From assembly GCA_004297655.1 (NCBI GenBank), contig SCUN01000109.1, forward strand, positions 1 to 37,967: a DNA stretch of 37,967 nucleotides. Reading direction: 5' to 3'. Under the pieces are notes generated by a model. The model was given only the letters and a program-made list of their open reading frames with translations. It was not told the DNA's origin and ran no database searches. Below, piece after piece: positions 1 through 37,967 of the stretch. Both the position numbers and the translations under genes were made by a program. Source of the DNA: Acidobacteriota bacterium (lineage in GTDB: Bacteria > Acidobacteriota > Vicinamibacteria > Vicinamibacterales > SCN-69-37). Numbering within the stretch: the stretch's first letter is position 1; each line of letters begins with the position of its first letter.

Positions 1-78
1 GGCGCTCTTTGAGGACGCCTTGGGCTTGGATGCCGGTCGCTTTGCTTTTGCCGCTTTCTTTACAGGCCGCTTGGCCAT
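1..78 (-). CDS. Lys/Ala/Pro-rich basic protein, 5' end only (truncated by window edge)
   Basis: Minus strand from ATG (cat at 76-78) reads MAKRPVKKAAKAKRPASKPKASSKSA..., open to the window edge; histone-H1-like composition. Confidence 0.4.
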   Translation of the reverse strand, partial: MAKRPVKKAAKAKRPASKPKASSKSA

Positions 79-92
79 AGGACCTCTCGGGA

Positions 93-953
93 CTACTGAT
101 TCTGTTGTTTGACCGAAATCTTGGCCTTCTTGACAGCCTTTCGCGCGGCGGCCTCGGTCACCGCCAGTTTCAGCGCGATCAATTCTATGGCGAATTCTTC
201 TGAAACCTGGCCACCCGCGGTGAGCTGGGTGAAAAGATTCAGGGCTTCACGTTGGAAGGCCGTGGAGTTCGTGGAGATCTCGTTGGAGTCAATTTCCGGA
301 ATTACCACCACACAGAACTCTCCAATCGGCTTAATTTGCTCAGTCGATACATTATTTGGTCTTTCAACTACGGTTTCATTCAACTTAGTTAGCTCTCTTA
401 GTACTAAAATATGTTTTTTGACCAACATTCCTTCTACTTCGGCCACAGTCCGCTCAATCCTGTGGGGGGCTTCGAAGAAGACGGCCGGGTGAGTCAGCCC
501 AGCGAGCCGCTCAAACCACCGATTTCGGTCTTCACCCTTGGCAGGAGGGAAGCCGAGGAAGGTGAATTCGGGGACGGTTGAACCTGAGACGCTCATCGCG
601 GCGGTGACGGCGCTGGCACCGGGAATCGGCACCACCTGGATGCCGGCGGCTCGAGCCGCGTTGACCATCCGGGCCCCCGGGTCGGCAATCCCAGGGGTGC
701 CGGCGTCAGTGACGACGGCGACCGACTGGCCGGCGAGCATCTTCTCGACCAGGCGCGCGGCTTCGCGAGCCTCGTTATGTTCCCGCAGGGAGACCATAGG
801 CTTCTTGATCTGGTAGTGGCTGAGCAGGTGACTTGTCCGCCGCGTATCTTCCGCGGCGATGAGGTCGACTTCCGAGAGGATGCGCCTGGCCCGGAACGTC
901 AGGTCTTCCAGGTTCCCGATCGGGGTGGCGACCATGTAGAGGGTTCCGGGCAT
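93..953 (-). CDS. rsmI: 16S rRNA (cytidine(1402)-2'-O)-methyltransferase RsmI
   Basis: MPGTLYMVATPIGNLEDLTFRARRIL...AAEDTRRTSHLL...VTDAGTPGIADPG; SAM-dependent tetrapyrrole methylase fold motifs of RsmI. Confidence 0.95.
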   Translation of the reverse strand: MPGTLYMVATPIGNLEDLTFRARRILSEVDLIAAEDTRRTSHLLSHYQIKKPMVSLREHNEAREAARLVEKMLAGQSVAVVTDAGTPGIADPGARMVNAARAAGIQVVPIPGASAVTAAMSVSGSTVPEFTFLGFPPAKGEDRNRWFERLAGLTHPAVFFEAPHRIERTVAEVEGMLVKKHILVLRELTKLNETVVERPNNVSTEQIKPIGEFCVVVIPEIDSNEISTNSTAFQREALNLFTQLTAGGQVSEEFAIELIALKLAVTEAAARKAVKKAKISVKQQNQ

Positions 954-999
954 GTATGCAGGGATTATCTATAATGAAAGGCTCTAACGTCCTTATTTC

Positions 1000-1311
1000 A
1001 TGCCTCTTTACGAATATCAGTGCGCGGCGTGCGGCAAGCAGTTTGAGCGGATCCGGAAGTTCTCGGACCCGCCGCTGAAGAAGTGTGACATCTGCGGCAA
1101 GGGCCCGATCACCAAGCTCCTGTCCGCGCCCGGGATTGCGTTCAAGGGATCCGGCTTCTACATCACCGACTACGCCAAGGGATCCTCGAGCGCGTCGGCC
1201 ACCGGACAGAAGTCCGAGACGAAGTCCGAGTCGAAGACCGAGTCCAAGACCGAATCGACAGCGGACTCGAAGTCCGAATCCAAGCCGGCGGCAAAGCCGG
1301 AGACGAAGTAG
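1000..1311 (+). CDS. FmdB-family zinc ribbon protein with Lys/Ser/Glu-rich tail
   Basis: MPLYEYQCAACGKQFERIRKFSDPPLKKCDICG..., typical FmdB N-terminus with CxxC pairs. Confidence 0.9.
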   Translation: MPLYEYQCAACGKQFERIRKFSDPPLKKCDICGKGPITKLLSAPGIAFKGSGFYITDYAKGSSSASATGQKSETKSESKTESKTESTADSKSESKPAAKPETK

Positions 1312-1317
1312 TCCGAC

Positions 1318-2604
1318 GTGCTCGATCCCAACTACGTCCGCGATCACGCCGACGAGGTGCTGCGGCGTCTCTCGACCCGGAATGGCGATTTCGCCGCCGA
1401 CCTAGCCGCGCTCCGCGTGCTCGATAAAGAGCGGCTCGAGGCGATTCAGCGCGTCGAGAATCTCAAGCGTGAACAGAATTCTGCTGGGGAAGAAGTGGCC
1501 CGCGCAAAGAAGGAAGGGCGCGATGCGACCGAGATCCTCGCGAGAAACAAGCAGCGCGCTGCGGAAATCAAAGCGCTCGATCCGGTCCTGACCGATCTTG
1601 ACGCGCGCCGCGATGCGCTCATGCTGACGTTCCCGAATCTCCCGCATGAGAGCGTGCCGGTGGGGAAGTCGGCGGCCGACAATCCGCAAGTTCGCGCCTG
1701 GGGCACGCCGCGCCAGTTTTCGTTTGCGCCGCAGGGGCATTCGGAGCTCGGCGAGCGCCTGGGCATCCTGAATTTCGAGCGCGCGACGCGGATGTCCGGC
1801 GCGCGGTTCTCGGTGCTCACCGGCGCCGGCGCGCGTCTCGAGCGCGCGCTGATCAACTTCATGCTCGACGTGCACACGCGGGAGCACGGCTACACGGAGG
1901 TCGTGCCGCCGTTTCTCGTGAATCGCAATGCGCTCACGGGCACCGGCAATCTGCCGAAGTTCGAGCAGGATCTCTTCAAGGTGGCGGGGGAGTGGGATCT
2001 CTTTCTCATCCCGACGGCTGAAGTGCCGCTGACCAATCTTCACCGCGAGGAAATCCTCGACGGCCGCCAGCTCCCGATCAAGTACACGGCCTACACGCCG
2101 TGCTTCCGCAGCGAGGCCGGTTCGTACGGCGCGGACGTTCGCGGCTTGATCCGCCAGCATCAGTTCGACAAGGTCGAGCTGGTGAAGTTCACGACGCCGG
2201 AACAGTCGCATGACGAGCTCGAGGCTCTCACCCGGAACGCAGAGACGATTCTTGAACGTCTGAACCTTCCCTATCGTCGGGTGCTCTTATGTACTGGCGA
2301 CATGGGCTTCGCGTCGGCGAAGACGTTCGACATCGAAGTGTGGCTGCCGAGCCAGAACACCTTCCGTGAGATTTCGTCCTGCAGCAACACCGAAGGTTTC
2401 CAGGCCCGCCGCGCGAACATCAAGTTCCGCCCGGATGGTTCCGGGAAACCCCAGCACGTGCACACGCTGAACGGCTCGGGCCTTGCGGTGGGGCGCACAT
2501 TGATCGCGATTCTGGAGAATTATCAGAACGAAGACGGGTCAGTCACGGTGCCCGAAGCATTGAGACCGTACATGGGCGGTCTGGCTCGAATCGAACGTAC
2601 GTAG
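1318..2604 (+). CDS. serS: Serine--tRNA ligase
   Basis: [14 protein letters not shown]..., class II motifs ([63 protein letters not shown]); GTG start. Confidence 0.97.
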
Positions 2605-2626
2605 GCGCGGACCTTCAGGTCCGCGC
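2605..2626. repeat. REP-like perfect hairpin GCGCGGACC-TTCA-GGTCCGCGC
   Basis: 9-bp perfect stem, TTCA loop, preceded by GTAG; immediately at the serS stop (TAG 2602-2604). Confidence 0.7.
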
Positions 2627-2641
2627 GCAGGCGTCTTACGC

Positions 2642-2731
<90 letters not shown>

Positions 2732-2840
2732 ACCTTCGCTGACCGCTCGCTACGCTCGCAGCTTCGGTTGGCGAGCCAATTGGGCGACCGGCACAACATT
2801 ACCCACAATATTTCCCCGCGTTGAACGTCTACTAAGGGGA

Positions 2841-3365
2841 GTGGAAGACGCAGCGATCTCCGAGGCGGTCATCCGGGAGGAGTCCCGGCTCCGCCGGTTC
2901 ATCCGGCGGCGCGTGCCGAACGCGAGCGACGCCGAGGACATCCTGCAGGACGTCTTCTACGAACTGGTCGAAGCCAACCGGCTCGTCATGCCGATCGAGC
3001 ATGTGACCGGCTGGCTGTTCCAGGTCGCCCGCAATCGCATCACCGACCTCTTCCGCCGCCGGCGGCCGGAAAGCCTGACCGACTCCGGGTTCGAAGACCT
3101 GTTGCCGTCGCCGGAGGCCGGGCCCGAGGCGGCATACGTCCGGACAGTGTTGGTGGAAGAGCTCGAGCTGGCGATCGAGGAGCTGCCCGACGACCAGCGC
3201 ATGGTCTTCATCGGCCATGAAATCGACGGCCGCAGCTTCAAGGACATGGCGGCCGAGACCGGAGTGGGCGTGAACACGCTGTTGTCACGAAAGCGATACG
3301 CCGTGCTGCATCTTCGCGAGAGGTTGCGGCGCGTGCACGAGGAATTCACGAAAGCGAGGATGTGA
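2841..3365 (+). CDS. ECF-type RNA polymerase sigma-70 factor
   Basis: SDAEDILQDVFYELVE (region 2), ELPDDQRMVFIGHEIDGRSFKDMAAETGVGVNTLLSRKRYAVLHLRERL (region 4). ORF track start 2685 lies in the tRNA; GTG 2841 is in frame and more plausible. Confidence 0.88.
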   Translation: MEDAAISEAVIREESRLRRFIRRRVPNASDAEDILQDVFYELVEANRLVMPIEHVTGWLFQVARNRITDLFRRRRPESLTDSGFEDLLPSPEAGPEAAYVRTVLVEELELAIEELPDDQRMVFIGHEIDGRSFKDMAAETGVGVNTLLSRKRYAVLHLRERLRRVHEEFTKARM

Positions 3366-3721
3366 ACATGACCCGGGGAATCAAGATGCTGTTGATCGCG
3401 CCGTTGGCGATCGTGGGAATCGCGCTCTTCATCTTCATCGGCGGCGAGATCGTCAAGCTGCTGTGGAACTGGCTCGTGCCGTCGCTCTTCGGCCTGCGCG
3501 TGCTGACGTTCTGGGAAGCGGTCGGGCTGCTCGCGTTGTCCCGGATTCTGTTCGGCGGATTCGGCCGCGGGTTCAGCAATGCTCGCGGGAATGCCAGCCA
3601 CCGCAGCGCCGAACGACGCGAGCGGTTCCGTCAGAAGATCCGCGAGCGCTTCGGCGCGGACTTCACTGAAACGTCCACGCCAGGATCCGGCTCTTCTTCT
3701 GACCCTGCGCCATTTCGATGA
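3362..3721 (+). CDS. Small membrane protein with basic C-terminal tail, coupled to the sigma factor
   Basis: GTG overlaps sigma stop; two hydrophobic segments (LLIAPLAIVGIALFIFIGGEIVKLLWNWL; FWEAVGLLALSRILFGGFGRGF) then RSAERRERFRQKIRERFG. Confidence 0.75.
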   Translation: MNMTRGIKMLLIAPLAIVGIALFIFIGGEIVKLLWNWLVPSLFGLRVLTFWEAVGLLALSRILFGGFGRGFSNARGNASHRSAERRERFRQKIRERFGADFTETSTPGSGSSSDPAPFR

Positions 3722-4517
3722 TCCGCACCTCGGCGGCGCGGGCGGTCTTCAGCGCTCGGCGCAGCTGAGGGAGACGCTCGCTCTTTGAGACGAGCGTCGT
3801 GAACCACCGGCACAGCCGGGGCCGGGCGGCGCTTTCGGTGATCATCCGCTCAATGAAACCTGTCTCGCCGCCCGGCGTGATGAGTTCACTCACGCTGCCG
3901 CCGAAGTTCAGGGGTTCCGGGTTACGCAGTTCCAGGTTCCGTCGTTTTCGGCGGGAGGCATCGGCGGCTTCTTTCGCTGACGCGTGGAACGGGGGATTGC
4001 ACATCGAGGCGTCGAATCGCTCGGCCGCGGACGTGACGCCCGCAAAGATCTTGAGCGGATCCAACTGCAGGCGATGCTCGATGAGCGGCGCGATCTTGCG
4101 ATTGACACGCACCACCTGCCGCGCCCAGCGCATCGAGGTCTTGTCGATCTCCGTGGCGACGAAACTCCAGCCGAACTCAGCCGCGCCGATGATCGGATAG
4201 ATGCCATTCGCGCCGGAGCCGATGTCGATGATCCGCACCGCCGAGCCCCGCTTGCCGCCGATCAGGTCCGCCAGGTAATAGATGTAGTCCGCGCGGCCGG
4301 GAATCGGCGGGCACAAGGCGCCCTGCGGCAGGCTCCAGCGCACGCCGTAGGCGTCGGCGAGCAGCGCCTCGTTGAGCGCGGCCACCGCGCGCGAATCCGC
4401 GAAATCGACCGAGGGATGGCCGTATCGCGTCGGCGCGACGAACTCCGCCAGCCGGGGGCTGGCGGAGATCAACCGGTCGAAATCGTATTCGCCCTGAAAG
4501 CGGTTTCGTGCGTGCAG
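3663..4517 (-). CDS. rlmF: 23S rRNA (adenine(1618)-N(6))-methyltransferase RlmF
   Basis: DIGSGANGIYPIIGA, MCNPPFHAS, RKRRNL...LNFGG, GETGFIERMI. Conserved N-terminus LHARNRFQGEYDFDRL is encoded upstream of the track start 4472; start near CTG 4517 inferred. Confidence 0.88.
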   Translation of the reverse strand: MHARNRFQGEYDFDRLISASPRLAEFVAPTRYGHPSVDFADSRAVAALNEALLADAYGVRWSLPQGALCPPIPGRADYIYYLADLIGGKRGSAVRIIDIGSGANGIYPIIGAAEFGWSFVATEIDKTSMRWARQVVRVNRKIAPLIEHRLQLDPLKIFAGVTSAAERFDASMCNPPFHASAKEAADASRRKRRNLELRNPEPLNFGGSVSELITPGGETGFIERMITESAARPRLCRWFTTLVSKSERLPQLRRALKTARAAEVRIIEMAQGQKKSRILAWTFQ

Positions 4518-4521
4518 AGAC

Positions 4522-4761
4522 TCAGGCCCGTTTGAGCGCTCTGCTGATGGCCACGAGAATCACGGCGCCGACAAACGACACGATGATCGAGCCAATCATG
4601 CCGCCGCCCGGCCAGACGCCGAGCGCGGTGAACACCCAATTACCGACGATGCCACCAAGGATGCCGAGGATGATGTCGACGAGGACACCGTATCCGCCGC
4701 CCTTCATGACCTGGCCGGCCAGCCAGCCTGCGATCAACCCAACGAGAATGGCGTATAACAT
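4522..4761 (-). CDS. GlsB/YeaQ/YmgE-family (transglycosylase-associated) membrane protein
   Basis: MLYAILVGLIAGWLAGQVMKGGGYGVLVDIILGILGGIVGNWVF; ATG at 4761. Confidence 0.92.
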   Translation of the reverse strand: MLYAILVGLIAGWLAGQVMKGGGYGVLVDIILGILGGIVGNWVFTALGVWPGGGMIGSIIVSFVGAVILVAISRALKRA

Positions 4762-4806
4762 GTCGAACCTCCAATGGTCACCAGGGAACGATCGCACTCT
4801 AGCACG

Positions 4807-5784
4807 ATGTCGCGACGCGACTTTGTTCACTACACGACACTCGCCGGCCTGTCGCTCGCCCTCCCGTTTCCGGCGCCGCACGAGGGAAACCCGGTCTTCG
4901 ATGGCTGGTACGCCGACCCCGAAGCGCGCATCTTCGAAAACGAATACTGGATCTTCCCGACCTACTCGGCGCCGTACAACGATCAGCTCTTCTTCGACGC
5001 GTTTTCATCCCCGGACCTCGTCACCTGGACGAAGCACGCGCGCATCCTCGATGTCGAGCACGTGACGTGGGCAAAGCGCGCCGTGTGGGCGCCGTCGATC
5101 GTGAAGAAGGGCGACTGGTATTACTTGTTCTTCGCCGCCAACGACATCCAGAACGACGAGCAACTCGGCGGCATCGGCATCGCGCGCGCAAAACACCCGG
5201 CGGGACCCTTCGAGGATCATCTCGGCAAGCCGCTCGTGGACAAGTTCCATAACGGCGCCCAGCCGATCGATCCGTTCGTCTTCGCCGATTCCGACGGCAC
5301 CCATTACCTCATCTACGGCGGCTGGCGGCACTGCAACATCACGAAGCTCAACGCCGATTTCACAGCTCTCGTGCCGTTCGCCGATGGCACGACGTTCAAG
5401 GAAATCACGCCGTCGGGCTACGTCGAAGGCTCGTGGATGTTCAAGAAGGACGGCAAGTACTACTTCATGTGGTCGGAAGGCGGCTGGACCGGCCCGAACT
5501 ACGCGGTCGCCTATGCCATCGGGAACTCGCCGCTCGGTCCGTTCGAGCGCGCCGGCAAGGTTCTTCAGCAAGACCCGCTCGTCGCCACTGGAGCCGGCCA
5601 TCACTCCGTCATCCAGTCCCCCCGCTCCGGCAAGTGGTACATCGTCTATCACCGACGTCCGCTCGATCAGCGGGATCGGAACGCGCGCGTGGTGTGCATC
5701 GACGAGATGCGGTTTGGACCGAACGGCGCGATCGAGCCGGTTGTGATTACCAAGGCGGGCGTCGGCCGCGATCCGCTGAAGTGA
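4807..5784 (+). CDS. Glycoside hydrolase family 43-like protein
   Basis: MSRRDFVHYTTLAGLSLALP leader then DGWYADPEARIFENEYWIF..., APSIVKKGDWYYLFFAAN, IDPFVFADSDGTHYLIYGG, VEGSWMFKKDGKYYFMWSEGGWTGPNY: GH43 five-blade propeller motifs. Confidence 0.85.
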   Translation: MSRRDFVHYTTLAGLSLALPFPAPHEGNPVFDGWYADPEARIFENEYWIFPTYSAPYNDQLFFDAFSSPDLVTWTKHARILDVEHVTWAKRAVWAPSIVKKGDWYYLFFAANDIQNDEQLGGIGIARAKHPAGPFEDHLGKPLVDKFHNGAQPIDPFVFADSDGTHYLIYGGWRHCNITKLNADFTALVPFADGTTFKEITPSGYVEGSWMFKKDGKYYFMWSEGGWTGPNYAVAYAIGNSPLGPFERAGKVLQQDPLVATGAGHHSVIQSPRSGKWYIVYHRRPLDQRDRNARVVCIDEMRFGPNGAIEPVVITKAGVGRDPLK

Positions 5785-5799
5785 AGTAATCTCGACCGA

Positions 5800-6705
5800 G
5801 TGTCTCCGCAGAGATTCCGACAGTTCGCCTGGATCGTTCTCGGCTACGCCATCCTCGTCATCGTCTGGGGCGCCGTCGTCCGCGCCACGAGTTCCGGGGC
5901 GGGCTGCGGCGCGCACTGGCCGCTCTGCAACGGGGAGGTCGTTCCTTTGGCGCCGACGCTGACGACGATCATCGAGTTCGCGCATCGGATGACGAGCGGT
6001 CTGATCCTGATCATGACCGTGCTGTTGCTATGGATGGCGGCGAAGACATTTCCGGCAGGTCATGCCGCACGGCGAGCCGCGAGGTGGTCGCTCGTCTTCG
6101 TGATCATCGAAGCCCTGGTCGGCGCCGGCATTGTGTTGCTGCGGCTCGTCGAAGACAACGCGTCGGCGCTGCGCGCGGTTTACATCGGCGGCCATCTGAC
6201 CAACACGCTGATGCTGGTGGGTTGTTACACGTGGACGATCGTCGCGGCCGATTCAACGGCGGCGCCGTGGACCGCCGAGACGCGAACCCGCTGGAGCGGT
6301 TGGCTTCGCCTCGCGTTGATCGGTCTCATCATCGTCTCGGCCGTCGGCGCCGTGGTCGCGCTTGGCGATACGTTGTTTCCCCATAAGACGCTGGCGGAAG
6401 GGCTCGCGGCGGATCTGGATCCGGCCGCGCATTTCTTGATTCGCCTGCGCGTGTGGCATCCGGTCATCGCGGCGATCGTGAGCGCGCTTCTAATGACAAC
6501 CATCGTCAGGAGCGGAGCCATGGACGAGCCGGCGCTTCGAACGCCGGCTCGTGCTGTGGTGTGGTTCGTGATCATTCAGGTGGCGCTGGGCGCCGCGAAC
6601 CTGTTTTTGCTCGCGCCCCTCGCGCTGCAGATGGCGCACCTGCTGGTGTCGAACCTGCTCTGGGTTGCGACAGTGTGGGTTTGGTTGTTATTGCGCCGGG
6701 GCTAA
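5800..6705 (+). CDS. ctaA: Heme A synthase (COX15/CtaA family)
   Basis: FAWIVLGYAILVIVWGAVVRATSSGAGCGAHWPLCNGEVVP...EFAHRMTSGLILI...HPVIAAI; 8 TM pattern; GTG start. Confidence 0.92.
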   Translation: MSPQRFRQFAWIVLGYAILVIVWGAVVRATSSGAGCGAHWPLCNGEVVPLAPTLTTIIEFAHRMTSGLILIMTVLLLWMAAKTFPAGHAARRAARWSLVFVIIEALVGAGIVLLRLVEDNASALRAVYIGGHLTNTLMLVGCYTWTIVAADSTAAPWTAETRTRWSGWLRLALIGLIIVSAVGAVVALGDTLFPHKTLAEGLAADLDPAAHFLIRLRVWHPVIAAIVSALLMTTIVRSGAMDEPALRTPARAVVWFVIIQVALGAANLFLLAPLALQMAHLLVSNLLWVATVWVWLLLRRG

Positions 6706-6756
6706 AGCCCCGGCCTACGACGTACGTGGGACGTAGGCCGGAACTTCAGTTCCGGC
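6695..6756. repeat. Pair of REP-like hairpins in opposite orientation (BIME-like)
   Basis: GCCGGGGC-TAAA-GCCCCGGC (6695-6714)+CTAC, and GTAG+GCCGGAAC-TTCA-GTTCCGGC (6737-6756); between convergent genes. Confidence 0.75.
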
Positions 6757-6757
6757 A

Positions 6758-8806
6758 TCACCAAATCCTCACCCGTTCTTCCGGCTTCCTGAACATCTTG
6801 TCGCCGGGCTTCACGTTGAACGCCTCGTAGAAGGCGTCGACGTTGGTCATCGGCATGCTGCCGCGGTACATCGAGGGCGCGTGTTCGTTGGAGGTGACGA
6901 GGAAGCGCATGAACTCATCGCGCGCCTTGTCGCGCCAGGCTTGCGCGAGCCCCATGAACACGCGTTGCTCGCCGGTGAGGCCATCGATCGTCGGTGACGG
7001 CTTGCCGCCGAGCGAGGCTTTGTAGGCCTTGTAGGCGATCGCGAGGCCGCCGAGGTCGCCGATGTTCTCGCCGAGCGTGAGGTCGCCCTTCACGTGGAGG
7101 CCGGGCAAGGGCTCGAGCGCGTTGAACTGCGCGACGAGCATCTTCGCGCGCTTCTGGAATTCGGTATCGTCGGCTTTCGTCCACCAGTCGCGCAGCTTGC
7201 CGTCGCCGTCGTAGTGCCGGCCCTGGTCGTCGAAGCCGTGGCCGATTTCGTGGCCGATCACCGACCCGATCGCGCCGTAGTTCACGGCGTCATCGGCTTT
7301 GAAGTCGAAGAACGGCGGCTGCAGGATCGCGGCCGGGAAGACGATCTCGTTCTGCACGGGGTTGTAGTACGCGTTGATTTCCTGCGGCACCATCAGCCAC
7401 AACGAGCGATCGACCGGCTTGCCGAGCTTGGCCGTCTGGAAGTCCTGTTCGAACTTCGTGGCGCGCTCGGCATTGCCGACGAGATCGTCGGCCTTGATCA
7501 CCAGGCCGTCATAGCTCCGGAACTTGTCCGGGTAGCCGATCTTCGTGTTGAACTTAGCCAGCTTCTCGAGCGCCTGCTTTTTCGTGTCGGCCGTCATCCA
7601 GTCGAGATTGGTGATGGACTCCTTGTAGGCCGCGAGCAGGTTATTGACCATCGTCTGCATCCGCGCCTTCGCTTCAGGCGAGAAGTGCTTGTCGACGTAG
7701 AGTTTGCCGACGGCCTCGCCGAGCGAGCCGTTCACGAGCGTGACGCCGCGCTTCCAGCGCGGCCGGTTTTCCTTCTGGCCAAAGAGCGTCTTCGCGAAGA
7801 AATCGAAATTCGTATCGACGAACGACTTGCTGAGCAGCCGCGCCTCGGACATGACGACCTTGGCGGTGAGCCATGTCTTCCAGTCCTCGATCGGGCGTGT
7901 CCTGAACAGCCCGCCGATGCCTTTGAAATACGACGGCTGGGCCACGATGACGTTCGGGACCTTGTCGTAGTTCTGCGCCTTCGCCCATGACGTCCAGTCG
8001 AACCCCGCGAAGTTCTTGTCCAGATCGGCGAGCGCCATCTTGTTGTAGGTCTTGATCGCGTCGCGCGCCTGGTCCGGCGTCCATCGGAGCTTCGCCATTT
8101 CCGTTTCGAGCGCCAGGACGGTCTTCGCATCGGCGGCGCCGTTCGGCCGGCCGATCAAGGTGAAGAACGTCGTCAGGCACTCGACGTACTTCGCGCGAAT
8201 CTCGACGTACTTGGCGTCGCTGCTGAGGTAGTACTCGCGCTCCGGCAGCGAGATGCCGGACTGGTTGAAGGTGACGATGTTGGTGGTGGGGTCCTTGGCG
8301 TCCGGCTCGATGTACTCGCCGGAGATCCCGCCGATGCCGATGTTCGACAGTTCGCCCGCGAGCTTCGCGAATTCCGGCACGGTCTTCACGGCCGCGATGC
8401 GATCGAGGTGGCGTTTGATCGGCGTGTAGCCGAGCGACTCGGCTTTCGCCTCATCCATGAAGCTGGCGAACAGATCACCGACCTGCTGCGAGACGCTGCC
8501 CGGTTTCTTGTTCGCGTCCTTCGAGGAGGTCTCGATGATGTCCTTGACCTGAGCTTCGGTCTTGTCGAACAGCTCGTCGAAGGCGCCGTAGCTGCTCTTC
8601 TCGGCCGGGATTTCGGTCCGCTTGAGCCAGCCGCCGTTCACGTACTTGTAGAAATCGTCCTGCGGACGGACGGTCTTGTCGAGATTGGCCGCATCGAATC
8701 CTGATGTCGGCGGCGCTGGCGGCGGGGCCGGCGGTGGAGTGGAACCGCCGCACGCAACCACCGCGGCGGCCGAGAGAAGGAAGCTAGCCAGTCTGACCTT
8801 GATCAT
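6758..8806 (-). CDS. M13-family (neprilysin/PepO-like) zinc metallopeptidase, lipoprotein
   Basis: SVIGHEIGHGFDDQGRHYDGDG (HExxH), NAYYNPVQNEIVFPAAILQPPFF, C-terminal VRIW; lipobox VVACGGS. Confidence 0.95.
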   Translation of the reverse strand: MIKVRLASFLLSAAAVVACGGSTPPPAPPPAPPTSGFDAANLDKTVRPQDDFYKYVNGGWLKRTEIPAEKSSYGAFDELFDKTEAQVKDIIETSSKDANKKPGSVSQQVGDLFASFMDEAKAESLGYTPIKRHLDRIAAVKTVPEFAKLAGELSNIGIGGISGEYIEPDAKDPTTNIVTFNQSGISLPEREYYLSSDAKYVEIRAKYVECLTTFFTLIGRPNGAADAKTVLALETEMAKLRWTPDQARDAIKTYNKMALADLDKNFAGFDWTSWAKAQNYDKVPNVIVAQPSYFKGIGGLFRTRPIEDWKTWLTAKVVMSEARLLSKSFVDTNFDFFAKTLFGQKENRPRWKRGVTLVNGSLGEAVGKLYVDKHFSPEAKARMQTMVNNLLAAYKESITNLDWMTADTKKQALEKLAKFNTKIGYPDKFRSYDGLVIKADDLVGNAERATKFEQDFQTAKLGKPVDRSLWLMVPQEINAYYNPVQNEIVFPAAILQPPFFDFKADDAVNYGAIGSVIGHEIGHGFDDQGRHYDGDGKLRDWWTKADDTEFQKRAKMLVAQFNALEPLPGLHVKGDLTLGENIGDLGGLAIAYKAYKASLGGKPSPTIDGLTGEQRVFMGLAQAWRDKARDEFMRFLVTSNEHAPSMYRGSMPMTNVDAFYEAFNVKPGDKMFRKPEERVRIW

Positions 8807-10109
8807 TGGTATGAGATATCACGGATACTCGCGCCTCGCGCACGCCGCGGCCCGCCAGCGACAAGACTTCGAACCGAAGCTGTTCGAATTCGACCACATC
8901 GCCGACCACCGGCGGCCGGCCGAGCCGCGCCAGCACCAGTCCGCTCACCGAGTCGACGTCCTCGTGCTCGAGTTCGCGGTCGTACTTCTGTCCCACTTCG
9001 TCGAGCCGGGCCGTGCCCGCCACACGCCAGACGCCAGGCCGCTCCTCTAATAAGGATGGGATCTCGGACGCGTCTTCGGTGATTTCGCCGACGACCTCCT
9101 CCGACAGGTCTTCGATGCTGACCGTGCCGGCCGTGCCGCCGTGCTCGTCGATGACGAGCGCCATGTGCGCATTCGCCCGCTGCATGACCGCCAGCACATC
9201 GTCGAGCGGCGCGGTCTCGGGCACGACGGGCATCGACCGGACGTCGGCGAGGCCGATCGATTCGTTCGCGAGGATCCGCCGGAGCAGGTCTTTCACGTGC
9301 AGCATGCCGATGATGTGATCGAGGTCGCCGTCATACACGGGATACCGCGTGTAGAGCTTCGACAGCAGCAGCGCGCGCAGATCGTCTGGCGTGGCGCCGA
9401 CCGGGACGCCAACCACGCGCACCCTTGGGACCATGACCTGGCTCGCCGTGAGATCGCCGAACTCGAAGAGCTCGCCAAGCAGACGTCCGGACTCCGCCCT
9501 CAGCGCGCCGCCCTCTTCGCTCTCCTCCACGATCAGTCGAAGTTCCTCGACGGTGTGCAGCTGATCTTCCGTTTGCGCGTCGCGGTGAATGCCGAGTACG
9601 CGCAACGCCAGCGCGCCGATGCGGCTGAACGTCCACACGAACGGAAACGCCACGAACCACGAAATCCGCATCGGCCAGTAGAGCCAGCGCGCGACGCCTT
9701 CGGTGCGTTGCAGCGCGATGGACTTCGGCAGCATTTCGCCGAACACGATGTGCGCGCACGTCAGGAGGCTCACGGCGATGACGCTCGCGAGTCCGTGCGC
9801 CGTGATCCAGCGAAGCGCGCCCAGCGACTCGAGATGCGGGGCCAGATAATCGGCCAGCGCGTGTTCACCGAACATGCCGAGGCCCAGGCTCGCGATGGTG
9901 ATGCCGAACTGGGCTGTCGCGATGTAGCGATCCTGCTGGCGCGACGACTCCATGAGCGAGACCAGCCGCTCCGACAGGCGATCGCCTTCACCGGCGCGAT
10001 TCTCGATCGCGGCCTTCGGCGCGCCCACCAGCGCGAACTCCGCCGCGACATAGAACGCATTCACCAGCAGGAACGCGCCCACGATAAGGAGAATCGTGAG
10101 GAGCGTCAC
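8784..10109 (-). CDS. CNNM/hemolysin C-family protein (DUF21-CBS-CBS-CorC/HlyC domain)
   Basis: VNAFYVAAEFALVGAPKAAIENRA..., VMVPRVRVVGVP, ALVIDEHGGTAGTVSIEDLSEEVVGEI. Confidence 0.92.
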   Translation of the reverse strand: MTLLTILLIVGAFLLVNAFYVAAEFALVGAPKAAIENRAGEGDRLSERLVSLMESSRQQDRYIATAQFGITIASLGLGMFGEHALADYLAPHLESLGALRWITAHGLASVIAVSLLTCAHIVFGEMLPKSIALQRTEGVARWLYWPMRISWFVAFPFVWTFSRIGALALRVLGIHRDAQTEDQLHTVEELRLIVEESEEGGALRAESGRLLGELFEFGDLTASQVMVPRVRVVGVPVGATPDDLRALLLSKLYTRYPVYDGDLDHIIGMLHVKDLLRRILANESIGLADVRSMPVVPETAPLDDVLAVMQRANAHMALVIDEHGGTAGTVSIEDLSEEVVGEITEDASEIPSLLEERPGVWRVAGTARLDEVGQKYDRELEHEDVDSVSGLVLARLGRPPVVGDVVEFEQLRFEVLSLAGRGVREARVSVISHTNDQGQTG

Positions 10110-11149
10110 AGCAATGCTCCGACGACGTCGTGAATCGTAACCATGCCGACGACATGCTCTGGAGCATCCTTGTCGACGACGATCGCGAGGTGAGCGCGTT
10201 TGGCGCGAAGGGCGCCGATGATGCGATCAGCGGGAAGGTCCGCGGGAATGCGCGGGACCGGGCGGATCAACGGATCCAATCGATCCAGCGGCGTGGCGGC
10301 ATCGGTGAGGAACCGGCGAACCAGGTCCTTCACGCGAACGATGCCGAAAATCTGATCGGGCGTGCCGCGGTAGACCGGCAACCGGCTGAATGGGCTGGCC
10401 GCGACGACGCGGATGACGTCGGTCCACGGCGTGTCGGCGTTGAGCATCGTGAGGCGGCCGCGCGGGACCATCAGGTCCGACGCCGTCCGCAGGCTGAGCT
10501 GGAGCGCGCGCTGTAGGCGTTTGTGCTCGTCGGGCTCGAGCAGGCCGCCGTCGCGGCTTTCGGCGATCAGCAGCGAGATCTCCTGCGGCGAATGGAGGTG
10601 GCGATGGGTGGTCGGGCCGCCGCCGAAGAGCCGCAGCACGGCGGTGGCGGCGCCGTTGAGCACGAAGATCACGGGGCGGAAGATACGCACCGATCCGAGC
10701 ATCGGCATGACGGTGCCCAGCGCGGTTTCCGTTGGGAACTGCAGCGCGATCGATTTGGGAATCAGCTCGACGAGGACGACCTGAACTGCCGTCAGGATGA
10801 TGAGGACGGTGACGGTGGCGGCCGACGTGATCGCTTCGGCGTCGAGGCCGAGCGGACCGGCGAGGTGTCGCGCGATCCACGGCGTCAACGCCGGCGTTGC
10901 CGTGGCGTGCGCGTAGGCGCCGAGGATCAGGCTCGAGAGCGTGATGCCGATTTGCGACGCCGCGACGTAACGGTCGAGCGCGGCGGCATCCTCGACGTAG
11001 GGGAGCAGCCGACGGGCGAAGACGTTGCCGTCTTCGCTCAGCCGGCGCACGCGGCTGCGCCGGACGCCGACGGCGCCAAACTCCGCGGCGACGTAGAGCG
11101 CGTTTGCGGCCAGAAGCGCCGCAAAAATAATCCAGACACCAATCGTCAT
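10106..11149 (-). CDS. CNNM/hemolysin C-family protein (DUF21-CBS-CBS), second tandem copy lacking the C-terminal CorC/HlyC domain
   Basis: NALYVAAEFGAVGVRRSRVRRLSEDG..., LMVPRGRLTMLNADTP, ends at VGMVTIHDVVGALL. Confidence 0.9.
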   Translation of the reverse strand: MTIGVWIIFAALLAANALYVAAEFGAVGVRRSRVRRLSEDGNVFARRLLPYVEDAAALDRYVAASQIGITLSSLILGAYAHATATPALTPWIARHLAGPLGLDAEAITSAATVTVLIILTAVQVVLVELIPKSIALQFPTETALGTVMPMLGSVRIFRPVIFVLNGAATAVLRLFGGGPTTHRHLHSPQEISLLIAESRDGGLLEPDEHKRLQRALQLSLRTASDLMVPRGRLTMLNADTPWTDVIRVVAASPFSRLPVYRGTPDQIFGIVRVKDLVRRFLTDAATPLDRLDPLIRPVPRIPADLPADRIIGALRAKRAHLAIVVDKDAPEHVVGMVTIHDVVGALL

Positions 11150-11817
11150 TTCTGCATGGAGCAGACGCGGTCACCGAGCCAGATCAACATCAGGCCGACG
11201 CATTCGCCGACGTAGAGCGCTTCGACGACGCCGGCTTTGGCCATCGAGCCGCCGATGCCCGGCAGGATCGCGCCGACCGCAATGAGGGTGTTGCCGTACG
11301 CGCGATACAGGTGGCCACGCTGCTTGTAGTGGAGCCACGCGCTGCGGAACGCGCCGCCGATCAGGAAGAACACGGCGTAAAGATTGATGAACGGCGTGAG
11401 CAGCCGCACCCAATGCCACGCGAGGACGGCGCCCGACGGGCGCTCGATCTCGAGCTTCGAGAGATCGACGGGCGAGAGGATCACCGCGGCGGTGGCGAAG
11501 ATGACGAACGCGACGCTGGCGATCGTGAGCCGCCTGGCCAACGGACGCGGCCAGGACAGCCACAGCGAGCCTTGCGCGAGGGGATACCCGCCGAGCAGCG
11601 CGCCGGCGATGTACCAGAGCTTGGTCAGCAGGACCGTGTTGCCGCTGAGCGTGATGACGCTTTCGATCAGCGTGCCGAGGCCGTAGGTCGCGATGCCGAA
11701 CGCCCACCAGCCGAGGTGCGGCGAATGCCGCCGCTGCCACCGGCGCAGGAGCGAGGCCGCAAAAAGGACCGACAGAATTGTGGTGAGAATCGGGAGGTAA
11801 TGGATTGCGCGCAGCAT
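11146..11817 (-). CDS. Multi-TM membrane protein of unknown function
   Basis: About 7 hydrophobic segments; 4-nt overlap with the downstream CNNM gene. Confidence 0.75.
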   Translation of the reverse strand: MLRAIHYLPILTTILSVLFAASLLRRWQRRHSPHLGWWAFGIATYGLGTLIESVITLSGNTVLLTKLWYIAGALLGGYPLAQGSLWLSWPRPLARRLTIASVAFVIFATAAVILSPVDLSKLEIERPSGAVLAWHWVRLLTPFINLYAVFFLIGGAFRSAWLHYKQRGHLYRAYGNTLIAVGAILPGIGGSMAKAGVVEALYVGECVGLMLIWLGDRVCSMQK

Positions 11818-11863
11818 GAGAAATGGCTCGGGAGTAGGATGTCACAAACCAGCGGAGGCCGGC

Positions 11864-12196
11864 ATGTTCAAGGACTTCAAGGCGTTTGTGAATCAGGGCA
11901 ATGCGATGGATCTGGCGGTCGGCGTTGTCATTGGCGCCGCCTTCGGCAAGATCGTCGACTCGGTCGTCAACGACATCGTCATGCCGCTGATCAGCCTGGC
12001 GACGGGCGGCGTGGATTTCTCGCAGCGGTTCATCGCGCTCAGCGGGCAGGGCGGCGCGACGCTCGAGGAAGCGCGCAAAGCCGGCGCCGTGCTCGCGTAC
12101 GGCAACTTCATTCAGACCGTGTTCAATTTTCTGGTGATCGCGTTTTCGATTTTTCTGGTGGTGCGGCAGATCAACAAGATGCGGGCCGGGAAGTGA
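11864..12196 (+). CDS. mscL: Large-conductance mechanosensitive channel MscL
   Basis: MFKDFKAFVNQGNAMDLAVGVVIGAAFGKIVDSVVNDIVMPLI; ATG 11864 preceded by a purine-rich RBS. Confidence 0.96.
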   Translation: MFKDFKAFVNQGNAMDLAVGVVIGAAFGKIVDSVVNDIVMPLISLATGGVDFSQRFIALSGQGGATLEEARKAGAVLAYGNFIQTVFNFLVIAFSIFLVVRQINKMRAGK

Positions 12197-12225
12197 GCTC
12201 GTAAGGAGGTAGCACTGACGATTGA

Positions 12226-12320
12226 TGGCGGTGAGGCAGGGATTCGAACCCTGGATAGAGCTTTAAAGGCCCTATAACGGTTTAGCAAACCGCCGCCTTC
12301 AGCCTCTCGGCCACCTCACC
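12226..12320 (-). tRNA. tRNA-Ser(GCU)
   Basis: Reverse complement GGTGAGGTGGCCGAGAGGCTGAAGGCGGCGGTTTGCTAAACCG...GGTTCGAATCCCTGCCTCACCGCCA; anticodon GCT; long variable arm; encoded CCA. Confidence 0.95.
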
Positions 12321-12476
12321 GGAACGTCTAGAGTATCAGACCGGGCGGTTTCTACCCGGGCGGCCGGAGTTTCGGCGGGAAACTGCAAATTCTGGCCGGA
12401 AATACGCAGTTCAGATTTTGGCATTTCCGTTGCACACAGACGGGTCGTTTCCAAATGCGGCGCGAAAGCGCCAGAC

Positions 12477-15245
12477 ATGGAGCTGCCCATGCGTGCTGTC
12501 CGTGTGTCGCTGTGTGCCATCGTCTTGTTCGCGGCCGTCGGAGTGCTTCGGCCGGCCGCGCCTCTCCTCCAGGCCCAGACCGCTCAGAGTTCGAAGCTCG
12601 ATGCGGCGCTCGTCGACAAACTGAATCAATCACTGCCCGGGACGCCGATCGAAGTGGTGATCGTCTTCGCGGATCTGGCCGCGGCGCCGCGCGTGCAGGC
12701 GCTCGCGACGACCTTCCTGCAGATGCAGGCGTTGCCGATGGCGGGCGCCATTTTGCCGGCGGAGCAGATTCCAGTGATCGCCGGCTGGCCGGAAATCACG
12801 AGCATCACGTTCAACGCGCCGCTGAAGTACTTCCTGCACGAGTCGGTACCGGTCATCAAAGCCGATCAGGTCTGGCGCACGTACGGCCAGACGGGCGGCA
12901 ATGTGACGGTGGCGGTCGTCGACAGCGGCATCGACGGCACCCATCCGGATCTGGCCATGGGATCGAAGGTCATTCAGAACGTGAAGGTGATTCCATTCGG
13001 CCTCTCACAGGAGAACGTGGCGCTCACCGACACCTCATCCGGTCACGGCACGCACGTCGCCGGCACGATCGGCGGAAACGGCGCGGTGTCGAGCGGCTAC
13101 TACCTCGGGGTGGCGCCGGATGTGAAACTGGTCGGCCTCGGCGCCGGCGAGGGCATCGCGATCCTGAGCGCCGTGCAGGCGTATGACTGGATTCTCCAGC
13201 ATCACGCCCAATACAACATTCGCGTGGTCAGCAATTCGTGGGGATCGACCGGCGGCGAGATCAACCTCCGCGATCCGATCGCGATGGCCACGCTCGAGGC
13301 GTACAAGCGCGGGATCCTGAGCGTGTTCGCCGCCGGAAACGACGGCGGCTATGACGTCATGAATCCGTACTCGCTCCCGCCCTGGGTGCTATCGGTGGCG
13401 GCCGGCAAGAAGGATGGCGTCACGCTCGCCGATTTTTCGTCCCGAGGGAAAGACGGTGACTACTTCAAGCATCCCGATCTGACGGCGCCGGGCGTCGACA
13501 TTGTCGCCACGCGTCTGCGGACCTTCGGGATCACGGCGGAAGATGCGTTCCCGAATCCGGTAAATCCCCTGTGGACGCCGTCGTACGCTTCGCTCAGCGG
13601 CACCAGCATGGCGACGCCGCACGTCTCGGGCGCCGCGGCACTGCTGCTGTCGGGGAATCCGCAGCTCTCTCCGGATCAGGTGATCGACGTGCTGACGTCA
13701 ACGACGACGGCGATGCCTGGGTATGCCCTGCATGAGGCGGGATACGGGTACCTGAACGCGCTGGCGGCGTACGAAGCCAGCCGGAAACTCACCGGAAATC
13801 TCGCGCAGTTCCTGGCCGGGACGCGCGAACATTCCGACACCGAGGTTCTCGGATTCGATCCGAACGGCAGCGTGCCGGCCGACGAGTATCAGTTCAGCGG
13901 GCTCAGCGCGGTGAGCGCGACCGGCACGGCGCCGATCGATTTTCCGTTCACCGTTCCGCAAGGCACTCTATACGTGGACGTTCGTCTCAACTGGACACCG
14001 TCGCAGCAGGACGCATTCGACCTGCAGGTGCTCGACCCGCAGGGCAACGTCAAAGTGACGAGCGGCAACAGCGTGGATTCCGGCGAAGCCGCGTTCTTCG
14101 TGCCCAGCACGTTTGGCGGGTACACCTTGCGGCTCGTGCCATTTGCGGGCGTGGCGGTGCAGTACAACGCCACGGTGAAGGTGGCGTACGGCACCCCGCC
14201 CCCGAACTGGCCGCCGACGCGGCCGCCGTCATCGCAGGTGTATCTGGGCGTCGCCGGCGTCTACAAGTCCTACGTCGCCGTCGGGATCGTCACCGATGCC
14301 TTCAGGAGCGGCGACTCCGGCTTCATCGTCTTCAATCTGGCGAGCGCGGATGGCACGCCGATGCCGGGACAGGCGGCCAACCTTCAGGCGATCTACACGG
14401 ATCGGAATGGCGCGGTGGCGTTTGTCGACAATTCGATCACCGATCGTGACGCCGGCGAGTACGAGACGTCGTTCAATACCGGCACGGCCGGCTGGACGGC
14501 GGGTCCGATCACCGTCTCGTTCGTCTGGAAAGGCGCGGGGGCGATGCGGGCGCTCAACGCCGGATTCACGTTGAACAAGCTGGCGACGTCGCTCCAGACC
14601 AACGGCACGGCGTTTACGCCCGGCCAGCAGATCGCATTTAGCGGGGACGTGGCGCAGGTCACGACGCTGGCAACGGGCACGGTCAAGACCACGCCGCTCA
14701 CCGGCGCGACGGTGACGTTGACTCTCAGGGACTCGCAAGGGAACGCGCTGGCGTCAACGCAGGCGGCGACGGATCTTCAGGGGCACTATGCCGGCGCGTT
14801 TAGTGCGCCGAGCACGGCTCGGGGGAACGTGACGCTCGTGGCCGAATCCCGCTATCAGGATGCGACGATCGTGACCGGCAGCAAGGACTGGTTCGGCCGC
14901 GCCGTCACGGGTCTCGTCTTCCCGGGCAACCTCGCACCGACGGTCACGCTTTCCGCCATACCGGACGCCAGCCGCAAATCGACGGCGTCATTCCTGATGT
15001 CGATCGACGCGGCGGTTCGTGACGAGGACGGGTGGGCCGATGTGACGACGATTGTCTTGACGCTGGTGGATGGCCGAGGGCGAGTGATCGGGCGATGGCT
15101 GAAGCCCGATTTCACTGAGGGGGATGCCTGGACCTGGCGCTTCAGCAAGGTGCCGCGTGTCACGGGACAGTCGCCGTGGACGGTGACAATTACCGCGCAG
15201 GACAGCGCGGGGCAGGCCGTCACGAAGAGCGTGGTCGTGAAATAG
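12477..15245 (+). CDS. Secreted S8 (subtilisin-like) serine peptidase
   Basis: Catalytic motifs VAVVDSGIDGTHPDL, SGHGTHVAGTIGG, LSGTSMATPHVSGAAALL; signal peptide; alternative start 12489. Confidence 0.95.
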   Translation: MELPMRAVRVSLCAIVLFAAVGVLRPAAPLLQAQTAQSSKLDAALVDKLNQSLPGTPIEVVIVFADLAAAPRVQALATTFLQMQALPMAGAILPAEQIPVIAGWPEITSITFNAPLKYFLHESVPVIKADQVWRTYGQTGGNVTVAVVDSGIDGTHPDLAMGSKVIQNVKVIPFGLSQENVALTDTSSGHGTHVAGTIGGNGAVSSGYYLGVAPDVKLVGLGAGEGIAILSAVQAYDWILQHHAQYNIRVVSNSWGSTGGEINLRDPIAMATLEAYKRGILSVFAAGNDGGYDVMNPYSLPPWVLSVAAGKKDGVTLADFSSRGKDGDYFKHPDLTAPGVDIVATRLRTFGITAEDAFPNPVNPLWTPSYASLSGTSMATPHVSGAAALLLSGNPQLSPDQVIDVLTSTTTAMPGYALHEAGYGYLNALAAYEASRKLTGNLAQFLAGTREHSDTEVLGFDPNGSVPADEYQFSGLSAVSATGTAPIDFPFTVPQGTLYVDVRLNWTPSQQDAFDLQVLDPQGNVKVTSGNSVDSGEAAFFVPSTFGGYTLRLVPFAGVAVQYNATVKVAYGTPPPNWPPTRPPSSQVYLGVAGVYKSYVAVGIVTDAFRSGDSGFIVFNLASADGTPMPGQAANLQAIYTDRNGAVAFVDNSITDRDAGEYETSFNTGTAGWTAGPITVSFVWKGAGAMRALNAGFTLNKLATSLQTNGTAFTPGQQIAFSGDVAQVTTLATGTVKTTPLTGATVTLTLRDSQGNALASTQAATDLQGHYAGAFSAPSTARGNVTLVAESRYQDATIVTGSKDWFGRAVTGLVFPGNLAPTVTLSAIPDASRKSTASFLMSIDAAVRDEDGWADVTTIVLTLVDGRGRVIGRWLKPDFTEGDAWTWRFSKVPRVTGQSPWTVTITAQDSAGQAVTKSVVVK

Positions 15246-15249
15246 ACGA

Positions 15250-15627
15250 TCAGCAGCAGCTGCGTGCCGTTCGCTCGAGCTGAGCGAGCGGCACGTCGAT
15301 CACGCGGCTGAGCTTCTTTCGGTCCTGCGTCGCCGCGCCGTTGGACGACAGGGCGGCCAGCGCCGATCGAAGCACGCCACTGATCGCCGGGTCGTCGAGC
15401 TCGGCGAGGCGGTAGTGCACCCAGAGCCCGTCCCGGCGGGTGGCGACCAGGCCGGCTTTGCGCAGGTGCGCCAGATGGCGGGAGGCCGTCGGCTGCGGGA
15501 TGTCGAGCGCCTCGTGGATGTGGCAGACGCAGATCTCGCCCGAGGCGAGCAGGCCCAGGATGCGCCGGCGCGTCTCGTCGGCGAGCGCGGCGAAGACGTG
15601 ATCGAGCGTGACGGCGGCGGTCTTCAT
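15250..15627 (-). CDS. arsR: ArsR-family As(III)-responsive repressor
   Basis: winged HTH, EICVCHIHEALDIPQPTASRHLAHLRKAGLV, terminal CC; divergent from acr3. Confidence 0.93.
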   Translation of the reverse strand: MKTAAVTLDHVFAALADETRRRILGLLASGEICVCHIHEALDIPQPTASRHLAHLRKAGLVATRRDGLWVHYRLAELDDPAISGVLRSALAALSSNGAATQDRKKLSRVIDVPLAQLERTARSCC

Positions 15628-15645
15628 ATTCGTGTTGACGAATAT
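15626..15645. promoter_or_regulatory. Putative ArsR operator 1 (ATATTCGTgttgACGAATAT)
   Basis: Perfect 8-bp inverted repeat, overlaps the arsR start codon. Confidence 0.75.
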
Positions 15646-15664
15646 AACAGGCCCGCACTATATT
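15635..15664 (+). promoter_or_regulatory. Putative acr3 promoter TTGACG-N18-TATATT
   Basis: sigma70-like -35/-10 embedded in operators 1 and 2; ATG 13 nt after the -10. Confidence 0.6.
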
Positions 15665-15669
15665 CGCAA
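15641..15669 (-). promoter_or_regulatory. Putative arsR promoter TTGCGA-N17-TATATT
   Basis: Minus strand, overlaps the acr3 promoter; ATG 13 nt after the -10. Confidence 0.5.
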
Positions 15670-15679
15670 ATCAGAATAT
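15660..15679. promoter_or_regulatory. Putative ArsR operator 2 (ATATTCGCAAATCAGAATAT)
   Basis: 6-bp arms, overlaps the acr3 start codon; 34 bp from operator 1. Confidence 0.7.
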
Positions 15680-16730
15680 GAACCGTTTCGAGCGGTACCT
15701 CAGCCTGTGGGTGGCGATGTGCATGGGCGCCGGGGTCCTGCTCGGTCTCGCCGTTCCCGATGTGATGGGCGCGCTGCGCCGCCTCGAATTCGGCGCGGGC
15801 AGCCAGATCAACGCCCCGATCGCCGTGCTGATCTGGCTGATGATCACGCCGATGATGATGAAGGTCGACTTCGGCGCGATTCGCAATGTGGGCCGGCGGC
15901 CGCGCGGACTGCTCGTCACCCTGTTCGTGAACTGGCTGGTGAAGCCGTTTTCCATGGCCGCCATCGCCTGGCTGTTCTTCCGGTATCTCTTCAGCCCGTG
16001 GATCGCGCCGGCCGATGCCGATCAGTACATCGCCGGCTGCATCATTCTCGCCGCCGCGCCCTGCACGGCGATGGTCTTCGTCTGGAGCTACCTCACCAAG
16101 GGGGATGCCGCGTACACGCTGGTGCAGGTCGCCATCAATGATTTGCTGATGCTCCTGTTGTTTGCGCCGATCGTCACGTTTCTGGTGAGCGGCGCGGCCT
16201 CGCTTCACGTGCCGTTTCAGGTGTTGCTCTATTCCGTGCTGGTCTTCATCGTGGTGCCGCTCGCGGCCGGGGTGCTGATCCGTCTGTGGATGGTGCGATC
16301 GAAAGGGCGGAAGTGGTTTGAGGACGTGCTGCTGCCGCGATTCGCGCCGGTCAGCATGGCGGCGCTACTGGCCACGCTGGTGCTGATCTTCGCGTTCCAG
16401 GCGCACAACATCACGACGAAGACGCTGCACGTCGGCCTGATTGCCATCCCGATTCTGATCCAGGTGTATTTCAATGCCTCGCTGACCTACGGACTGATGC
16501 GGGTCTTCCGGGTGGAGCACGCCGTCGCCGCGCCGGGCGCCCTGATCGGCGCCAGCAACTTCTTCGAGTTGGCCATCGCAACCGCCATCGCCCTCTATGG
16601 GCCGGAGTCCGGCGCGGCACTGGCCACGGTCGTCGGCGTGCTGATCGAGGTGCCCGTCATGTTGTCGGTCTGCGCGGCCTGCAACCGGACGCAGCACTGG
16701 TTCCCGAGGCCGCCAATATATTCGTCTTGA
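15678..16730 (+). CDS. acr3: ACR3-family arsenite efflux transporter
   Basis: MNRFERYLSLWVAMCMGAGVLLGLAVP...LAAAPCTAMVFVWSYLTKGDAAYTLVQVAINDLLML. Confidence 0.95.
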   Translation: MNRFERYLSLWVAMCMGAGVLLGLAVPDVMGALRRLEFGAGSQINAPIAVLIWLMITPMMMKVDFGAIRNVGRRPRGLLVTLFVNWLVKPFSMAAIAWLFFRYLFSPWIAPADADQYIAGCIILAAAPCTAMVFVWSYLTKGDAAYTLVQVAINDLLMLLLFAPIVTFLVSGAASLHVPFQVLLYSVLVFIVVPLAAGVLIRLWMVRSKGRKWFEDVLLPRFAPVSMAALLATLVLIFAFQAHNITTKTLHVGLIAIPILIQVYFNASLTYGLMRVFRVEHAVAAPGALIGASNFFELAIATAIALYGPESGAALATVVGVLIEVPVMLSVCAACNRTQHWFPRPPIYSS

Positions 16731-16771
16731 CGAATGTATTGACCTCACGCTATATTCGCCAAATCGAATAT
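16718..16771. promoter_or_regulatory. Second putative ArsR operator pair with TTGACG-N18-TATATT promoter, upstream of arsM
   Basis: ATATTCGTCTTGACGAATGT (16718-16737) and ATATTCGCCAAATCGAATAT (16752-16771); -35 16727-16732, -10 16751-16756. Confidence 0.7.
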
Positions 16772-16783
16772 ATGGAGACCCCC

Positions 16784-17626
16784 ATGACCGACGCTACTAA
16801 CGCCGTTGACGTGACCCTGACCGAAACCGTGAAGGACAAGTACGGCGCCATCGCGCGCAAGGTCCGCACCGGCGAGAGCGAGAAAGCCTCCTGTTGCGGG
16901 CCGACCTGCTGCGGCGGCGGCGAGAAAGACGCCATTTCCGCCAACCTCTATTCCGACGCCGAGGCATCGGCCGTGCCCGAGACCGCCATGACCGCGTCGC
17001 TTGGCTGCGGCAACCCGACCGCGCTGGCCCAGCTTAAGCCCGGCGACGTCGTGCTCGACCTCGGCTCCGGCGGCGGCATCGACGTGCTGCTGTCCGCCAA
17101 ACGCGTCGGCCCGACCGGCAAGGCCTATGGCCTCGACATGACGGACGAGATGTTGGCGCTGGCCATGGAGAACAAGAAGAAGGCCGGCGCGACCAACGTG
17201 GAATTCCTGAAGGGCCACATCGAGAACATCCCGCTGCCGGCCAACACGATCGATGTGATCATCTCGAACTGCGTCATCAACCTCTCGGGCAACAAGGACC
17301 GCGTGATGGCCGAGGCCTTCCGCGTGCTCAAACCCGGCGGCCGCTTCGCGGTCTCCGACGTCGTCCGGTTGCGCGAGGTCCCGGATGATGTGAAGAAGAA
17401 CATGGAGCTGTGGATCGGCTGTGTCGCCGGCGCGCTGCAGAAGGACGACTACGTCGCGAAGTTGAAGGCGGCCGGCTTCACGGACATCGAGGTGGAAGTC
17501 ACGCGCGAGTACCGCGCGGCCGAGGCGCAGAGCTTCCTCGAGGCGTCTGGCCTGAACGTCGGTGACTACGCCGAGAAGATCGACGGCGCGTTCATCAGCG
17601 CCTTCATCCGCGCCCGCAAGCCGTGA
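16784..17626 (+). CDS. arsM: Arsenite S-adenosylmethyltransferase
   Basis: [12 protein letters not shown]...[11 protein letters not shown]...[36 protein letters not shown]...[12 protein letters not shown] 7 nt before ATG 16784. Confidence 0.95.
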
Positions 17627-18012
17627 AGCTGTTGTTTCTCTGCGTCGCCAACTCCGCCCGGAGCCAGATGGCCGAAGGCCTGGCCCGGGCGATGTTTGGC
17701 GATCGCGCCGAGGTCGCGAGCGCCGGCAGCGCGCCGGCGCGCGTCAACCCATTCGCGATTGCCGCCATGGCCGAGATCGGCATCGACATCTCGAACCACC
17801 GCTCGAAGTCGGTTGACGACGTCAGGGCCGGCGACTTCGACATGGTCATCACCCTCTGCGCCGACGAAGTGTGTCCGGTGGTGCCTGGCCGCGTGAAGCG
17901 CCTGCACTGGCCAATGCCCGATCCGGCGGCCGCGCCGCCCGATCAGGCGCCGGCGCGTTTTCGCGAAGTCCGGGACGCGATTCAATCCAAGCTGGAGTTG
18001 CTCAAGGCATAA
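17623..18012 (+). CDS. arsC: Arsenate reductase (LMW-PTP/thioredoxin-coupled type)
   Basis: [41 protein letters not shown]; 4-nt overlap with arsM. Confidence 0.93.
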
Positions 18013-18019
18013 TCTCGTC

Positions 18020-19915
18020 GTGCCAAGCACCAAGGGCCCGTCGGTGGTCCTTTTTTCCGGCGGCCGGGGCTCTGGAGCGCTCACCCGCCAACTGATCACG
18101 GCGCCATCGATCTCGTTGACCATCGCGATCAACGGGTATGACGATGGCGCGTCGACGGGGGAGGTGCGGCGGTTTCTCGCCGACGCGCTCGGCCCATCCG
18201 ATTTTCGGAAGAACGCATCCCGGCTGGCGTCCATTCTCGAAACCTGCTCGCCAGGGCTGATCGACGCGCTCGACCGGCGGCTGCCGGTCGGCGCCGTCGA
18301 GGCTGACGCGCGCCAGGCGTTGTTGGCGCTCAAGGTCGCGTATCCGGGCCTTGGCCTGGCGGTCGATCACTTTCTGGCCGACCTCGCGCGCGGCGGCCGG
18401 CCGTTCAACTTTTCCGATTGCAGCGTCGGCAACCTGATCTTCGCGGGCCTCTATCTGGAATGCGGACGCGACTTCAACCGCACGGTCGACCGATACGCGG
18501 CGCTCCTGGGACTCGATCCCGGTCTCATCGAAAACGTCACGGATGGCACGAACGCCTGGCTCATCGGGATTGACGCGACCGGCCGATTGCTGGCGAGCGA
18601 AGAAGAGCTGGTCGACTCCTCGCAGCCGAACACGGTTCAGGACATCTTCCTCATCGATCGTCCACTCTTGGCGGAGGAGCGCCGGGCGATCGAAGCGAAT
18701 CCCACCGATGCCGCCCGGCTTCTCGCGCCGCGAGCCGCCACCGTTTCCCTGAACCCGCGTCTGGCCGAACGCATCGCCGGCGCCGACCTCATCATCTACG
18801 CGCCCGGCACACAGCACTCCAGCTTGTTTCCCTCATACCTCACGCCCGGGCTGAGCGCGGCGATCGAAGCCAATCTCACCGCGCTGAAGGTCCTGGTCAC
18901 CAACATCCAGGCTGACGCGGAGATCACCGGCAGCAGTGCCGTCAACATCATCGACCGCGCGGTCTACTACCTGAAAGACCGAGGACGCCAAGCCACGCCG
19001 ACGCCCTGCCTGATCACGCACTACGTGATCAACGACTCGCGCACCCGCGCCTCCGAAGGTCCGTACGTCCCGCTCGGACCCGTCGACGCGATCGAAGACC
19101 AGCGTCTCGTGCGGATCGGCAACTACGAGGACGGCGTCACCGGACAACATGACGCCTTGCGCGTGCTCGCGCCGTTCATCGAGTCGATTCAGCGCCGCTC
19201 ACACCGGCGTCGGGTGGCCGTTCTGCTGCATGACGCGGGATCGATCAACAAAGTGGTGCAGACGCTGCTCGAGATGGTGCGGGGCGGCATCAGCGACGTG
19301 CCGCTCGACGTCGAAGTGTTCTACGCCGGCGCGGACACGCTCGATCCGGCGTTCGTGAAGCGCCTGCCATTCGGCGTGACGCGCCTTGCCGCCGACGGCG
19401 CGTTCGCCGCCGCCGCACGCGCGGGTCAGTTCGACTACGTCGTGCTCTTCGAATCGTCAGGCATGTATCGCGGCGAGAACATCGTGAGCCTCGCGCCGCA
19501 TCTGGCCGTCGGGCGCCTGGACGCCGTGTGGGGGAGCCGGCGATTGTCGGTGCGAGAGATCGAGGCGTCGTACAAGTTCCGGTATCACTCGAACGCGCTG
19601 GTCGGCGTGATCAGCTATCTCGGCAGCTACGTGCTGAGCCTCTCGTATCTCTTCCTGTATCGGCGCTACATCTCCGACACGCTATCGGCCGTGCGCGCCG
19701 TCCGAGCGTCGGATGCGCTCGACCCGTCGATCGACCTGACGCACCGGCGGGTGAATCATCTGTTGTTGGCGAAGCTGATGCGGCGCAAGGCAGACTTGCT
19801 GGAAATCCCAGTGCAGTTCATTCCGGTCTCGCCCGACAGCGTGAAACGGATCAGCGTGTTCGAGGGGATCGGATCGCTGGCCATGATCGTGTGGCGACGG
19901 ATCCGTCCGAAATGA
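18020..19915 (+). CDS. YvcK/CofD-like domain fused to a C-terminal GT2-like domain
   Basis: N-term VVLFSGGRGSGALTRQL, NGYDDGASTGEVRRFL..GPSDFRKN, CSVGNLIFAGLYL, APGTQHSSLFPSYLTPGL; C-term DAVWGSRRLSVREIEASYKFRYHSNALVGVISYLGSYVLSL..SDTLSAVRAVRA..EIPVQFIPVSPDSVKRISV. Confidence 0.82.
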   Translation: MPSTKGPSVVLFSGGRGSGALTRQLITAPSISLTIAINGYDDGASTGEVRRFLADALGPSDFRKNASRLASILETCSPGLIDALDRRLPVGAVEADARQALLALKVAYPGLGLAVDHFLADLARGGRPFNFSDCSVGNLIFAGLYLECGRDFNRTVDRYAALLGLDPGLIENVTDGTNAWLIGIDATGRLLASEEELVDSSQPNTVQDIFLIDRPLLAEERRAIEANPTDAARLLAPRAATVSLNPRLAERIAGADLIIYAPGTQHSSLFPSYLTPGLSAAIEANLTALKVLVTNIQADAEITGSSAVNIIDRAVYYLKDRGRQATPTPCLITHYVINDSRTRASEGPYVPLGPVDAIEDQRLVRIGNYEDGVTGQHDALRVLAPFIESIQRRSHRRRVAVLLHDAGSINKVVQTLLEMVRGGISDVPLDVEVFYAGADTLDPAFVKRLPFGVTRLAADGAFAAAARAGQFDYVVLFESSGMYRGENIVSLAPHLAVGRLDAVWGSRRLSVREIEASYKFRYHSNALVGVISYLGSYVLSLSYLFLYRRYISDTLSAVRAVRASDALDPSIDLTHRRVNHLLLAKLMRRKADLLEIPVQFIPVSPDSVKRISVFEGIGSLAMIVWRRIRPK

Positions 19916-19919
19916 GGCC

Positions 19920-20663
19920 ATGTCGCGACTGTTGATCATCCCGGCCGCGGGGCTCGGCACTCGTCTTGGATCCCCGTTGCCCAAGCTGCTCGTGCCGGTC
20001 GCTGGCGTGACGATGCTCGACCGCCTGCTGGACCTGTACGAATCCGTCGTCGACCGCGTCGTTCTGGTGGTGAATCCGTCGGCGGCGCCCGGTGTGGACC
20101 AGCATCTGCGATCGCGGACGCGGCGTCTACCGGTCGAGTGCGTGCAGCAGACGTCCCCGACGGGCATGCTCGATGCGATCCTTCTCGGCGTGCCGGCGGT
20201 CGCGGTGTATGAGCCGTCGAGCGTCTGGGTCACGTGGTGCGACCAGGTGGCCGTGCATCCAAAGACGATCGCCCGGCTTGCCGAACGAACGAGCGGCGCG
20301 TCGGCCGCGCTGGTCATGCCGACGGTGAGGTGCGAGCACCCGTACATCCACCTGGAGCGGGACGGCTCGAACCGCATCGTCCGTGTGCGGCACCGGCGTG
20401 AAGGCGACGCCATGCCGGATGCCGGCGAGAGCGACATGGGTTTGTTCGCGATGTCGCGAGTGGCGTATCTGGAGTGGCTGCCGAAGTACCTGGCCGAAGC
20501 CGAAGTCGGCCGCCAGACGGGCGAACGTAATTTCCTGCCGTTCATCGTCTGGGTCGATCGGCACGCCAAGGTCGAGACGTTCCCATGCGAAGACCCGATG
20601 GAAGCCATCGGGATCAACACGCCGGACGATCTGGCGCGCGTCGAACGCTACTTGACGCGATAG
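19920..20663 (+). CDS. Nucleotidyltransferase (GT-A NTP-transferase family, sugar-nucleotide pyrophosphorylase-like)
   Basis: LLIIPAAGLGTRLGSPLPKLLVPVAGVTMLDRLLDLY..., VTWCDQVAVHP; 4 nt after the fusion gene. Confidence 0.85.
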   Translation: MSRLLIIPAAGLGTRLGSPLPKLLVPVAGVTMLDRLLDLYESVVDRVVLVVNPSAAPGVDQHLRSRTRRLPVECVQQTSPTGMLDAILLGVPAVAVYEPSSVWVTWCDQVAVHPKTIARLAERTSGASAALVMPTVRCEHPYIHLERDGSNRIVRVRHRREGDAMPDAGESDMGLFAMSRVAYLEWLPKYLAEAEVGRQTGERNFLPFIVWVDRHAKVETFPCEDPMEAIGINTPDDLARVERYLTR

Positions 20664-22663
20664 ACGCCGACGTCGCCGCTGCGAAAGACCTCTTCGAATT
20701 TCGCCGGATCCTTGTCGAACACTTCCTCGCCCTTCCCAGCCTTGCGCTCCACGTCGTCTTCATACACGTAGTCCACGCCGAGCTGTTTGGCGATCGCCCA
20801 CGCGGCTGCGGCGTCGGTCTGAGCGAACATCGAGTCGGCTAGTTGCGACTGCGTGTCGTACGCCCTCGTGTGCATCATCGAGATGGGCAGCCCGGCGGCC
20901 ATCCGCCGTTCAGCCCAGGAAGGCACGAGGCTCCAGGTCCACCGGCCGCGCGGCACAGGGTCCATCTGCACGATCGCGTCCTTCGGCGTATGCGTTCGGA
21001 TCCAGGCAAAGACGGCCTGCTGATCGCGGGAGATGACGATGGTGAACGGGAAATCTCCGGGACTGACGCTGAAGTTGTGAATATCCTGCGCGTTGTACTC
21101 GTCGATCGCCAACGTCGGCGCGCCAGCCATCAGCGTCAGCGCCACGACGACTCCAACCACGCGGCGACGTCCCTGATCCAGGCCGGTGGCGATGAAGCGC
21201 GCCGCCAGCGCCGGCAGGACGAGCAGCAGCAAGTGGCCGGCCCTGAATCCCACCCAGTACAGATCCATCGAGAGCCGCACGAAGTACATCGCGATAAGCG
21301 CGAGCACGATCAGGGCGAGATACGGAAAGAAACGCCGCAGCGGGAATTGCGGCGCGGGCCAGCATCCAGCGCCGGCGATCCACAACGCCGGCCCGAGCGA
21401 AACCAACAACGCCGTCACGGGATGGTGCAGCGACTGATCCGTGAAGCCGAACGCCAGCGCGCCGCCGGCGCCTTCGACCATGTGATTCGTGACCAGCCAG
21501 CCGATCGCCGCGAGGACCGGCGCAATCACGATGAACTGGCCGAGGACGTTTCTCACCGGCGACGGCTCGCGCACGGCGTCGAAGACGAAGGATGCGCCGT
21601 AGGCGAGCGCGAACAGGCCGCCGACGAGCGGGCTGTAGAGCACGGAACCGGCGAGCGCGAGGCCCATCATCAAGCTTGCGATCCGGCTACCTCGGCTGCC
21701 GATCGCCGCCACGCCGACGATCGCCACCAGGCCGAGCGCGTACGCCATCGAATGCTGCGGCACGTACCAGATGCTTCGCTGCAGCCCGTCGATTCGATAG
21801 CCGCCCAACGCCCAATTCGCCACGGCATCAATATTCACGTTCTTCAACGTCGCCATCGGCTGATGCGTGTACCAGAGTCCAACAATGGCCGCGAGACCCT
21901 CCGCGCTCGATGCGACGAGCGCCAGCCCGACCGCCGTGGCCGCCGCGCCGGCCCGCGGGACGACGACCCAGGTGGCGAGGAAGATCGTCGACATGAGCAG
22001 CAAACCGGTGATCAGCGCGTTCAGCTTCAGGCACCGCTGAATGTCCTGCAGGGCCGCGGGACCGGTTCCGGCGATGGCAGCCGGCACAACGAAGTACGTC
22101 CAGTAGTAGTGGATTTCATTTCCGGCCAGAAACGGATTCTGCGCAGGCAGCTCGAATTTCTTCAGCTCGGCCGTCAGCGCCGCGTGCCACACGAAGTCCG
22201 CGGTGAAATACGCGCGATAGTAACGGTTGCCTTCCTTGTCGGCCCAACCGACGTTCGCGAGCGGCGGCACGGCCACGGCGAGCGTGAGCAGCAACACGAG
22301 CAGCAGCGACGTCGTGGACGCGCGCGTCCATTCGGGCAGGGAAATGAGCGGGCGACGAATCGGGCGGAGCAGGATCCAGACGAGGAGGCCGATCAGCGCG
22401 ACGGCGGCGACAAACCACGCCCACGTCGCGCGGTGCGCGGCGATCGCGGCCCAGAGCGCGAGGTTCGCCAGCGTGTAGCCGAAGAGCGCGCCTGCAATCC
22501 AGCCGGCCGCATGCCGGCGGCCGAACAGGGCGAAGCCGATGCGGAATCCAGGCGCGACCGCGCCCAGGTAGACGAAGGCATAGAGCCAGCCGGAGCTGCC
22601 ATCACCCAGGATCCACAAAGACGCCGCGACGAGCAGGACGAAGAGTGCCAGGCAGGCACGCAT
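20648..22663 (-). CDS. Large multi-TM membrane protein, possibly GT-C-like
   Basis: About 12+ hydrophobic segments plus C-terminal soluble domain; motif NPFLAGNEIHYYWTYFV; no confident family. Confidence 0.7.
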   Translation of the reverse strand: MRACLALFVLLVAASLWILGDGSSGWLYAFVYLGAVAPGFRIGFALFGRRHAAGWIAGALFGYTLANLALWAAIAAHRATWAWFVAAVALIGLLVWILLRPIRRPLISLPEWTRASTTSLLLVLLLTLAVAVPPLANVGWADKEGNRYYRAYFTADFVWHAALTAELKKFELPAQNPFLAGNEIHYYWTYFVVPAAIAGTGPAALQDIQRCLKLNALITGLLLMSTIFLATWVVVPRAGAAATAVGLALVASSAEGLAAIVGLWYTHQPMATLKNVNIDAVANWALGGYRIDGLQRSIWYVPQHSMAYALGLVAIVGVAAIGSRGSRIASLMMGLALAGSVLYSPLVGGLFALAYGASFVFDAVREPSPVRNVLGQFIVIAPVLAAIGWLVTNHMVEGAGGALAFGFTDQSLHHPVTALLVSLGPALWIAGAGCWPAPQFPLRRFFPYLALIVLALIAMYFVRLSMDLYWVGFRAGHLLLLVLPALAARFIATGLDQGRRRVVGVVVALTLMAGAPTLAIDEYNAQDIHNFSVSPGDFPFTIVISRDQQAVFAWIRTHTPKDAIVQMDPVPRGRWTWSLVPSWAERRMAAGLPISMMHTRAYDTQSQLADSMFAQTDAAAAWAIAKQLGVDYVYEDDVERKAGKGEEVFDKDPAKFEEVFRSGDVGVYRVK

Positions 22664-22714
22664 TGCGCGGCTACTCTACCCGCGCGCGCGTGCCGCTGAA
22701 TTACTATTTGATAA

Positions 22715-24139
22715 ATGCCGCCACGCGTCCGATTTGCGCCGTCGCCCACGGGCTATCTTCACGTCGGCGGCGCGCGCACCGCGCTCTTCAACTGGCTCTA
22801 CGCCCGGCGCCACGGCGGCGCGTTCATCCTGCGCATCGAAGACACCGACGTCGAGCGTTCGTCAACCGACATGGTGACGGCCATTTTCAACAGCATGAAG
22901 TGGCTGGGACTCGATTGGGACGAAGGCCCCGATGTTGGCGGACCGCACGGGCCGTACTTTCAGACCGAGCGCCTCGACAAGTACCGCGCCGCGGGCTTTG
23001 CGCTTGTCGCCTCGGGACACGCGTATCGCTGCTTCTGCAAGCCGGAGGATCTCAAGGCCGAACGGTCGGCCGCCGAGGCGGCGGGCCGAACATGGAACTA
23101 CGACCGGCGCTGCCAGCGGCGGTCGGCCGCCGAGGTCGCTGCGAAAGTCGCCGCCGGCGAACCGAGCGCCATCAGGTTCCTCGTGCCGCCGGGCATCACC
23201 GCCTTCGACGATCTCGTTCACGGACGCATCGAGTTCGATAACGCCAACATCGAGGATTTCGTGGTCATTCGCTCGGACGACTACCCGACCTACCATTTGT
23301 CGGTCGTCGTCGATGACGTCGACATGCAGGTGTCGGATGTGGTCCGCGGCGACGATCACATTTCGAACACGCCGAAACAGGTGCTGCTGTATCACGCGAT
23401 GCACGCGGCCGTGCCGCGATTCGCGCATGTGCCGCTCATCATGGGGCCAGACAAGAAGCGGCTGAGCAAGCGCCATGGCGCGACGTCGGTGGGCGAGTAC
23501 GAGGCGCAGGGCTACCTGCCGGAGGCGATGGTGAACTTCCTCGCGCTGCTGGGCTGGTCACCCGGCGGCGATCAGGAAATCTTCTCGAGGGAAGAGCTGA
23601 TTCAGCGATTCGATCTCGAGGGCATCAGCGGCGGCAACGCGGTGTTCAATCCAGAGAAGCTGGACTGGTTCAATCAGCAGCACATCATGCGAATGAGCGC
23701 GGCGGAGATCCTCGGGAGATTGAGAAGTGCGGGATTGATGAATGTGGGATTGGAGATTGGGGAACTTCAGATTGAGAAAGTGATCGACCTTCTGAAGCCG
23801 CGCTCGAAGAAGCTCGCGGACTTCGTGCCGCAGATGCGCCCGTTTCTCAGCGACGACCTGGTGTTCGACGAGGCGGCCGTGAAGAAACACCTCAGCGATC
23901 CGGCCGTGCCTGGTTTGAGAAAAGCCCTGGCGTCGGCGCTGCGGACCGTCGAACCCTGGACCGCCGCCGCGTTGGAGGAGACGCTTCGGGCGGTCGCGGC
24001 GGCACACGGCGTCAAGGCCGGCGTGCTGATCCATGCGACGCGCGTGGCCGTCACCGGCCAGGGGAACAGCCCCGGACTATTCGAAGTGCTCGAGCTCGTC
24101 GGCCGCGATCGCGTCATTCGCCGCCTCGAGCTTTGCTAA
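22715..24139 (+). CDS. gltX: Glutamate--tRNA ligase
   Basis: VRFAPSPTGYLHVGGARTALFNWLYARR...RIEDTDVERS...KKRLSKRHGATSV. Confidence 0.97.
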   Translation: MPPRVRFAPSPTGYLHVGGARTALFNWLYARRHGGAFILRIEDTDVERSSTDMVTAIFNSMKWLGLDWDEGPDVGGPHGPYFQTERLDKYRAAGFALVASGHAYRCFCKPEDLKAERSAAEAAGRTWNYDRRCQRRSAAEVAAKVAAGEPSAIRFLVPPGITAFDDLVHGRIEFDNANIEDFVVIRSDDYPTYHLSVVVDDVDMQVSDVVRGDDHISNTPKQVLLYHAMHAAVPRFAHVPLIMGPDKKRLSKRHGATSVGEYEAQGYLPEAMVNFLALLGWSPGGDQEIFSREELIQRFDLEGISGGNAVFNPEKLDWFNQQHIMRMSAAEILGRLRSAGLMNVGLEIGELQIEKVIDLLKPRSKKLADFVPQMRPFLSDDLVFDEAAVKKHLSDPAVPGLRKALASALRTVEPWTAAALEETLRAVAAAHGVKAGVLIHATRVAVTGQGNSPGLFEVLELVGRDRVIRRLELC

Positions 24140-24148
24140 GCTCCCTCG

Positions 24149-24772
24149 GTGCACGTCAAAGACCCCGCGGCGGCGTTTGAGAAAGGCCGCCGACACCTCA
24201 TGCGCCGCGACCCGAAGCTCGGCGCACATATAAAGAAGATGGGCCGCGAACGGCCCACCTTCGCGCCCCGCGATCCGTTTCACGCCCTTGTGCGCGCGGT
24301 TCTTTCGCAACAGCTCTCGACCAAGGCCGCCGACACGATCGAGCGCCGCGTGGTCGACCTCGTGGGAGGGCGGGCGGCGCTCTCGCCCGCGTCGCTTCTG
24401 GCGGCAAAGCCAGAGGCGCTCCGCGCCGCCGGCGTCAGTTGGCCGAAGATCTCCTATCTGCGCGATTTAGCCAGCCACGTGATGGACGAACGGCTCGATC
24501 TCCACGGTCTTAAGCACAAGACCGATGAGGAAATCGTCGTGGCCATCACGGCCATCAAGGGGTTCGGCCGCTGGTCGGCCGAGATGTTCCTGATGTTCTG
24601 CCTCCACCGCCCCGACGTCTTCCCGGTCGGCGACCTGGGCATCGTCAAGGGCGTGCAGAAGCTCACGGGCATGAAGCGGCGTCCGAAGCCACGGACCATG
24701 TTGCGGGCGGCCGACGGCTGGAAGCCGTACCGGTCGATCGCCAGCTGGTATCTGTGGCGTCTCATCGAGTGA
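24149..24772 (+). CDS. DNA-3-methyladenine glycosylase II-like (HhH-GPD)
   Basis: FHALVRAVLSQQLSTKAADTIERR..., AITAIKGFGRWSAEMFLMFCLHRPDVFPVGDLGIVKG (HhH-GPD with catalytic D). Confidence 0.92.
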   Translation: MHVKDPAAAFEKGRRHLMRRDPKLGAHIKKMGRERPTFAPRDPFHALVRAVLSQQLSTKAADTIERRVVDLVGGRAALSPASLLAAKPEALRAAGVSWPKISYLRDLASHVMDERLDLHGLKHKTDEEIVVAITAIKGFGRWSAEMFLMFCLHRPDVFPVGDLGIVKGVQKLTGMKRRPKPRTMLRAADGWKPYRSIASWYLWRLIE

Positions 24773-24785
24773 CGGGAAGGAACGC

Positions 24786-26213
24786 ATGACGCTTCGCAGG
24801 CAATTGCTCATCGGCAGCACGATCGCCGCGGCCCTCGTCGCCGTGTCGGGCACGCTCGCGATCGAGGCGCTGCGCGCTCGAGATCGCCGAATCGCGCTCG
24901 AGCGCACCGCGGCCGCGGCCATCACCGAGCACCAGAAGGAGGCCTGCGACGCGTCGCCGAACTGGTTCCTGGCCGGCCCACGCGAAGGCCGGCCGACCAA
25001 AGAGGAGCTCGCGCAGCCGGACGCCGACGTCTACACCAAGCGGCCCGACATGAAAGCACGGCCGTTCGAGTACTTCGCGTTCGACGAAGAGTTTCGCGGC
25101 GTCACCACGGCGGCGCCCAGATTCCCTGACACGCTGCGCGCCGCGCTGAAGTCCGGCAATGAGTTTGCGAGCGAGAGCTGGCGCGGGCCCGACGGCACCG
25201 GCGTCATGACGGCGCGTTGGACCAACTGGCGGCCGAGCGAATGCGCGATCCTGCTCTTCCGCGCCGCGCCGCCGCCGCACCAGACGTGGGAGCGCACCGG
25301 AATCTTCTCGGGGCTGTTTGCCGCGGTGTTCGTTGTCGCGTTCTTCGTCGGGCTGCCGACCACCACGCGCGCGACCACCGTCGCGCACGCCATGCGGAAC
25401 TCCGCGCGAGACGAGTACGCCGCGGTGCTGCCCGCGCCAGGCTCGGACGAGATCACGTCGATCAACGCGCTCTTCAACGACGCGGCCGCGGGCATCCGTC
25501 AACGCTCCACCGAGATTCGTGAGCAACAGGAGGCGATCCGCCGACTCTCCACGGAAACCACGAACGATGTCGTCGTTCCCCTCACGGCCGTGCCCGAGCG
25601 CCTGGGCGACGTGCTGAGATCCGTGAGCCTCACGCCGGTTGTCCGAGAGCAAATGCAGGCGGCGCTTCGCGACGCGCAGACCGTGGCGCTCCATGCCGGC
25701 AATCTCGTCACGGCGGCGCGCCTTCGAGACCGCGACGCCGTGGCGTCCACTGATTCCGTCGATCTCACGGCGCTCGTGACCAAAGTGGTGTCCGAGTACG
25801 AGATGTTCGCCCACGCGTTTGGCGTGAAGTTATCCGCCACCGTGCCCGACGCGGCCGTGATGGCCACCGGCGACGCGCTGCTTTTCGAAGCCGCGCTGGC
25901 CAATCTCGTGGACAACGCGATTCGCTACAACCGCCCCGGCGGATCCGCCATCGTCGATCTCGACGGCGACCCGCGGGGCAAGTTCCGTCTGATCGTCAGC
26001 GACGATGGCGTGGGCGTGAATGACGCGACGCTGAAGTACTTCAACGGCATCCGGCGTTTCCGGGGCGACGAGCGCCGAAAGCACCGCCAGGACGAGGTCG
26101 GATTGGGGCTGGCGATCGTTCATGAAGTTACCGGCCGGGCGAAGATCGGGCTGTCATTCCGGCGAAAAGACAATGGCGGGCTGGAAGTCACGCTCAAGTT
26201 CCCGCAGGGCTGA
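24786..26213 (+). CDS. Histidine-kinase-like membrane protein; ATPase domain intact, canonical phosphoacceptor His not seen
   Basis: NLVDNAIRYNRPGG (N box), SDDGVGV (G1), DEVGLGLAIVHEV (G2); dimerisation region reads TETTNDVVVPLTA instead of SHELRTPLT. Confidence 0.82.
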   Translation: MTLRRQLLIGSTIAAALVAVSGTLAIEALRARDRRIALERTAAAAITEHQKEACDASPNWFLAGPREGRPTKEELAQPDADVYTKRPDMKARPFEYFAFDEEFRGVTTAAPRFPDTLRAALKSGNEFASESWRGPDGTGVMTARWTNWRPSECAILLFRAAPPPHQTWERTGIFSGLFAAVFVVAFFVGLPTTTRATTVAHAMRNSARDEYAAVLPAPGSDEITSINALFNDAAAGIRQRSTEIREQQEAIRRLSTETTNDVVVPLTAVPERLGDVLRSVSLTPVVREQMQAALRDAQTVALHAGNLVTAARLRDRDAVASTDSVDLTALVTKVVSEYEMFAHAFGVKLSATVPDAAVMATGDALLFEAALANLVDNAIRYNRPGGSAIVDLDGDPRGKFRLIVSDDGVGVNDATLKYFNGIRRFRGDERRKHRQDEVGLGLAIVHEVTGRAKIGLSFRRKDNGGLEVTLKFPQG

Positions 26214-26260
26214 AGCCCTGCGGCTACTGCCGCAGTAGCCGGCGGGCTTCAGCCCGCCGG
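26204..26260. repeat. Pair of REP-like hairpins in opposite orientation (BIME-like)
   Basis: GCAGGGC-TGAA-GCCCTGC + GGCTAC; GTAG + CCGGCGGGC-TTCA-GCCCGCCGG. Confidence 0.75.
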
Positions 26261-26275
26261 GAGTAGAATCCGCCG

Positions 26276-26872
26276 ATGATCAACCGGCGGTCGTTGTTGA
26301 AGCTCGGCGGCGCGGTGCTGGCGTGGCGGCCCTTCGCGCGATTCAGAGTGCTGGCGCAGGCGGCGCCGGCCGCAGCCTTCACCCAGGATCAGATCAAGGC
26401 GCTCTTCGGCATCGCCGAGGTCGCGCTGCCATCTGCTGTCGATGCGGACGGCCGCGACGGCGCGGTGCGAAAGTTCGTCGCCTGGCACGTGAACTACCGT
26501 GAAGGCGCCGATATGGGTCACGGCTACGGCAACTCCACGCTGCGCCCGAAGTCCGGACCGCCCGTAGCGCCCAGATATTCGGCGCAATTTGCCTCGCTCG
26601 ACCAGGCCGCCCGCGCACAGGGCGCCGCGTCATTTGCCGCGGCGCCGGCGGCGGTCCGGCGCTCGATTGTCGAGGCGGCGCTCAACGCGCCTACGCCGAT
26701 CAACAGGCTGCCGGCGCGGCCGACCGGCGCGAATCTCGTCGCGGACTTTACGGGCATGTATTTCAATAGCGCCGGCGCGTTTGATCTTGCGTATCAGGCC
26801 GCGATTGGCCGGGACGACTGCAGAGATCTCGAAGGCTCGGATCAGCCGCCCGCGCCGATTGGAGGCCGATGA
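26276..26872 (+). CDS. Gluconate 2-dehydrogenase subunit 3/GDH gamma-like TAT-signal protein
   Basis: MINRRSLLKLGGAVLA Tat leader; small protein coupled (ATGA) to a GMC oxidoreductase. Confidence 0.65.
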   Translation: MINRRSLLKLGGAVLAWRPFARFRVLAQAAPAAAFTQDQIKALFGIAEVALPSAVDADGRDGAVRKFVAWHVNYREGADMGHGYGNSTLRPKSGPPVAPRYSAQFASLDQAARAQGAASFAAAPAAVRRSIVEAALNAPTPINRLPARPTGANLVADFTGMYFNSAGAFDLAYQAAIGRDDCRDLEGSDQPPAPIGGR

Positions 26873-28467
26873 TGCAAGCCAAACGCACGGTCTCGGCGGA
26901 CTACGTGATCGTCGGCGGCGGAATCACGGCCGCGATGGTCGCCCAGAAGCTCAGCGACCTCAAGCCCTCCGCGTCCATCATCGTCGTCGAAGCCGGATCA
27001 CCGTTGTTCGATGCGGACAATCGATTCAACTACCGACAGCGAAGCCTCGATTACGGCGAGAACCAATGGCCCGGCGATTTCGTTGCGGATCAGGCGCCCG
27101 ACGGGATGATTTCCCGAACGATGGCCGTCGGCGGATCCGCGCTCCATTGGGGTGGCGTCTGCAACCGGTTCTCGGAAGAAGACACGCGACTCAAGTCGCT
27201 CTACGGTCTGGCGGCCGACTGGCCGCTCGAGTGGAAGGATCTCGAGGCGTTCTATTGCGAGGCGGAACAGCGGATTGGCGTGTCGGGCGAACCGAGTCCG
27301 CTCAAAGAGGATTGGCGCAGCCAACCCTACCCGATGCCGGCGATGACGCCGACGTTCAACCTGAAGCAGCTCAAGACCTGGGCCGAGAAAAGCGGGATTC
27401 CGTTCTGGACGACGCCGCAAGCGAAGAACACGGTTGAGGGGTACGGCGGCCGTAGCAAGTGCCACCGCTGCAACACGTGCGAGATCTGCCCGACCGGCGC
27501 GCGGTACTCGCCTGATTGGACATTCAAACAGCTGATCGCCGACAAGAAGCGCCGGGTCGAACTGCACTCGAACACGCTCGTCCGAAAACTGGTTCTCGAC
27601 GACAGGTCCACGCGCGTCGTTGCGGCGCAGGCGGTGAACGAGACCGGCGCCGGCCAGGAAGTCGAGTATCGAGCGAAGACGTTCGTGATTGCCTCGGGGT
27701 ACGTCTGGAGCGCGCACCTCCTCCTCAATTCGGCCGAGGCGCGGTTTCCCAACGGGCTCGCCAACAAGACGGATCAGGTCGGCCGCTATATCAACGGACA
27801 CCTGGCGTTCCAAACGCAGATCGACCTCGACGTCAAGATCTTCCCCGGCATGAACGAACAGCACAGCCTCATCTCACGACAATTCTTCCGATGCGCCGCC
27901 GACAAGCCGTACGTTCGGCACGACCTGCGCGTGTGGGAGAGCGCCAGCGGGCGCGAGCCCCGGCTGAGAGACGCGGCCGGGAAGCTCCTTCTGGGTGACG
28001 ACCTGCTGAACGAATGGCGCACCCGGACGCGTCGAGGTTCAGCGCGCGTGCGCGGGTACTTCACCGTCGAGCCCGACCGCGAGAGCCGGATCACGCTCGA
28101 CCCGTCCCGGAAGAACCGTCATGGCGATCCGATGCCGGTCGTGCGCCACAAGATCGACGCGGCGAGCGAATCGCGCATGGCCGCGACACGAACGCATTTT
28201 GAGACGGTCTTCGCGCAGTTGGCGAAAGCGAATGACGGCCGGATGGGCGGCATCAGCGCGCTGAACTACCAGGATCACCCGGCCGGCGGCTGCCGCATGG
28301 GCGCCGACCCCAACACCAGCGTCGTCGATTCCTACGGCAGGACGCACGATCACGAGAATCTGTTCGTGGTGGGATCGCCGACGCTGCCGACCGGCGGGTG
28401 CACCAACGGCACGCTCACATTCGTGGCGATCGCGCTGCGCTCCGTGCAGCGGATCGCCAGCGCCTAG
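26869..28467 (+). CDS. GMC-family FAD oxidoreductase with Cys cluster motif
   Basis: DYVIVGGGITAAMVAQKL, GGSALHWGGVCNRF, SKCHRCNTCEICPTGARYSPDWTF, GGCRMGADPNTSVVDSYGRTHDHENLFVVGSPTLPTGGCTNGTLTFVAIALR. Confidence 0.9.
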   Translation: MMQAKRTVSADYVIVGGGITAAMVAQKLSDLKPSASIIVVEAGSPLFDADNRFNYRQRSLDYGENQWPGDFVADQAPDGMISRTMAVGGSALHWGGVCNRFSEEDTRLKSLYGLAADWPLEWKDLEAFYCEAEQRIGVSGEPSPLKEDWRSQPYPMPAMTPTFNLKQLKTWAEKSGIPFWTTPQAKNTVEGYGGRSKCHRCNTCEICPTGARYSPDWTFKQLIADKKRRVELHSNTLVRKLVLDDRSTRVVAAQAVNETGAGQEVEYRAKTFVIASGYVWSAHLLLNSAEARFPNGLANKTDQVGRYINGHLAFQTQIDLDVKIFPGMNEQHSLISRQFFRCAADKPYVRHDLRVWESASGREPRLRDAAGKLLLGDDLLNEWRTRTRRGSARVRGYFTVEPDRESRITLDPSRKNRHGDPMPVVRHKIDAASESRMAATRTHFETVFAQLAKANDGRMGGISALNYQDHPAGGCRMGADPNTSVVDSYGRTHDHENLFVVGSPTLPTGGCTNGTLTFVAIALRSVQRIASA

Positions 28468-30074
28468 CCGACGAATTCGAGCTTTCTCGCCTGTTCTTCG
28501 ATCCGCGCCTTCGTGATGAGTTCAACCAGCGCGCTGAGCAGAATCACGACGAGGGCGGTGGCTCCCGTCAAGAGCACACTCGAATACAGCCAGGGGGTTG
28601 CGATAGTCAGCGCGACGTTGGCCAGGCCAATGAAGAGCATGAGCGCCATCATCCGAGAGGGGCCGCCGCCTTTGTCGAACGGCTTCGCGAACGGCAACTC
28701 GGGGTCGAGCAGGATGGTGGTCTGCAACACGAGATGGCTCACGAGACCCAGCACAAGAACGTGCGCGACGGCGTGGAACGGGTCCCTCGTCGCGTAGGCC
28801 ATGACTGCGGCCACCGCGATCAGGTAGGGCAGCAGGAACATCGTGACGACGACATCTTTGGCGGCGCGGATGAGACGGGCTCGGCTGACCGGCGCGGCGA
28901 AGAAGATCCATGACGCTTTGTACGAGTCGCTCCTCGTGAGCTGCATCTTCAACATCGCCGGGAACATCATGATGGCGAAGCCGACGAGCATGAACTGACT
29001 GCCCGGCCGGCCGGACATGTCGCCCGGCCGCGAGACGCCCTGAAAGATGTAGAGCGCCGTCAGCGGCAGGATCGTGAGCACGCCCAGCCGGAACTTCTGG
29101 TCGTTGCGGAACTGGCTGCGGATCAGCAGCGCCATCGCGCGGCTTTCGCCGGCCCGGAAGAGCCAGCCCTCGCGCACGGGCCTGGCAGCGTGCTTCGGCG
29201 TTGCCGCGGCGACCGATACTTCGCCCAGTTGTCCTGAGAATCCAGAAGCCAGCGAGCCGGTGACCGCGACGACCAACGCGCCCAGCACGACGATCGTCAG
29301 GGCCGCCGGCACGAGCGTCATCGCATTGAAGTGGCCGTGCGCCAGGTCGAAGTAGCTCGCGAACCACGCCGGGGGCGCGAGCGCGATCGGCCAGGTTCTC
29401 TTCAGTTCGTATTCCTTGAGAAACGACTGCGTGGCGATTCGCGAGACCAGTAGATAACCGCCGTAGACCATGAAGCTCATCAAGAGCTGCACCACCGACA
29501 GCACTTGTTTGAGCGCGTTGGCGCCCACGAGACGCTGGATCGCGCCGTAGCTGACCAGGAGCAGCAGTGCGATCGCCATCGACGAGCCGTAGAACGCCGC
29601 AATCCCCGCGAGGCCGTCGATGACGCCGCGCTGAATGAAGAGGAAGGCGACGGGCAGGTACGACACGAGCGTCGTGAGGAGCAGCGTGTAGACGAGGACG
29701 TTGGTCAGCCGGACGGCGAAGTACGTGCGCGAGTTGATCGGGCGAAATCCGAGAACGGCGTAATCGTCCGCCGACGTCAGCGCGGTCGAATGGTCCAGCA
29801 TGACGGCGGTGCCGGTCATGAACATCACGTACGTGCAGAGCAGCGTGCCGGCAAAGAAGACGTCCTTCGAGGCCGCCAATGCGGCGCCGAGCAGTCCGCC
29901 GATGAGCGAGTAGATGATCGCCTGTGAGACGAGGGCTCGGGCGCCGGTCGCGGCCGTGCGTCCGGCCCGGCCGAGCGACGCCGATCGTCCGCGGAAATCG
30001 CGCTTGAGCATGGCGCGCGTGAGCGCCCACCATTGCGCGTAGTCCACGCCGACGGCGTCGAAGAACGGCTTCAC
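28464..30074 (-). CDS. ABC transporter permease (ABC-2-like)
   Basis: Many TM segments; GTG 30074 overlaps the stop of the adjacent ATPase by 4 nt. Confidence 0.8.
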   Translation of the reverse strand: MKPFFDAVGVDYAQWWALTRAMLKRDFRGRSASLGRAGRTAATGARALVSQAIIYSLIGGLLGAALAASKDVFFAGTLLCTYVMFMTGTAVMLDHSTALTSADDYAVLGFRPINSRTYFAVRLTNVLVYTLLLTTLVSYLPVAFLFIQRGVIDGLAGIAAFYGSSMAIALLLLVSYGAIQRLVGANALKQVLSVVQLLMSFMVYGGYLLVSRIATQSFLKEYELKRTWPIALAPPAWFASYFDLAHGHFNAMTLVPAALTIVVLGALVVAVTGSLASGFSGQLGEVSVAAATPKHAARPVREGWLFRAGESRAMALLIRSQFRNDQKFRLGVLTILPLTALYIFQGVSRPGDMSGRPGSQFMLVGFAIMMFPAMLKMQLTRSDSYKASWIFFAAPVSRARLIRAAKDVVVTMFLLPYLIAVAAVMAYATRDPFHAVAHVLVLGLVSHLVLQTTILLDPELPFAKPFDKGGGPSRMMALMLFIGLANVALTIATPWLYSSVLLTGATALVVILLSALVELITKARIEEQARKLEFVG

Positions 30075-30835
30075 TTCTGGAGCGCGGAGAGGAAGTCCGA
30101 CGCCACCTGGCCGACATCGGCGTGGCCCGTCAGCTTGCCGAACGCGGCTTCGAGCGATGTCTCGCCGGTCGATGACTTGAGTTCTTCCGACGTGCCCGAC
30201 GCGACCATCCGGCCCTTGTCGATGATCACGATCTTCGAACACATGCGATCGACGACTTCAAGGATGTGCGAGCAGAACAGGATCGTCCGGCCCTGCGCCG
30301 CCATCTGCTTCAGCAGTTCCTTGATCACCATCGCGGTGTTCGCGTCGAGGCCGTCGAGCGGCTCGTCCATGATGAGGACGTCCGGGCGATGCATCATCGA
30401 CGCGATGATCGCCACCTTCTGGCGCATGCCCTTCGAGTATTCGCTCATGCGCTGGTTTTCGGCGGACGTGAGACCGAAGAGCTCCAGCATCTCGCGCCGC
30501 CGCGCGGCGGCGGTTTTGCTGTCGAGGTGATACAGGCAGGCGACCAGCTCCAGGTACTCGGAGCCGGTGAGGCCGTCGTAGAGCGCAGCGGTTTCCGGAA
30601 CGTAGCCGATGCGCTTCTTCACCTCCATCGGATGCTCGACGACGTCGAAGCCGGCGACGAGCGCGCGGCCGGCGTCCGGTCGAATCATCCCAGTGAGGAT
30701 CTTGACGGTCGTTGACTTACCGGCGCCGTTGGGTCCGAGAAAACCGAGGATCTCGCCCGGCTCGACGCGCAGGCTCAGCCGGTCGAGCGCGATCTTGTCG
30801 CCGTAGCTTCGAGAGAGCCCTTCGGTGACGATCAT
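30071..30835 (-). CDS. ABC transporter ATP-binding protein
   Basis: Walker A GPNGAGKSTTVKIL, signature region MSEYSKGMRQKV, Walker B DVLIMDEPLDGLD. Confidence 0.96.
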   Translation of the reverse strand: MIVTEGLSRSYGDKIALDRLSLRVEPGEILGFLGPNGAGKSTTVKILTGMIRPDAGRALVAGFDVVEHPMEVKKRIGYVPETAALYDGLTGSEYLELVACLYHLDSKTAAARRREMLELFGLTSAENQRMSEYSKGMRQKVAIIASMMHRPDVLIMDEPLDGLDANTAMVIKELLKQMAAQGRTILFCSHILEVVDRMCSKIVIIDKGRMVASGTSEELKSSTGETSLEAAFGKLTGHADVGQVASDFLSALQK

Positions 30836-32118
30836 TTCTCTGCGAGCAGCTCTTCGATCATCTTCGCCAGCCGCGGCTCGTTCACATCGTCGTACCCGAC
30901 CATGATGAGGCGGATGTTGCCCTTCTTGTCGATGAGCATGATCTGCGGAATGCCGCCGACGCGATACGCGACATCGTTGGGATCTTTGCCCGGGATGTAC
31001 TCGACCTTGCCGTTGACGATCTTGACGTCGACCTTGGCCCCGATGGCGACGGGCACGTCCGAGAGATGGTGCTCTTCGAAGTAGGTCTTATCTTTCGCGA
31101 TCTCGACGTCGGCCGCGACGTTCTGTTCGGCGCCGAAGTAACCGTAGAGACGCGTCGCGAGGGCCACGCGGAATCCCTGCGGCGCGTACTTGGCGCGCAG
31201 GCGGTTCACGCCGGGGTAGCTCTCGCGGCACGGCCCGCACCAGTGCGCGGTGAACTCGAGCAGCGTGACATGACCGGGCATCGCGAGCTCGTTCGAGTTG
31301 GCAGGCTTGTTGAACCAGGCCGGCGCGGTGAGCGCGGCGGCGGGGAGGCCGACCAGTTCGAGACGCGCGATCTCTTCATCGAAGTAGATTTCTTTGAGTG
31401 TCGGTCCACCCGGGCGCGGCGTCGACGCGCCCCAGGCCTTGACGCCGTCACGCAGCAGCGCCAGCGCCTTCGGTGTCATGCCCTGGCCGGCCCAGGCTTC
31501 GGCCATGTTGACGTACGCCGACGCGACGCTCTGGCTGAGCTCGGCCGTTTGCTTCGGCGTGAACGACTTCGACGCGTTGATGATCCACGTCGAGTGCTTC
31601 TCGATCCCGGCGTCGATGTCGTCGCCACGGTAGTAGCTATTCATTCTGGCGTGCGCGGAAAACTGCGCATCGAACGCGGCGCGGCCAAGGGCGTCGAGCT
31701 GATCAACGAGCGCTTCCAGCCGGGCGTTTCGTTCGTCGCCTTTCGGCTCGCGAAGTCCTTCGAGGATTTTCTGCAGAAGCGCGTTGCCTCGAACTTCCGG
31801 TGTGAGATCCGTGCGCGCGAGGGCGGCGGTGAGCGTGGCAACGGCCTTTGCGGCATCGCCCGCCTCGGTGTAGAGCTCGACCATCGTGATGAAAGCGGCC
31901 GCGTCGAGTCTGGCGATGTCAATCTTCGCCGCGCAGTCCGCGGCCATGGCCTTTTTGTCCGCCTCGATCTTGTCGTATTTCGCGCGCGTGAGCGGAGCCT
32001 GGGCTCGCTGTTGCGCCACCGAGAAATCACGAGCGTCCTTGACGCATTGGGCCGGCGCGCTGAGCGGCGCGGCGGGTGTCTGTGGGACGGCGAGAATCAG
32101 AGCGAGTGCGAGCAGCAT
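30832..32118 (-). CDS. Secreted TlpA/ResA-like thioredoxin-fold protein with N-terminal helical repeat region
   Basis: LLEFTAHWCGPCRESYPGVNRLRAKYAPQGF, GGIPQIMLIDKKGNIRLIMVGYDD; signal peptide. Confidence 0.85.
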   Translation of the reverse strand: MLLALALILAVPQTPAAPLSAPAQCVKDARDFSVAQQRAQAPLTRAKYDKIEADKKAMAADCAAKIDIARLDAAAFITMVELYTEAGDAAKAVATLTAALARTDLTPEVRGNALLQKILEGLREPKGDERNARLEALVDQLDALGRAAFDAQFSAHARMNSYYRGDDIDAGIEKHSTWIINASKSFTPKQTAELSQSVASAYVNMAEAWAGQGMTPKALALLRDGVKAWGASTPRPGGPTLKEIYFDEEIARLELVGLPAAALTAPAWFNKPANSNELAMPGHVTLLEFTAHWCGPCRESYPGVNRLRAKYAPQGFRVALATRLYGYFGAEQNVAADVEIAKDKTYFEEHHLSDVPVAIGAKVDVKIVNGKVEYIPGKDPNDVAYRVGGIPQIMLIDKKGNIRLIMVGYDDVNEPRLAKMIEELLAEK

Positions 32119-32132
32119 GGCGATGTCCTCTG

Positions 32133-34046
32133 TTATTCGAGACCCTTGCGAAGAAACGAAACGAATTCGGCGGAGTTGCGCGTCAGGCCGCCGAACGCGA
32201 CGCGCGGTGTGCCATCCGGATCGAGCGCGGCGTAGTAGGGCAGCGCGACGGTGCCGTACGTGTCGCGCTGCATGTTCTGGAAACCACGGTACGGCTCGCC
32301 CTGGCCGTCGGTGTACAGACGCACGCGCACGTAGCGCGTGAGTTCGAGCGCGACTTCAGGGCGCGGAAACATGTTCGCTTCCATCCAGCGGCAATTGGTG
32401 CAGGTGTAGCCGGTGAAGTCTATCAGCAGGGGGCGGTTCTGTTGTTTCGCTTCAGCCAGCGCCCTGTCGTAGTCATTGACGATCCACTCAGGCTCCTTGC
32501 CGGCCGCCAGCACGCTGGCTTCGGCCGGCGGCAGGAACGCTTCCAGTTCGCCTAACCGCGCGCCGCGAATGCCGTTCCCCAGCCAGACGGCGAGCAGCAA
32601 CGAGGCGGTGGCGAGCGCCAGCCTGATCGGCGGCTTCGTCCCTCGGAGGAACTGCCACATCAATAGCAGCGCGACGATGACCCACGATGCGAGCACGACG
32701 CTGCGCGTGAAGATGCCCCAGCCCCACACGAGATCCACGTTCGACAGGAACTTCATCGCGGCCGCCACTTCGAGCAGGCCCATCGCGCTCTTGACCGACT
32801 GCAGCCAGTTTCCGGCGCGCGGCAACGACGCCAGTCGCTGCGGCACGAGCGCAAGAATCACGAACGGCAGCGCGAACACGCTGGAAAACGCGAGCATGCC
32901 GGCGAGCGGCCACTGCCAGTCGCCCGTCGCGGCGACGACCAGCAGGCTGCCGAGAAACGGCGCGGTGCAGGTGAACGACGTCAGCGTGAAGGCGAACCCC
33001 ATCAGCAATGTGCCGACGAACTGCCCGCGGCCGCGTTCCGCGCCGACCGCGCGTGTGACGACGCTGGCGGGGAGCGCGACCTCGACGCGGCCGAACAGGC
33101 TCAAGGCAAAGCCGAGGAAGAGCGCGGTGATCCCGAGGTTGACCCAGGGATTCGCGGCAAACTGGTTCAGGCCCGATGCGCCGAGAAACAACGCGAGCGC
33201 GAGGCCGACGGCGCTGAACGTCAACACGATCCCCGCGCCATAGACGAGCGCCTGCGTGACCGCTTCCCGGCGCGTGCGTCCGGCGCGCGCGGTGAAATAC
33301 GAGACGGTGATCGGCACCATCGGAAACACGCACGGCGTGAGGAGCGAGAGGAAACCCATGAGCGCCGCGAGGCCGATGTAGGCGCTGAAGCTGCTGGCTT
33401 GGGCCGAGGCAGAAGCGAGATCGGGCACGATGCGCCTCGCTGACCGTCCCTCGTCCGGCGTCAAGCGTCCAACGTTCGCACTCGGTGCAGACACTTCAAC
33501 TGGTGGAGCGGGCTCCGCGGGACGTTGAACGTTAGACGCCGGACCTTGGACGATCAGGCCTTGGACGGTCACCGTTCTCGTGAGCGTCTCCACCGCCGGC
33601 GGCAGGCAGAGCCGGTCGTTGCATGTCTGATATGACAGGTCGATTGACAGCAGCGCGCCGCCGCCCGGCGCCGCCTTCAGGACGGTCACGGGAATCGTGA
33701 TGACGAGCGAGTTCTCATGGAATTCCGTTTCCATGTTGAAGTTCGGATCGAACGCGCGTGTCGGCGGCGCGCTCGTGGCCGGGCCGCCCGCCGAGAACGC
33801 GGGCGTCTTCTTGACGGTGACCGCGAGCGCATGCGGCCCGCCCGGCGGCTGCGTGAGCGAGTAGACGTGCCACCCGCCGTCGATTTCCGCCGTGGCCGTC
33901 GCGGTCAGCGCGCTGCCGGGCTTCACCGGGCCCACCGGCTCCACCTTCAACGACCAATGCACCGGGGTTTGCGCTGACGCCACGCTGGCGCCCAGCGCCG
34001 AGGCCAGCCACATCCACCCAAGTACTCTCGGCAATCGTCCGCGCAT
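32133..34046 (-). CDS. dsbD: DsbD-like protein-disulfide reductase (N-terminal DsbD domain, CcdA-like TM, C-terminal thioredoxin-like)
   Basis: MRGRLPRVLGWMWLASALGASVASAQTPVHWSLKVEP..., GFLSLLTPCVFPMVPITVSYF, SFTCTAPFLGSLL, DFTGYTCTNCRWMEANMF. Confidence 0.9.
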   Translation of the reverse strand: MRGRLPRVLGWMWLASALGASVASAQTPVHWSLKVEPVGPVKPGSALTATATAEIDGGWHVYSLTQPPGGPHALAVTVKKTPAFSAGGPATSAPPTRAFDPNFNMETEFHENSLVITIPVTVLKAAPGGGALLSIDLSYQTCNDRLCLPPAVETLTRTVTVQGLIVQGPASNVQRPAEPAPPVEVSAPSANVGRLTPDEGRSARRIVPDLASASAQASSFSAYIGLAALMGFLSLLTPCVFPMVPITVSYFTARAGRTRREAVTQALVYGAGIVLTFSAVGLALALFLGASGLNQFAANPWVNLGITALFLGFALSLFGRVEVALPASVVTRAVGAERGRGQFVGTLLMGFAFTLTSFTCTAPFLGSLLVVAATGDWQWPLAGMLAFSSVFALPFVILALVPQRLASLPRAGNWLQSVKSAMGLLEVAAAMKFLSNVDLVWGWGIFTRSVVLASWVIVALLLMWQFLRGTKPPIRLALATASLLLAVWLGNGIRGARLGELEAFLPPAEASVLAAGKEPEWIVNDYDRALAEAKQQNRPLLIDFTGYTCTNCRWMEANMFPRPEVALELTRYVRVRLYTDGQGEPYRGFQNMQRDTYGTVALPYYAALDPDGTPRVAFGGLTRNSAEFVSFLRKGLE

Positions 34047-34080
34047 GAGGCATGATATCGGCAAGCTCGCCCGGACTGAC

Positions 34081-36564
34081 GTGCCGCTCCCCAGGACTTC
34101 GTTGCTCGTTCTCGCGTTCGCCATTGGCGCGGTGTCGCTCTCGGCCGAGGGCAATCCCGCCCCTATCCGGGCATTCCGATCGTTCACGCGCGGCTCCGGC
34201 GCCACCGGCCTTCCCGCATCCACCGTCGTCGGGCTCCACACCGATCGCGAAGGCACGATCTGGATCGCGACGTTTGACGGCGTGGCGCGCGTCGAGCGGG
34301 GATCGGTCGAGCGGTTGCCCGCGGCGAAAGACGCGCCGGTGGCGGGGCCGATGTTCCGGATCATCGATCGCCGAGACGGCGGCATCTATGTCAGCGGGGC
34401 CAGGGGCGTGTATGCCTTTGACGGCACCGCGTGGACGTTGCTGCCGTCGCCGGAGGAACTCACCGCGCTGGCCGAAGACGCGTCGAAGAACATCATCGGT
34501 CTCGATCGGCGCGGGCACATCTGGGTGAAGCCGCCGGACAAGGAATGGCGCCAGTCCTCGGCGGGCGTGGAAGCCATGGAGCTGCACGCTCTGGCCACGC
34601 TCGAGGATGGCCGCGTGCTCGCCGCCGGCGCAGCCGGCGTGGTGCGCCTCGATCAGGACAACGTCGTTGGGCTATTCGGCGAACGTCCGCCCGGTCCGCT
34701 GACGGCGATCACCGTCGCGTCGAACGGCCGCGTCTGGGTCGCATCAGAGCGCGGGCGCCTGTTCTCGCGCGCCGGGTCCGGCGCATGGGAGCTGTTCGAA
34801 ATCCCCGGTTGGGACGGCGGCCGCATCCGGGCGATTGCCGAAGACGCGCGTCATCGCATCTGGGTGGGCGGCGACAACGGCCGCGCCGCGGTCGGCAGCG
34901 AGTCCGCGGCCTTCGAGAAATGGACGCCGGAGAACGGGATGAAAGCATCGCTCGTCACGGCGATTGCCGGAGATCTCACCGGCGGCGTGTGGTTCGGTTA
35001 CAACGGCGCCGGGCTGCAGCAGTGGCTGGGCGAAGCGTGGACGCATCGCCCGTACTGGCGCGAGCGCGGCGACGCGGACGCGACGATCACTTTCAGCGTG
35101 CGGCCGACGGCCGACGGCGGATTCATCGCCGGCGTCTTCAGCCACGGCGTCTGGCGCTGGGACGGCACGACGTTGGCGACGTACGGGCGGGAGCAGGGCA
35201 TCACCGAAGACGTGCGCTTTGCCATCGAGCCTTCGCCCGGCGTGATCTGGGTCGGCGCCAGGAACGGCATCTTCGAGGGCCGCGCGGGGCGATTCACGCG
35301 CACGCTCAAACTGGCGGGTGGATTCGTCAGCGGGTTCTTCAAATCACCACAGGGCGAATGGTGGGCGACCACCACGGCCGACGGCGTCTTTGTGCGGCGC
35401 GACGATCGCTGGCAGAAGCACGATGTCTTCAACGCTCAGCTTGAGCCGTTCACACCGAACATCCGCGACGTGATCTGGCGGCGGGGCGGCGAGGTCTGGG
35501 TGGCGAGCGGGCGCGACCTCATCACCTTTCCAAACGGACCAGGCGCCGCCGGCGCCATCCTGCCGCTGCCGGCCGGTCTCTCGTCGCCGAATGCGCTCGT
35601 CGAGCACGGAGACAGCGTGTGGATCGGCGCGGTCGGCGGCATCGCCGTGCGCACGGGCGATGTCTGGCGCGTCATGACTGAGGCCGATGGTTTGCCGGGT
35701 AGCACGATCTACTCGCTCGCATTTGCGCCGGACGGCACGCTGTGGGCCGGCGGATCGTCGGGCGTCGGCCATCTCGTCAACAATGTGTGGACGGTGTATG
35801 ACGCGAGCAACGGGCTGATCTCCGAAGAGTGCAACACGTTCGGGCTGACCGTGCAGCCGTCCGGGCGCGTGCTCGTCGGCACGATGTCGGGGCTGGCGAT
35901 CTACGAGCCATCGGCCCTGTCGCCGCAACCGCAGCAACAACTGCGCGCCTATTGGCGCGCGCCGTTTCCCGGTCCGGATGGCACGGTGCGGGTGCCGGCC
36001 GAAGATCAGCGCGTGGTGTTGCAGTGGTCCACGCCCTGGCCGCGACCGGTCGGTGTGGTGTATCGCACACGAATTCGCGAGCTCGGCGGCGCGTGGTCAG
36101 ATCCGCAGTCCGCGCCGCTGTTGCGCGTCGAAAACCTGGCGGCCGGTTCCTATTCCATTGATGTCGAATCGCGGTTCGATCGCGCCGGCGCGGCGTGGAC
36201 GCCGCCGATCGCGGCGCGCGTAATCGTGGCGCCCCGCGCCTGGGAGACATTGTGGGCGCGGCTCACCATCGGCGGCGTCGTCGGCGCGATCATGATCGGG
36301 CTGGTTCGCTGGCGCACCGCGCGGCTGGCCGCCCGCGCGCGCGAGCTCGAGGCCGCCGTGGCTGAAGCGCTGTCGTCCGCGAAAGTGCTGCGCGGCCTCC
36401 TGCCGATCTGCGCGCACTGCAAGAAAGTGCGCGACGACGGCGGGTATTGGACGCGGATCGAGGATTACATCAGCCGCCACAGCGAAGCCGACTTCAGCCA
36501 CGGGTTCTGCCCCGACTGCGTCGAGAAACACTACGGCGAGCTGAACATGAAGGACATCGACTGA
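34081..36564 (+). CDS. Two-component-type propeller sensor with C-terminal 4-Cys LPICAHCKKVRDD module, no kinase domain
   Basis: Signal peptide, repeated GTIWIATFDGVARVE / GRVWVASERGRLF / GTLWAGGSSGVGHL blades, Y_Y_Y-like domain (YRTRIRELGGAWSDP), TM, then GLLPICAHCKKVRDDGGYWTRIEDYISRHSEADFSHGFCPDCVEKHYGEL. Alternative start 34045. Confidence 0.82.
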   Translation: MPLPRTSLLVLAFAIGAVSLSAEGNPAPIRAFRSFTRGSGATGLPASTVVGLHTDREGTIWIATFDGVARVERGSVERLPAAKDAPVAGPMFRIIDRRDGGIYVSGARGVYAFDGTAWTLLPSPEELTALAEDASKNIIGLDRRGHIWVKPPDKEWRQSSAGVEAMELHALATLEDGRVLAAGAAGVVRLDQDNVVGLFGERPPGPLTAITVASNGRVWVASERGRLFSRAGSGAWELFEIPGWDGGRIRAIAEDARHRIWVGGDNGRAAVGSESAAFEKWTPENGMKASLVTAIAGDLTGGVWFGYNGAGLQQWLGEAWTHRPYWRERGDADATITFSVRPTADGGFIAGVFSHGVWRWDGTTLATYGREQGITEDVRFAIEPSPGVIWVGARNGIFEGRAGRFTRTLKLAGGFVSGFFKSPQGEWWATTTADGVFVRRDDRWQKHDVFNAQLEPFTPNIRDVIWRRGGEVWVASGRDLITFPNGPGAAGAILPLPAGLSSPNALVEHGDSVWIGAVGGIAVRTGDVWRVMTEADGLPGSTIYSLAFAPDGTLWAGGSSGVGHLVNNVWTVYDASNGLISEECNTFGLTVQPSGRVLVGTMSGLAIYEPSALSPQPQQQLRAYWRAPFPGPDGTVRVPAEDQRVVLQWSTPWPRPVGVVYRTRIRELGGAWSDPQSAPLLRVENLAAGSYSIDVESRFDRAGAAWTPPIAARVIVAPRAWETLWARLTIGGVVGAIMIGLVRWRTARLAARARELEAAVAEALSSAKVLRGLLPICAHCKKVRDDGGYWTRIEDYISRHSEADFSHGFCPDCVEKHYGELNMKDID

Positions 36565-36604
36565 GGCGCCCCGGCTTCATCGTCTACCCCCGTGGAGATG
36601 AAGA

Positions 36605-36862
36605 CTAGCCGAAGTGGCGAATCGCGAAGGCCCGACCCGAGCCGGTCTTGAGGTATCGCTCGAAACGATCCGCGACTCTCGGGTCGGCAAACTCAATTGA
36701 CACCACGAGTGACCAGGGGCGGTGATTGAGCGTGTGCCCCGAGTTGTTCGAGTTGTGCTGAGCGACGCGCTGCTCGACGTCGCTCGTTAGGCCGACATAG
36801 TGTCGGGAAGGTTCAGCGACGCCGCGAAGGACGTAGACAATGTGTTTTGGGCAGATCGACAT
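36605..36862 (-). CDS. Small GIY-YIG nuclease-domain protein
   Basis: HIVYVLRGVAEPSRHYVGLTSDVEQRVAQHNSNNSGHTLNHRPWSLVVSIEFADPRVADRFERYLKTGSG; ATG at 36862. Confidence 0.88.
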   Translation of the reverse strand: MSICPKHIVYVLRGVAEPSRHYVGLTSDVEQRVAQHNSNNSGHTLNHRPWSLVVSIEFADPRVADRFERYLKTGSGRAFAIRHFG

Positions 36863-36969
36863 GAGGCCAACTGAAAGCAGGATTCCTGCCGGAACGATGC
36901 TGGGAGCGACGTCGGAAGTACGTAGTTTTTGCCTTCGGCGAGGGCTAGCTTGATTGAAGAACCTGCGAT

Positions 36970-37136
36970 GTGTCCGCCTTCGCCCCTTCGGGGCTGCGGC
37001 GAGACATTCCGCGTGGGCCGCGCGTGAGCACGGCAGAGCTTCGCCCGCGTGAGAGACCGCGAAAGGAGAGCTCTTGGCGGACCGCGAAGCGGTCTCGCCG
37101 AAGCCGCAAGGCAAAGGAAGCGCGGCGAAGGCGGAT
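36970..37136. repeat. Hairpin-rich, TTCGC-rich tail 3' of tRNA-Gln
   Basis: GCCCC-TTC-GGGGC (36982-36994), GACCGC-GAA-GCGGTC (37080-37094), and CCTTCGC..GCGGCTTCGG on the minus strand. Confidence 0.5.
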
Positions 37137-37210
37137 TGGCTGGGACGCAGGGATTCGAACCCCAATAAGCAGAGTCAGAGTCTGCTGTCCTACCGTTGAA
37201 CGACGTCCCA
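37137..37210 (-). tRNA. tRNA-Gln(CUG)
   Basis: TGGGACGTCGTTCAACGGTAGGACAGCAGACTCTGACTCTGCTTATTGGGGTTCGAATCCCTGCGTCCCAGCCA; anticodon CTG; encoded CCA. Confidence 0.95.
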
Positions 37211-37287
37211 GCAACGGGTGGAAACTCTAACGGTAGCAGTACCGCCGGGCATTGGTCTAGTCGACCTATTAAAGTTATCTCAGCCAC

Positions 37288-37967
37288 ATGCCATCCGACG
37301 CCGCCCCGCCCGCCTCGTTCCGCGGCCTCAGCGAGGCGGATGCTCGGGCACGACTGAACACAGACGGTTACAACGAGCTCCCGCGCGGGAGCCGGCGCAC
37401 GCCGCTGCGAATCGTCCTCGAAGTACTGCGCGAGCCAATGCTCGCGCTGCTCCTCGGCGGCGGCGCCATCTACCTGGTACTGGGCGATCTGCAGGACGCG
37501 GTCATCCTCCTCGCGTTCGCATCGATGTCGGTCCTGATCACGGTGGTTCAGGAAGCCCGCACCGAACGGGTACTGGAGGCGCTGCGTGACCTCACCAGCC
37601 CCCGGGCACTGGTCATTCGAGACGGCGAACGCAAACGCATTGCCGGGCGGGAAGTGGTGCGCGGCGATCTCGTCGTGCTCGCCGAGGGGGACCGTGTGCC
37701 GGCCGACGCCGCTCTCATCGACAGCCACGATCTGAGAACAGATGAGTCGCTGTTGACGGGAGAGTCCATCCCCGTCCGCAAGGTCGCCAGAACAGATGAT
37801 GCGCAGGCGGCAGGGCTTCGCCCTGGCGGCGACGATCTGCCTGTTGTGTTCTCAGGATCGCTGGTGGTGAGCGGGACCGCGATTGGCGAAGTGACCGCCG
37901 TCGGCGCCCTGAGCGAAATCGGCAAGATCGGCCAGTCGCTCACCACGCTTGAGCTCGAGCCGCCGCG
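37288..37967 (+). CDS. Cation-translocating P-type ATPase, 5' part (runs off window)
   Basis: MPSDAAPPASFRGLSEADARARLNTDGYNELPRGSRRTPLRIVLEVLREPMLALLL...EGDRVPADAALIDSHDLRTDESLLTGESIPVRK; not in ORF track because there is no stop. Confidence 0.92.
   Translation, partial: MPSDAAPPASFRGLSEADARARLNTDGYNELPRGSRRTPLRIVLEVLREPMLALLLGGGAIYLVLGDLQDAVILLAFASMSVLITVVQEARTERVLEALRDLTSPRALVIRDGERKRIAGREVVRGDLVVLAEGDRVPADAALIDSHDLRTDESLLTGESIPVRKVARTDDAQAAGLRPGGDDLPVVFSGSLVVSGTAIGEVTAVGALSEIGKIGQSLTTLELEPP

Follow-up and report, generated by a model that had tools for sequence, protein, structure and literature searches.

A CofD/YvcK-like protein fused to a probable pseudo-glycosyltransferase and paired with a GlmU-type nucleotidyltransferase in Acidobacteriota: a possible polyprenyl-phosphate-sugar glycosylation module

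Introduction

Two members of a small protein superfamily have been studied, CofD and YvcK/GlmR, and the superfamily is known for forming a phosphodiester in F420 synthesis and for binding or making UDP-GlcNAc. A locus of an Acidobacteriota bacterium (assembly GCA_004297655.1) raises the question of what such a domain does when it is joined to a glycosyltransferase-like half and encoded beside a nucleotidyltransferase (NTase). An earlier note on this DNA had proposed that the NTase makes an NDP-activated compound that one or both halves of the fusion use. We followed this proposal in the window, a stretch of 37,967 nucleotides that is one entire contig (SCUN01000109.1; G000:C183) of a genome 82% complete in 362 contigs, and in related genomes.

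Results

A fusion gene found in Acidobacteriota

The fusion protein (18020..19915, + strand) has 631 amino acids and starts with GTG 7 bases downstream of the arsC stop. Its single open frame contains each of the motifs quoted in the earlier note, and the NTase gene (19920-20663) begins after a gap of 4 nt. The frame is a real gene, since more than 20 other genomes have homologues, the majority of them full-length. Relatives are Acidobacteria bins, some designated Vicinamibacteria or Luteitalea, and profile searches, which covered Acidobacteriota, placed the fusion in 20 of the 162 genomes of the order. When the window protein served as query in a peptide-pattern scan of genomes from every phylum, the only matches were Acidobacteria-type bins and one bin without a stated phylum. 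Carriage of the module by plasmids or viruses was rejected, as no plasmid record and no viral contig matched. One homologue (L020:1093-3007) is broken into two frames of 435 and 232 aa by a frameshift or assembly error, and another (L055:8974-10980, genome G306; hereafter L055) is divergent, with 31% identity overall. The fusion passes no NCBIfam family cut-off. Among open-licence papers we found none on such an architecture and none that joins CofD-like, YvcK, glycosyltransferase, and fusion, in agreement with the view that no characterised pathway or described family has this arrangement. The predicted structure is of moderate confidence (pLDDT 77), weakest at residues 296-376.

The N-terminal half is a divergent CofD/YvcK domain

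Residues 9-340 (18044..19039, + strand) match the Pfam family CofD (PF01933; E=1.2e-14, 54.6 bits, gathering cut-off 30), as do all 16 aligned fusion homologues, and a full-length alignment to acidobacterial YvcK reaches about residue 385. Foldseek placed the predicted model nearest to YvcK BH3568 (2o2z, E=1.1e-13) and then to CofD (3c3d, E=9e-7). The N-terminal half is thus a divergent member of the CofD/YvcK superfamily, as had been proposed. The NCBIfam model that ranks first for the window copy is the GAK-system CofD-like TIGR04357 (74-77 bits, cut-off 340), and the YvcK/GlmR model TIGR01826 scores 47-50 bits, below its cut-off of 196. True YvcK proteins of other Acidobacteria reach 299-354 bits on the same model, so the low score reflects real divergence. 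F420_cofD (TIGR01819, cut-off 257 bits) matched none of the 16 N-terminal halves.

Asp41-Asp42 of the YDDG motif (18140..18145, + strand), a proposed metal/nucleotide site, is invariant in 16 of 16 homologues and corresponds to D40/D41 of Listeria GlmR when mapped through the BH3568 alignment. The PSDFRKN motif (18194..18214, + strand) aligns with PGDIRN of YvcK, and its D61, R63, K64, and N65 are invariant. The metal ligands of FbiA are D45 and D57 (PMC7253369); by extrapolation to FbiA numbering, Asp61 is likely the counterpart of the second, D57. After PSDFRKN, some tens of residues are inserted relative to YvcK, roughly where a mobile segment of FbiA (residues 69-102) helps to form the Fo pocket (PMC7253369), which favours, without proving, an enzyme with an acceptor pocket. 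Almost all positions of the PGTQHSSLFPSYLTPG motif (residues 262-277; 18803..18850, + strand) are invariant. The GlmR proteins of Listeria, S. aureus, and B. subtilis convert GlcNAc-1-P and UTP to UDP-GlcNAc, and mutation of D40/D41/N198 lowers this uridyltransferase activity about 100-fold (PMC10128056). In the fusion, the two aspartates are kept and N198 (Listeria numbering) is replaced by an invariant Ser272. The C-terminal RHD arginine of YvcK varies among the homologues (R/Q/L/H/T). The UDP-GlcNAc site of B. subtilis YvcK/GlmR comprises Y265/R301.

Two loci of other Acidobacteriota (L035:598-2844 and L033:1198-3459) encode another enlarged CofD/YvcK protein of ~750 aa; its CofD domain covers 65-454, and a C-terminal part nearly 300 aa long has no annotation.

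The C-terminal half resembles a DPM-type GT2 without its catalytic motifs

The GT2-like domain spans residues about 397-628 (19208..19903, + strand). In the window copy it matches no Pfam family, and Glycos_transf_2 (PF00535) matched only one of the 16 homologues, L055; a PDB profile search with this half gave no match by sequence. By BLAST it is 22-28% identical to GT2 genes of related loci, and Foldseek with the predicted model returned ArnC (E=4e-7), DPMS (3e-6), and GtrB, pointing to a GT2/DPM fold. In an alignment of the C-terminal halves with intact GT2s from their own clusters, YNEE, DDGSxD, DxD, GFELDHE, and RSxxEGKKI were absent from 15 of 16. ESS or DSS occupies the DxD position and unconserved letters the DDGSxD position, both of which the same-locus intact GT2s keep. 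In the window, FESSGMY (residues 477-483; 19448..19468, + strand) replaces the metal-binding DADLEY motif of active GT2s, and this type of replacement is kept with small changes in 15 homologues. LFESSGMYRGED and GSRRLS are strongly conserved.

This half is therefore best read as a conserved pseudo-glycosyltransferase bearing LFESSGMYRGED. Its predicted relationship to polyprenyl-phosphate GT2 enzymes is upheld by Foldseek, BLAST, and L055, and an active GT2 was rejected because the catalytic motifs are lost. L055 passes the CofD and Glycos_transf_2 Pfam cut-offs within one frame, retains GGSTD and has a single Asp where DxD would stand, and has a GT2 half with a mean identity of 34% to intact GT2s versus 22% to the other fusion C-terminal halves. 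It is likely an intermediate between active and dead GT2, and the simplest history would be that a GT2 became joined to the CofD-like part, then lost its catalytic function and acquired a new conserved surface.

A GlmU-type nucleotidyltransferase co-occurs with the fusion

The second gene (19920..20663, + strand) encodes a stand-alone NTase of 247 aa that matches PF12804 (E=3.7e-21), is similar to GlmU (9dqf) across its full length (E=9.5e-20), and keeps Lys22, Gln77, Asp108, and Asn233. K22 and D108 are invariant among homologues, and Q77 nearly so. The catalytic residues of GlmU are K25, Q76, and D105 in GlmU numbering (PMC10128056). Fold-wide similarity and the catalytic K/Q/D thus identify a GlmU-type domain, bearing out the assignment of this gene as an NTase.

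We surveyed the 162 genomes of the order for the NTase family, defined by at least 160 bits on its own profile. It was found in 19 of the 20 fusion genomes and in none of the 142 fusion-free genomes; the 20th fusion genome (G324) has a contig-end fragment beside the module GT2. Module NTases score 338-405 bits (206 in G306), versus 60-84 bits for GlmU of the same genomes, and the remaining matches, at 60-84 bits, are mostly GlmU-sized frames. Co-occurrence persists at loci where kilobases separate the two genes or where they are encoded on different strands. The more similar two fusion proteins are, the more similar their NTases tend to be (correlation of pairwise identities, r=0.80), to which genome relatedness also contributes. 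The absence of the NTase from related fusion genomes had been named as an outcome that would speak against a module; with 20 of 20 fusion genomes versus 0 of 142 others, co-conservation holds and a functional link between the two genes is supported. In three of 22 loci (L017, G267, and G296), a beta-phosphoglucomutase-family HAD gene lies between fusion and NTase (L017:10119-10769, L053:8652-9299, and L054:8348-9007), which points to a sugar phosphate as the NTase substrate.

The module extends to membrane glycosyltransferases

The third gene of the cassette (20648..22663, - strand) is convergent, overlaps the NTase end by 16 bases, and encodes a membrane protein of 671 aa. Its predicted structure (pLDDT 84, pTM 0.90) has the fold of GT-C glycosyltransferases, with Foldseek matches to the C-mannosyltransferase DPY19 (5e-8), STT3 (2e-7), AftA (2e-6), and ArnT. 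No family cut-off was reached; a homologue matches Chlor_Arch_YYY (TIGR03662) weakly, at 38 bits.

These three genes are exactly the content of a 4.7-kb block (18013..22714) between arsC and gltX. Genome comparison showed that the block is absent from the same-genus genome G001, where 9 nt separate the arsC stop from the gltX ATG, and in G003 arsC and gltX are also adjacent. Neither genome has the fusion, so gain of the cassette in the lineage of the window would be a simpler reading than loss elsewhere. A recent acquisition marked by odd composition was rejected, because the block does not differ from its flanks in GC or GC3. Arsenic genes lie directly upstream of the fusion (15678-18012) and encode an ACR3-type transporter (SBF family), an ArsM-type methyltransferase, and an ArsC-type (LMWPc) reductase. 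A link with them was likewise rejected, as arsC adjoins gltX without the cassette in G001, and at the remaining fusion loci surveyed glycan genes take the place of arsenic genes, so that the adjacency was seen in the window alone. Elsewhere in the window, a gene for a small protein precedes one for a GMC oxidoreductase (26276-28467), a pair resembling a two-subunit dehydrogenase unit, and there are genes for tRNA-Ser(tga) (2642-2731), tRNA-Ser(gct) (12226-12320), and tRNA-Gln(ctg) (37137-37210).

A neighbourhood survey covered 22 fusion loci. The NTase is present in 21 of the 21 readable loci and an intact DPM-type GT2 in 19 of 20, the window being the exception. Fifteen of the 22 loci have a homologue of the window GT-C; some of the seven others carry GT87 instead. 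A flippase-like LPG_synthase_TM protein occurs in 10 loci and a radical SAM protein, below every listed NCBIfam cut-off, in 11 (L047:11360-12520 and 10 others). Further neighbours are GT87, AftB-like, and PMT-type proteins, which are also GT-C-type families, GT4, and a polysaccharide exporter. At a module-specific threshold of at least 395 bits, the GT2 is confined to fusion genomes, of which 16 have it; a split copy and a divergent copy come in addition. In G319 the module GT2 lies in two pieces (L089:3041-3701), and G358, in which no fusion was found, has a fragment resembling the module GT2. The module GT2 was not found in the window genome (82% complete), whose best GT2 is a general one at 195 bits. 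The two-gene module first proposed is thus right as to the pair of fusion and NTase and too small as to the unit, which includes the GT-C in the window and the intact DPM-type GT2 elsewhere.

Discussion

A proposed route and its alternatives

GT-C and DPM-type enzymes are known to use polyprenyl-phosphate carriers, and the genes can therefore be laid out as a path from sugar-1-phosphate through NDP-sugar and lipid-linked sugar to a glycoside outside the membrane. On this path the fusion would come after the NTase and before the membrane steps. That the fusion locus is a lipid-linked sugar module we regard as probable. More tentatively, and at somewhat less than an even chance, we propose that it is a so far undescribed module for polyprenyl-phosphate-sugar glycosylation, which may build sugar-bearing lipids or surface sugars. 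The NDP-sugar of the NTase would be handled by the CofD-like half, and the dead GT2 half would dock to the lipid-sugar machinery.

We infer the reactions and the docking role from the observed gene content, linkage, folds, and kept or lost motifs. The NTase, with its catalytic residues kept, would convert a sugar-1-phosphate to an NDP-sugar, which the CofD/YvcK-like half of the fusion would take up. The Asp41/42-Asp61 site would probably carry out Mg-dependent chemistry at the sugar-bearing phosphate, and a CofD-type transfer, in which a hydroxyl or phosphate of the acceptor receives the phospho-sugar, would release NMP; such a catalytic role is plausible, and we hold it with less than even confidence. 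The GT2 half lacks the residues needed for sugar transfer, so the NDP compound is used at most by the CofD-like half, which narrows the original suggestion of one or both domains. The GT2 half may instead be a docking part for the carrier lipid or for the module's intact GT2. Loading of the sugar on polyprenyl phosphate would fall to the intact DPM-type GT2, or in the case of the window perhaps to a different GT2, and the GT-C protein would transfer the sugar outside the membrane.

Several results argue for this proposal: the NTase co-occurrence, the module-specific GT2, the GT-C fold and the further GT-C-type families nearby, the correlated identities, the invariant equivalents of GlmR D40/D41 with an FbiA-like second Asp, the loss of GT2 motifs, and the arsC-gltX block. 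Against it count the loading step in the window genome, which has no module GT2, and the difficulty of finding a task for a catalytic CofD half at loci whose intact GT2 would already do the lipid loading. The Ser at GlmR Asn198, the seven loci without a window-type GT-C, and the moderate model confidence weigh on the same side.

We favour, though tentatively, a catalytic N-terminal half with a docking pseudo-GT2; a GlmR-like sensor or scaffold comes next and is less likely. Here the CofD/YvcK-like half would only bind NDP-sugar and the dead GT2 half would switch or channel the NTase and the true GT2, with no chemistry. GlmR/YvcK, the nearest solved fold, is a regulator that binds UDP-GlcNAc and in doing so switches its partner (PMC7525490). 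A dead GT2 half suits a protein-protein role, and the GlmU-like NTase belongs to the pathway that GlmR serves. However, the Asp residues of the catalytic members are invariant, as in an enzyme, and the RHD arginine, possibly part of the UDP-GlcNAc site, is not.

Two further readings are unlikely, each to a similar degree. The CofD-fold enzyme might itself make lipid-linked sugars, using NDP-sugar from its NTase to place sugar-phosphate on a polyprenol-type acceptor, with NMP as the leaving product and the dead GT2 holding the lipid; if so, lipid-linked (phospho)sugars would have a CofD-fold route in addition to those through membrane phosphoglycosyl transferases and through DPM-type GT2s. Alternatively, the half might act as an accessory nucleotidyltransferase that, like Listeria GlmR, makes NDP-sugar from NTP and sugar-1-phosphate beside the NTase. 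Synthesis of UDP-GlcNAc by GlmRs (PMC10128056) and the two kept Asp residues speak for this, but the N198 position is an invariant Ser, and a dedicated NTase with the full catalytic set is always there, which would make a second one redundant.

A bifunctional enzyme whose GT2 half works through a new active-site motif is more doubtful still: LFESSGMYRGED and GSRRLS are conserved and L055 has GGSTD and one DxD-position Asp, but 15 of 16 copies have none of the five catalytic motifs and 19 of the 20 readable loci also encode an intact GT2. F420-type cofactor synthesis, in which the NTase would take the part of CofC and the CofD half that of CofD/FbiA, is very improbable and was rejected: the pairing and the PF01933 match recall CofC/CofD, but TIGR01819 matches no N-terminal half, the NTase is GlmU-like rather than CofC-like, the neighbours are glycan genes, and the model for CofH of Fo synthesis (CofH/FbiC; TIGR03551) stayed below cut-off in eight of eight fusion genomes while control genomes passed. 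The sub-cut-off matches are likely menaquinone-type paralogues.

Comparison with known systems

Both halves of the fusion and all of its partners belong to known folds; what is new is the CofD/YvcK branch and the conserved gene module. The fusion shares with YvcK/GlmR (TIGR01826; BH3568, 2o2z) the fold (TM 0.71 by target length), a full-length alignment, and the DDGxSxG, P-x-D-x-R-N, GN, and PG(S/T) motifs. It differs in a T-to-R change in the GGxG loop, in N198 to Ser, in the extra stretch after Asp61, in its junction to a pseudo-GT2, in its glycan-cluster context, and in its score far below the family cut-off (47-50 bits against 196). With CofD/FbiA (TIGR01819, PF01933) it has in common the PF01933 match, likely the same metal Asp pair, an NTase partner, and extra residues following the second Asp, at about the place of the mobile FbiA segment; unlike CofD/FbiA, it is fused, leaves TIGR01819 unmatched, has no CofH, has a GlmU-like NTase, and is clustered with glycan genes. 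The GAK-system CofD-like protein (TIGR04357) is the best NCBIfam model for the window half, yet its cut-off is unmet and no GAK partner genes were recognised among the scanned neighbours.

The C-terminal half has the fold of DPM-type GT2s (ArnC, DPMS, GtrB, AglJ, and PpgS) without their catalytic motifs, whereas the separate GT2 of the clusters is a normal member. The NTase resembles the uridyltransferase domain of GlmU over its full length and in the catalytic K/Q/D/N residues but has no acetyltransferase half. The GT-C protein shares its fold with DPY19, STT3, AftA, and ArnT while reaching no family cut-off. The fusion would thus be a further, tightly defined branch of the CofD/YvcK superfamily, tied to polyprenyl-sugar glycosylation and with a built-in pseudo-glycosyltransferase. 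Its partner set of NTase, GT2, and GT-C suggests concrete substrates and could reveal a role of the CofD/YvcK fold beyond F420 and cell-wall control.
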